Positions 1-64,000 of a stretch of 64,000 nucleotides of DNA are shown here, in pieces. The stretch's first letter is position 1, and the number at the start of each line of letters is the position of its first letter. A program made the translations under genes and the position numbers. The stretch comes from Rhododendron vialii (Eukaryota > Streptophyta > Magnoliopsida > Ericales > Ericaceae), in contig NC_080562.1 of NCBI RefSeq assembly GCF_030253575.1, forward strand, positions 29,963,852 to 30,027,851, given 5' to 3'. The notes below the pieces were generated by a model. That model was not told the origin of the DNA. It ran no database searches and saw nothing but the letters and a program-made list of their open reading frames with translations.

Positions 1-47
1 AATTACTAATACCATTATGTTTGTTTATGATCTGCTGTGTTGTGCAG

Positions 48-93
48 TTGTGCTGCCCTTTGCTGCTGCTGTGTGCTGGACGCTTGCTTCTAA
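48..93 (+). CDS. CYSTM peptide, last exon only (copy 1; gene runs off the left edge)
   Basis: This is the terminal exon of a cysteine-rich transmembrane module (CYSTM) peptide. It follows a TGTGCAG acceptor and encodes the Cys-rich tail CAALCCCCVLDACF, then TAA at 91-93. The same tail, acceptor and downstream flank occur in the complete gene at 13171-13903, so the two genes are tandem duplicates and the rest of this one lies upstream of the window. CYSTM peptides are small tail-anchored plasma-membrane proteins linked to stress tolerance in plants (family knowledge). The first codon of the tail is split by the intron, as in copy 2. Confidence is high because the exon is almost identical to copy 2. 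Confidence 0.85.
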
Positions 94-272
94 AGGGGAT
101 TGATAGACTATAGACTACATTTTTACAGACACAGTCTCGGATCGGATTTTATTCATTTCATGTATATTTCGATTGTTATTGTCGCAGCTAGATTGGTCTC
201 GTGGTTTTCTTTTATGCAGACTTTGATTTGATTTATTCATTTGATGTACATACATTTCGATTGTTATTGTTG

Positions 273-278
273 AATAAA
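273..278 (+). terminator. Candidate poly(A) signal of CYSTM copy 1
   Basis: AATAAA lies about 180 bases after the stop codon. It sits at the corresponding place in the 3' flank of copy 2 (14118-14123), so it is conserved between the duplicates. Confidence 0.5.
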
Positions 279-655
279 ACCTGCCGGATTTTTGGTATTT
301 ATCATCCTTCTTCTATTCTCCCATCCACAAAGTCGCAATTTGGTAAATGACGCCATCATCAAGTCCAGTAAGGTTTCTTTTTTTTGTAAATTTCATTTTG
401 TGAAATCATTTTTCCTTACAAAATAAGAAACGATCCCTCCAACGCATCATCAATGTAAAAACTGCTGGGAAGATAAAAGATCTATATACATGCGCATAGG
501 TGTTGATCGAAATACTAAGCCAAAAAAACCCCATTTATACTTCCATGCACTGAGTTCGATTCTGTACGCATCCGTCTTCCTCCTCAAGTCCCTAGGATAT
601 AGTAGATTAAGTTTAACGAATGACCACAAAAAACAAAAAAAAAGAATGAACCTTA

Positions 656-876
656 TGATGCGTTTGGATCTTTTCAGTTTTCAGTTTTTTGTTTTTAAGA
701 AACTAGAAGTAGAAATAGGTTTATATTTTCATAAAAACAAAAACAAGAAATATGTTTGGTAATATTTATGATTCTCAACAAAAAAAAACTAGAGAAAACA
801 CCCTTTGTAGTTTCCATAATTTACAAAAACTCTAAAAAATTGAAAATTAAAAACAAAAAGGTTACCAAACACCCCA
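656..876. mobile_element. MITE absent from the duplicate copy
   Basis: An AT-rich element of about 220 bp with short imperfect terminal inverted repeats (GCGTTTGGATC at the left, CCAAACACCCC at the right). In CYSTM copy 2 the flanks meet directly (GAACCTTAGTAATTGG), which serves as an empty site and implies a TA or TTA target duplication. That size fits a PIF/Tourist-type MITE, although the termini also resemble hAT MITEs. The insertion postdates the CYSTM duplication unless it was lost cleanly from copy 2. Confidence 0.55.
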
Positions 877-1045
877 TAGTAATTGAAAACTTTCTTGAAT
901 CAAAGCAACGGATTTTATACATTTTGAGGTTTTCTACTGAAATACGAAGTTACATATAATTTTTACATAGAATGAAATGATATGGATTTTTGATTTTTCC
1001 GTTCGTTTAAAGTAAATGTAATCTAAAACATAGTAAAATAAGGCA

Positions 1046-1778
1046 CAACTCAAACATCCAAGACACGCAAATAAAATATGGGCTCACATGCAAAATATCT
1101 CAACCCCTTCTCCAACGATTCCAAGTTCCAACTACGAAAAAAAATAGCAAGCATACTCATTAATTGATCTCGATAACTTGATTCAGTAAATAAAGAAAAA
1201 ATATTTTACTAATCCTTAAATTCTGCATGCAAAAAATCAAATGTGCATAAAACCTCAAAAAATTTAGAGTTATCATGAAATCATTTCCCTATTCAAAACA
1301 ACGATGAAAATATAAAAATGCAACAGAAACCCAGGGAATAGATTTTCTACCATACACCCTTTCAGTCATGGCTCATGAGACTGATGACTGAATTATTCCA
1401 CCAGTAAACAACCCTTCATGCCTATTCACCTTGCCAATAAAAAATTTGCATGTGGAATTGAAGATGAATAAAAGTACTCTTTCCACGATAATGCAACTCC
1501 AACCAAGACCGCATTGCACACAAATTATGACCCTAAAAATTAAGAGTGACAACATATGCAAAAACCAATTAAATCTCAACCTAAAGAATTTATTCAGCCC
1601 TTGCATTGTTGAATCACATTCAATCTCAATAACTTATCTATCGTTCACCCCTTGTTGCTATCAAGGCATAAATAAGAAACGACAAAATTAGAGATAAAAG
1701 AAAAGATCATTTTACACAAATCTAACACAGTTGCAAAGCACTAAACAAAATGCTACTTCTATATTGTATTTCATTAGG
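1046..1778. other. Intergenic, AT-rich, nothing recognised
   Basis: Lies between the end of the duplication block and the solo LTR. Short open frames on both strands have no recognisable domain and no codon-like composition. The same interval continues at 5167 on the far side of the LTR. Confidence 0.5.
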
Positions 1779-2792
1779 GTTAATGTAACGACCCTGATTT
1801 TTGGTAAATAAAAATTTCGTTAAATATTTAAATTTTATCTTAATTACTTGGATTGCTACTAAAAATTTCTTTTTAATTTTTATAATCCGTCATAATTAGA
1901 TTTGAAACTTATAAAATTATATCTTTCACGCCGAGCAATCTAGTCATTTTCTAAAGACAAGTATGCTTGTAGAAGCACTCGTATTTTTTTTCTCTAGTGA
2001 GTTAAAATAAAATCTTTAAATTATATTTCTTGGCTAGAAATCCTACTTGGCAAGTAGAATTAGTTTCCAACCAATTCGTTAGAAAACCTTAATTACCGTT
2101 TCAATCTAGTTACAATTTCCTAATCCTAGATGGACCTTTTTGACCGTCTTTGAGCCTTTTGAACCCCCGAACCCTAATTGAACCATTAGACTATAGGAGT
2201 AATCATTTTATTCCTATGTTTAGTCATTTCACTTTACCTAGCATCATTACTTACCCTACCTATTGGATAATAAAGGCAAGGGAAAACTTTAACCTTTGGT
2301 CCATAAATGTTAGGGAAAATATTATCCCTTGGACAATAGATTTCCATGACTAGTCATATCAAATTATTACCAATATCCCTTTACCCCTTGGTTCATAATT
2401 GTTAGGGGAATTTTTGTCCCTTGGTTATTAGACCTTTGACTTGCCTAAATGCATGACAAGACAAGTCATACAAGAATCCCATCATTTTGCTTCCAAAAGA
2501 AGCAACCTTAGACTTGCCATAATGAGAACCTAGATTTGACTAGTCATTCAAGCCCATACTTACCTTCTTTAACCAATGGTTAATAAATGCTAGGAGAATT
2601 TTTGACCATTGGTTAATAGCAATTAAGTTGCCAATGAAGCCTTGATTTGACAATACAAAATCATGGGCTAAGGAATCTCATCATTTTGCTTCCAAGGAAG
2701 CAAGGCTAGCTTTGCCATGCATGCACACCTATGTTCTAGTCTTAAAATCCTAGACTTACTTTCCTAGATTTTCTTGGATGTATATAGATACA

Positions 2793-2797
<5 letters not shown>

Positions 2798-2855
<58 letters not shown>
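2798..2855. repeat. (GA)n microsatellite in the solo LTR
   Basis: About 29 uninterrupted GA units in the first half of the LTR. The long Leu-Ser and Arg-Glu open frames across it are repeat artefacts. Confidence 0.95.
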
Positions 2856-2857
<2 letters not shown>

Positions 2858-4443
2858 CCGGATGGAGAGAGTGGGGTGGAGTGTGTGCATGAGTATTGAT
2901 TACTTACACAAGCAACATTTATAGCCTTAAGCCTATTTTTTTGACTACATGCCAACCCATTTCTAGTCTTTCAAAGTACAAAGTTAGCCAATGATTTCAT
3001 TCTTTCTTGCAAGCAACCTCCCCATAGACTTGACAAGTCCAAAACCCTTCATGATGACCTAAAGATTTGGCCAACAAATGGAAGTGACAACTCATGGAAG
3101 ACTTGGCATACTTTCAAGCTTGACATGACAATGGAGCAAATCCATGGGAGAGAGAGAGAGAGAGAGATATGGCCGGCCATAGAGGAGGGAGGAGGAGCTC
3201 AAGTGTTGGCTATAAATAGCACCCCATGCCTTCCATTCAATTCACACCATCACTTCTTGCTCTCACTCCTCTCTAGAAACCATTTCTGTTTTTCCAGGCA
3301 GCTTACTGCCCTCCACGAATCTCTATTTTTCTCCTGCTTAAAGTAGTTTTTAGAACCAACTCCCTTCGAGAAAGTTGTAGAGCACTTCGAAACCTTCAAG
3401 TTAGACCCAAGAACCATCCAAATCGGTGAAGAAACGACAAAGATATTGGCATCCGAAGTTCAGTAAAAATCTCGGATTTCCATTTCCAGACAGCATACTG
3501 TCTCTGCCTTTATCACCATTTTTCTCATACCTAAAGTAGCTTCTAGGATCAACTTCCTTCACGAAAGTTGTAGAGCACTTCGAGAGCTTCAACTTCGACC
3601 CAAGAACGATCGTATTCGGCCAAATATTGACCGAGTTACTGCCATCCAAAGTTTGGTCCAGATTTGCAAGTTCACCGCCCGTAGAAAATCTTCCAACTAG
3701 CTTATTCGGCCCCGACTAAGTTTCGGATCAAGGTAGATAAATCTCTACTCATTTTCCCTAGTATAACTTTAGTTATTTTGCTTATGATAAGGCAAGTTAA
3801 AGTATTAGGAATAAATAGCAAGCTCGTTTTACAAAATCTTGAAATGACATTACGATCATGTAGATTTTCTCTGCTCACTTCCCTAAGTATACGTAGAACC
3901 CTAGTCCAATAACTCTACGTATAGTATAGAATCTACGTTAGAAAGTAGCATGTTCTTGATTCAAAGTATCAATATCGTAGATAAGATTATCTATTGTTTG
4001 GTTTCAAGTAAATAAGCTTATCGTTTAAAATGCATGATTGTCAATAAGTTTATCTCACTAATGGAGGTATGAACATGTTGGATAAATGACTTTGTCTTGA
4101 ATAAACATATGTTGTATTGAATTTCTCAAAAAGTAAGATATAACGATTTTCGAAAGATAAGATTTTAACGCTTGAATTGAAGTATTCATATTTGATCTTT
4201 TCGAGCATGCTTAGCAATATAGAATTGGATGATCTTCTTAGATTACAATAAATGATTTATGGTTGCGTATGTGAAAGGTCCTACCGCGGAGTCTATGCAT
4301 GAGAACGAGACACGAAAATCGAGAAAATAGAAACATGACACCTAGGGTGTGGTTAACAAGAAAAATGTGTTTCGAAGGAGGAAATATTTGTGAAACTACA
4401 TAATGACCGATTTTGATGGCATTATGTGAGATGTGTGTGTGTG

Positions 4444-4647
4444 AATGTGTGCCAATGGGAACCCGGGACGGCGGAACCATTGTGAGGATACTCGGGAACC
4501 CGGAACGGCGGAACCGAGGTTGGGTGTGTGGCTTGGTTATCCGCGGAGAGGAGCCAATGCAAATGTGTGCCAATGGGAACCCGGGACGGCGGAACCATTG
4601 TGAGGATACTCGGGAACCCGGAACGGCGGAACCGAGGTTGGGTGTGT
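4444..4647. repeat. 118-bp-period tandem duplication in the LTR
   Basis: An 86-bp GC-rich segment (GGGAACCCGGGACGGCGG and what follows) occurs at 4444-4529 and again, almost identical, at 4562-4647, separated by a 32-bp spacer. The near identity shows a recent duplication. Confidence 0.9.
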
Positions 4648-5166
4648 TAAAAACGGATTTTTGAAAATGTTGATTTGGTGATGAAAAGTGAAAATGGAGA
4701 CACGGTCTACGATGAGTTGCATAGGAGAAACACAGAAAAAAAAACATGGACACCAACGATACTTGAATAGTGAATGTGGATGTGTGATTGTTACTATTCG
4801 TCGTATATGATTTACTGTTTGTAAGTTATGAGTTAGTGGGTAGGGTTTACTCTATTGAGCGTTGTAGCTTACGGTGTTGCCTTTTTGGTGACCCTGACAT
4901 ATTATATGGGTGGCGACGCCGGTATAATGTGTCAGATTTCTTAGATGAACAGGATAAGATGTACACCGTGGAAGCTTTTGGAGCAGAGGAGCTTGCTAGG
5001 ATGGAAGAGCAAGCAAAGTAGTATTAGGAACCCTAGTTTCCTTCCTTGTTGAATAAATGTACCTTTTCCTTATGATGTATTTATGATGTAATAATGAGCC
5101 AGACTCTCTTTATTATATAATAAATGCCTCATTTAACGTACCCAAAATTGGGGGCGTTACAGTTAA

Positions 5167-6036
5167 CCTCTCTGAAACCTGAAAATGGGGCAAAAAAAAC
5201 AACAAAATAAGGATGATAAGTGGTCCGTGAGATTGAGGGAAGAACAAAGATGCAACAAATTCTAAAAACTAAACCAATCACCCCATCATCTTATTGCCCC
5301 CTAAAAAGTCCAAGTCGACTTCTCCTGATATTTATTCAAAACGATGTCAATGCTACCAAAAAATCCTTCGCAAAAGCCGACTATCAAATGACAATTTATG
5401 TCAATAAAGTAAAGATGAAATGAGCATTAATTACTACTATAAAAAATTAATAGGGACTAAAGGAAGATCATCAATGTGCACAACAACATTCAAAATACAT
5501 TTTGATCCGTGATGAGCTATAGATAGAGTACACCAATATGATTATTTCCCCCTTAAAGGCCCTTGCAGTCTCATGATAACAAAACCCGTGCGATTATTAA
5601 CCACCTCTGACAAATTCAAAGTTGACTCTTTCTGGCAATTTTCGCTGAAAAAATAGGCTTCTCGTATGACCCATCCTTATTTAGAAAGTGGATTTATAAA
5701 AGAATAGATCAGTTTAAATTATCCAAGTAATTTTCCACCTTCTTTTGCAGCTATCTAACCATGTTCAGTAACTATAGTGTTAAGCAATATCAAGGGAATG
5801 GCTGAAAAAACAAATAAAAATATGAACATAGAGCGTTTTTAACATGCCAATTCTTGAATCAGTCCATGAAGAAAAAGAAGACTAAATGATAGTATATCAT
5901 CAAAAGAAAGCCAGTGATTGGATCTTCATATAGTTATAAAAACCATACGTAGAAAAAGCAACAAAAAATGACGATAGAGTTTCTAATTAAAACATGCTAT
6001 TTGATAAATATGAGAACTAACCATGAAATTATTATG
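5167..6036. other. Intergenic, nothing recognised
   Basis: AT-rich sequence between the solo LTR and the Stowaway MITE. No open frame has a recognisable domain or plausible splice structure. Confidence 0.5.
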
Positions 6037-6038
6037 TA

Positions 6039-6274
6039 CTCCCTCCGTCCCAATTTACTTGTCCCAGTTCTATTCTAATTGGATAAAAAAACTAGCTATA
6101 TCTTTAAATTGGTAATGAATTTTATATCAAATATGGATCTTGTTTGATAGATCTCGATTTGTTCTATAGTACAATGTTTTAAAAATCACCTAAAACATTA
6201 TAAATTACAAGATATAATCAATTGAAAAGTGACACGAACTCTCAAAAGTGACAATGAAATTGGGACGGAGGTAG
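6039..6274. mobile_element. Stowaway MITE (Tc1/mariner)
   Basis: A 236-bp AT-rich element with inverted termini CTCCCTCCGTCCCAATTT and AAATTGGGACGGAGGTAG, flanked by TA at 6037-6038 and 6275-6276. The CTCCCTCCGTCC terminus and TA target duplication define Stowaway MITEs (family knowledge). It has no coding capacity and would have been moved by a mariner-like transposase elsewhere. A 19-bp direct repeat (CTAACCATGAAATTATTAT) lies outside it, near 6018 and 6322. Confidence 0.85.
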
Positions 6275-6553
6275 TAGTCCTCAATTATTGGGGGTATGGA
6301 TGGGATAGGATTAGAGGCAGAGCTAACCATGAAATTATTATTTGTTCACTAGGTTATCAATGTTCGATCCCCTTGATTTTTTGTAGGGCCATAATACGCG
6401 ACGAGATTTTTCAAGTGAACATTTTGGATCAAGTTTTTGGGCTCGGGAAGATGCCGTTTTGCCCCGGCACAACACAGTTGCGTGCTGTCCCTCAAGTTGG
6501 GGACAACAGCCCCCAACTTTACATGGTTTTTGTTTTTGTAGAAACTAAAGCAT

Positions 6554-7633
6554 CACTACAAGAAAAATTACATTGGGTGACGAATGAAAATCGTCACAAA
6601 TTTCATGTTTTTCGTCACAAATAATATAGGTGACGAAAAAAAATTTGTCGACTAAAGGTTGTCGAGGATTCCTACCTGGTGACGAAATCTATTTTTCGTC
6701 ACCTATAGTGCTTTTTGATGACGAAATATTTCGTCACAAAAAAGTGAATAATTTGTGACGAAATTTTTTTCCTCGCTTATTATGCTGTTTGACGACGAAA
6801 AAATTCGTCACCAATGGGTCACATCGATGACGAAATTTTTTGTCACCAATATAAGAAATCGGTGATAAAATTTTTCGTTGCAAAAGACGTTTTCATATGG
6901 GAAAAAAATACTTCTTTCTTGCTCCTACTGGGTTTCGAATCCAAGTCCCTTGAGTTTTTCGTATAAGCCCCGACCAACTGGACCATACACACTTTTCAGT
7001 AAATATTTGAAATATCTAATATATAACATATATGTTTAACATGAAAATATATTTCGAATGTAATTTTGAACCTTTAAACATTAAAATTAGCAATTTTGAT
7101 AAACATGAAAATTGTAGGCAATTGAGTTATTGTTTAAACCCAATTTGAATTATGTCAATCGGAGTTTTTAGTAACAAGTTATGTCCGAAATATATTTAGT
7201 GACAAAGCGCAATTCATAAATTTCGTCACGAAAGGTACCTATTTAACGACGAAATATATTTTTCGTCACTGAAAACGTTAAAATGGTGACGAAATTTCGT
7301 CACCAAAGTTAAGCATTTGGCGACGAAAAAAATATTTCGTTACTAAATTGGTCTCATTTGGCGACAAAATATATATTTTGTCACCAAATGATTATATTTG
7401 GTGACGAGCTTTTGGTGACGAAAAATGTATTTCGTCACCAAATGGGTACCCTTTGGTGACGAAAATATTTTTTTTGTCGCTAAACAAGTATAATTGGTGA
7501 CGAAATAATTTTGTCAAGGAAGTTGTTAAAACAATGACGAATTTATTTTTTCGTCGCCAAATATACTCATTTAGTGACGAAATTAAATTTTGTCGCCACT
7601 TTTTCGTCACCAATTTTCATTTTTCTTGTAGTG
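6554..7633. mobile_element. Non-autonomous CACTA (En/Spm) transposon
   Basis: The element begins CACTACAAGAAAAAT and ends in its inverse, ATTTTTCTTGTAGTG, with a near-match 3-bp flank (CAT left, GAT right). Both are CACTA hallmarks. Both subterminal regions carry dozens of copies of a GGTGACGAAA/TTTCGTCACC motif in both orientations, as expected of transposase-binding subterminal repeats. The centre (about 6900-7200) is unrelated AT-rich DNA with no transposase, so at 1080 bp the element depends on a partner. The flanking triplets differ at one base, which suggests some age. Confidence 0.88.
6935..6995 (-). other. tRNA-like A/B-box segment inside the CACTA element
   Basis: On the minus strand, GGTCCAGTTGGTCGGG resembles a tRNA A box and GGATTCGAAACCC a B box about 30 bases later. 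No cloverleaf with paired acceptor arms is visible, so this is not called as a tRNA gene. It may be a tRNA-derived fragment or chance. Confidence 0.25.
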
Positions 7634-7639
7634 GATGTT

Positions 7640-8149
7640 ACATGTTATCATCGTATATTGGTAACGATGTTGTATTAATGAGCCAAGATCTTCCCATGTG
7701 ATGATTTTCCATGTGGTTTCTCATGTGATGCAAAACGGGAATCATTATAGTTTTATTTTTCGATCCACGCCATTTATGTAGTAGCTCTCAATGCGTTTAA
7801 TGTCCAAGCCAAAAATCAAGTTTATCGGTGAATCGTGAAAGTTCAGTCTTAATCGTATTTGACTGAAAAGGAAGAAAAGGTTAGAGTCTTCTACCTGTAT
7901 ATATATTACTCTTGTGACAATATGTTTCATTCGAGTGGATATCAATGTCCAATGAACTTGAATTTTTTGCATGGACATTAACCTCATCGAGACTTACAAA
8001 ATGAACTGCATCGTCAAATGGACTCGTGGTCGGTCCCATTCTGCATCACCTGAGAAATCTTGTGACGAATTTCACATGAGATGATCTTAATTCGTCATAA
8101 TGATAAGTCACTCTGGAGACACTTTAGCACGCTCAAATCTTCGTAGAAC
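7640..8149. other. Intergenic, nothing recognised
   Basis: Unique-looking sequence between the CACTA element and the LINE 3' end. No domain-bearing frame was found on either strand. Confidence 0.45.
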
Positions 8150-8474
8150 TTTTTTTTTTTTGGCCAAAGTTTAGGATAGATTTTATTAATCTCAGGGAAA
8201 TAAAATCAATACATCAAGAAGGGCTCTCATCCTCACATGATGGATGAAAAAAGCCAAGGGGGGGATAGAATTCCCACGAACGAATCCCACTCCCTCTCAC
8301 AGCATCTTTGGCCACAACATGCGCCGCCGAATTGCCAATCCTTCGAATAAAACTCACTCTTGTATCTTCAAACTCTTGCCTTAGCCGGGTCACATCCGCA
8401 ATTAGAACCCCAACTGCTGTGTTGACATCTTGCTGCTTTTGAATCATGCCAATCACCAATTGGTTTATTGTCAA
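8150..8474 (-). mobile_element. 5'-truncated LINE (L1-type), RNase H end
   Basis: On the minus strand an 86-codon frame carries RQEFEDTRVSFIRRIGNSAAHVVAKDA, matching the last block of the RNase H domain at the end of plant L1 ORF2 proteins, where IxRxxNxxAHxxA is conserved. The frame is followed by a short 3' UTR and a 12-base A tail (plus-strand T-run at 8150-8161). Everything upstream of the RNase H end is missing, the usual result of incomplete target-primed reverse transcription. No clear target duplication was found. Confidence 0.6.
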
Positions 8475-8479
8475 TATTA

Positions 8480-9500
8480 ATTATTTCCAACTTGTGAAAA
8501 CAAAATCATCGATGTGTGTCTTCAATTAAACCCAATCAAATTTTCTCTCAGAATCTTCGATATCTTATTTTTCCTTTCCTTCAAAGCATGACTTTGTATC
8601 CTCCAAGAGCATAGATTTCTTATTTGAAATTTTCTTTTGACTTAATTACTACGACCTATGTTCCAAAAACGTAGTATACAAATCTTGTACAGAGTTATTG
8701 ACAAGTCAAAAAATGAGTAGGTTATTTAGGAAAGTTTAAAAAATTATTTCAATGAACCGCAATTGACTAAGTAGACATAAATTAAGGTGTGTTCCTTATC
8801 ATCAAAATTCAGAACTTCTATTCCACACTATTAATTAGCTTATCCTGATGAAAAAAAGACCTATTTATCCCTTAAACTTCTTTTTTATTCTCAATTCAAC
8901 GATTTAATGAGGATAATCAAGTAATTTTCACTCATATCAACTACTACTCAAACAAAATAAAAGCTAATCCCCCTCCTTAACTAAACCCCTCTTATAACAC
9001 ATTCACGGGACACCACTCTTATCAACATTTCTTCCTTATTCACCCAAAAACCTTAAAAATGGGCCGTAAGGGTGCACCTACATTGGGCCTATGTATGCCC
9101 CCATTCCACACACCTCCTGTCTATGTTACCTATATTCGCGGATGATGCTTAATTCTTTTTATTTTTTTTAATAATTAAATATCCAAACCAATTTGCGCAC
9201 CTCAATTAAATTCGAAAGGCTAAAGTTAACGATGGGGCAAATCTTTCAGTAAGGTTGGTAAGTTTGGTCTTTGTAAGATTCAAACATGTGACCTTATAGA
9301 GGATAAACACAAATTAATTTTTTTATGTCCATTTAGCCAAACTCGTTCGGGTTAGATGCTTGATCTCCTTTACAAAAGGATAAGTTTAACCCCACCACAC
9401 CCAACATGTGAATATGATCTGTAGTATATATGTTTTGCAACTTATCTTCTTTTTATGTTTATTAATTCCAAAAATAGTACTATGAACAATAATAAATTTG
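8480..9500. other. Intergenic, AT-rich, no gene
   Basis: No coding signal. The part near 9250-9400 has CCAAACTCGTTCGGGTT and similar low-complexity text, but no element ends could be set. Confidence 0.4.
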
Positions 9501-10140
9501 ATACTCCATCTTTCCCATTTTAAGTGTCCATATTTCTATTTTGGGATGTCCCAATTTAAGTGTCCACTTTTTAAAAATAACCATCAAAACATGCCAAATT
9601 TTCAATTTTACACCTCAAAAGTACCATTTCCTTACTAATTAATTTGACAGATTTTGGTATTCATATCTTTGTTATTAGATTGACAATATCTTTCAATATA
9701 TGATACTAGGGTTTGCCCGTGCTTGAAGGCACGGCGCAACGCATTTTAAATACAACTAAAATGAATTACCAAACCATTGACCACACCCGCCAACAAAACT
9801 AATTTATACGGGAATATTTTTTTTTAAAATTAGGTTCAAACAGAGTTCTTTTAGTGCATGCTTGTGCCCGAAGACACGGATTGAACTATCAGCACACATG
9901 CAAATCAATACTGTAATCGTGAACAAAGTATCAACCTGTTCATATAACATCGATGGGTCGTTCAAAATTCGACCCAAGGGTAGACAATCATGTTACAGAT
10001 TGGACAATCGTGGGAGTTTTGCAATCGAAATAGCCATTTAAGCTGAGAAAAAAATGGAGTCAATCTAGTTTCGAATTTGCTACCATTGGGAGTGTGTGTA
10101 TTCAAGAGAGAGAGCCTAAAATAGACTTGCTTCGTGATTG

Positions 10141-10142
<2 letters not shown>

Positions 10143-10207
<65 letters not shown>

Positions 10208-10210
10208 AGG
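10143..10210. repeat. (GA)n followed by a G-run
   Basis: About 27 GA units and then ten Gs, inside the Helitron. Arg-Glu and Leu-Ser open frames across it are artefacts. Confidence 0.9.
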
Positions 10211-10334
10211 AGGAGGAGGAGGAAGAGTCACCAAAACTGATCTAAAGGAGTGTTCGTTCTCAAAGGGTGTTCGGTCTCAAAGAAAATCACAGGGGGGCGT
10301 CGGCTTTGTGAGCGGAGAGCTAGAAGAAGATATG

Positions 10335-10338
<4 letters not shown>

Positions 10339-10418
<80 letters not shown>
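10339..10418. repeat. (TA)n microsatellite in the Helitron
   Basis: About 40 TA units without interruption. The length is probably polymorphic and may be imprecise in the assembly. Confidence 0.95.
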
Positions 10419-10421
<3 letters not shown>

Positions 10422-10932
10422 TTTTGAATATGAGATCTAAATAGTGGCAATTGTGCAATTACTATTATTTGAGAGAGTGAGAGAGAGAGCCGTAGGATTT
10501 ATGGAGTAAATCAATGGTTAGGATTTGTGGAGAAATAAGATTCAAAAATCGTTCTCCCTTATTTTATAGATTTTCGTGATTCTGAAAACTCTATGTAATA
10601 AAACCAAGTGAGATCTTTTTCAAATAAGATCCATGTTATGTTACGCAGTTTTTGAGATTCATATGAAAAGGTATAAGCAATTTAACTACATATAATTAAC
10701 TTCACAGTACGTTTTAAGGTTAATTTTGGAAATTTAAAACAAAAAATTTGATTTCTTAAAAAGCTCGATTCCCCGTGGAGGACATTTAAATTGGGATGGG
10801 AGTAGTATTTTGTTTGAATATTAATCCTATGGTTAGTAGGAAGATCATGTAATGTAACATTAGATAGTGTAATCCTATTAAACCCTGTTGGATTTGATCG
10901 TATTAATAGGTAGCCCTCTTTATAGTTGCAGA

Positions 10933-11240
10933 TTTTTTTTTTGAACACAGTCATTTCATTTCATAACAAAATTCGAAAGCAATACAGATTTCATCAAAAG
11001 ATACAAGAATGAACCAAAACTATCAAGATTTCGACATAGGCACCTCCTGCAGAAGCAAGACCGGTGAAATCGCCAAGAGAGAACCAATCTTGGTCCAAAT
11101 AGAAGAGAATCTCAAACGGACCGGACTCCCAATTCAAAATCGAGAAAACACCTATGAAATCTGGAGCCCGAAAACAGCCACCGGCGTGAGGCCAAGAGCA
11201 AGATCGAGACCACAATCAACCCACCATCATCTGACTAATC
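10933..11240 (-). mobile_element. Probable LINE 3' end with A tail
   Basis: The plus strand starts with a T-run at 10933-10942. The minus strand reads as a 3' UTR-like transcript end (TTGCTTTCGAATTTTGTTATGAAATG...) followed by that A tail. The layout resembles plant L1 3' ends, but no reverse transcriptase or RNase H segment is present to prove it. It could instead be a retroposed host mRNA end. Confidence 0.35.
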
Positions 11241-11820
11241 CTCAATAGGCGCTGAAATTATTTGCCCACCACCTCTTTCATACCAAATTTAGGAAAACAA
11301 TCAAACTGGTACTAAACCGGACTGATTTGAAGGAAACCCAAAACAGCCGGTAAAAAGCCAACGGGAACCGTTGGCAAAAACAAAACAAAGAAAAGAAACG
11401 AAACACAGAAAACCCCTAAACCCAACCGCACACCTTATTACCTCACCTCAGGTCCAAGGCCTTCAAATTTGAGACGAAGGAAGAAAACTAGCCTCTGTCA
11501 GCGCCGCCGACCCCAAAGAGACCTCGCCGTTCAACAAACCGTCATCCGAAACCTGCGGAATCCGGAAGCATAAAGATGAGAGAGGTGAGGGGTAAGAGGA
11601 GAAGAGGAGGGGAGGGAGGCGAGGAGGCGGCGCCCCCCAAAATAAAAAATAAAAAAACAGGAAAAGATTTCTTGGGAGACGTCGGACTTTCTCTCTCTAG
11701 GGTCATTTTTATATTTGCCGTTGGGAATGCGTGTATTTCGTTTTCCCACGACCACGCGGTGTCGCCGCCCTCGGTTGGGTCATCTACTAAGCAACCAAAT
11801 CCCCGTTCAACTACTCCACG

Positions 11821-11840
11821 CCCCCCCCCCCCCCCCCCCC
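11821..11840. repeat. C homopolymer
   Basis: About twenty consecutive Cs, just upstream of the inverted-repeat element. It is a likely slippage site and assembly weak point. Confidence 0.9.
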
Positions 11841-11891
11841 TCCCGATAGGAGTACTTCCAAAAGCCCTCAATATCTAATTCCTATATATAT

Positions 11892-13010
11892 GAGAGAAAA
11901 TTCTACACTGCGCCTCCGTGTAAAATGGGTTGAGTGGCAAAGTGATGAAGAAATGACACGTGGCAATTGGAAAGCAATTGTTTCATCCTTATTGATGCAC
12001 GTTCTCTTTTGGTACCTTGTAGAATAGATACTTAATTATGTGAGTGTTAAAGACAAAAATAAATTATGACTCTTTAAAATAAAATAATAAAATTTTTGCA
12101 TTGGTTCAAACGGATAAAAAGTTAGAATACTTAATTTTTTACCATATTTTTTAATATATAAACAGACTAAAAAATTAAAGTATTCCAATTTTCAATCTGT
12201 TTGAACTGGTATGAATATCTTATTTTTTTTATCATATTATTCTCTACGGTCATAGTTAATTTTGATTTTCAAGACTCTCATAATTAAGTATGTGTTCTAC
12301 AAGATCTCAAAGAAAGAACAGATACTTAATTATGAGAGCTCTATAGACAAAAAAAATTAATTATGACACTTTAGAATTAAATGACCAAAAAAATAAGATT
12401 TTCGCACTGATTTAAACGGATTGAAAATTGGAGCACTTAATTTTTTTAGACTGTTTATATATTAAAAATAAGGTGAAAAAATTAAGTGCTCCAATTTTCA
12501 AACCGTTTGAACTGATGCGAAGATTTTTTTTATTTTATCATAAAAGGTCATAATTATTTTTTGTTTCCAGAGATCTCATAATTAAATATTTGTTCTTTCT
12601 TTGGGATCCTGTAGAGTAGATACTTAATTATGAGAGTTTTGAAGACAAAAATTAACTATGACCCTAGAGAATAATATGATCAGAAAAAATATCTTCGCAC
12701 AGGTTCAAACAGATTGAAAATTGGAGCACTTTAATTTTTTAGACTGTTTATTTATTAAAATATATCCAACTTTCAATCCGTTTAACCCGGTGCGAAGATT
12801 TTATTTATTTTATCGTTTTATTCTAAAGAGTCATAATTTATTTTTTGTCTCTAGCACTTTCATAATCAAGTATCTATTCTACAATGTACCAAAAGAAAAC
12901 GCTCATCAGCAAGGATGAAACGATTCCTTCCAAATTGGCCACGTGTCAATCCTTCATCACTTTGACCCTTAACCTCTTCTACACGGAGGGGCCGTGTAGA
13001 ATTTTCTCTC
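11892..13010. mobile_element. 1.1-kb inverted-repeat (foldback/MULE-like) element at the CYSTM promoter
   Basis: The two ends are long imperfect inverted repeats. The left starts GAGAGAAAATTCTACAC and the right ends GTGTAGAATTTTCTCTC, with similarity running more than 150 bases inward. The middle holds further inverted copies of a segment around GTTTGAACCGGTGCGAAGAT, so the element folds into nested hairpins. Each arm carries a CACGTG G-box (11957-11962 and 12940-12945). The same inner segment recurs at 51785-52500, so this is a dispersed family. No open frame and no clear target duplication were found. The superfamily is uncertain; long arms favour a Mutator-type or foldback element. Confidence 0.7.
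12938..12947. promoter_or_regulatory. G-box/ABRE-like site contributed by the element
   Basis: GCCACGTGTC, an ACGT-core site that plant bZIP and bHLH factors bind, lies about 70 bp upstream of the CYSTM TATA box in the right arm of the inverted-repeat element. The mirror copy GACACGTGGC is at 11955-11964. Function is inferred from motif and position only. Confidence 0.45.
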
Positions 13011-13018
13011 TTCCTGAG

Positions 13019-13025
13019 TATATAA
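13019..13025 (+). promoter_or_regulatory. TATA box of CYSTM copy 2
   Basis: TATATAA lies about 150 bp upstream of the start codon, with a CT-rich leader after it (13112-13150). It starts only 9 bp after the end of the inverted-repeat element, so upstream control of this gene lies inside transposon sequence. Confidence 0.6.
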
Positions 13026-13113
13026 CCCCCCAAGGTCAGCTTTCATCTCCATCAACCCTTCTTCTTATCATCCCCCTACATCTCCCAACTTAATACTACA
13101 ATTCAACATCTCC

Positions 13114-13152
<39 letters not shown>

Positions 13153-13170
13153 TGGATTTTTGTCTTCAAG

Positions 13171-13508
13171 ATGAATCACTACAATAATCAAAACCAGTCC
13201 CAAGGTAATTTTACATCTTCTTTAATTATTGTCCCTACTTTTGTTTTTGTGAAACATCGTTTCTTGTTTTTTCATTGCTTTTAAACTCCATTAAAAACTT
13301 CTGGTTTATTAATTCTTGGTTTCTTGATTTAACTTTGCAGCGGTATATCCTCCACCTCTTCCACCTAGCACTGCTGCGTACTCTGGTCCATACGTGGTTC
13401 CGCCGCCGATGGGTTATCCAATGAAAGACACTCAATCTCAAACCAATAATTTCCCTCCTCCGGGGAAAACTCAAGCCAGGGGTGATGGCTTCTGGAAAGG
13501 ATGGTTAG

Positions 13509-13578
<70 letters not shown>

Positions 13579-13903
13579 GTTATTTGAAAAAAATCAATCT
13601 CTCTCTCAAAGTTATTTGAAAAAAATCAATTTATGGCTTACATTTATTTTAGATGTGGTGACCATAACGCCAATTGAAATTTTTTGGTTGTATAGGGCTC
13701 CGTTCGTTATTTTTTGAATTAAAAGTCATCATTGTAAGAGAATAAACTATCTCGTCAAGCAAGAAATAAGTACTTAAAAAATAAGATACTTAGCGGAACG
13801 GAAGAATTTGATCCAATTACTAATACCATTACGTTTATGATCTGCTGTGTTGTGCAGTTGTGCTGCCCTTTGCTGCTGCTGTGTGCTGGACGCTTGCTTC
13901 TAA
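13171..13903 (+). CDS. CYSTM (cysteine-rich transmembrane module) peptide, copy 2, complete
   Basis: Three exons, 13171-13204, 13341-13503 and 13858-13903, join in frame to an 80-residue peptide with GT-AG introns (GTAATT...TTGCAG and GTTAGC...GTGCAG). It starts MNHYNNQNQSQ, has a Pro/Tyr-rich middle (YPPPLPPSTAAYSGPY, then PPPMGYP) and ends DGFWKGCCAALCCCCVLDACF, the CYSTM module in which a Cys-rich hydrophobic tail anchors the peptide in the plasma membrane. Members are stress-responsive and may work in redox sensing or metal binding (family knowledge). The start is the first ATG after the CT-rich leader. Intron 2 carries a (CT)n run and a MITE. Copy 1 lies 13.8 kb upstream on the same strand. 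Confidence 0.9.
13511..13575. repeat. (CT)n microsatellite in CYSTM intron 2
   Basis: About 32 CT units starting eight bases after the exon 2 donor. It forms a long pyrimidine tract near the splice site and may vary between individuals. Confidence 0.95.
13695..13803. mobile_element. Short MITE in CYSTM intron 2
   Basis: A 109-bp element with inverted ends GGCTCCGTTCGTTATTTTTT and AAAATAAGATACTTAGCGGAAC. Related copies lie at 31699-31866 and, truncated, near 14590-14705. The termini resemble hAT-type MITEs. It ends about 50 bp before the last-exon acceptor. Whether copy 1 has it is unknown, because the window starts inside that intron. Confidence 0.55.
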
Positions 13904-14545
13904 AGGGGATTGATAGACTATAGACTACGCGGATCAAAAAAAAAAAAAGAGAAGACTATATAGACTACATTTTTACACAGTCTTGGATCAGATTTTATTC
14001 ATTTCATGTATATTTCGATTGTTATTGTCGCAGCCGGATTGGTCTCGTAGTTTTCATTTATGCAGACTTTAATCTGATTTATTCGTTTGATGTACATACA
14101 TTTCGATTGTATTGTTGAATAAAACCTGCCGGATTTTTGGTATCATCCCATCCACGAAGTCATAATTTGGTAAATGACGCAATCATCTATTCCAGTAAGG
14201 TTTCTTTTCTGTTTCTTTTTTTTTTCGGAAATTTCGTTTTGTGAAATCATTTTTCCTCACAAAATAAGAAACGGTCCCTCTCACGCATCATCAATGGTAG
14301 AGGAATCCTTCCATTGAAACAGGCGGAAAGATAAAGATCAAGATTGAACCTTAGTAATTGGAAAACTAGTCTTGAATCAAAGCAACGGATTTTATCCATT
14401 TTGAGGTTTTCTACTGGAATATGATCGAGGATTTTGAAGTTCACAGAATTTTTTTAACATAGAATGATGGTATTTGTGATTTTTCCCATTCGTTTAAAGT
14501 AAATGTAATCTAAAACATAGTGAGATCAGGCTTCTGATGATCAAT
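13817..14545. repeat. Tandem gene-duplication block, copy 2 (partner 1-1045)
   Basis: Matches the start of the window from the end of intron 2 through the last exon and 3' flank. It differs by small indels, including an extra A-rich insertion near 13935 with repeated TAGACTAC. It lacks the MITE of copy 1. Confidence 0.85.
14118..14123 (+). terminator. Candidate poly(A) signal of CYSTM copy 2
   Basis: AATAAA about 215 bases after the stop codon, conserved in copy 1. Confidence 0.5.
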
Positions 14546-14857
14546 GCCATAGTTTGCACCACTTAAAAATACTCCTAAATACTTCTTTGGAAAAATAAGT
14601 GCTTCTTTTTTGAATTAAAGGTGATGTAATGCAAGAGAATGACTTGTCTTCTAAAGCGGAAAATAACTACTTAAAAAATAAAAACCTTAACGGAACGGAG
14701 CCTTAAACGAAGCAAACTCTGCTTATAACGTGAGCATGCATTGAGCAAAATCAAGAACACATCAGAGTGAGTTTATTTATACAGGTAATAGAATTAAGCC
14801 TCCTACTATTTCATGTCAAATAGGTGGAAGAGGTGTAGTTTAGTCAGTATTACTTGT

Positions 14858-17213
14858 TCATACCCCATTTTCTACCACAACCAATGCCTTCTGCTCTTGC
14901 TTTCCTTCTTTTGCTTCTTCCACTTCTTCTTCTTGTTCTTCTTCCACTTTTGTTTTCAAATGTTGTCGGTTGTATCGCAGTATCACCACAAATATGAAAG
15001 CTATATGAAACCAAAGCGTCGTTAGAAACTATCTGACTGTACCCGAAGTTGTAACCGTTATAGTTCATCCGAAAAGAAAACAATACCGAACATTTTCAAC
15101 AAAAAATTGCAGGCACGCCATCTATCTTCCAATTAAAACTGTGCAGTAAATCTGCTTTACCTGCAAATATACGTGTTCTAATCGAGGTCAGATTCCAAAA
15201 GGCCGTAGCTATTGATGCTGCCACAATCTTCTTATGAGAACAAGCCCGCCATGCCTCCAACACCCGCCTTTTCAAGCACTCAACTGCTTTTTACAAAACA
15301 CCCTCTTCCTTAGTAAGCCTTCAATATGGATTGCATTCAACCAAATACACAAATTGCATGCGCAAGTTTTTTTCTTTTACCTTTAGTGTTGATCTGAACA
15401 CAATACAAGGAATACAGTTTTGGCCCGGTAAAGCTAATGAAAAATCCTGTCAGATTTGCTCAATTAGATTCAAGATTTTCACATCTAGAGTTTCAAGGAA
15501 TGCTTAAAAACCATGTGTTCAATAAAAATCTTACCTATGGCACAAAGTCTTCTTAGTGTCATGAGATGGCCATACTCAGATCCCATGAGCAGCATTGGAG
15601 CAACCTATTAACACAGAAAAGGTTGAATTTTGAGTACCCATTTCTGCAGTTCTAAAGACTAGACTGAAAGGAAAGTAAGTTTATGCCAAATACTTTAAGA
15701 GTCATGGTTGGTTCGCCCGAGAAAAGGTCTCGTGTTTTCGAAATTGCTAGGTTTAGTGGTGGAAGTATCACTCTAGCCACTCTCAATATGTCATCTTCTT
15801 CCACCTTAAATTCTCGCTTGTTTTCCTCATTAACCCTGTGAAAATTGGCCATTCAAGCAAATTATAAATCGGAGAATGATGTAACTGGCACAAGAAAATA
15901 TACTGTGAAAATGAAGGCGGCTTACCTTTGGTAGATTGAACTGGAGAAGAATGACAGTCCCAAAAAAAGGAGGCCCAATTGAGAGATCAAAGTGAAGATG
16001 CTACAAACACATCATTGGAAAACTTTAGGCATCACAGATCAAAGCTTATCACACACACAAACATACCCCCAAGCCTGGGGCCAGTCCACACAGAGACTTT
16101 GCTCCGGTCAAGTGGTGGCCCCACTAGTGGATGGTGTGTTTATGATCCATAGGATAATAGTCGGGGCGTGGAAGCTGGCTCAAACACTTGATTATAAAAA
16201 CAAAAGCTTAACACACACGGAGATAGACTAAATTGCATACCTAAAGCTAACCCCCTTAGCAAAGCAAGAAGACAGGACACACAGTGAACCAAAACCAAAC
16301 CAAAGGCTTGATTTTGAGACATCATTCCACATAATTAGATCAGTCACCAGCTGTCCAATTCGATCCAGATTACGCAGATCTCCATCACTTGTTCCTAAAA
16401 ATAAAATAAAATAACACCACACAAATTATCCCAAATCAATCGATTCAAACTCAATTAGAAACATCACAACAAAATCCCAAGAAACCAAAAACCCTCCACA
16501 GTCAAATAAATGAATAACTAATACCATCCGTTCCGAAATGGCAGTCCATTATGAAAAGACGTGCATTTTTTCAAATCAAAAATAAATTATTTCTTGTGCA
16601 TAATTTTTAAAATTTATTGACACCAAATTAAAATTCCCAATTAGTCCCTTGAATCTGGTGTCTAAAACGTGAGGAGTAACAAGTGAGACATACTTGGGGG
16701 TGGAATCGAAGTCACCGAACCGAGCTTATCCTTCTTAGACCGCCCGCTATTCCGCCTCTTTCTACCCCTACCCACGTCTTCCACCACACCCAAATCCCTC
16801 TCCTCTCTTACCACCTCCGGCTCCAACCGCCTGCGCGGCCTCCTCCCATTCCTAGGCGACCCACAAACCAAAACCCCCATCGACCCGTTCCGATTCTTGC
16901 ACTTCCTCCTCGACCCGACCGGCTCAACAGCAGGAGGCTCTTCGGCCGCTTCGACAAGCCGGTCGGCGAGACGGGTCTTGGATTTCCGGAGAGGGGATGG
17001 GGAGAGGAGCAGGAGCTCGCGGATGGGGAGAGCGGTGGGAGAGGAGGGTGATGGTGACGGAGCGGCCGTGATTTTGGGAGATGTGGCTAGGTCGAGGGTG
17101 AGGCGGGGAGTGGGAGAGGGCGAGGATTGGGAGTGGGTGAGGCGAGAGAGGCGGGAAGACGAGGTGATGATGAGCCGGGGTCTAGACCGGCGAGAGGGCG
17201 GTGTTGAATCCAT
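14858..17213 (-). CDS. Reticulon-like protein, RTNLB17/18/21 type
   Basis: Eight exons on the minus strand (17213-16694, 16394-16241, 16000-15926, 15835-15694, 15604-15535, 15446-15381, 15283-15161, 15000-14858) join through GT-AG introns with matching phases into 430 residues with no internal stop. The N-terminal exon is a long basic, Ser/Pro-rich region starting MDSTPPSRRSRPR and containing LPIRELLLLSPSPLRKS. The reticulon domain follows: DLIMWNDVSKSSLWFGFGS and a first hydrophobic hairpin to about residue 245, the NEENKREF loop, a second segment (GFFISFTGPKLYS), then KIVAASIATAFWNLTS. The tail is Glu-rich (EEEQEEEVEEAKEG). Plant RTNLBs are ER membrane proteins that shape tubules; long N-termini mark the RTNLB17/18/21 group. 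The whole structure appears intact. Confidence 0.92.
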
Positions 17214-17337
17214 GGACGAGATTTTGATGTGTTTAGAGCTGTGAGGAGTTGTTTTCTAGAGAGAAATAACGAGTTGTTCTTCGGAGGAAAACAGAGAAGG
17301 GTGTCGAAGGAGGGCTTATGCCTTATGGTTAAGAGCC

Positions 17338-17341
<4 letters not shown>

Positions 17342-17379
<38 letters not shown>
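17342..17379. repeat. (GA)n in the reticulon 5' flank
   Basis: About 19 GA units, reading as (CT)n on the reticulon strand, about 130 bases upstream of its start codon, so probably in the leader or core promoter. Confidence 0.85.
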
Positions 17380-17382
<3 letters not shown>

Positions 17383-17599
17383 CTTTTCTTTTGAATCTTT
17401 TTACGGCGGAAGTGGTGGGTCCGGAAATTGCAACGGTAAAGAAGCACGAGTGGGTTCTTTGGGCAAGCGTGAATTTTTTTTTTATTTTTTATCACCAAGC
17501 ATTATAGTGATTGATCAACAAGATTACCGTCCATCTCGACAATGAAAATTCGGATTTTGAAAAAACTCTTGTGGAATTTTTTTTTAAAATCCGAACCGT

Positions 17600-18289
17600 G
17601 GTGAAATTGAGAACGGTGGGAAAGCGGTAAATATTGAGTGATTGGCGTAGACTTTTCGGTGATTGAGTCTAGAGCATATTACAAAATTAGCAAAATTCCC
17701 GTGTGGATGGCTAGTCCAGACATTCCTAGCCATCGAAAGAAGAAAAAAACACAAAAACAAAAAAACTCACATGATTATTGAATACGTTCCTTTGGCTTGA
17801 TTTGGATTAAAGCACGGAATGTATTTCCACCATCATCAATTCACCATCTTCAAATAAAGTATTTTTTCATGATCATAAGTAGAAAGTTCATATTCTTCGG
17901 TCATTAATAAACAATTTTTTAGACAATAATTAATGTAATTTTTCAGGAAAAAATAACGGTGCATTCCGAAGTATAAAATGGAAGAGAAGAGATGTCATGA
18001 CTGGAAATTTAGAATAAGACAACCTTTTCAATTTCTTCTTCTTCTGCATATGGAGAGGTTCTCCCATAACGTGTTAAACAAATTTTGGAGCAAGAAGAGT
18101 ATAGACATTTTCCTTCCCACATGGATAGAAGTGAATTAACAGGACGCCTCAAAGTGCTCATGGTATATTATGAATATGCATACCAATGCTGAAATTTGAA
18201 GAAAAAGGATGTTACGTACATATTTTCTAGAAAATCAGTGGTAGGAGATCATGGTTAGTGCGATAGGATAGTTGTCATGTTCTATAGGG
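17600..18289. other. Intergenic, nothing recognised
   Basis: AT-rich sequence between the reticulon 5' flank and a hAT-like element. No domain-bearing frame. Confidence 0.45.
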
Positions 18290-18997
18290 TAGGGCTGTGC
18301 AAAAAAATCCTATGAACTGTGAAAACGGACCGACCGATCTGATCCGTACCTTTTGGATTTTATCCGTAGATTAATGATCCAAACACGGATTGAAAAATTA
18401 AAAAACCGTGACTCGCAGTTCGGTCCACGGATTTTTATTACGAAACCGTGGATTAGCCAAACAGGACCATAAGAATTTATTATAAATATATATATGTATA
18501 TATTAATATATATGTCTATACATAAATAATTTTCACCCACACAAACCCAAACTCTCAATGTGGGAGCCAGCCCAACTGACGCAGGCCCAAGAGCCTCGCC
18601 GCGAATGCAGCACAACGACAGCGGGCCCAAGTATGAAATTATCCTCTTACCCTTCCTCAAAAAAAAAAAAAATTTCACCTATAAATAAATTAATAAAATT
18701 TGTATACCAATCCAGTATATATATATGGTGCTTTTTTTTTTTGTTCCACTTTGATGTTTTTATTGTTCTTTGGTTTAAATGAACGTCTCGAAGACTAGAA
18801 CTGCATGTATTGTTTTTCATTTGGTGTTTGCTTTCATTTGGTGTATGCTCTGTTCTAGAATTGGAATGCAGCATTGAACTGTAATAATGCTTTAGTCAGC
18901 GAAATATATGATTATATGCTAGTGTTTAATTTTTGCTTACTTACGTAACAAAATCCGTGGACAAAACCGTAACCGATCCGAACTGCGAACAGCCCTA
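18290..18997. mobile_element. Non-autonomous hAT-like element
   Basis: The left end TAGGGCTGTGC and the right end GAACAGCCCTA are inverted repeats of hAT type. Subterminal text repeats around GGACCG, ATCCGT and CCGTGGA in both orientations (ATCCGTGGACAAAACCGT at right, its counterparts at left). The 8-bp flanks (CTATAGGG and CGTATGGG) agree only partly, so the copy is old or the boundary is off by a base. It is 708 bp with no transposase. Confidence 0.55.
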
Positions 18998-19228
18998 CGT
19001 ATGGGGTAGTGGTTTAGGGAACAGGAGGTGCTATAAAGCACCCCGGTGTAGTGCACATGTAGTGCGAAACACGGACCGTTAATCTCGTCAATCAACAATT
19101 ACGATGTGTTTTTAATCTTTGACCGGTGGTTTAATGGATGCTATCATTGGTTGCATATACAAATATAACATCTGTGTACCAATGAAGGGGAGTTTAATGT
19201 TAAAAGTCTTCGTTTGTAAACAGAAAAG

Positions 19229-19552
19229 CTATGTGCACAGCAGCTTATACACAGCAGCTGTGCACAGATGCCATTTTCTCCCGGCTCGGGTCGCACAAAG
19301 ATGATCGAAGCCGCTCATTTTGTTCTAAATATGTCGTTTAAGGTCTCTGTAAAAAATGAGCCTAAATTCTGTAGTGATTTTGGGTGTTTTGTTAACTCCT
19401 CTAACGATATCGAACGAAGCTCATTTTTTACAGAGACCTTAAACGACATATTTAGAACAAAATGAGCGGCTTCGATCATCTTTGTGCGACCCGAGCCGGG
19501 AGAAAATGGCATCTGTGCACAGCTGCTGTGTATAAGCTGCTGTGCACATAGC
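19229..19552. mobile_element. Hairpin element with perfect 133-bp inverted arms
   Basis: Positions 19229-19361 and 19420-19552 are exact reverse complements (GCTATGTGCACAGC at one end, GCTGTGCACATAGC at the other), separated by a 58-bp loop. There is no coding potential. A short direct repeat around TCGTTTGTAAA flanks it (about 19210 and 19558). The exact match of the arms implies a very young insertion or ongoing conversion. A transcript would form long double-stranded RNA. The superfamily is not clear. Confidence 0.85.
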
Positions 19553-20037
19553 ACTGCTCGTTTGTAAAAGACAGAGATCCGGTTCAACTCAATCAGAGCC
19601 AATGAAGTGGGACTCCTCTCCCTTTCTTCTATTTTTATTTTCGGTTACAAGAACATTCGTATCAAAGGATCTAGTACTATAATTGACACCGTAAAATATC
19701 TTATCAATACACAAATGTATAGCTCCCGAGGAATAACAATTGATACAACTACGCACAAACAAACATAATATAAAAAATAAATAAATAAACAATTGAATCT
19801 TCTTCTTTCAGGATCCATCTCGACGCACATCTCTGTTCCTTGCCTTCTTCACAACATCGCTGAAAATCAGAGTTCCGTGCTCATAAACCAAACAGAATGG
19901 TACAAAAGGAGTGGGTTTATTGATACAGAAACAAGAAAAAATGTAAAAAGACATCGAGATTGAAAGAGAGAACACAATTGGGAGAATACTGAAAATGACT
20001 GTCCTCTTGGAGTTCTGAAACAAAAATGACGAGTTGA

Positions 20038-20226
20038 ATTTTGTTCACCCTTCACTTAAGAGGGTAAACATTACCATCATTCCTATTGGTTGAAATGGTG
20101 TGAATCTCAGTACAAAGTGATGTCATACTTACCAAAAAGTGTATTGCATGGTAAACATGACATCACTTTGTGATGGGATCTATATCATTTCAACCAATAA
20201 GAAAGAGGATAATGTGAACAAAATTG
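20038..20226. mobile_element. MITE with long inverted ends
   Basis: About 190 bp. The left end ATTTTGTTCACCC and the right end GTGAACAAAAT are inverted, and similarity continues inward through CTATTGGTTGAAATG on one side and CATTTCAACCAATAAG on the other, plus AAAGTGATGTCAT in both halves. It is nearly a complete foldback. No clean target duplication. Confidence 0.6.
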
Positions 20227-20701
20227 CACTAAAAATGACTCGGTAAAATAGGATTTTGGGCTCTTGACTAGCTATATTGCTATTCATTGGTGTACAGTAA
20301 GGTCCAACTATAGGGCCTCAACAAGTTTTACCAAACAATCATTCTACCATCACATTCATTCACACACCTACGCTCACAACAAGAATGGAGCCTACACACA
20401 CTACACATTCAGTGTGTATGGCCCCATTCTTATTATGAATATAAATGTGTGAATGAATGTAGTGTTAGAATTTTCTTTTACCAAAACTTTTATTAATAGT
20501 ACAATTCAATTCATGAGCTGCAACCCATGCACAATAGCAGTTGTCAATCCAGCGTGGGATTGCGGTGTCGTCAATTGATAGTCCTAGTGCTTCTTTGCGT
20601 GCATCAGGCAGAAGGCTTTTATCCTACCGAGGCCATCTTCGAGAGATGATGGCTCAATAGCGAATGTAATCCGGAGCCAGTTCTTCGGGTCCCGTTCTGC
20701 A

Positions 20702-20910
20702 ACGGAAAAAAAAATTTTATTTTTTAAGAAGGTAATTTCAAATTCAAAAAGGGCTTATTAAAATTTAAAAATATACAATATGAATCTTATTTGAAAGATC
20801 TTTATACGATAAAAAAATTAAAAATTTATTTTTTATTTATATTATTTTTAAATTTAAAAAGATGAAATAAACTACTTTTTTAAAAAAGTTTCTTAAACGA
20901 GGCCTCAGTC
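20702..20910. repeat. AT-rich MITE-like sequence
   Basis: Lies just upstream (in gene sense) of the last exon of pseudogene A. Its text (TTTTTTAAGAA, ACTACTTTTTTAAAAAAGT, ends near CAACGGAAA and ACGAGGCCTCAG) is like the element at 38071-38308. The ends are too degenerate for a firm boundary. Confidence 0.35.
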
Positions 20911-23900
20911 CAACAACTACCCCTGCAGGGCCTGCACAAAAGATGTTGCAAAAGGTCAATTGCAAATCAAGTAAATGATGAAACAAATTAATGACAACCA
21001 GACACGTATGATGACTAATCTTGACTATATACCCTAAATGGCAGCTTAGAACAAGTTTATCAGATAAACTAAAATAGTCTTTTTAGCTATTTTTGCTGCT
21101 CAAAATGAGAAAAAATCTCTTGCACCAGCTTCTGTAAACAAGTCGGTAAAATTCCTCCATCTACGGTTCTTCTCTACAAGTACCGAAGGACTGTTCACTA
21201 CGAAACCCTTTTTTAATTAGTTTTTTTCTACGAAACCCTTAGGTTTTTAGAGAGAGCGGAACGAGGTCTTAGAGCAATTTTATCAATTGAGGTTTTTACC
21301 TAAAAAGCTATTTTACCTGAGCAAAACCTCCAAATGAGTATTACACCAGATTAGGTAAAGGCTTAGGTAAAATCCATCTATGAAACGATTCAGGCAATTT
21401 CTGATCAAGTTGTGGTTATGTCATGGGCATTTCCAACAAAAGATACCCAGTCAGTGGGTGACCGGTATTTTCAAAATCATGTTCGAATTGACAAAAAGCA
21501 GATCTCAGATTTTAGAAACAAAAATAGACCTGGAAAAGATTCTTCCAAAACTCTAACGGTAAAAATGAAAAGACAAAAGATCTCAACAGTAAACAAAATT
21601 GCCAAAATACACGTGAAACTATATCAGGGTTCGTCAAAAAGCCAAACTTAATGATATAAGAAATTTGATTGATGGTCCATTTCTATCCTTACCTGGCAAA
21701 ACAATCACAGATTCCTCTTTAGCAAGCTTGACGTAGAACTCCATATCATCATTAATTCCTTCCAACAATGACAAATCTAACTTGACCTGCAGTCAATCAG
21801 ACCCTGCACTTTAGATGGTCTTCAACCCCTTCAGTTTTAAATAAAAGGAAAAGTTTCCAATTGTTCATATGCTAACCATTGCATGGACAAGTATCTCAAA
21901 GTGACTTTTTGCTAAAAAGTTGGTTATTTCTCAAAATATTTTGGTAAAAGTAAAAAAAAATATTACTTTTCCGATTTCTCTCGTTGAGACGAATCAATAA
22001 CCCACAAAAGTTTGGCGCAAAACTAACAAATGCGGAAAAAAATTCAAATAAGGACAAAATTTTCAGATCTATAAATTTAAGTTAAGTTCATAATAACGCA
22101 CCAACTACCTTATTTCAGCAGTGTGACTATATAACTCTACAGCAGTTCTTTTTCAGATTACAATCTAGACTAGGTATGCTAGTATATTTGTGTTATCATC
22201 ATAGCTATAACTCAAATGTCCTGTCTATCTCCTGATTGCCAAATGTAAGATTGGACTATTTGATTTCGCAAGGCTTCAATCGGAATCGATCCCAGGTCAA
22301 AATAATCTTTGTACAGATACGAAAAGACAAGTGCTACAAGAAGTATAGCACTGTTTACGATTACATTAAATAAGCAGCATCTCAAAATGCATATACCTGA
22401 ATGAAGGTTGCAGGGCCAGAGGTAACAGCAAGAAAACCCTTAAGAGAATCAACAATCTGAGACAACAAGTTAAACATTAGAACTTCAAATAAAAGCAGTG
22501 TAATAATTCTTTTGAGACAGACTCGCAGAAAATTCATAGCATCCAGTAAACATTACTATTAAAGTAATCACTATGTGGTATCCCTATTTTGAAGATTTTA
22601 CACATATCGCACAATCTTCGTCTAAGCTTTTGCCCCCAACCCCTCCCCCCACCCAAAAAAAAAAAACTACAAAAAGATGAAATGTAATATCTTGTCAATG
22701 GCAGTAATTAGGGATAGACAATATGCCTCGTTAAATAAATCCAGTTCATTGCAGTCTCATTATTAATGAGATTTCCCCGCCCCCCCCCCCCCCCCTTTTC
22801 CTCGTTTTTCTAATGTAGCAAGTAAATGAGTCTATATATTATCACTCTCTGTAGTCTGCATACCTGTTTCAGTTACAGCTGTGCAGGGAAGGATTTGAAA
22901 CTACTGAGATTATCAGTTTTAATTTTCGTTACGATAGTACCAAGTTAAACTGTCAGCTTGGACCTTTAAGTGTTAGTTCTCTTTTTTTTTTTTGACCGGC
23001 CCTTTTAAGTGTTAAGTTGGATGCAAGGAGGACTATGGGAAGCAGTGGATTTGTTCAACTTCCCCACAAAAACGGAATTGGACAAACTAAGGATTTTCTG
23101 TCCAAACTATGTAGAAACTAATTGTTGTAACATAAGGATAAACAAAACAAAATTGTGGAGAGAGGGGAAACATGAAACCCCATATTTATGAAGGATGCCA
23201 TTGGGATCACTTGTCACTATCCAACCTAGTCGCCAGCTAGGAACAGTCCATCTCTTTGATATAGAGCCAATTGTAATAACAGGGACAATTGATGCAAACA
23301 CTCCCATAGGCACAAACTAGGTGTTCCCAAAAGCTAGATGGCCATAAACTTCATCCGCAATCACTAGTATCCCAAGTTTCCTTGCAGTCTCCGCAATCTA
23401 AAAAAATACTCACACCAATGATGACTAACTTCAAAACCAAAACAAACACTAGTTACATTCTTGATGCCAGGAAATAAACAAGATATAATTCACCTTTTGT
23501 AAATGCTCATATGCAAAAACATTCCCACAAGGATTGCCCAGATTGACTATAACCATAGCAACGGTTTTTTTTCATTTACAAGAGATTGTAAACCGTCAAG
23601 ATCAACCTCCCAACCCTTCTCTGGAAGAGGAACAAAGTGGCGGACTTCAAGATGGCTCAGTGTAGCATGAGATTGATACAACGGATACCCTGGTTTAGGA
23701 AGTAATATATTGGCACCATGGCGTGCAAAGACTGGCAATAAGATTTTGATTGCTTGCTTAGCACCAACAGTGAGATAAACATCATATGGTGCTAAGTAGT
23801 ATGGAAGATCACGAGAGAGAGATTCTGCAATTGACACTAAGCATTAATTTAAGTTCACATATAACAGGTAAATCGAGAGAACTAAATGATGGCATCTCAA

Positions 23901-24718
23901 CAGAAGGGGGGCGGGGTGCCTAAACTTAAGAATGCGATTAAGAGGAGTGCAGGGGCACAGCGTCAGCAAGAGCCTTACCCTGTGTCAGTGTACTTCATAG
24001 TTATAGTTAACTAGCATTCCATGTCAAAAGATTTTATGCTGGAGAAAGGAAGATGAATTTATTCATTCCGTATCTAGCATAGTTGCTAAGTAAATAACTA
24101 TTTTGAGGGATAGCTGGTCGAACTTAGAGTCGTCTAATAGAATCGCAAAAGAAGAGAAAAGACTAATTAGCATCTTGTAACACATTAGCCAGCATGGCCA
24201 TCAATGTTGAGTAGAACGACATGGGCTTCACAAGGCTCTCCTCCAGTTTCAAAAAATAGATAGAAGAGAGGAATTGTGAAGGAAACAAATGAATATGAAT
24301 GTCAAGGAAAAAATCGATAACTATCACCATTGCTCTCCTCTTTGAGCTATCCAAACAACAATCTGTGACTCTGTGTTGTGAGGTGTCTTGTATTTTAATG
24401 GACGCTCAGTTATAAAGTAACTGTATAATGGCCTTATACTCAGGCAGGGGGCTTAGGCTAGGCCTATAGCCCAGCCCAAAGTATCGGAGACTCATATATT
24501 GAATTCTTTTAGAAGCGTTTCCGTAACACAGAGAGCAGAATAAAGAGGTTGAGGAGAGTTGAGCTTGTATAGTGGGTGTTCTTTTAGTTATCTTTATTAA
24601 TGGATAATAGGGATCTAACGTTTATGTGGATAATAATGTCAAGGTTGTAGTTACCTTCTAAGTTTTTCAATCCAAGATCTCAGGATATTATTGCTTTCAT
24701 AATATCTTAGAATTAGTA

Positions 24719-25277
24719 AGAGCATCCCTTACTGTCTTTTTTTTTTTTTTTCCTCACTGAAATCCAAATTTGAGTTGAAACTTCATTAAACCAAGTCCAC
24801 TCCTTAACTGAAACCTATAGCAAATTGAGTTATACACAAATCAAGGGAGTCTCAAATTTTGTACTCATATTTTACACAACTAATTTTTCCCTCCCAAGTG
24901 TACAACTACGCCATGAAGGAAGCTTTTATTCAAGAGAAAATCTTCTTTACGGTTGTTCTGTAAAGAAGAAGTTACAGAGCCCAACCGTCCAAAGTGTTTT
25001 TGAACGATCCAGATGTTAATGAAACTTTTCCGGAGAAGAGTTAACCGGTCATAATTGAAAACAAATCTCAGCCATTAATTGCGCAAATAGATGACTGAGA
25101 TTGCGGCATTGCGCCGCTCCGTGAACAACCTCCGAGAAAAAGACTCTCTCTTTATTCAAACTAACGTTGGTATATAGGTTTGTCCATTGGGGTGCTTCAA
25201 ATCTTTTGCCCAAACTTTTACTCAAATTTGAGTCAATTTCGAGTACAAGTATGGGTGAAGGGCCGGAGATGCTCTCA
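24719..25277. mobile_element. MITE in intron 1 of pseudogene A
   Basis: The left end is AGAGCATCCCTTA and the right end GCCGGAGATGCTCT, the widespread AGAGCATCTCC-type inverted terminus of plant MITEs. It is about 560 bp with no coding content. A truncated relative of the same terminus is at 43225 and 47411 (AGAGCATCTCCAATGGAGTA). Confidence 0.5.
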
Positions 25278-25386
25278 ACTAGTATTATACATTTGTCGTC
25301 AACTTGATAAGCCCTCGATAGTGTAAATAAATGGGCTTATAGATCCCTATTTTGTCACTCTCGCGTGCGTAACTTGCTTTAATTAG

Positions 25387-26845
25387 ATGATATTGCGCGG
25401 AGTTGGTGTTTTTGGCCCTTACAGGTTAAAAGTGGAAAATAAGGCATTTTGAACGCCAAGGAAAACAACCCGGGATCATCCAAAGAACCAAGACCATGTG
25501 GCACCCCGCCACCAAGTCCCAAGGAGCTTTTAAAGAAGTGTCGAAGAGTGTTCGGGATGTCAAAGTGGTCGTTAGAGGAAGAAAACAATTTGGAAGTTTT
25601 CTGCCAGCGATGTACCGGTACTGCGAATCTGTGGTACCTGTACACCTCGGACAGATTTGGTCCAAAATGCTAAGAAACAAGACCTGTACCGATACCGGGG
25701 TTTCATGGTACCGGTACAACCTGGGAAAAATCTGTGTTTTTGTACCCGACTGCACTTTGACTTGGGGGTATTTTGGACCTTTGTAACCCGACTTTGAGGG
25801 CCTATAAGTACTTTCTAACCTCATTTTAGTAGGTTATCCTTCAATTTCACTTCTCTCTCTACCTCCCTCCTCTCCTTAGCTCTCACTCTCTCTTCAAAGG
25901 AGGTTGATTTCTAGGGTTTGGAGGCTTGTGTTCTTCATTAAAGTTGTAAGTTAACTCAAGATCTTTCTTAATCTAGTTTTTATTTTCGTTTTTGTGAATG
26001 TTTTCGTATCTCTCCTCATTTCCCTTCATGTTTACACCCACTAAGGGTGAGTAGTGTTCAAGGCTTGGTCATGGGGTAATTTCTACCCCATGATTTAGGT
26101 AGTTTAATGGCTTCTCTCATTTCTTGTGCTTAATGTGGTTTATGAATGGATTAAGTTCATTTTAATGTAACAAAACCTAGGGTTGTTAACCTCTTTGATT
26201 ATGTGTAGGCAAGGACTTGATCTCTTGCCACATATAATGCTTGAAGCTATGTCACTCTTTGTGTTTGCCAAAATGCCTCAAAGAACTTGTTAAGCTCTAA
26301 TCTTTGGTCTAAACCTAGAGATGTTAACTTCTTTGATTGGGTGTAGACAAGTCTCTTGGCATACCCAATGCTTGGAACCATGGCTCTCTTTGTGTTCGAT
26401 AAAATGCCTAAACGAGTTTTCATCCATTTCCAAACCCCGTTGTATGAGTTAAACTTGATTTTCATAGTTAAATCTTCCGAGTGAGATCGAATGACTTCGA
26501 CTCACACTTGAGTTATCAAAGAGAAGAATTAAACGGCCTAAGTTATGGGCGGAATGAACCCTTAGACCTTGCCGCTTTAATTTCTAGTCAAACTTCATTT
26601 TTCATTAAAATTAGGAGGTAGAGAGAAATTCCGATCCATCACTCAAAAGTTGGCCGTCTCAACGCCAAATCTAAAGGTTGGCGGTCCTAACGCTAAAAAC
26701 CCTTTCGTAAAGCAAACCTTCCGGCCTAGCTCCATTGGCTCCCTGTGGATTCGACCTCGGACTTCCGAGTTTATTATGCTACAACCGACCTAGCCCTACG
26801 CTTGGGGCATTCTTATTGCCACACACTTTAAGGTCGCAAGCACAA
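25387..26845 (+). mobile_element. LTR-retroelement remnant, probably a Ty3/gypsy LTR
   Basis: About 1.46 kb inserted in intron 1 of pseudogene A. It contains a CCTATAAGTA promoter-like box near 25800, a CT-rich stretch after it, an imperfect repeat of about 120 bp (around 26170-26300 and 26310-26420), and TCCCTGTGGATTCGACCTC near 26740, text common near the 3' end of plant Athila/Tat-group LTRs (from memory of the family, not checked). No coding domains, and the ends are uncertain. Confidence 0.4.
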
Positions 26846-27515
26846 CTAGAGCCTGAATAACTAGCCCCAAGAGTCAGTCCAGTTGGTTGGTGGATTTGCT
26901 CTCAACACAATTTGATCACGCTCGATTCTTGGGGTGCAAGAAAGTAATTTCTTGCGAATTTCCTGGTCCCTGCGTGGATCCGTCTGAACAAGGGAGGAAA
27001 TGTGCGCGTAAACTGGCTCAGACATCCCAAAAAAAAGAAAAGAAAGAACAACATAACCATACTATACTGCAAACCACGAATCCACTTGTACACAACAGAG
27101 AAAATAAATTTTGATGCGTATGCAAAATTTTACCTCCTGGCTGGAAGAATACCGCCATTTGGGGCGTAGGAATTGAATCGAGCAGATCTGACGGCTTCAA
27201 CGACGGCGTCTTCGGCTACGGGAGTGGTCCGAAAGCACGGAGACGCCGAGGGGTCGCCGCGGGCGAGGGGAATAACCGGCCTGTTATCAGATTCGTTGAG
27301 ATTCTTCATCAGGGTGAAGACGACGCCTTTAATGGTGAACGCCAATGCTTTGCCCAGCTCCTCTTTTCCCTTGAATCGCCATTCCGTCGGTTGTTCTTCC
27401 TCTTCTATTTTCAGTTCTTTCTTTATTTTCAAGCTTAAATAGTTTTCTGTGGGGTTTTCCTTCAAATGAATCCAAATCATAGAGGGAGAAGAGGATAAAA
27501 TGGGTCCACCTCCTG

Positions 27516-27649
27516 GAAAAAAAATTTCAGTGCCGGGAGGGTGACAGGAGAGAGAGAGTTTCAATCCGAGCCGTCTAAAAGTGTATTGAACGACTCGGAT
27601 ATGCCAAACGAGTACCACATAGATATATCCACCCTGCACCTAAAAATTT
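27516..27649. mobile_element. Mutator-type MITE upstream of TAT pseudogene A
   Basis: A 134-bp element with inverted ends GAAAAAAAATTTCAGTGCC and GCACCTAAAAATTT. Flanking 9-bp sequences CACCTCCTG (27507-27515) and CTCCTCCTG (27650-27658) agree at eight of nine positions, as for Mutator-type insertions. It lies 36 bp upstream of the inferred start codon of pseudogene A. A sister copy is at 44410-44601. Confidence 0.55.
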
Positions 27650-28309
27650 CTCCTCCTGCTCCTCTGTAACTTGGACACAGTCACACAGGATCCATCCAGC
27701 ATTGAACAAAACTAAAAAATGGGGAGGCTCCTGTCCAATTTGGAGTCCAGTTTCGGCCCATCCCGGCCTATAACAATGATCCGGATCGTTCATTTTGTAG
27801 AACTCGTTGAGTTTGTCATTTACATTAAAAAAAATTAGCTTGATCGAACGTAATGAGCAATGGTCTGTTGCATATTACCAACCCCGGATCATAAGATACA
27901 AATTCAACATAATGTTTTGGTATGCTGCAAATATTTTTAGCACACAAAAGTAAACACGAACATGAGACAACGTTCTTCCTCACAACGTTATTTTACCAAC
28001 TTAAAATCCATTACAAGGTTACAAGAAAGAAATTGGAACAAACACATAATTATGACAACTTAAAATGAAATGCAAGACAACGGCACGCGTTGATCATCAC
28101 ACACACCATTCCTGTGAATTCCTCACCTGTAAACTGGAGAGATAAAGCAGAATTCCTCAATTACTGAAGAGGGGCTATCACCTTATTGCTTTTTTGCATG
28201 CCTTCGGCTGAAATCTTTTATCCTCCCAAGACCTTCTTCAAGAGATGATGGCTTAACAGCGAATGCTATGCGAAGCCAATTCTTTAGTCCAACCACCACC
28301 CCTGCAAAG

Positions 28310-28880
28310 AAAAAGGATGTTTCAAAGGAGAAGTTAGTGATTTCAATGCATTCAAAAATTAACAAGAAATCTTTGAGTCAAGAGGCTAAAGAAATATGGT
28401 TAGATTGTTTGCTCTTACCTGGTATAACCGTGACAGACTCGCAATACTACTGATACCACATATCCAGAATCAATTTCACATTGCATTCATCGAGCGTAAT
28501 TTCCTTTACTAGTCATCTGAATAAAACGTGAAACTACTGGCAGAAATGTCTGGTAAACTAACCAATATATTCGCTACGTACAGACAATTCAACATTGCAT
28601 ACTACATTAGAGGAGAATCACAAGCATTGCTTCAGTACTGAGTTGATATGAGCTATATATCAAAAGCTCTAGTGCATAAGAATATTGTAACTAGAAACTT
28701 CTTCTTCATAGTAGTAGTAATATTTAGTCAGTGGAAAATTCCCTGCTTGATTCTTCTCCCTAATTATCTGGCGAATGCACCACCACATCAGAGGCCAATT
28801 TAGATCGAAGAGTATTTGTTACTTGTGATTAAACTTTCCTATTTAGCATACACATGTTACTTAGAGAAAACGCGATGAAA
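28310..28880. other. Intron-derived DNA of pseudogene B
   Basis: Apart from the short exon remnant near 28420-28450, nothing codes here. Confidence 0.4.
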
Positions 28881-29404
28881 TACAAACCTGAATAAAGGTT
28901 ACTGGGTCAAGAGGAAATATTGAGAAAACCCTTAATGAAATCAACAATCTGTAAACGAGAAAACCACGACATTAGTTTCTTGTGAATCACCAATAATGTT
29001 CAAATGGCTATATGAAATCTAAATTGAAAGATTAGTCGGAATCAATAATATATTCATGTGGCCTAATGTAGCTAGAAGAACCGCACAACTAGAAAGCTGT
29101 GATTATAATTTTGCAAGAACGTATGATGCTCAACATATTTCCCAATCATTCAAAAGCAACACCCCTACCACGACAATTGCATGTGTTCCCTGCTTTAAAT
29201 GCCAAAAAAACAAAGATCCATAATCCAGTTTTCTTGAAGCAATTTTTTCATCTTAAGGGTCCCTGAAGGAGCTTGGAATCATTCCCTTCAACTTGCAATT
29301 TTTGCATCTCCGGATTGTGTTTTTTGGAGATGACAGAGACATATATATTATAAATAAAAAGACCAATCTTTATAAGTTCATGTCAGTGTGCCTTTTTTTC
29401 TAAA

Positions 29405-30865
29405 GAGAAAATTTCTGTTATATCCCTTCAACTTTAAGCGAAAATTCAATTTAGTCCTTCACTTTTTAATTTGAACAAATAAATACTTTCATTTTCGATT
29501 TCATTCCAATGTCATCCCATACTTGGATGGCGTTATTTTTTGGACGGAAAATTCCCCTTTTTTCTGGCACGTGAGCTAATGGGAGGGGTATATTTGCCCA
29601 TTCCCTCTTCCCTTCAAGGTAAAAGAAAAAAAACACTGCTGAAAAAATTGAAAACATATTTGGAAGGAGAACAGAGAGAGAGAGAGAGGCCATGAGAGAA
29701 AGAGAGAGGAGGAGGGTGATTGGCGACCGCCGCCGTCTCCGCCACTAGAAACGTCACCAAGGAAGGGAAGCTTCGACTCCAGCCGTCTCTTCCAACGCCA
29801 GCAAGCTCTACTCCACCTGGGTTTGACAAATCTCCTTGCCTCTAACTTTTCCCTAGCTCCACCAAAGGCCGACTTGTCCCTCCTCCTACAGAGTTCGAGC
29901 AGCATTCTACTGGTCCACCACCTCACAACAGCCCTTCTCCATCTCTGATTTATACCACCCAACTCCATCTTCTCCCTCTATTTTTTGGCCTATCAATTTG
30001 TCAAACCCTTGCAATTTGGGTATCGATCAATAATTGGGGGCAATTCTTACAAAATTAGGGATTTGGGATTTAAGAGTTCTCATCATTTTTTCTTGTCGTG
30101 CAATTAGAACCAATGTCAATGTTTTGCTTTTTCAAAATCTAATTTCTTTTACACCATCTGACTCATCCACTTCAGTTTAGAATTGAGTTTGGTAACATTG
30201 GGTCATATACACAGTTTCTTCTCTAGTCTTTGTGGTTAATTTATTAGAAATAGGATTAAAAAAAGTTAAAGATCAAGTTTGCCTTGGTAGAACTATTTGC
30301 TCGACTGGGTCGGTAGTGGGTATAAGTTTTTAGTCGTGGACGATGGGAAGTGAGTGATTTCATGCGTAGGTATAGATTTTTGGCCACCGGTGATTGGAGA
30401 GGGTGGTTGCAGCAGTGGGCGCGGATCCTCCTTCAGCGAAACCAACATAAATAAAACAATGATGTCAAACAACTCTTCACAGGAACAAACAAAACTGGAC
30501 GATGGAATTTGGTGGTGTGGAGTACAATACTGGTATGGGTATTGGTGGTAATGCAAAATCGGTTGAAAGGTTGGAGCTTTTGGCAGAAGAGGTGGGTGGC
30601 CCAAATATGGACGGAGGAGAGGGATACCAGGGAGGGAGTAGAGAGACTTGGGTTTTGAGGGAGGTGTGGAATGACAAATTTACCCTTGAAAACGGTCACG
30701 TGCTGGGCACATGACAATTTTCCATCCAAAAAACTAACGCCATCCAAGTATGGGATGACATTGGAAAGAAATCAAAAATAGAAGTATTTATTTGTCCAAA
30801 TTAAAAGGTGAAGGACCAAAATGAATTTTTGCTGAAAGTCGAAGGGATATAAAAGAAATTTTCCC
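29405..30865. mobile_element. MULE-like element with long inverted ends (possible Pack-MULE)
   Basis: The first 155 bases or so (GAAAATTTCTGTTATATCCCT onward, through CATCCCATACTTGGATGGCG) are an inverted copy of the last 155 (CGCCATCCAAGTATGGGATG to AAAGAAATTTTCCC). Long inverted repeats of this size mark Mutator-like elements. The inside (about 29580-30700) is more GC-rich, with a (GA)n run and short frames that look like fragments of host sequence, including a Pro/Ser-rich stretch near 29700-29960. No transposase and no clear 9-bp target duplication. It sits in pseudogene B between its exon 3 and exon 4 remnants. Confidence 0.65.
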
Positions 30866-31115
30866 ATTTATAAACAAAGGATTCCTTTCTTTTTTTTTTC
30901 TTTTTTCTTTTGTTGAAATCAAGGGGCAGAGGGGTAGTTTGAGATTTCGCAAGCAGCAGTACTAGAAGAGTCTTGTTCAAAATTTTGAAGTTCTCTATGT
31001 GCTTTTCTTTTCCAATTGCGTGGATTTCATCTTTTTATCTTTATGACAATGAAAATTTTCTTGTCCTATGGCTTTCTAGGGGAGACTCAAAGTAATGACT
31101 ATTGCACAACAAACA

Positions 31116-31215
<100 letters not shown>

Positions 31216-31698
31216 CATGTTTTTTGAGAAGAGTACCCCATGTTTTTTGAGAATCCCATTGGGATCATTCGTGACAAGCCAACCAAGTCGCCAACCAAGA
31301 GCAGCCCACCTCTTTGAGATTCTCTGTGGCAGATAACAGCGTTTATTGGGTAATGAGCGAAATTGTTGGAAACTTTGAGTAGTACCGGTGGGAAGCATGG
31401 TAATGTAGTGCCCCACTTTATTCGTACATCCTAAGGAAGAGGGAGAAGTGGTTTTTTGAGGATGTGAGTAATTCTAGAATAAGTAGCTTCTTGGAGAGTT
31501 TAATGATTATCCCGGAGGTCTTGCCTAAAGTTGTGGGAGCTTGATAGTTTACAAATAGAAAGATGATCTCATAGGACGCAGTCACGCAGATAATTCTGCA
31601 CGCTAGTTGCCTATAAATGTATGGTCTTTACTCAAGATTGGTTTTTTGAGGATGTGAGTAATTATGCACGCTAGTTAAAAACATTTTGCATTGCATAT

Positions 31699-31866
31699 GC
31701 CCCGTTCCGTTTAGGTTCTTATTTTTTAAGTAGTTATTTTCCACTTTACAAGACAGGTCATTCTCTCACAATACATTACCTTTAATTCAAAAAAAATAAG
31801 CACTTATCTGTCTCGTAAAGCGGAAAATAAGTACTTAAATGATAAGAACCTTAGCGGAATGAGGCC
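31699..31866. mobile_element. MITE related to the CYSTM intron copy
   Basis: 168 bp, ends GCCCCGTTCCGTTTAGGTTC and AAGAACCTTAGCGGAATGAGG. The inside matches 13695-13803 (TTTTTTAAGTA, ACTTATCTGTCTCGTAAAGCG). It lies in the DNA that interrupts exon 3 of pseudogene B. Confidence 0.6.
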
Positions 31867-32804
31867 TAAATTCAATGCAAAATGCTTACATACACTTAAA
31901 AGGATTTGCGTGGTTTTTATTTCTGATTCTTTCTTCTCAAACTAATGCTTTTGGTAGCCAAAATTGTTGTCCTAGTTGAAGCCGCATTGTCTTCTAAAAA
32001 ATGACGAGATTATGTTTGTGGTATTCTCTTGTGGAGTTTATGGGAATGATGGTGAAAAAAGGGAAGTTGCGATCGTGTTCCTTGCTAAGGAAATTTAATG
32101 TCAAAAAAGTTGGGAGATGTGCAACTCCAATTCTCAAAGGATTGGAGAATCCTCCAAGATCCAACCGTAACGACAGGCAAAATAGATCCAAACATGGGTT
32201 ATTCCCAAAAGTAAGATGATCATACACTTCATCAGCAATAACTAATATCCCAAGCTTTTTTGCCGTCTCAGCGATCTAAGAAGTCAAACGACCAATCACT
32301 AGTGATCGATAGATACGCAGGGGCACGTGGGATCAAGTGCCCCCACTCAAATTTTAAAAAGTACTATGTTAATACTCTAATGCATTTAGCATAATTACAT
32401 AAGTGTCCGACTATATTCAATATCCCAAGCTTTTTTGCAATTTCAAACGACAAAATCACCAACATGGTATGCTAAACCATCAAATTGGCAGATTATGCAC
32501 TTCTGACTCCACAAAACTCAAAAACACACACCTTCTTCAAATGTTGGTACGTGAAGACATTCCCGCAAGGGTTGCCAGGGTTAATAACGACCATAGCGAC
32601 GGTATTCTCATCCGTGAGAGACACAATTGCATCAAGGTCTACGTCCCAACCCTTCTTCGGGAGAAGATCAAAGTGGCGGACTTCAAGATGGCTATATGCA
32701 GCAGGGGCTTCGTAGAATGGGAAGCCTGGTCTTGGAAACAGAATGTTGGCCTTGGGTCGAGCGAGAGCCATTAAGATAACTTCAATTGCTTGTGTAGTTG
32801 TGTG

Positions 32805-33421
32805 CAAAGTTGTCAATCCCGTACCGGCCAGCGTACCGTTTTCACTATTGGAATGGTACGTACCGGCATCGGTCTGTATCTCGGTACCGTTCCGAATTTG
32901 CCGCAATTTTTTTTATTTATATTCAATATATGTTACCTAATTGCAAAGTTTGAAGTATAAACATAAATAAAATTTAAGCAAGACTTCCAAACAATAAACC
33001 AACAGATTTCATTCATTGAACTACTCATTTATTGACTAATTCATATGCAAACAAAGTTCTCAAAACAGCTGGTTCAAAAATAAAAAAAGGTCCTCAACAC
33101 AGTTGATATATTACTCGTAGACTCACTGGATCATTTCTCTCCGTCACATCTTACTCCAATACTCCCTGCCTCACTGTGTTGTTTCTCAGGTTAGCCACAC
33201 AAGCACTGAAGCACTCGTTAGGCACTCACGTGAAAAAAAACACAGTGTAAATTTGTACCGCCGGAACACCGGAAAATGTCCGAAACACACCGATATTGTC
33301 TGGTACATCCGGTATTTGGCGGAACAGTCCGATATTTCAAGCAGTACGGATCTCAAGTCTTTGCGTTCCTTTTGAGCTCCGATACGGTACGTACCGGCCG
33401 GGAACGGATTTCACAACTTTG
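32805..33421. mobile_element. Transposon inserted in exon 2 of pseudogene B
   Basis: The ends CAAAGTTGT and ACAACTTTG are exact inverted repeats, with GTACCGGCC-rich subterminal regions on both sides. GTTGTGTG flanks it at 32797-32804 and 33422-33429, an 8-bp target duplication as in hAT elements; a shared C would stretch it to nine as in Mutator types. No coding content. Because it splits a coding exon, it marks a loss-of-function step or a later hit on a dead gene. Confidence 0.75.
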
Positions 33422-33509
33422 GTTGTGTGCCTCCAAGAGTCAGATAAATATCATCCGGTGATAATTTGTACGGAAGATCTTTCGAAAGGTGGTCTGCTGT
33501 TGCCCTATT

Positions 33510-35090
33510 TAAAATGAAAATGTAAGAACGACACATGATCCGGGGATGCTGCTGAGCAGTTCCCTATAGAGCGGGTGCAAAGCAGCCGGATTGGTCATTC
33601 GAATATGAGCACATAAAAATCGCATATAAATTTGAACCGTTGATTACTCGGTTAAGATTCCGACTGTCGATTGTCGAGATGAACAGTTTAATCGACCACT
33701 TTGCACCGCAGCATATGGAACAAAGCAAATGGAAAGCAATGACACAAACAACACAAATAATTGCCTGGTGTGGTGTGCCCACCCTCTAAGATTAATAAAA
33801 CGGATATGTGCCATCAATTTAACGATATTAATTAGTGATGTCAAAAGAGATTTTTTTTTTTTCATCCCAACAGTAACCAAAGACAATCTTAGCCCTCCAA
33901 TTTTGCATTTTCACTTACTAATATTGAAATAGACGACAACGGCCTCTCAGAGAAGCCATATATAATAGAATAAATTAATCAGAAACATACAAACTAATGA
34001 CTAGACAAATGCTCCTATAACATATTCATATATATTACTTATATATAAATTATTAAATATGTTCATATAAAATTACTGCCCACCACATGATCGACCTGGA
34101 TCATAAAGAAAGTAGAAACCCATAAAAGAATATAAAAGAAAAAAAAAAAAGAAACACACAAAGTAATGACTAGACATGATCATGAAGAAAACCATAATAG
34201 AATTAATTAATAGATAAGAAACATACAAAATAAAGACTAGACATATACTCCTACAATATATAGTATCTTAATGTGAAAATATGGGCACGAATCCCGCTTG
34301 ATGATTTGAGTCGTTATAGGGCTCGTCAAATAGTACATCCAAAAAAAAAAAAATTATTGATTAGATACACGTTAACTTCTAATTTTTCATCATCTCTTGC
34401 AAAAAGATAATTAGGCCCAATGATGGACTGAAAGGCGGATGAGCCCATACGTTCGCCTTACCTACGCTTCAAATTTTTACTAGAATTATAGGAGTAATAG
34501 TTCTTATCTAAAAAAATGTTATTTTATATAAGTTTGCCCGCTCAACATTGTTTCGAATAATCAAACACTCACCCAACCAAGAGTTTTGGAAAATCAAGAT
34601 TAGTTTTGTCAATAGTTTTTTAGGAGTACCATTTTACTTTTTAAAATGGGAAAATTCTAAAATCAGCCCAATGGGCTGACAATAATTAGTGTGTGAATGT
34701 GTATTAAAGAGTGCAAAAAGTACACAGAATTACGTGTTTTTTTTGTTTTTTAGTGCACTTATCGTCAGCCTACTGGGCTGACAATAGCAAGACCGTTTAA
34801 AATGATAGACGGATGCACAATTATAGATGGCGACATCTTAGTTATATATTATATAAATAGGTTGATCGCACACATAAAGTATATAGGAGTAGTAATCTTT
34901 GTGGTAGTATTTGCACAATTCACATTAGCAAAAATTCATTTCACCGTTTGTATGTTATAATTTACAATAAATAAAACGTTGAAATTCTACGTCCGTCCTA
35001 GCGTCTTTGATTAGGCCCTTCACTTTTCTCTCCCGAAAAAAGTGCTTCAATTAAGCTATTGCATGTACCCAATAAACTTGAATTTTGGTG
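33510..35090. other. Intergenic; one degenerate triplicated motif
   Basis: No gene and no exon 1 for pseudogene B. A segment around GAAACATACAAACTAATGAC appears three times in diverged form near 33981, 34153 and 34222. TCAGCCCAATGGGCTGACAAT near 34673 has a sister TCAGCCTACTGGGCTGACAAT near 34766. Confidence 0.45.
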
Positions 35091-35092
35091 TG

Positions 35093-35308
35093 GACGTTCT
35101 ACTCAACAAGTACTATTGCATGAAAAAACTCGTATCACTGGTAAGAATTCGGTCATATGATTGTTCCGTGTCAACAATTCTGATAGAATCAATTCGACGT
35201 GAGCGTTCTACTCAACAAGTACTATTGCATGAAAAAACTCGAATCACTGGTAAGAATTCGGTCATATGATTGTCCCGTGTCAACAATTCTGATAGAATCA
35301 ATTCGACG
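35093..35308. repeat. 110-bp tandem duplication
   Basis: Two nearly identical direct copies, 35093-35202 and 35203-35308, starting GCGTTCTACTCAACAAGTAC. They differ at a few bases, so the duplication is recent. Confidence 0.9.
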
Positions 35309-35545
35309 CATGTTGATCCACTATTGAATGATTTCGGACACAACTGTACTTAATCCATTGCACTACCCTTTGAAAAAGCGCTCTGTTTTCTCTCTACTCT
35401 CTTTCTATAAACTTTTCCACCTCCCCTTCCCTCCTCCAGCCAGCCACTCTCCTCCACCACGTACATCTTCTCCTCTTTACTCTCTCCCCTGTCACATTCC
35501 TCCCCCGATCTAGATCCTCCATCCATAGTCCCCATCACTTGCGAT

Positions 35546-36083
35546 TAGAGCTGCAAACGAGGCGAGCCGAGCTTTACGGTGTTTAAGCTTATTTATTAAG
35601 TTTTTAAAGAACACGAGCTCGAGCTCAGTGAAAACTTAACGAATCAAGCTCAAGCCGAGCAGGCCTTGGCTTGACTCGAGCTCGAGCTTGTTCACGAGTA
35701 TTAACGAACCAACGAAAAATGTATATATATCCTCACATAGGCCTACTACAACCAAAAATATTTTGATTGTAAAGGTATATATCTTTCATTTTCCTATGGA
35801 GCGGGGGTGTATTGATGTGCGTGTGCTCTCGTTTTTCTTGGTTGACTAGAAAGTGAAAACGGAAAAAACAAATTATGAAATAACAATAAAAATTCTAAAC
35901 TTAAGTATATATACCCCGGCTCGCGAGCCGAGCTTATCTTAGCTCAAGCTCAGCTCGTTTACAAAACGAGCTGAAAAAATCGGCTCGAGCTCGTTCGTTT
36001 AACTTCCTAGCCGAGCTTGAACGAGCCACTAAGGAGCCGAGCTATGAACCGCTCGCGAACGACTCGGTTCGTTTGCAGCCCTA
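35546..36083. mobile_element. Non-autonomous hAT element
   Basis: The left end TAGAGCTGCAAACGA and the right end TCGTTTGCAGCCCTA are inverted repeats of hAT type, followed inward by many CGAGCCGAGC/GAGCTCGAGC motifs in both orientations. The 8-bp flanks CTTGCGAT and CTCGCGAC agree at six positions. It is 538 bp with no transposase. It splits a CT-rich segment that is otherwise continuous on either side. Confidence 0.75.
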
Positions 36084-36417
36084 CTCGCGACCCACCTTCT
36101 CCTCTTCTTTCACTGTTGCTCTAGATCTAGACCCTTCCTCCTTCATTTTCCCCTCTTGAAACCCTCCTCCCCTTATCCACCACCTCCTCGTCTTCAACTC
36201 CGTACCCTTCTCCATGTGTGGAACTTTTTCTAATGTACTTGGTGAGTGTCTACCCAACCCATATGAATAACCCAAATGTTAAGATCTTTTTATCCAACAG
36301 ATGGTTTCACAATTTGGGCGTTTGTAGCCTTTGGACAATTTTTTGTTCCATATGAACATGAGAATGTCTATCTTCAAAAAAAAAAAAAAAAACCACAGAA
36401 AATCTAAGCACACAGAT

Positions 36418-36739
36418 AAATAAGGTACGTATTCTACACAGTTTTTTGTGAGGCCCACCTCGGATCCCACACAAATGATCCAAGTCGTTCATTAAATATT
36501 TTTGAAGGGTCATCGCAAAAAATTAGCTCAATCCGATATTTATAGATACTCAATCCAATTATCTAACTATTCATATATTATCCGGAAATCAAAATAAAAA
36601 GTTAGATGATTGAATCGAGTATCTATAAGTATCAGATTAAACTAATTTTTTTGCTAGCGCAAATGAACGACTCGAATCATTTATATGGGATCCAAAATAG
36701 ACCCTACGAAAAATCTATGTAGAATATATGTACCTATTT
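36418..36739. mobile_element. Foldback MITE
   Basis: Ends AAATAAGGTACGTATTCTAC and GTAGAATATATGTACCTATTT. The arms stay inverted through GGATCCCACACAAATGATCC at left and ATTTATATGGGATCC at right, and AGATACTCAATC mirrors GATTGAATCGAGTATCT near the centre. About 320 bp. Confidence 0.65.
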
Positions 36740-37017
36740 AAAATGTGTGGGCAGCAGCGTTGGTTCGGAAAATGTGATCCTAGATTTTTCCAATCTTGAA
36801 TCGGATCCACAGCACAGAAGGGTATACAAGATTGGGCCTGCGTACTGGACATCTACGGCGTAATAAGATGATGACTCAAGTGACTACTGGTACGGGAGTG
36901 TCCTAAAAGACGCGTAACTGCGCAAAAGAAGGACGTGTGTCCCATTCGGAGTGGTGGGTCGTCAAGCAGCTGTCGGCCCGAAATTGTGAGGAACCACGAA
37001 GTCCCGCTTTCTTCAAA

Positions 37018-37070
37018 AAAGTGGCCTAAGCCTAGAGAGAGAAAGAGAGAGAGAGAGAGAGAGCGGGCGA
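37018..37070. repeat. GA-rich run
   Basis: An interrupted AGAGAGA stretch. The minus-strand frame through it ends in LSLSLSFSL and is not convincing as a gene. Confidence 0.7.
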
Positions 37071-37598
37071 AGCAATAGGTAGTAGCAGGAGGAAGGATAG
37101 GATAGGATAGGAAAAATTAGGTAGTCGGTGCACCTTTGTGGTGGTTTTGAATTGGTCGTCCATCCTCACTTTCCCTAAATGCCCCTTCCTCCAAAGTCCA
37201 AACCTACGCGTCTTCTTCACACTCCAATCCTATCATATAAATTCTCATTTGTTTTTGAAATTTTTTTCTTTCTTCTTTCGGAAATAAGTTTTCGTTGGAT
37301 TGGACTCGAGTTTTAAAATATACTCTAGCAAGTTCAATTCCAAAGTCATATTTTTTTTTTTTTGAAAAACTCAACGGGAGTGTTTAGCGTATTAACATTA
37401 AATTTACTGGAGTGATTTTCACACTCCTTTTTTGATAAGTGAACTTGATTTTTTTTTGTTTTTATTCATGTGAAGTCACAACATTGCCCTTTAAAGATCT
37501 CACTTTGTGGCATATTTAAAGACAATATTGTAATTTTACATAGCTAAAACGACAAAAGAGGGAGTGCGGTTATAAAAAAAAAGAAGAAAAAAGAGTGT

Positions 37599-37733
37599 GA
37601 TAATCACTTTCCTAAACTTATATATTGATATTGAACACATCATCAAAATGCGGTTTATAAAAAAAAAAATTGCGATAATCGCTCTCCTAAACTAATATAT
37701 TGATATTGGACACATCATCAAAATGCGGTTTAT
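37599..37733. repeat. 74-bp tandem duplication
   Basis: A segment starting GATAATCACTTTCCTAAACT at 37599 and ending in GCGGTTTATA is repeated from 37673 with a few changes. Confidence 0.85.
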
Positions 37734-38070
37734 ATTTTTTTTTAAGAAGAAATTAATTACAACTTACGTAAGAAATTTTTACTCTATGATAATCATTTTA
37801 AGATTGTTCATAAGTAAAAATGTAAGACAATTCAACCATAGCCTTAACCATTTTACTTTAATTAGAAAACAAGTTAATACTACTCCAATATCAGTTTTGC
37901 TATTTGAATTGAAATGCATTTTTGAATAGTTACATATTCTTTACTTTGCGAAGTACTAATAGAATAAAAGAAGAAATTTCTTCAGACTCCATTCTCAGGC
38001 TTCTCAAAACAAACAATTAATTGAATAATTAAATACTAGTAATTAGACAAAATAGAGGGGATGGTACTTA

Positions 38071-38308
38071 GGCTCCGTTCCAGAAATCTTTTTAAAAAAT
38101 AAGCAGTTTATTTCATATTTTCAAACTCAAAAATAATATAAATGAAAAATAATTTTTTAATTTTTTTTGCACCGTATTAAAAATCTTGATGAGATTTATT
38201 AAATAAGATCCATATTAGCAGAAAATTTATTTATATAAACACATTATTTTTAAGTTTGAAATTACATTTTTAAAAATAAATACTTAATTTACGTTCCGAA
38301 ACGGAGCT
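38071..38308. mobile_element. MITE upstream of the ERF gene
   Basis: Ends GGCTCCGTTCCAGAAA and GTTCCGAAACGGAGC; AT-rich inside with mirrored TTTTTAAAAAATAAGC and ATTTTTAAAAATAAATAC. It lies about 550 bp upstream of the ERF TATA box. Confidence 0.6.
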
Positions 38309-38501
38309 TTAGTCCATATGTTATCTAGTGCTCCATAAGAGAGTGATGAATACGCTCCGAAGAAGAGCGTGGGAAAATTAGCTTGAACAACGGCCGTCTT
38401 GAGGGAAAGCCGGCACAACTATATTGGGCCGCTTGTCTCGAACCTCCCGTGTGCCACGTACCCCCTCCATTATTAAACAAAACAAGTGCCACCTGCTCCT
38501 G

Positions 38502-38533
<32 letters not shown>

Positions 38534-38858
38534 ACCCCCGTGGCCCCGGGCGGCGCTTCCCCTCTCACCAGTCAATCCCCTCGTTGACTGCGCCCCCACA
38601 CCCCCCGGGGCCCCACTCCTCTCTCTCTCCTTTTAAAAATAAAAAATTACTCAGAGTAAGAATACAATTTTAAAATGGAACTCTATACAATCGTATTTAG
38701 AATCGTTTGATATATTTAATTTGGAACACAATTAATTGCGAAATTATGTTTTAAAGTTGTGTTCATTACATTTATTCTGAACACAGTTATGTCTAAAATT
38801 ATATTTTAAAATTGCGTTGTTACGTTGCTTGTTTCTAAAATCCCCCACCTCTCCCCTT

Positions 38859-38866
38859 TATAAATA
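38859..38866 (+). promoter_or_regulatory. TATA box of the ERF gene
   Basis: TATAAATA lies 84 bases upstream of the start codon. Further upstream, AGTCAA near 38570 and TTGACT near 38583 are W-box cores on opposite strands about 13 bp apart, typical WRKY sites and common in defence-responsive ERF promoters. Function is inferred from motif. Confidence 0.7.
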
Positions 38867-38949
38867 GACTTGCCTCTCCCCACACCAAATCCACAACACC
38901 ATCTCACACGCATATCCATATCTCGATAAAACTCTCTCGTATTTTTAAA

Positions 38950-39657
38950 ATGGCTGCGAAGGGGAAGACCGGCGGCGTTAAGGGAGGCAACGGGAAGCCC
39001 AACGGCGTCAACAAGGAGGACATTGCGCATTACAGGGGGGTGAGGAGGAGGCCGTGGGGCCGGTACGCGGCGGAGATCCGGGACCCCACGAAGAAGAGCC
39101 GCGTGTGGCTGGGCACCTTCGACACCGCGGAGGCGGCCGCCAGGGCTTACGACGCCGCCGCCGTCGAGTTCCGCGGACCCAAGGCCAAGACTAATTTCCC
39201 GTACCCCTCGGAACCCCTTGCCCCCGACAACCACAGCCCCAGCCAGAGCAGCACCGTGGAGTCGTCCAGCCACGGCGGGGCATCCCACGCGCCGGTCGAG
39301 CTCGACCTCACGCGCCGCTTCGGTTGCGGCGGAGGAGGTGGGGGTTCAAGTGGTGGCGTATCTGTCGCTGGGTATCCGGTTTTTTACAACCCGGCGGCGG
39401 CGGCGGGGGTTGGGATGGCGGTCGTGCCCCAGGCGCATCACGCGTTGTACTTTGACGCGCTGATGCGGTCGGGGATGGTGGGCAGGGGAATATCGTACCA
39501 CCACCACCGTGTCGCCGCCGAGTTGGAGGGCGGAGTCGGAGGGGGAGCGCAGAGTGAGTCGGACTCGTCCTCTGTTGTCGACTGTAACCCGCGCGAGGGC
39601 AATCGCGGAGGTGTTTTAGATCTTGATCTTAATTTTCCCCCACCGATGGAAGCTTGA
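38950..39657 (+). CDS. ERF-type AP2 transcription repressor with EAR motif (ERF3/ERF4/ERF8-like)
   Basis: An intronless 235-residue protein. The AP2/ERF domain spans about residues 28-84 ([19 protein letters not shown], then [19 protein letters not shown]) and has the Ala of ERF rather than DREB proteins in the recognition sheet. A Ser-rich linker leads to [10 protein letters not shown] (about 115-124), a Gly-rich region, and a C-terminal EAR motif [10 protein letters not shown] (223-232). The combination defines class II ERFs (ERF3, ERF4, ERF8-12 group), which bind GCC boxes and recruit TOPLESS-type co-repressors in ethylene, ABA and defence responses (family knowledge). The start is the first ATG 84 bp after the TATA box. 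The coding region is far more GC-rich than its surroundings, usual for this family. Confidence 0.95.
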
Positions 39658-39659
39658 CC

Positions 39660-40240
39660 ACTGATAACATATCAACGTAGATATATATATATATACATAT
39701 AAGGCTAATAAACATTATTATAGGTTGGCTTATATGTAACATGTTTATTTGTTTTTCTTTTTGCAACTTATTAAGGGATTAAGTTGTTAAGTACTCCTTG
39801 TTAGTCCTTAATTGAATGGGTTAACTTTAACTGTAATCGCTCTCACTTTGCTATTGTTTTTTGTTGTAATAATTTCAAAAGCATTCGTTGACCATTATTG
39901 GTACTATTTATTTCAGGATTTCGTGAGAGATTTTTCCCAGTAAGTCTAGGTACGCATCCACAAGTCACTTCTTTCTCATATATGTGTGGGGTTCATTTTA
40001 TAATTAAATGTGTGGATCGGACACATGTGAGAATGAGTGGTTGGAGGAGTGATCAGTCGAATGTACGCAACGTTGCTCGATTTTTCCTACGGTCTGAGAT
40101 TTGCTACAAAATCTTGGCTGTGAAAAAATTTGAGGTAATAGAGAGAAGGAAGGGGGGCGGATCCGGTCACGTCTACAATTTCGTTCAGAATAAAACTGGT
40201 CGGAAGAAATTTAACCGGATCTTACCCCAGAAGGAAGACC
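39660..40240. other. ERF 3' flank and intergenic DNA
   Basis: AT-rich 3' flank with a short TA run after the stop. The plus-strand frame at 39898-40296 has no recognisable domain and runs into a GA repeat. Confidence 0.5.
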
Positions 40241-40278
40241 ATGATCAAAAAGAGAGAGAGAGAGAGAGAGAGAAGGAA

Positions 40279-40678
40279 GACCCACATCGGAAATGACCGC
40301 TTGAAATACAGTAAAACACTGTGGACCACGCAATCCTGTGACCCTTGTGGGTGCATTAAGGTGATGGAACGCGAGTTGCCCAGGGAAGAGGGCAAGTGGT
40401 TGCCGGTTCGATTGCCCCGCTCAACGCAAGCCGTGCAGCCCACGCGAAGGACAGCTTCGTCGTGGCTGCTAAGAGGGCCCAGTTCGACGGGGGACAGCAC
40501 CTGCTGTCCAGGCTAAGCGGGGCTCGCTCTAATCTTATCTCGATGGTCAGAAATGTTCATTTCGTAGAACTCGTCAAGCAGAGCAACCTGCTGTCCTTCT
40601 TAAGCGGGGTCCGCTCCAATCTCGTTTCGATGATCAGAAACATTCATTTCGTAGAGCTCGTCAAGTAAAGCAATTTTT
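40279..40678 (+). ncRNA. Putative USE-driven small RNA gene, subfamily A, copy 1
   Basis: Starts with GACCCACATCG, one base from the plant snRNA/Pol III upstream sequence element (RTCCCACATCG). About 60 bases on comes a block shared by the whole local family: CCTGTGACCCTTGTGGGTGC, then GGTGATGGAACGCG. Here ACCC-TTGT-GGGT replaces the CCC-AAGT-GGG hairpin of other copies, keeping the pairing. The unit ends at a T5 run (40674-40678). Its 3' half holds a 90-base tandem duplication (around CGTAGAACTCGTCAAGCA). The RNA identity is unknown: it is not U1-U6, 7SL or 5S by inspection. A dispersed repeat with a chance USE-like box is the alternative. Confidence 0.4.
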
Positions 40679-40907
40679 CAAAAAATAAACTCAATTTTAA
40701 GTAATGACTAGTGTCAGCTGACCTGCTTAATCCATAACCTAAAACACTTGACTCTGTAGCTCATAAATTTAACCTCAAGTTATATAATAGCTGGTCGGAT
40801 TCAATTACATATCATTTCACCTTACTATTATTTCCTGATGTGAGATTTACTTGACTCATAAGGTTAACCTTAGTTTAATTTCATTCTCTTTTTGGTCAGC
40901 TTGAATG

Positions 40908-41046
40908 TTTTTTTTTTTTTTTTTTTTATCCTCAAAAACTACCCATAGGGCTACACAGAAAGCATCAGCTTGAAAAATAAATGAGTACAAGAAAAGACAG
41001 GGCGCATAGCCACCCAATTCAAAGGTGGAAAACCCACCCCCTTCCA
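40908..41046 (-). mobile_element. Probable LINE 3' end with A tail
   Basis: A plus-strand T20 run at 40908-40927 is preceded, on the minus strand, by 3' UTR-like text (TCTTTTCTTGTACTCATTT, then TGTGTAGCCCTATGGG). No coding part remains. Called from layout only. Confidence 0.35.
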
Positions 41047-41195
41047 CCTCTTTTTTATTTTTTTTGTCATTCGTTAATCCTAATATACTCTATTAGAGAA
41101 CTTGGAAAGAGGATGAGTGCTTACGGGAATCGAACTCTGCCCATGTGGATGATAGTATAACGGAGGCACCAACTGCACTCCACTCCACTTGCGTA
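41047..41195 (-). mobile_element. tRNA-derived SINE
   Basis: On the minus strand the head has a Pol III A box (GTGCAGTTGGTGCC) and a B box (GAGTTCGATTCCC) about 35 bases apart, followed by a short body and an A-rich tail (plus-strand T-run about 41050-41066). This is the SINE layout of about 150 bp. A diverged copy of the head is at 44955-45030 within a duplicated block. Confidence 0.45.
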
Positions 41196-41409
41196 GAACC
41201 CCAACTTGTCAATCTAGATTTTGCACGACTTATTTTGCCAAAGAATAGACGAAACCATGTCTTCGGCTACTAATTACCAAACCATCTGAGAACATCTATA
41301 GCTTTTGTCATTGAATAGAACAAAAAACATCGGAGCAAGATTCGCAATTACTCAATAAATAAAAAAAGCATGTTGCGAAACCCGGGATTACAACTTAAGC
41401 ATGGGGATA

Positions 41410-41785
41410 ACTCCCACATTGCCAAGAAGGGAAAACACTAATCACTATATTAACTCCAAGCAATTAACAACTAATCGCCGGGCTTAACAACGCAAGCCTG
41501 TGACCCAAGTGGGGGCATTACGGTGATGGGACGTGGGCTCGGCCCAAAGAGCAGGGCCTGATGTTGCTAAATACCGGCCTGCCCTATCCAAGCAGGGAGT
41601 TGGGTCACGGAGCCTAGGCGAAGGCCCGGGTTTCGTGGGCCTTAGAGTAGAGGGCAGCGCGTTAGGCTGGTTTCACAGAGCAGCGAACACCTCTCGCTCT
41701 TGGCGGTGGAAGGTTAACGGGCCGGTGCAACTATGGCCCAATAAACGCTCTGATTGGTTGAACCCTATCGGACCATCACCTTTTT
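41410..41785 (+). ncRNA. Putative USE-driven small RNA gene, subfamily B, copy 1
   Basis: A USE-like box ACTCCCACATTG (41410-41421), then GCCGGGCTTAACAACGCAAGCC (hairpin GGCTT/AAGCC), CCCAAGTGGG, and a GC-rich body. GGTGATGG (41522-41529) is fully complementary to CCATCACC (41773-41780), which abuts a T5 run (41781-41785) like a Pol III terminator. Inside, AAGGCCC/GGGCCTT and GGGCC/GGCCC form further stems. The longest open frame lacks any known domain and shifts between copies, so RNA rather than protein is the likely product. The USE here differs at two positions. Confidence 0.45.
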
Positions 41786-42256
41786 GTTATTTTTAGTTTA
41801 CTTTGTCCCTATTCTCTCGGCCAATTTTAATTTTTTCCAATGTGTGTTTGGAACATTAGGCACAATATATGGGAAATTAAAGAAATTACGTTTGCGTCAT
41901 AAGAGCAATATTGTTAAGTTATAGGTTTCGAAAGAACTAAAAAGAGTATGAAAAGAGAAAATCAGACATCAAGGTAAATACAAGCCGAACGAACCAAGCA
42001 GGTGGTTGATCAACTTTAATATGAAAATTTAAGGAGGTTCAATATGGCCCAATAAACGCTCTGATTGGTTGAACCCTAAAACGAGGGCAGAATGGAAAAT
42101 TTATTAAATTTTGGACATTGAATTCCGCAAAGGAACATAAATTAGTTTATAAGACTTAGGGCGTATAAAACTGACATATGTTTTCTTAAAATGATTGTAT
42201 TATTTCAATTTTCAATATTAGGTTTGGTTTACAAATATACAAGTGAAAATATTGAA

Positions 42257-42465
42257 GGGTAGGTTTGGATTAAAAAGTAATGAGTGATTTATTTTTTTGT
42301 CTTTATTCAAAAAAATTTGCATTTGTTAGTTTTGCGTCGTACTTTTTCGATTTCTATCGTCGAGACGAATCAATAAGTCACAAAAGTTTGACGCAAAACT
42401 AACTTATTGAATAAAGACAAAAAAATAAAATAAAATACTCCTTACTTTTTAATCCAAACCAACCC
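42257..42465. mobile_element. MITE
   Basis: Ends GGGTAGGTTTGGATTAAAAA and TTTTTAATCCAAACCAACCC, inverted. The arms continue through TTTTTTTGTCTTTATTCAA and its inverse. A fragment of the same family (TTTGGCGCAAAACTAAC) lies near 21940-22030 in pseudogene A. 209 bp. Confidence 0.7.
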
Positions 42466-42814
42466 TAAGCTTATTTTGAGCTATTTATGTTAACGCCCTT
42501 TTTTTAATTTGATTAACATTCTTTTCATATCTTTCGAGTTCCAGTAGTTGAGACGGAAAAAAAAATATGGATAATCACAAATCTAATCTCCGCAATGAAA
42601 AATTCCGAAGCCTAATGGAAAAACTTATAAGGGCATCAAACTTCTGGCTTCATCCTATGAGTAATGTACCAATTAGCTATGTACTGAAGATATGTTTGTA
42701 CACTATGTTTTTAAGTCTCTATGATATGTCTTGGAGATTGGGTTTCTCGAAGAAAATCAAAATAAAGAGGAATAACAAACTGGAAAAAGTTGAAATTTAT
42801 TTGCATTTCCTTTT

Positions 42815-43180
42815 TTTTTTTTTGTTTTTTTGAGAATAGACCATCACATAGTATATCCTTAAAGGCCAAGCGGCACTTACAAGGAATCCAACCAAAGTTA
42901 CAGAAATCAAAAAATATGTGCATCCCAACCAACAGATACACAAATTACAGCAAAGGGCTACCTAATTTCTTCCATCAAGGCACAACACTCACTGCACAAG
43001 TCAAATTGACACTTTGTGAATGCCATTAAAACTAGCCAACGACCAAAAATAGGCACCCAAGGGATCACAGATTCTAATCAATGCATAAACTTAAATAAGC
43101 CGTGGATTCCTAAACGACAGCAGCAACACAGCAAGAGGATACAACTCAAATCCCGTGGACAAAATCCACTAAGCACGTCG
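42815..43180 (-). other. Retroposon-like 3' end, uncertain
   Basis: Begins with a T-rich run at 42809-42828. The minus strand then reads as non-coding transcript-like text. It is absent from the otherwise duplicated partner at 47345-47400, which supports its being an insertion of about 370 bp in copy 1. No domain. Confidence 0.35.
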
Positions 43181-43493
43181 GCCAAAGTAGACACTCTAAC
43201 GGCCCTATCTTCATTCTTTTTTAGAGCATCTCCAATGGAGTAGTTTTTCTTCAAATTAGTAATTATTTTTCCAATTGCTGTATGCTTTTGCTTCTTTTTT
43301 CTGGGAGGACGTTTGTCGGCGTAGGTGCCAACCTCGTTTCTTAATTAGCACAATTTATTTTGCCAAAGATTTGACAAAACAGTTTTTTGGCAATTGATTT
43401 GACCAAAAAACATTAGAGATTGGCAATTAATTAGTACACTCACAAAAAGTCAAAAACAGCAAAATCTGGATTACAGCTTAAGCATGGAGATAA

Positions 43494-43869
43494 GTCCCAC
43501 ATCGCCAAAGAGGAAAGCTGCTAATCACTAGATTAACTCCAAGCAATTAACAACTAATCGCCGGGCTTAGCAACGCAAGCCTGTGACCCAAGTGGGGGCA
43601 TTACGGTGATGGGACGCGAGTTCGGCTCCAAAGAGCCGGGCCCGATGTTGCTAATTGCTAGCCCGCCCTCTCCAAGCAGGGAGTTGGGCCATGTAAGCCA
43701 GGGCGAAGGCCTGGATTTCGTGGGCCTTAGAGTAGAGGGCAACGCGTCAGGCTGGTTTCACAGAGCAGCGAATACCTCTCGCTCTTGGTGGTGGAAGGAT
43801 TGTGGGCCAGCGCAACTACGGCCCAATAAATGCTCTAATTGGTTGAACTCTATCGGACCGTCACCTTTT
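43494..43869 (+). ncRNA. Putative USE-driven small RNA gene, subfamily B, copy 2
   Basis: An exact USE, GTCCCACATCG (43494-43504), then the GGCTT/AAGCC hairpin (43565-43581), CCCAAGTGGG, and GGTGATGG (43605-43612). The 3' strand is CCGTCACC (43858-43865), where the change from A to G keeps pairing as U-G, followed by TTTT. Inside, GGCTC-CAAA-GAGCC is a perfect hairpin, and AAGGCC/GGCCTT and GGGCC/GGCCC are kept. About 80% identical to copy 1 by eye. This is the best-preserved member. Confidence 0.5.
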
Positions 43870-44409
43870 AATTATTTCTAGAAACTTTTTTCCTATTCTC
43901 TCTTCCAATTTTTATTTTCCTTCAATTTTCCATTATGCACACACAATGTTCAGCATCACCTAAAGTATATTTTCTTTCAGAGTTTTTTGTATGGGAAATT
44001 AAAGAAAAACCTATTTACGTCGGAAGAACAATATTGTGAAATTGTAGGTGAAGCTTTCAAAAGAAAAAAGAGAGAGTATAAAATGAGAAAATCAGACATC
44101 GAGGTAAAGGAGGTCAAGACTAGGGATAATAAACGAGCCGAACAAACCAAGCAGGTGGTTGTTCAAGTTTATTTTGAAAATTTAAGGAGGTTCAAAAATA
44201 TGTTTCAAGACTAACTTGTTTATGAGATAAATTGATTTCAAATGGTCTTTAATAAATCAAACACGAGCGATTTTGACAATATTCACACACCTAAAAATGC
44301 TCTTTGGGCTTCCATTCTTTATTCAATGAATGCCACTGTGTATAGTTCTGATATTGAAAAAGAAGGTAATTATGGAAATTTTGAACCATGAGGGGCTAGT
44401 CCCATAAGG

Positions 44410-44601
44410 GAGAAATTTTCCGGTGTCAGGTGGTTATATTCCACATGAAATCCGTTCGGCACATTCGGACCGTCCAATACACTTTTGTACGGCTCGAATT
44501 GAAACCCTCTCTCTCCTCTCACCCCAACACTTTTTCTCTCTCTAAATCCGTTGCAACGAGCGGGTATCACGTGATACCCACCCGACACTGAAAATTTTTC
44601 C
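44410..44601. mobile_element. Mutator-type MITE with 9-bp target duplication
   Basis: 192 bp with inverted ends GAGAAATTTTCCGGTGTC and GACACTGAAAATTTTTCC, flanked by CCCATAAGG at 44401-44409 and 44602-44610. The perfect 9-bp duplication marks a Mutator-type insertion. Sister of 27516-27649. Confidence 0.82.
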
Positions 44602-45251
44602 CCCATAAGGACACCACTAATAGTTAACATCTTTGGCTCCATGGATCTTCTTCATCACACTGCTAGCAAAACCAAAGTGATGAATTTTCAATCTGAATTT
44701 CTCATACGTTACCTTGGCCGCCGAAACCAAACTTTTGCGAAATTGCAACGTAAAATCGAGAGTTTGTCTTCGAATTGTTTTCCTCCACTTTCTTTAAGGT
44801 TTCTTGATTGCCAAACAAAACAAAACCAACCCCCTTTGTCTCTATGCACGTGGTACTAAACCCAAGTCCTCTCACCATGCACTTTGGCTAGATGTTTAGT
44901 CTCCCCCCCCCTCCCTCGTTCATTGCTCATCAGGAGCAGAGCTATGTAAGGACTAGGTGCTTATGAAAATCTAACCCTGTCTATGTTCGTGCAAGTATAA
45001 CGGAGGCAGCAACCAAATTCCACTCAACTTACGTAGAACCCCAACTTGTCAATCTAGTTTTGCACAACTTATTTTGTCAAAGAATTGACGAAACCATGTT
45101 TTTGGCTACTAATTAGTAATTACCAAACCATCGGAGAACATCTATAGCTTTGGCAATTGATTTGAACAAAAACATTGGAGCTAGATTGGCCAATTTCTCA
45201 AAAAAACAGCACGTTGCGAAACCGCGGATTACAACTTAATTATGGGGATAA

Positions 45252-45318
45252 GTCCCTCATCGCCAAGGAGGAAAAAGGCTAATCACTATATTAACAACGA
45301 TGCAACCGTCTCCTTTTT
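45252..45318 (+). pseudogene. Internally deleted subfamily B RNA unit
   Basis: GTCCCTCATCG (one change from the USE) is followed after about 35 bases by the very 3' end of the unit, AACCGTCTCC and a T5 run. The whole body is missing, while both flanks match those of the complete units. A non-functional remnant of the family. Confidence 0.55.
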
Positions 45319-46110
45319 ATTATTTTTAGAAACTTTTTCCTATTCTCTCGGCCAGTTTTTATTTTTTTTCAATATATGGAACAATATTGTAAAATTGTAG
45401 GTCTCGAAAGAACTAAAAAGAAAGTATGAAAAGAGAAAATCAGATATCAAGGTAAAGGAGGTCAAGACTAATCAACTTTAATATGAAAATTTAATCAGAC
45501 ATCAAGCCGAACGAACCATGTAGGTGGTTGATCAACTTTAAAATGAAAATTTAAGGAGGTTCAAAAATGTCGAGTTTAGCTTGTCTATGAGATGAGTCGA
45601 TCTCAAATGGAATTTAATCAAGCCAAACACGAGTAGATCTTGAGCAGTTTTAATTTTGTATACATCATAATCCAAAAGCGACAAGTTGTACCTTGTTCCG
45701 TCTGTTAGAAACTTATACTAAACGCCATGCTTTTATGTAATAGATAGATAAATATTCAATTGTTTGCTTATTAATCAGTTTCATCCATTTTGATGAGAAT
45801 CTTTTATGGGCAATATTTGAATTATATTATTGTATGATGTGTATGTATGTCTCTTATTTTACGATACGCGATGTGTATTTTGATATGATTCATGTAATGG
45901 AAAAACCCCGATACGAGATACGTCGTAACTCAATTTGAAAACACTGCTTGCGAGACTATTTTAAATCTTAACGAGCTTTGAATTTCTATATATGTTTCCC
46001 TTTCAGTTTAATTTGCAACTAATGGGGACAGTTACGGAATTTGGTGATGAGTTTTTCTTGCAGTCCGTCGGAGAGAATAGCAATCACGTAAGAATAGATA
46101 GAGGGAAGAA

Positions 46111-46477
46111 GACCCACATCGGTAAAGTGAAACAACTTTTAATTCCTTCATTTACCTCCTGAAGTGGATTACTGTTTGCCGGGCTTAGCCACGCAAGCCT
46201 TGTGACCCAAGTGGGGGCATTAAAGTGTTGGAACATATCTATACGTGGGTTCTGACCCGAGAACAGAACATGAGGTCGTGAATTGATTACCCGCTCAATG
46301 CCCTTGCGTGCACAGCCCACACGAAAGGTGCCCGGCCGGCTTCGTTGCCCTAGAGGGTGGATTTGGCTGCAGCAGAACGATCAGAGCCTTGAGACGTGCT
46401 TGCCTCCCTGCTCAATGCGATTTGAGTGGTATAGGACCACTACAGATCAGGACCCGTCGTTAGAACTATCACTTTTT
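46111..46477 (+). ncRNA. Putative USE-driven small RNA gene, subfamily A, copy 2
   Basis: GACCCACATCG (46111-46121), a TTTTAATT box about 15 bases later, then GCCGGGCTTAGCCACGCAAGCC, GTGACCCAAGTGGGGGC and AGTGTTGG (46222-46229). The 3' end CTATCACT abuts a T5 run (46473-46477). AGTGTTGG pairs with CTATCACT at seven of eight positions, and the first pair is A-U where subfamily B has G-C, a covariation. Inner stems include AGTGG/CCACT around TATAGGA. The body resembles copy 1 of subfamily A (CAGCCCAC, CGAAGG or CGAAAGG, GCTTCGT). Confidence 0.45.
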
Positions 46478-46669
46478 GTTATGATCCATTTCACATGCTG
46501 TTATAAGTTTGGCAAACCTTAAAAACTACTCACTCTAGCTGTTGCTAAAAAGTTAAGTTCTTATTTGAAAATTCAACTTTTGCTGAGACACAATAATTTA
46601 TTGTAAAATTTTTATTTTCTATAATTGCTCAAAGCATTGTTTTATCACTAGAGTTTTGTTTGGGTCCTA

Positions 46670-47976
46670 AAACGAGGGCAGAATGGAATATTAATTAAAT
46701 TTTGGACATTAAATCTCGCAAAGGAACATAAATTAGTTTATAGGACTTAGGGTGTATAGAATTGACGATTTCATAAAATGTTTGTATTATTTCAAGATTA
46801 GGTGTTTACAAATATACAAGTGAAAATATTTACGCTTATTTTAAGCTATTTATGTAATACTTTTTTTTAATTTTTGTATATATTCTTTTCATATTTTTCG
46901 AGTTCCGGTCGTTGAGATGAATTTATAATTAAAAAAAATTAAGACTTACAAATCACTAAGGGCATTTTGCATATCCCAACGTAGACTTGTAATATTCTCG
47001 TTTTTGGTCATCAAACTTCTGGCTTGGTCCTATGAGAGGTATACTTTGTTCAAAAAATGAGAAAGTGTCCCTTGTTCGAAATAGAGTTTCTAGACTTGAA
47101 AAACTGCCATTAAAGACATGCTTAAAAAATACGGATCGATAATCACAAATCTGATATCTACAATGAGAAATTTCCAAGCCTGAAGAAAAAACTTACGAGG
47201 ACATCAAACTTCTGGCTTGGTCGTATGAGTAATGTGCCAATTAGCATTTTGTATCGAAAGATACATTGTACAATATGTTATTAAGTCTCTATGATATATC
47301 TTCAAGATTGGGTTTCTCGAAGAATATCAAAATAAAAAGGAATAACATTCTAGAAAAAGTTGAAATTTCTTCGCTTCTCCTATCCTAACAACCCTAACTT
47401 CATTCTTTCTTAGAGCATCTCCAATGGAGTAGAATTAGTAAATATTTTCCCAATTGTTGTATGCTTGTGCTTCTTTTTTTTGGAGGACGTTTGCCATAGG
47501 CGCCAATCTCGTTTCTTAATTAGCACAATTTATTTTGCCAAAGATTTGACAAAACCAATTTTTTTGGCAATTGAATTGACCAAAAACACTGGAGATTGGC
47601 AATTAGTTAGTACTCACAAAAAGTCAAAAAAAACAGGAAATCTGGATTACAGCTTAAGCATGGAGATAAGTCCCACATCGCCAAAGAAGAAAGCTGCTAA
47701 TCACTACATTAACTCCAAGCAATTAACAACTAATCGCAGGGTTTAGCAGTGCAAGCCTGTTATCCAAGTGGGGGCATTCCCGTAATGGGACGTGAGCAGG
47801 GCCTAATGGTGCTATTTACTGGCCCGCCCTCTCCAAGCAGGGAGTTGGTCCATGGGTCCCAGCCGAAGGCCCGGGTGTCATGGGCACTAGAGTAGAGGGC
47901 AACGCGTCAGGATACCTCTCGCTCGCTCTTGGCGGTGGAAGAATTACATGCTTGCTTCTACGGCCCAATAAAAGCT
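46670..47976. repeat. Segmental duplication, copy 2 (partner 42060-43880)
   Basis: Follows copy 1 block for block up to CGGCCCAATAAAAGCT in the RNA unit, where the MULE starts. The remaining tail of the unit reappears after the MULE at 52605. Confidence 0.75.
47670..47976 (+). pseudogene. Subfamily B RNA unit, copy 3, cut by the MULE
   Basis: An exact USE (47670-47680) and the family block, but with changes in the hairpin (GGGTTTAGCAGTGCAAGCC), a weakened first stem (CGTAATGG) and a deletion of the CACAGAGCAGCGA segment. It breaks at ATAAAAGCT (47976). The missing 3' end, GATTGGTTGG...ACCATCACA and a T5 run, is at 52608-52639 beyond the MULE. The family copy is therefore interrupted and probably dead. 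Confidence 0.6.
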
Positions 47977-48539
47977 GAGGGCCTCTTCTCGCGCCCCCTC
48001 CCCCCCGGCCCCACTCTCTTTTCACTTTTGCCCCTTTATTTTCTGTTTTTTTATTTTATTTTTACTTTAACTGATTTTTTTTTGTTTTACTTTTAAAAGT
48101 AAATAATTATTGTTTTATTTTTTTTTACTTTTACTAATTTTTTTATACTATTAAAAGACTTTAATTACTGTTTTAATTTTTTTTAATTTTTCCTAATTTT
48201 TTTGTTTACTTATAAAAAACTTTAATTACTGTTTTTTTTAAAACTTTTACTATCTTTTTTTTGTTTTACTTTTAGTAGTTTTTTATTTTACTTTTAAAAG
48301 ACTTCTTACTATAATTTTAATTAATAAATGAATAATTAAAATATAACTTATACTAACATAACTTGTACTAATGTTAATTAATCAAACCAAACATAACTTT
48401 TACTAATTTCATTGAAGAGTGAAAATACATGAAAATTCAATTTCTAATCAATGTTTCCATCAAATTCTGCTCCTGTCCCTCTTGGTTTTGTCTCCATTAT
48501 TTCTTTCCACAAACTAATTCGTGTTGCATAACGAGCAGC

Positions 48540-51331
48540 CTATCTTTTAGCTTCGTCTGATGAATTGTTCCACCACCATATTGGATAGGGTGGTACAGGG
48601 TAATGAGGCTGCAAGAAAAGTTGCACAAAATGATTGTTCCCAACACGGGCAATAGCTATTTCAATGCGCTCTTGGGCTGGAACTGGAGGGGATCTCAATG
48701 GGAAGTGAGTAAAACAACCTGAAGGAAGCGCATCAAATGTATGCAGAACAAGGTTGTACGCCGAAGCGATGACAACTCCCATACTCATAGCATCCATCCA
48801 ATACTCATCTGGTGCCGAATCTTCAAAGTAATTTAAAGACCGTATTAGGTAGTTTGCCCAACCTATTTCTGGATATAGCGCATTACATAGATCCATATTT
48901 TGTTCAATCTCATTAATGAGATCTCTTCGAACTTGAGCCCAACGATCTTCACCATACCCTATGTGAGCGGCTATCGCCCTAAATCCACAATGACCGTCAC
49001 CTCGGACGTCATTAATGTGAGAAATGTAATGCTGATAAGCTCGAGGTAAATGCTGAATGTAGTCGATACGGATGGATGGAACTGAAAATTCATCACGGTT
49101 CGCTTGAGTTTTGCGAACTCCCTCGCCCCTCCCACGTCTCCCAGATTCGATCCTAGATGATGAAGTCGATATTTCTGTAAAGGAAGGAATGCGTCGTCCA
49201 CTTTGCTCCTCTCTACCAGTAGGTCGACCTCTATGAGCCGTGTTATAAGATGGGCCTCGAACTGTGCTCTGAGATGGATCCGTCATATCAATAATCCTGT
49301 CTATCATGTGCTCTCGGGTAGATTGATCCATCCCACGTAATCTGTCTACAACTTCATATGTTCTGTCCGGTCGTTCTCCGTCGTCATTCACAATGGGCGC
49401 ACGCATGGACAACTTAGTCCAATGATCGTGAATACTCTGAATCGGAATTGGCATGGAGTACCAATGGTAATATGCAAGATCATGTCTGCATGGCAATCCG
49501 TGCGTAATTTTTATTGTACAATCGCACAACTGGAACTGGAGGTAGGATGCATCTTCAGCGCATTGTAGTTGAACATTGATGAGCTCCATTGCCTCTAATG
49601 AAATGCGAGTTCTTACTTGTTGAAAAAGTTCGGTATGTATTTGCCAATGGCGGGGGATGTTGATAGATCTCTGAAATGACCTCCGAATGTCCCCGAACTG
49701 ATTTTTCAACATCTTGTCTATTTTCTTAAAAGCTTGTTGTAAGGATGACATAGTACCCCCCAAATATAGCTTCAGCCTCGCATGTGCGGACTCTGCCCTG
49801 TAATATAATAATGAACTGTGTTTAAATACGAAAGTTACAGAAATATTCTTTACAGTAGTACAATAATGTACGTAATTGAAATAGTAAAGGTAACAATGCA
49901 TAAAGTAACTATACCTCTGACTTGAATTCCTTCCGAGGTGCATACACGTATTTATCCATGCTGCCACAAACCTATCTCTGTACGGCATTAACCATGTATT
50001 GAAAAGGTATTGTAAGAGCTGCGGGTGTTGTTTATAGTCATCGCACATGGCATTCCACTTCTGATTGAAAGATGCTTCGGTCGTAAAATTAATAAGCGAG
50101 TGCCATGACATGTTAAAGTCGTTAAACGACGGACCAAGGACCCCTCTGCAGTGCTTTATTATGCATTGGTTGATGTGCCAAATGCAAAGAATGTGACGTG
50201 CCGAGGGAAAACATGCTTCAATGGTGCTAAGAAGCGCCAAATTTCGATCTGTAACAAACACCGATGGCAACAATGCCCCCCTTCCAAGCATCCATTTCTT
50301 TAAGGTACTCAGGGCCCAAGTCAAGTTCTCTATCCTCTCATTTGTAAGATGTGCAAACATGAGAGAGTAAGTGCACATTGTGGATGTGATACCTACAACC
50401 TCCAATAGTGGTAACCGGTACTCGTTGGTCTTGTATGTGGCATCAATAACCAATACGGACGGAAAGTTCACAAATAAGTCTAGGCTTTGAGGATGAACCC
50501 AAACAATATCAGTGATTTCGTTGGTGTATGGATTTGTACGATATTCATGGAGGTATCTTTTATGTATTAGTTGATTCAAGACAAACTGGGTAGGATTTAA
50601 ACCGTCTAGTTCTGCTATGTTATCCGTATATTTGAGGTTGTATATGCTTTGGGCACATGTAGTGTTTAACGGATTTTTTTTCTTTAAAACACTAAGAATT
50701 TCACGAGGTGCTGTGTTGTCCGCCATGTCGCGCACAATTTCTTTCTCCTCTAGTGTTAACCTTGACGGGTACCCATGCCCATCAAAATATTCAGCTGTTT
50801 CATGGTTATGGATACCACATTCAACCCTTACACCCCACATGATACCCGCTGGAGGTATTGGTATACCTCGCAGCTCAAATGGGCACTCGCATTTTTTTGT
50901 CCCAGTATTCTTTTGCGAGGATTGCCCTTCAACTGCATTCCATGCCGATCTATACTTCCCACTTCTTTCACAACTAAGAATGCACTTTGACAGCTTGCCA
51001 CCAATTAAACTAGCAGATTTCTTAATAACAATAACAATACCATTGTCTTTACCGACTCTTCGCACCCAAGCTACCATGTCGTCTCTACTTTGAAAAATCT
51101 ATAAGCAAGAAAAAAAGAATATGTAAGTGCAACATGATCCAATCTAATATGCATAATTTCTGTACTTTTTAAATTAAATAACTAATATGCATAAGAACAA
51201 CAGTAATAACTAACCTGGTGAGTTGTGAATTCGGGTGTATAGTCACGAAAATTATGGGAGACGCCCTCCCCACTAAGAACATCATTCTCAACGGACCAAC
51301 TATCTGAAAATGACAAGTTGTAGTTATCCAT
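48540..51331 (-). CDS. MULE transposase with SWIM and OTU-like protease domains
   Basis: Three exons (51331-51215, 51098-49915, 49797-48540) join in frame to 852 residues, starting MDNYNLSFSDSWSVEND. A FAR1/WRKY-GCM1-type zinc region (Cys78, Cys82, Cys109, Cys111, His136, His138 in HNHE) precedes the MULE catalytic core: Asp258 in VIDATYKTN, Asp323 in FVTDRNLAL, CIWHI, and Glu436 in RAESAHARLK. The SWIM zinc motif is CDC...CRH (525-539). After a basic linker comes an OTU cysteine protease-like domain with DVRGDGHCGFRA (Cys704) and GNNHFVQL (His823). Intron 2 is 117 nt with no in-frame stop, so unspliced RNA would also be readable. No disabling change was seen. OTU fusions are known in some plant MULEs; their role is unsettled. 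Confidence 0.9.
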
Positions 51332-51784
51332 AATCTTCTTCTATGTTTTACAAACGGTGTGGAAAAGGAAGGAGGAGCCGTGACAGAGGAATGGAGAGAG
51401 AAATAGATGCTGAAAAGATAGTGATATTGGAGGGATAAGCAGGGAGATGGAGGTGATGGGAAGAAGATGGTGATTTTGGAAGGATAATACTGGATATATA
51501 AGGATAAGGGGTGATGGATGAATAGTTATAGTTAAAGATAAGAAGATAACAAAAAAATCTGAATGTGTGATTGTAATTGAAGATAAAAAGAAAATCTAAA
51601 TGAGTGGTTATAGTTGAAGATAAGAAGATAAAGGAAATCTGAATAAGTGATTAGAAATAAATTAGATAAAAGATATAAATAAATACAAAATTAATAAATT
51701 CAACAACATAAAAGAATTATAAAATTTTAATAGATAAAAAAATAAGAGTAAAATTTCAATAACATAAAGAAATTTACTCACGTA

Positions 51785-52500
51785 TATAATATTAAATAAT
51801 TTAAAAATACATATAAAGAGTAAAAAAATAAGTGTTCCGATTTTTAATTCGTTTGAACCGGTGCGAAGATCTTATTTTTCTTATCATTTCATCCTAAATG
51901 GGCGTAATTAATTTTTGACTCTAAGGCCTTTCAATAAGCACCCTAAGAGAGGCCTGAAACTAAATAATAAGCCTTAGGGTACTTGTTGAAAGGCCTTCGA
52001 GCCAAAAATTCATTATGATCATTGAAGACAAAATGATAAAAAAAACAAGATCTTTGCATCGATTCAACCGGATTGAAAATTGGAACACTTAAATAATATT
52101 AAATAAATAAAAATGAAAAAAGATATAAAAGTTATTATTGCTAGGGTATAATATTAAATAATTTAAAAATACATATAAAGAGTAAAAAAATAAGTGTTCC
52201 GATTTTTAATTCGTTTGAACCGGTGCGAAGATCTTATTTTTCTTATCATTTCATCCTAAATGGTCATAATTAATTTTCGGCTCTAAGGCCTTTCAATGAG
52301 CACCCTAAGAGAGACCTGAAACTAAATAATAAGTCTTAGGGTACTTGTTGAAAGGCCTTCAAGCCAAAAATTCATTATGATCATTGAAGGCAAAATGATA
52401 AAAAAAACAAGATCTTTGCATCGATTCAACCGGATTGAAAATTGGAACACTTAAATAATATTAAATAAATAAAAATAAAAAAAGATATAAAAGTTATTAA
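51785..52500. repeat. Two tandem copies of a palindromic element
   Basis: A 353-bp segment occurs at 51785-52137 and 52147-52500, nearly identical. Each copy is a foldback: AAGTGTTCCGATTTTTAATT at one end mirrors TTGAAAATTGGAACACTT at the other, with CTAAGGCCTTTCAA and TTGAAAGGCCTT near the centre. The inner text GTTTGAACCGGTGCGAAGAT is shared with 11892-13010. It lies upstream of the MULE gene, within the MULE ends. Confidence 0.85.
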
Positions 52501-52542
52501 GTAAAAAAAGAAAATGCCGTGGGTTGGGTGTTTGAATTATTG

Positions 52543-52543
<1 letters not shown>

Positions 52544-52576
<33 letters not shown>
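52544..52576. repeat. G33 homopolymer
   Basis: Thirty-three consecutive Gs next to the right MULE end. The length is likely unstable and uncertain in the assembly. Confidence 0.95.
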
Positions 52577-52577
<1 letters not shown>

Positions 52578-52765
52578 GGTGCGCAAAGAGATTTGGTAAA
52601 AGCTTCGATTGGTTGGCCCCAACGAACCATCACATTTTTATTAGATTTAGAATACTTTTTCTATTCTTTCGGCCAATTTCTCTTTTTCCAATATGTTTGA
52701 ACATATATAGTGCATGATATTGAGCTTTCACGCTCTTTGTTCTCGCTCACAATCATTGTCTGACT

Positions 52766-53600
52766 TAGGACCTGTTTAATAAAATTGAAACTGAATGTTG
52801 AAAAATTAAGTCCTAAAAGCTGAATGCTAAATTTTTTTAAGCTGAAAGGCTGTTTGATAAACATATTAAGTACTGAATTAAAAAAATAATAAATTAATTT
52901 TAGTTTCAATTCTCTCTTAATTTACTAATGGTCACAATGCACTTATAATAATGGTGGAATGGTGATTGTGGTGGTGGTGTGTTGGTGGTGATGTGGCGGC
53001 GGTGGCGGTGGTGGTGTTGGAGTGCTGGCGATAATAGTATAATAGTGGTGGTGGAGTGATAGTGATGTAATGGTGGTGGTGGTGGCAGTGGAGTGATGGT
53101 GTAATGGTGACAGTGAGTGATGTCGGTAGAATGATAGTTGTGCAATGGTGGTATTTGTGGTGGCGGCGGCAACGACGGTGTGGTGGTGGTGGCAGTGTGG
53201 TAATGGTGGTGGTGGTGATGGAATGATAGGGGAGTGGTGATGATGTAGTGATGGTGGTGGTAGAGAAGTGGTGGAGTGGTGGTGATGGGTGGTGATGGTG
53301 GCAAAGTGATGGTCGTGGTGGTAGTGGTGATGGTGATGGTGGCGAAGTGGCGGTGGAGTGGTTGTAGGAGTGGTGATGGGAGTGGTTGTGGTGGTGGTAT
53401 GGTGATTAAATGCAAGTACACATGAATTCAGCCGGAATTAAGTAGCTCAAAGCTACTTAATTTTTTTCAACTTTTTAGCCTACATTTTAAGTAGCACTTA
53501 ATTGTTAAGCAATGTATAATGTCGTTATCAAACCTACTGAAACACTTATTACTTAATTGATTCAGTTTTAAGTGCTGAATTTATGTTATCAAACTAGCCT
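52766..53600. mobile_element. MITE with an internal GTG minisatellite
   Basis: The left end TAGGACCTGTTTAATAAAATTG is an imperfect inverse of the right end TATGTTATCAAACTAGCCT, and AGCTGAATGCT, TTAAGTACTGAA and their inverses continue inward. It resembles hAT-type MITEs with a CTGTTTGATAA terminus. The centre is occupied by the GTG-rich array below. Confidence 0.5.
52940..53402. repeat. GTG/GTGAT-rich minisatellite
   Basis: About 460 bp built of GGTGGTGATGG-like units with no fixed period. The 171-codon His/Pro/Thr-rich minus-strand frame through it is a repeat artefact. Confidence 0.9.
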
Positions 53601-53930
53601 TTAGTTGTAACCATTTCTAAAGGAAAAATTTTAGTTGCTCTTGAAGCACGGCCACGTGTTGCTCCAAGCTAATGCGGAACCAATATTTTATAAACGAGGG
53701 GATCGGACATGATTATGAAATTTAAGGGTTCAGGTATACAAAATATTTAGATAACTAATGCTGTGTTCAGTTCCATATTTTCAAAAAAAAATTGAAAAAA
53801 GTTTTTCAAAATCGGTCCACCCTTGGACCCCACACTTCTATAATGGACATCCCCCCAAAAAATACAAAAAACAAAAAAAAACAAAAAACAAAAACAAAAC
53901 ATGAAAACCGAAACAGATCGTCAAAGACAC
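53600..53930. other. Intergenic, nothing recognised
   Basis: AT-rich flank between the MITE and a GA repeat. A tract of AAAACAAAAAACAAAA near 53865-53900 has no clear origin. Confidence 0.4.
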
Positions 53931-53937
53931 ACCTAGA

Positions 53938-53973
<36 letters not shown>
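53938..53973. repeat. (GA)n microsatellite
   Basis: About 17 GA units, followed by a GGAGAC triplet-like repeat and a GC-rich stretch (53975-54130) that could be the leader or first exon of an unidentified gene. Confidence 0.85.
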
Positions 53974-53977
<4 letters not shown>

Positions 53978-54148
53978 AGACGGAGACGGAGACGGAGAAG
54001 AACGGCCCCCTCCACGGCAACGACACCATCGGCGAGGCCTACTTCCGCGCGACCACTGCCTCACCCTCTACTTCCGACGACCACCATAAGTAGTGAAAAT
54101 TGACCACCAAAAACTCACCGACACCACCTACGCCATTTACGACCACCA

Positions 54149-54151
<3 letters not shown>

Positions 54152-54204
<53 letters not shown>
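54152..54204. repeat. (CT)n microsatellite
   Basis: About 26 CT units starting at AAGGTCTCTCT, so a GT splice donor could lie at its left edge (CAAG|GTCTCT). Confidence 0.9.
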
Positions 54205-54206
<2 letters not shown>

Positions 54207-54507
54207 GAGTCTTGATTTGGCTCATGGCTTTGAAAACCCCCTTCAATTATTAGGATTCAGTTGAAAATTGATGCCGTGATCTGTTTTTGATAAATTCAAT
54301 TCATAATAGGAAACTCATAAAATTACCAGATAATTGGTAACCTGTCCTAAAGAGAGGAAACTCAAAATCTACTTTTATCAATATTTATGTTGTTTTCGGA
54401 TAGATAGAGAAGTGCAGTGGCTTCTGGTTTGTGAAATTGGGGATTTTTTGGTTTGTTCAAACCTAAACATTGAGTAGCTCTTGTGCATACATTCTTTAGC
54501 CTACTCT

Positions 54508-54649
<142 letters not shown>

Positions 54650-55371
54650 CATACATTCATAGTACGTTTTGTTGGGTTTTAAAACCATGGCTGCTTGTGT
54701 TGAGTACTTTGTGAGGCTATTTCTTGATGTTTTGTCAATCCAGTAGTTATGTTGGGGTTTGGAGCTGAAGGTGGGTACGGGTGATAGAGGCACAAAACAC
54801 ACCAGTGGCTTTCCTCTTTCCCTTACCCCCAAATTCTCCAAGTTTTATCTTACATGGGTTGGATTTTAGGCCTGACGGACTATTAAATGTATTTTTTCGA
54901 AGGGAAATACGGACTGTAGATTTTGAATGAGTTTGTCCAATATTTGGCCTGCCACAGATATGGTAACAATAGCAACCCATTATGGACAATTGAAACTTAA
55001 TTGTTACTGAAGGATACACTTGCGCCATGTGCGATCCATCCGTGATATATCTATTATTACTTTGATATATTTATTACTTATGTGCACCACATGTAATGAA
55101 TGAAGTTATAAAATTCCATGCTATGCGTTTACGTTTTAAATGATACCTCACAATGTGACCTGCGTTCGTATTCACCATTTTTTTGGATTCCATAAGTGAA
55201 CCAAATAATCAGTGATTAGTCAATATACTTCCCACCATTCGCGGAATTCTTAGTCATATTGTTGGCATCATAGATAGAATTCAGCTATGTTACCTTATGA
55301 TAGTTAGTTACATGTCTTCTGCTATTTTGACTCTTTATATTTTAGTTCTAACGTGTCATCTATCATCTTAG

Positions 55372-55451
55372 GTGATCATCCTGAAGACGTCAAAGCGAGG
55401 CTCAAATATTGGGCACAAGCTGTGGCATGCACTGTCAGATTATGCAGGTAG
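55372..55451 (+). CDS. Possible terminal coding exon, gene unidentified
   Basis: After a TATCATCTTAG acceptor the frame reads DHPEDVKARLKYWAQAVACT and then VRLCR before TAG at 55449-55451. It looks like a conserved C-terminal peptide rather than random sequence, and the GC-rich segment near 53975-54130 with a GT donor before the CT run could be an upstream exon. An overlapping frame from 55372 to 55626 (84 codons, ending SFDDGSSFELEM) is an alternative. I do not recognise the family. Confidence 0.3.
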
Positions 55452-55639
55452 AAGAAATCTTCAGTTGAGGAGAATGAATATGCATTTTCTTCAGCTTTGG
55501 AGTTCCAAAACTTGTGCTCCGCTTGATTCTACCTCTATGCGCGGGAACAAGAGTTCCTTTTCCAACCTCGAGATGGACATACCCGAGTCTTTCGATGACG
55601 GGTCATCTTTTGAACTAGAAATGTGAAGGCGAAGAAGAC

Positions 55640-56525
55640 AAAGATCGGATGGGGAGGGAGATCGATTCAGGTCTGAGATTAACCAATAGTCAACGAGAAG
55701 AGTCTGACACAATTCACTGAGGCTGCTATGTGCATTGTAGTATGTATCTAGGGCGTTTAAGAATAACTTGTGAGAATGAATAAAGTTGTGTTTTTCATTT
55801 TTGTACATGGTGCTGCTGTGTATTTCCTCAACATTTATGTTTCTTTCCAGTGGTAATTAATTTTAAGAGAAATATGGGTTTGAGATTTTGTGAAATGTTT
55901 TGCCAGCAAGTAAAATTTTGTAAGCTTTGTAGAAGGATGACTCTTCCATGGAGGATTTGGTAAGCTAGCTGATGATGTGTCTGATAAAATTGGAGCGATA
56001 CAGAAAATTGGCATCGGCACGTTTCGTTTTGAGTTTTTACTTTCATGCAGTATAGTTGTTTGCTCTTCCCTATGGCTATGCTTGGATGCAAGCAGACTGA
56101 TTATTTGGTTCACTTAAATCCAAAAAAATTGGGAAATGTATGCAAGCAGACTGATTATTTGGTTCAATGGTTTGCTTATGTGCGATTCCAGGAAATGTTA
56201 AGTATTTGCCACGAATGTATTACATGCTATAACATGGACCATTCAAACAACAACTGTATAACTGGAAATCAGAAGCCATAGCAATCGTCTAACAACAAAA
56301 CTGTAAAAGAAGCAAGGAAAAGCATGTTATCATCTTCACAAGAAGCAAGTGATATGAATCCAGATTCTTCAAGGATACCATCTTCACTTCTCAAACTGGA
56401 CACACCACCAAATATGAATCCAGATTCTTCAAGACATTAGCAGCTCAGTAGCAGGCACTGTGGGAAGAACAGTGCTCAAGTCCCTAACTAAACTATATAC
56501 TAGCCAACACAATTGAACTATAAAT
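55640..56525. other. Probable 3' flank and intergenic DNA
   Basis: No coding frame of note. GCAAGCAGACTGATTATTTGG occurs at about 56088 and again at 56141, a short local duplication. Confidence 0.4.
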
Positions 56526-56530
56526 AGGAC

Positions 56531-56610
56531 CAAGGTAGCACGGACACGACACGAAACTGACACCCCAACACGTAAATTTTCAGAAAATGGGGGACACGAC
56601 ACGTTTGGGG

Positions 56611-56641
<31 letters not shown>

Positions 56642-56939
56642 AAACATCAAGAATAAAAAAAATTCAAATAAGTTAAAAGTTCATAATATTCTATCCAGAT
56701 AGCCTTGTTTTCACCTATGCAGTACATTGTTTTCCAAGTCATTACATCTATTATCTATACGTTGCAACAAAAAGTGTCCCAAAAGTGTCCGAAAGTGTCT
56801 GTCAAGTGTCGGACTCCAAAGTATTGTCCAAAATAACAGGACATTTTCAGAGAAGTGTCCAACACGTGTCAGCCGCGTGTCCAGTGCATGTCGTTGTCTG
56901 ACACTGGTACGTCACCCCTGGTGGAATGTCGGTGCTACA
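56531..56939. mobile_element. hAT-like MITE rich in GTGTCC/GACACG motifs
   Basis: Ends GGTAGCACGGACACGACACG and CGGTGCTAC are inverted, with many GTGTCC copies between (AGTGTCCGAAAGTGTCTG and similar) and a CA/TA run in the middle. AATAGGACCA flanks it on both sides (about 56523 and 56943), which may be part of a target duplication. No coding content. Confidence 0.5.
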
Positions 56940-56949
56940 TAGAATAGGA

Positions 56950-57660
56950 CCATGTTGTCCTGAGCACTACAACAGCAGTAGCAATCAAATGGACAAGCCG
57001 AGAATGAATTTGCAGCAGTTACCAAACAGCAGACAATAGAATGGCATTCTATCTGAAACTGGACAGAACAGTAAGCAATTATATACTGGCCAGAACAACA
57101 TTGATATAGTATCATCAGCAGCCAACACCTTAACTCTTACTACTACTTCTACAACAGCAGTTAGCAGTAGCAGATAGAAGCAGCAATACAATAGCATAAA
57201 AATGCACCTATGAATCTAATCTCCTCATAAGAAACAAGAAGGATGAATAAAAAAATTAACTTCCTATAACATAAAGGCAATCAGAACATATGAAACTGAA
57301 TATCAATAATACTCAAAGGCCAGTTTGGTACTCCTTACTTATCAGTTTATTTACTTCTCTGACATCTTGGTGGATAATTTGAGTCTTAATTCATAAAACA
57401 AAATTAAAGTTAACAATTATCATAACATCACAGATCCAGCATAGTGAACTCCAAACATACAGAATCCCACCATGAGTAACACCATAATCTCATACTACTA
57501 ATTGCGATTCTCAGTACCGCGAAATATGACATTCCCAAGATGTGGAAAAAGGATCAGTACAACATAACTAGTTAGCCACGGCCTACCTACGAATAAAATT
57601 ACAATCCGTACAATTTTATAGTACAACATTACAAATGCGATTAAACACACAAGGCTTATG
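56950..57660. other. Intergenic; possible left end of the PIF/Harbinger element
   Basis: No gene. GGCCAGTTTGGTACTCCTTA at about 57318 looks like a PIF/Harbinger inverted terminus, but its partner on the far side was not found. Confidence 0.35.
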
Positions 57661-57668
57661 AATGAAAT

Positions 57669-59124
57669 TCAATATGCATCCCACATAGCAATAGCCATGT
57701 CGTCCCGCCTCTTTCCCATCGTTTGCACACTGTGAAGAGACGTGTTGACAAGCTCTACTTGGCCGGCACCACCACCACCATCATCACTATCTCCCTCCCA
57801 TTCGTCCGCTTCCATATAGCCGTCGAAATATTCATCTCTCCCTTTGTGGATTACGATCATATTGTGGACAACACAACACGCCGTAACTATCGACGGCTGA
57901 CGAGCTAGGCTATAGTTTGGCATTGACTTCCATATTGGAAACCTCGCTTTCAACACCCCAAAGCATCTTTCGATTACATTCCTCAACGACGAGTGCTTAT
58001 AGTTGAATAGCTCCTGTGGTGTGGCGAATATTGTGTTAGCCCCATTCCAATGGTCTCTGTGATATCTTTGTCCTTTGTATGGAGCCAGATACCCTACCAT
58101 ATTGGTGTATCCAGAATCGACGACATAGTACTTATCTAAACCATAAATAAAGTGTGTAAGTGTAGTTCAAAACTTTGGGAAAAAAGGAAACAAGATAAGA
58201 ATAATCTTATTTTATCTTTACTTATTGACTGGTGGGTATGGGAACATATAGGCCAGATTCGTGGCTGCTGCTAAGAACACACGCCTGTCGTGTGCGCTAC
58301 CTTCCCAACCTGGGTACACGAATATGAACTTCATGTCAAAGGAACACACAGCCATTACATTTTGCGTTTTCGTGGTTTTTCTTCCACGAAATGCAATTTG
58401 CATTTCGATGGGTACCGAAGCTTCTATGTGGGTTCCATCTATCGCGCCAACACAATCCTATCATAAGTAGTTTTGGCATTTCAATGTTTGGATGCAATCA
58501 AAGAAAGAAAGATTCCAGCCTAAGTAAACTGAAACTATAAATCACAGCTGCCTGCTTACCCAAACATTATAGAAACTAGACACAGACATGGGAAAGTATT
58601 GTAGACAGAGACAGACAAAGACAGATTCGAACTTACTGTGAACCATGGTCCCATGGACAGTATCTTTCGCCATGGAGAATTTTTCGAAGGAGTTGCTTCA
58701 AGATTTGGTGGTTTAATTATGTATGGCACGAGTCTGCAAATAGCGCGACGCATCTAGTTGAAGTGGTCACTTATAGTAGACGTAGACTGCTGGAACTTGT
58801 TAGCAGCAAGTCTATGTCTTCCGCTGTGTCCACAAATATATAAGAAAATAGCCAACGACTCTTCGATAGACAACTTCTTATGATCCCAGTCAAGCTGGCC
58901 TTTAAGAATTAGTTTTCTCACCAAGGCTCTAAAAGTATGTTTATCGAAATATCCTTTACCGTACGAGGATGTCCATGCAACAAGAATGTGACATAGTCTT
59001 GACCAAACATTTTAGCAGTTCGTTGTGGCATTTTTTCGTCCTCTTCCAACAGTTTGAGTGCTTCGAGGTCCGCCAAATCGTCTTCGTCATCGTCAAGTTT
59101 ATGTAGTGGAATTCCAATTGTCAC
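57669..59124 (-). pseudogene. PIF/Harbinger transposase (DDE_Tnp_4), decayed
   Basis: In minus-strand order: an acidic N-terminus (HKLDDDEDDLADLEALKLLE), a helix-turn-helix region (IEESLAIFLYICGHSGRHRL, then KFQQSTSTISDHF), the first catalytic block DCVGAIDGTHIEASVPIE with FRGRKTTKTQNVMAV, the second with YPGWEGSAHDRRVF, then VVDSGYTNMVGYLAPYKGQR and RNVIERCFGVLKARFPIW near the end. It is the endonuclease of PIF/Harbinger transposons. A TAG follows SDHFN, the frame slips around TPSKNSPWRK, and the gap between VNK and YYVVDSG has no proper GT-AG intron, so it is probably inactive. Its Myb-like partner lies upstream at 60434-59848. Confidence 0.75.
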
Positions 59125-59847
59125 ATTGTGACTTTTTTACCTTTGCTAATCTATTTTTGTAAAAACTTCCAAACAATATGAGTACTTAGCAATTCTCCAT
59201 AGCACTAACATAAGTTCAACAGAAATCATAAAACGGAATACTAAAATGAGGAACATCAGTTAGTTAACAATTCAACGCAATATGAGTCGTGAGCAATTAC
59301 TACTAGTCCTGGCACTAACATAAGTAGGACATAATACTAAAATGAGGAACATCAAAGTTTCCATAGCACTAACACATATCATCCAGAATAATACACCAAG
59401 ATGTTACTACTAAATATCATCCAGAATAATACAAACAATTACTACTAGTCTTTGTTTCGAAGTTAAACTTTCCGTTCCTAAACAAGATGTTAATCACGAT
59501 TGACGCTCTATTCATTCCACCCAACCAATCCTCCTGTTAGTTAATAGCCCCATGAACCCTTGCCTCCCAACAGAGGGACCGAAAGCAAGTATGTCATAGG
59601 CCTTGTAATATTGATCCTCATTGAAAAAAGACGCAATTTCATCCAGGGCCTTAATACAATCGGCAATAGACAATTAATCTGCTGTCAATTTTTCGAAGTA
59701 CTCTCCTCTTTTTTGTTGTGCATATCCAAAAGTAGCATATGCTCGACTCTTCTCATCAATCTTGATTGACTTACTACTACTTCCATCGGACTTTCTCTTC
59801 CCTCGCGAATCCATCGACATTTGATTTGCCATTCAAATGGGTTTGCC

Positions 59848-60434
59848 TTACTTCATCATTTCGAGCTCTGCCTCTGTCGTGGGGCCCTTTAGGGTACTAG
59901 AATACTCAGAAAATGCACCTGTGGCCAACGTGCCTTCACAAAGCTCTACCAAAACATCATAATGGTCAAGGCCTTTGGATTTGAATTGTTTGGCATCCTT
60001 ATGTCCCTACAAGGAAATAAAGAGTACGAAATGAAAATACTATAAGGGCCAAGGGTGCCTACAAAAGTTGTAAAGTTACTGGTTCACTAGTGTGAGTATA
60101 CCTATATATATTCCTACCACATAGGTTCAGGTGCAGTGACGGTTTGTTTTACGGGGTCCCAACCGAACCCACTATGATCTTTTAGGTCTTTGAAGACTGA
60201 GAGCTCGTGTTTCAAACGGGAAAAATTTTCTTTCAGCTTTTGAATTGAGTAACCCACTGTGTTTGTCCTTTTCCCAAACTCCTCATAAATGGTCACCCAT
60301 TGGTGGGGATTAAAAGTCCTCGTCTTTTTTGAGTTAATTGATTCTTCTTTTTTAGCCTCTTGAAGCATGACTTCAATGAATATTTGTGTAATTGCATAAG
60401 TCCATTTCTTGAACACGATTTGTGGATGGTCCAT
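59848..60434 (-). CDS. PIF/Harbinger Myb/SANT-like accessory protein
   Basis: Exon 60434 to about 60118 encodes MDHPQIVFKKWTYAITQIFI and, after QWVTIYEEFGKRTNTVGYSI, NFSRLKHELSVFKDLKDHSG and FGWDPVKQTVTAPEPMW, a Myb_DNA-bind_3 (SANT-like) domain as in the second protein of PIF/Harbinger elements, which binds the termini and brings the transposase into the nucleus. A second exon, 60006-59848, reads GHKDAKQFKSKGLDHYDVLV to TAA. The visible GT donor and AG acceptor leave a frame mismatch of one step, so the exact junction, or whether it still works, is open. Same strand as the transposase, about 0.7 kb upstream of it. Confidence 0.6.
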
Positions 60435-60439
60435 TTTCA

Positions 60440-61920
60440 GCTACCGTGTGGGAAACAATAATAAACATGGGTTACACATCACGAAAAAGGGCCACAAATA
60501 GCAAGTTTCCATATAAAGTACAACTTGTATGTATACATGAGGACTAAAAATAGGCTGCCAGTTTTTTTTGTGCTCCATGCTATCATGTATAATCTCCACA
60601 AATGTTCCAGAAATGCACTTCGATGGTTTATGGACCATCTTAAAGAAAATAACTTTGTCAACAAATTTTAAAATGCTCTTTCAAACTTCCAATAAAAGAC
60701 AAATCAAGTATCATGCAAGGTCAAATTTTAGTGAAAACACAACTGCAATGTCCTAAAAAAGTAATTTGTCTATTGCCAAGTCTATTAGCCAATGCAAGAA
60801 GTTAGTAGACATACCGCTTGAACGTTGTTTTCACCTACAACAGAGTTTGCTGAGGACGTGGGAGAAGCGTGTCATTTCCTCTTTTTCGTATGAGTTGTCG
60901 GTTGTTTCTTTGTTGGTCTTGGGCTGAAATAGCTATTCCAAAAAAGAATAAGAAATGAGTAACTGCAGAACAACTGCAATGTCCTAACAAAATAACTTCA
61001 CAATAATGCATTTCTCCAAGCTTATCTGAGTCCTAACAGTATCTTGATCGCAAGACCGACCACTTCAAAGCAGAACATTCCTAAACAGCCTTGCATGATT
61101 CCTCAAGCATACATTTTGCTTAACCATGTCACTTGTCTCTATCTACCCTCAACTATCAACCTTTGTATTTCAAACTGAGTAAGGTAATAAAAGAGGAAAT
61201 CCGTATCAAATTTATATGTTGAATGATGTGGCCTCATGTCATCCTTCCAGTTTGAAGGTAGAACACCCGTACCACTGCCACTTCGTTCTTGTGGTGCTTT
61301 TTTTCACGAGTTTTTTGCAATAATGGAGCTTCCAATTTCAAAATCGTTCACCAGCGGGTTAGTTGCCAATTTTATTGAAACCATTATTTTTAATAGTACA
61401 CATCATCTATCCAATGGGTTTCATCAGGAAGCCCAATCGATTATCATGTCGGACTACATTTGCAGAAAAAGTCTCCCTACAGTTCAAGTTATTTGATGAG
61501 CAAATAGACTAATGGATTTACAAGAATTCTGTTTGTCTACAAAGCTAGCTGTATTATTGGTAGTTGTTATCCCTTCATTCCGGATGACAGTGTGATGACG
61601 TTAAGCCCCAAATTTTTTCTCTTTTTTAGCCTCAAAAAAACTATCAGGCCTTTATTTAGACCTAATTCAAACCTAACACTGACTTCACTATTCATGTTCT
61701 TCCCAAATATAACAACTTTTTTTTTAATCAGAGACACCCAAATAGCAGATTACATGCTCGATTGCAACAGTATACGTTTCAAAACAAATACATACCACAT
61801 ATCTATATATAGGACTATGAAATTAACTTTTCATACAAACAAATTGGAGTAAGTTACAGAATAATACCTCTATTTGTTCGAATTTTGGTTGGTTTTAGAT
61901 CCCACTTCCCACACTTTATT
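60440..61920. other. Intergenic or outer part of the PIF/Harbinger element
   Basis: AT-rich, with small frames that lack domains. No inverted terminus matching GGCCAGTTTGG was found here. Confidence 0.4.
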
Positions 61921-61926
61921 GATTCT

Positions 61927-64000
61927 GTAATGCCCCATTTTTTCGGAAACAATATAAAATAAAATCTTAAAAAAATTTGCTAAATAAATATAATTTTTCA
62001 AAATAAAGTTTAGCTATTACAGTTACAAGATAAATTTACTGATTCAAAATACATTAATTTCAGAGCTAACTCTAGGCTTGATACAAATCCGAATCATACT
62101 CGATCTTCGTTTCCTAATATTCTTTCCGTGTCGAACTGCACCATCTTCGAATCCTCTCCATTGAATCCTGCGCCCACTGACAAATTGATCGCCGAAGCAA
62201 ACGATTTGCCAGGATACAGACGTATCCGTGAGTGATAAATCATTCAGTAGAATAATCCAACCCAACTACCCCCCTTACTTTACAGCTCACAAGCAACAAG
62301 ATAATAATAATGCGAAAGAGCAGAATAAAGATTTACAAACACCAATTTATTACTATTCATTATCCTAATGTGAAATCTAAGATCTCTCCGCGAGATCTTT
62401 CCTCCCCCAACCACTAGCCATGCTTGGTCCCATGAGGTCACTTCCCTTTGCTGTCGCAGGTACACCTAAGTTATATACCGAGTGTACACCCCAATAACTA
62501 CAACAAGAGAAAAGCTTATCATGCCTGAATCACAACTAGGGTTTGCCTATCTTATATACCACTTCACCATCATCACTGGACACATGCCAGTTTATCAATT
62601 CATCACTGGACACACGCCAGTTTCAATCTCATCACATCTCAAAATCACGCCTACAGGCAATCTAAAAATAAAACTTTCCAATTCTTCCATTACCTAGCAT
62701 CGTCCAGGTGAATTCTATTCGCATACCACCCCATGTCTCTAGGGTCCAATCTAGCATTTCAAATCAAGTATCGGGCAATATGCAATTAAAACGAATAATA
62801 ATTAAAACAATTAGTAAGCAATGCAATCATGCAATTTTTTATGAATGAGCCGTTGCCCCTAATACCGCATGACCAGATGATAATAAGTAAGAATTTTTTA
62901 AAAGAATTAAAAAAAAATTCTAAGCTCCTATTAATTATTTTCAAGTAATTAGATTAATTAAAAACTCATTAAATGCATTAATTATGTAAAATATTAGAAT
63001 AATTAACATGACCTTAATAAGAGTCCTAAAGGTCCTATGCAACCAGTAGAGTGTCAAAAGTTGGGTTCGGAGAGTCGCGGAATTAATTTAAATAAAGACG
63101 TTAAATAAAGTGGCCGAAAGTGAAGTAAATAGATAATAAATAGTTACTAATTAAAATATGTTGAGATTAACAAAGTTTCATCTTTGGAATGTAAGGAGTC
63201 TAAATAAAATTACTCGGGCATTAATAATATGGTTTATAAGGTCGTAAAGTAATTTTGATTGGAAACACTATAAAAATAACAATAAATAGTAAATTAAATT
63301 AAAAAATATATTAAATTAACAAGATATCATCTTTGAGATGCAAGGAGTCTATGAAAAATAGTTTGGGTGTTAAAACGTTGTTTGGAAGGTCGCAAAGATT
63401 TTTTGTTTATAAACTTTGAAAGATAACTAATAAATAATTCAATAAATAGATAATTAAATAAAAAAAATATGATCTTAACAAGTTATGATCTTTGAGGTGT
63501 GAAAAGTCTAAAAAAAATAGTTCGGGCATCAAAAATGAGGGTTGAAAGGTTGCAAAGTTGTTTCGAAACATTTAAAACCAACTCAATCTACCAGATAAAT
63601 TAAACTGATATAATTAATACGTTTTATACTAAGTTGATATTACATTGTAAGAAAATAATATCACGTCAGTAATTTTTTATAATATTAATATCAGAAAGAT
63701 TGTAAAAAAAATATCATAAGGGTCATCTTCTTCGTAAATAATTACAAATAAAATGCCGGGCTCAAAAATAATATCAAATTGGTGAATACGGCAGAAAACG
63801 CGCAGTGAACTATATTTTTTTCGTTCGGGACATAGGGTTAAGCATATAAACACTTAATATACTTGGAGAAGAGGTTGGATAGGATTATAATACCTTGAAT
63901 CGGATCAAATTGATTTAAAAACGAATCTTGAATTTTGGGGAAGAAGACTTCAGGTTCTTTGATCGGAAGACTTTGGGATCGGATTGAGGCTTGTTTGGGG
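61927..64000 (-). mobile_element. Partial LTR, Ty3/gypsy Tekay-like, runs off the right edge
   Basis: Begins TGTAATGCCCCATTTTTTC, the terminus type of the solo LTR at 1784-5161. It matches that LTR's 3' end better when reversed, and GATCCGATTCAAGGTA on the minus strand (near 63895) resembles its TCGGATCAAGGTA, so the element probably points left with its 3' end at 61927. At least 2.07 kb is in the window, with no coding domain. Whether it is solo or part of a longer element cannot be seen. Confidence 0.5.

Follow-up and report, generated by a model that had tools for sequence, protein, structure and literature searches.

A cluster of six related units in a 64-kb stretch of Rhododendron vialii DNA (the window) almost certainly consists of 7SL genes that originated through local duplication. 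Judged by their sequence, its two complete units, B1 and B2, are plant signal recognition particle (SRP) RNA genes, scoring more than twice the family cut-off. 7SL is the RNA of the SRP, which directs new proteins to the endoplasmic reticulum membrane. The window holds an ordinary, known RNA, with part of the units intact-looking and part broken, and the related loci outside it matter more than the cluster.

Identity and structure of the cluster

The features of the cluster are given below in window coordinates; all six units lie on the + strand, as originally described.

40279..40289, +, USE-like box of A40, GACCCACATCG, one mismatch
40326..40377, +, A40, 7SL Alu-domain remnant (blastn); lacks the TATA region and the 5' end of the RNA
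40577..40700, +, dispersed repeat directly adjoining what is left of A40, outside the 7SL gene; 38 of 39 non-self matches at query 308-431
41411..41421, +, USE of B1, CTCCCACATTG, two mismatches; core at -64
41446..41453, +, TATA-like box of B1, TATATTAA, at -31
41477..41783, +, gene B1, full-length plant SRP (7SL) RNA; RF01855, 240.3 bits; T5 run 41781-41785
42040..42078, +, short duplicated piece from the 3' domain of 7SL; blastn, 87.5% in 40 columns
43494..43504, +, USE of B2, perfect GTCCCACATCG (motif search)
43529..43536, +, TATA position of B2, TAGATTAA, differing from TATATTAA by a single change
43560..43868, +, gene B2, full-length plant SRP (7SL) RNA; RF01855, 217 bits; T4 run 43866-43869
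45252..45262, +, USE of deleted unit B3, GTCCCTCATCG (motif search)
45287..45318, +, B3, TATATTAA box followed by almost complete deletion of the RNA, then 3'-end sequence and a T5 run
46111..46121, +, USE-like box of A46, GACCCACATCG; core at -65
46178..46477, +, A46, degenerate 7SL gene; RF01855, 34.8 bits
47670..47680, +, USE of B4, perfect GTCCCACATCG (motif search)
47736..47976, +, B4, 5' part of an internally deleted 7SL pseudogene, the helix-8 tip among the losses; RF01855, 83.1 bits (47736-47993)
47977..52596, -, MULE DNA transposon within B4; PF10551 MULE, E 1.7e-24
52605..52639, +, 3' end of B4 on the far side of the MULE, closing with a T5 run

In the Rfam covariance search, B1 (E = 9.2e-71) and B2 (E = 1.7e-63) matched RF01855 across model positions 1-305, and their 240.3 and 217 bits stand against a curated gathering cut-off of 105 bits. 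These full-length matches overturn the original prediction of an RNA of unknown identity that was not 7SL. The scores of B4 and A46 fall below the cut-off, and A40 and B3 gave no Rfam match at E ≤ 0.5 in the interval searched (38000-54500). RNase MRP, RNase P and telomerase RNA were not listed at gathering score in the 64-kb window, nor at E ≤ 0.5 in 38000-54500; the Rfam check proposed with these families in mind found Plant_SRP and none of the three. Furthermore, no tRNA genes were found in the 64-kb window, and matches in 38000-54500 to MIR533, MIR9486, MIR2118, MIR408, mir-737 and mir-3012 stay below their cut-offs and fall in AG/CT or inverted repeats.

Both complete units carry the Alu-domain 5' motif and a closing long helix 5, the SRP54-site helix-8 tip GGCUGGUUUCACAGAGCAGCGA is exact in each, and the shared GCAAGCCTGTGACCCAAGTG block originally noted is present. 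Model pairs are formed at 104/123 positions in B1 and 101/123 in B2, compared to 99-106 of 122 or 123 in four other full-length genes. Relative to shuffled sequences the folding z value is -4.47 for B1 and -2.31 for B2, only a moderate gain for the latter. When B1 is compared with the genes at C1:47.93, C6:41.76 and C8:10.47 Mb, 17, 10 and 12 pairs, respectively, have both partners altered yet still pair, and losses or gains of pairs number 15, 21 and 19; for B1 against B2 the corresponding figures are one and nine, with eight pairs changed on one side.

Among full-length B copies the RNA is conserved better than its flanks. B1 and B2 are 88.9% identical in the RNA, 61.7% in the -160 to -67 flank and 64.8% in the 120 bp downstream, flank values that are distorted by insertions and deletions (another comparison gives 72% for the USE region). 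Their differences number 4/98 in the Alu and helix-8 parts and 30/206 elsewhere (Fisher p 0.006); the same test between B1 and C6:29.68 was not significant (p 0.54). Randomly placed substitutions kept as many pairs in 109/5000 trials for B1 to B2 and 27/5000 for B1 to C6:29.68, a modest signal that depends on B1 as the starting point.

Promoters and broken units

With at most one mismatch, GTCCCACATCG occurs five times in the window, always on the + strand (40279, 43494, 45252, 46111 and 47670), against 0.49 expected and with five or more in 0/100 shuffles. The box of the sixth unit, B1, has two mismatches, and the claim of a USE in every unit stands on these terms. The USE core CCCACAT lies at -64 in seven of eight aligned loci, B1, B2 and B4 included, and at -65 in the eighth, A46. 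The TATATTAA box of B1 has one-base variants in B2 and B4; none of the listed TATA forms was found in the aligned promoters of A46 and the C8:10.47 gene. Boxes and spacing agree with the predicted USE/TATA/T-run layout of putative Pol III-type small-RNA genes. A promoter change occurs in all three full-length B genes, namely in the USE of C6:29.68 (GTCCCACATAG), the USE of B1 and the TATA box of B2, so that the promoter lesion is a weak USE in B1 and an altered TATA in B2. The C8:10.47 gene is without a listed TATA form, and variation in the promoter may therefore be tolerated.

Each of the remaining four units is broken. About 50 nt of 7SL are kept in the 40.3-kb unit (88% over 50 nt against the 43.56-kb unit and 85% over 46 nt against A46 by blastn), which had wrongly been taken as complete: it has no Rfam match at E ≤ 0.5 and its 3' part is the dispersed repeat. 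A46 retains the 5' Alu part and closing stem, its S domain is unrecognisable, and its best helix-8 match needs five substitutions, two insertions and one deletion; the helix-8 tip is deleted in B4 and unrecognisable in A46 and A40. A46 was also considered as a structured new RNA and rejected; it is treated as degenerate because MFE z values are -0.16 for A46, +0.65 for its 95% relative L025 and -1.19 for A40. The A units, which had been described as a subfamily, are degenerate derivatives of 7SL and not a separate RNA.

The deletion of the 45.25-kb unit and the MULE at 47.98-52.6 kb were both confirmed. The transposase reading frame spans 48540-51077 (-), the element is flanked by the direct repeat TAAAAGCT (47969-47976 and 52597-52604), and over 84 aligned columns 52597-52680 shares 79.8% identity with the 3' region of B1 and its flank. 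The 7SL 3' fragment at 42040-42078 is an addition to the six units originally described.

Copy number and duplication

The genome search found five B-type loci (B1-B4 and C6:29.68) and at least 11 pieces matching the B unit, from 10 first-look candidates; the B copy outside the cluster lies 329 kb from it. At least three other full 7SL genes were found, at C1:47.93, C6:41.76 and C8:10.47 Mb. Counts are lower bounds, as 27 of 2521 first-look candidates were scored in the genome Rfam search; among these 27 the top scores were C1:47.93 (256.4 bits) and C6:41.76 (242.4 bits), while C8:10.47 (236.7 bits) falls below B1. Since flanks are shared among B units, one copy is 329 kb away and no high copy number is seen, growth by local duplication is indicated. 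The expected expansion of an RNA gene family is borne out; the B units show no sign of being a high-copy repeat, and the hundreds of copies named as grounds for refutation were not seen.

On this account, local duplication copied a 7SL gene together with its flanks and its external Pol III promoter, in which the USE and the TATA box lie about 65 and about 31 bp upstream of the start. Of the copies, B3 is without its RNA, B4 shows internal deletions and the MULE, A46 is down to its 5' part plus the closing stem, and A40 is a stub. In plant 7SL genes the USE is bound by SNAPc, and Pol III with SNAPc may transcribe B1 and/or B2 weakly, or may have done so until recently, giving an RNA of about 305 nt usable in the SRP. 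The available text of PMC6765143 reports SNAPc as the USE-binding factor for plant telomerase RNA genes. The odds of B1 or B2 being active today are roughly even, and the main 7SL supply probably comes from the C1:47.93, C6:41.76 and C8:10.47 Mb genes.

Alternative explanations

All six units could instead be 7SL pseudogenes, silent relics of duplication, with the plant using only the C1, C8 and C6:41.76 Mb genes. This is a sub-case of 7SL identity that competes only with the proposal that B1 and B2 are active, and its chances fall only a little short of even. The promoter change in every full-length B copy, the plainly broken state of four of six units, the two best scores at C1:47.93 and C6:41.76 among the 27 candidates and the nine pairs present in only one of B1 and B2 argue for it. 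However, B1 outscores the C8 gene and forms 104/123 pairs, the RNA of full-length B copies is better conserved than the flanks, and the C8 gene without a listed TATA suggests that promoter variation is perhaps tolerated.

The other readings question 7SL identity or its mode of spread. A new USE-driven family of non-7SL RNAs, for example RNase MRP- or telomerase-like, has a negligible probability: USE and terminator are common to other plant Pol III genes, including telomerase RNA in the accessible part of PMC6765143, but the full-length Plant_SRP match, with no MRP, P or telomerase family listed, refutes this for the complete units (Rfam, window and 38000-54500). A transposable SINE-like repeat with a 7SL head is very improbable. 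A relative of A46 on C5 is 95% identical and 5'-truncated, and other 7SL derivatives in the genome look retroposed; the B units, however, have promoter and outer flanks in common, something not expected of copies retroposed from RNA, and the genome-wide count for the B unit is at least 11 matching pieces, with no high copy number seen.

Related loci and known systems

The promoter part of a 7SL-like unit found matches at 17 places on C4. The 11 units read keep the 7SL 5' end and closing stem and hold one to three helix-8 modules, with 225-523 nt up to the first T4 run, taken as the 3' end; the reading covered 33 kb, within which the pieces at 41925568 and 42016392 escaped the motif and are left out of the 11. 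Duplex energies for C4 were computed without a shuffle control. An Alu-domain RNA of about 118 nt has dispersed copies, with 12 matching pieces found. Eleven were examined, of which L056 and L057 are USE-bearing genes, leaving nine others. The flank test took in six of these (L061, L063 and L064 were left out) and found flanking direct repeats in three, the shared word being reached in 0/1000 (L054), 0/1000 (L058) and 3/1000 (L060) shuffles; L055 (742/1000), L059 (869/1000) and L062 (84/1000) gave no signal. The L054 site lies within locally repetitive sequence. A common end at position 118 is weakened because L061 continues beyond it with source-like sequence. L012, the second USE-bearing C5 gene, is probably inactive because its USE core is at -62 and a T4 run follows after 59 nt.

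It is possible, if doubtful, that 7SL has become a superfamily of USE-driven RNAs made up of the C4 array and a retroposed Alu-domain branch from C5:27.15 Mb. The C4 array (41.913-42.032 Mb) would be the extreme branch, with an Alu 5' domain, closing stem and one to three helix-8 modules by which a single RNA could carry several SRP54 molecules. The Alu-domain-only gene at C5:27.15 Mb would be a separate branch, its product of about 118 nt retroposed as a plant counterpart of the birth of Alu and B1.

B1 and B2 share with plant SRP RNA (RF01855) the end-to-end match, Alu-domain motif, helix-8 tip, USE/TATA and T-run end, and differ in that two full-length units are clustered locally with four broken ones and the B copies carry promoter lesions. 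7SL gene clusters and pseudogenes have reportedly been described in tomato and hop. In Arabidopsis, a single transcript has been recognised as plant SRP RNA (PMC4660826). The window units resemble plant telomerase RNA genes in USE, TATA and terminator, as far as the accessible sections of PMC6765143 describe them, but have no listed telomerase RNA family match. As arrayed 7SL-derived Pol III RNA genes, the C4 units resemble rodent 4.5SH RNA genes, described in the consulted portion of PMC10137851 as 94 nt long and present in hundreds of copies within tandem repeats of 4-5 kb; in 4.5SH the A/B boxes are internal and accompanied by a TATA-like box, whereas C4 units have USE/TATA, 225-523 nt up to the first T4 run and helix-8 modules. 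In the sections of PMC7245038 (2020) available, 7SL-derived retroposition is reported from Euarchontoglires and hagfish. Like these SINE1 elements (Alu, B1, hagfish SINE1-1_EBu), the C5-type copies suggest retroposed Alu-domain 7SL RNA, but they have only 12 matching pieces, a plant host and no established SINE family. The literature matches listed, from a search covering few subscription journals, include neither 7SL-derived SINEs of plants nor plant arrays of 7SL genes in which the S domain is repeated.

Conclusion

The 7SL assignment corrects the earlier identification, and the cluster is an example of how plant 7SL gene clusters grow and decay through duplication, deletion and MULE insertion. 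The retroposed Alu-domain copies, if real, would bring 7SL-derived retroposition to plants. Transcription of the C4 array, if it occurs, would mean that Rhododendron vialii has no single fixed SRP RNA, and its RNAs, with their repeated SRP54 sites, would offer a natural test of what the Alu and S domains do separately.

Identity of the cluster

The window cluster is a group of ordinary plant 7SL (SRP RNA) genes and pseudogenes, a known kind of RNA that is new only as further members. The Rfam Plant_SRP model RF01855 (cut-off 105 bits) covers two subfamily B units, B1 (41477-41783, 240.3 bits) and B2 (43560-43868, 217 bits), end to end at model positions 1 to 305, and scores 83.1 bits at the subfamily B unit at 47736 (B4) and 34.8 bits at the subfamily A unit at 46178 (A46). 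The other subfamily A unit, A40 at 40.3 kb, is without an Rfam match at E<=0.5 and keeps 50 nt of 7SL at 88% identity. On these scores, therefore, the original prediction was wrong to exclude 7SL, and none of the families that it had proposed to search (RNase MRP, RNase P and telomerase RNA) is listed among the Rfam matches to the cluster. Its description of six USE boxes and repeat units on one strand is real: GTCCCACATCG with at most one mismatch occurs five times in the window, always on the + strand and inside the cluster, a number reached in 0 of 100 shuffles, and the remaining box, at 41411, departs from it at two positions. Flanks common to several units show up as direct repeats, and the units therefore spread by local duplication.

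Promoters and 3' ends

Promoters were aligned for eight 7SL loci, namely B1, B2, B4, A46 and those at C1:47.93, C6:41.76, C6:29.68 and C8:10.47 Mb on contigs of the same genome. In A46 the CCCACAT core begins at -65, and in the other seven at -64. At -31, TATATTAA is found in B1, C6:29.68 and C6:41.76, TAGATTAA in B2 and TACATTAA in B4; C1:47.93 has TATAAG at -29, and no TATA box is listed for C8:10.47 or A46 among the results of this alignment. B1 combines a good TATA box with a weak USE, in B2 it is the USE that is perfect and the TATA box that is altered, and C6:29.68 has one mismatch in its USE; thus each of the three carries one promoter deviation. The 3' end is a T5 run in B1 and a T4 run in B2.

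Constraint on the RNA

Most model pairs can form in B1 (104 of 123), B2 (101 of 123) and the other four full-length genes (99 to 106 of 122 or 123). Compared with C1, C6:41.76 and C8, respectively, B1 shows 17, 10 and 12 pairs with both sides changed and 12, 15 and 17 with one side changed, pairing being kept, and 15, 21 and 19 pairs lost or gained; against B2 the figures are 1, 8 and 9. The three full-length B copies (B1, B2 and C6:29.68) share 88.9 to 90.2% identity in the RNA; in the flanks, identity is 56.5 to 82.6% upstream (-160 to -67) and, over 120 bp on the downstream side, 61.2 to 68.8%, values that do not allow for insertions or deletions. The pseudogene B4 shows the reverse pattern when compared with C6:29.68, with 93.5% upstream and 79.8% in the RNA. 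Of the 98 motif positions (the Alu and helix-8 parts), B1 and B2 differ at 4, against 30 of the 206 remaining positions (p 0.006); B2 and C6:29.68 differ at 4 against 31 (p 0.004), and B1 and C6:29.68 at 8 against 23 (p 0.54). When substitutions were placed at random, as many pairs were kept in 109 of 5000 trials (B1 to B2) and 27 of 5000 (B1 to C6:29.68). Together, these comparisons give a moderate and uneven signal of constraint.

Broken units

B3, the subfamily B unit at 45.25 kb, retains TATATTAA and a USE that has one mismatch, its RNA being almost wholly deleted. B4 has internal deletions, with the helix-8 tip (SRP54 site) among the lost parts, and contains a MULE flanked on either side by TAAAAGCT.

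Features of the interrupted unit B4
47977-52596: MULE inside B4; transposase ORF matches PF10551 (E 1.7e-24)
52605-52639: 7SL 3' end of B4 beyond the MULE

Within the MULE, a 300-nt stretch is present in two copies, 97% alike and with long inverted repeats (51785-52446), where sub-threshold MIR9486 matches coincide with the copies; a long poly-G tract in the right end (52544-52576) is possibly a hard-to-assemble spot.

A46 does not fold above shuffles (z -0.16) and has no recognisable helix-8 tip; in A40, a dispersed repeat makes up the 3' part. A 5'-truncated relative of A46, 95% identical, lies at C5:14.771 Mb; by eye, its RNA 3' end directly precedes an apparent second 7SL 5' domain, possibly making it a template-switch chimera.

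Copies elsewhere in the genome

Across the genome RF01855 has at least 23 matches at E<=0.001, of which four belong to the window; at least six exceed the cut-off: three B-type genes (two in the window and C6:29.68, which lies 329 kb from the cluster on the opposite strand) and three others. These counts are a lower bound because 27 of 2521 candidates were scored. As a DNA query, the B unit found at least 11 pieces. At C1:44.659 Mb lies a 7SL-like unit, scoring 37.2 bits with RF01855, whose USE, at -64, is perfect and whose 5' end is of the Alu type; it has a different middle and, by eye, a helix-8-like motif. At C11:28.937 Mb just the 7SL 3' half is present, from the helix-8 tip to the T run, perhaps a 5'-truncated retrocopy.

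A C5 element of 113 nt found at least 12 pieces genome-wide, two with an upstream USE: the gene at C5:27.154 Mb (core at -64, TTTATAAG, T4 run after 118 nt) and that at C5:27.128 Mb (core at -62, T4 run after 59 nt). Several dispersed Alu-domain copies begin at the start of the RNA or inside it, and their similarity fades near position 113-118, with the exception of L061, in which it continues. Flanking direct repeats beyond chance were found in three of six copies tested and not in the other three.

Alu-domain-only copies with flanking direct repeats
C5:28.214 Mb: L054
C9:33.372 Mb: L058
C3:28.784 Mb: L060

The T4 run of the C5:27.154 Mb gene falls near the ends of these three, which were apparently retroposed from a gene like it. 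Copy ends near 113-118 and direct repeats in three of six suggest that an Alu-domain transcript of about 118 nt existed and was retroposed.

The C4 array

A C4 unit of 357 bases used as query gave 35 pieces, all on one strand of C4, of which 17 include the USE-bearing part of the query (75 to 100% identity).

Array loci
C4:41.913-42.032 Mb, + strand: L008, L010, L013-L017, L019, L022 and L023

Eleven units were read in a 33-kb stretch of the array, leaving out two further pieces there, 41925568 and 42016392. Nine have a USE at -66 or -67 (eight GTCCCACATTG, one GTCCCACATCG); unit 41943275 starts at the edge of the stretch, its genome match spanning the whole query, and unit 41959613 has no USE. 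Each of the 11 has its recognisable 3' end, with CAC, TGC, CGC or TAC just before the T run, at the first T4 run downstream of the start, 225 to 523 nt along. Seven units carry one helix-8 motif (with at most three substitutions), three carry two and one carries three; the repeated modules are direct repeats (3 x 81 nt in L017, 2 x 143 nt in L010), with a similar arrangement in L022. The 5' and 3' strands are predicted to pair in each of the 11; the duplex energies, from -17.3 to -33.9, carry no shuffle control and are not independent because the units are related. Two units folded with controls gave z -4.16 and z -2.12, the second fold including 25 nt of flank. The nine listed RF01855 matches on C4 score 33.7 to 50.1 bits, and because this is below the cut-off of 105 the units are called 7SL-like and not classed as SRP RNA. 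The array comprises 7SL-like units with one to three helix-8 modules, predicted to be USE-driven, and it is this array, rather than the window cluster, that deserves a second look.
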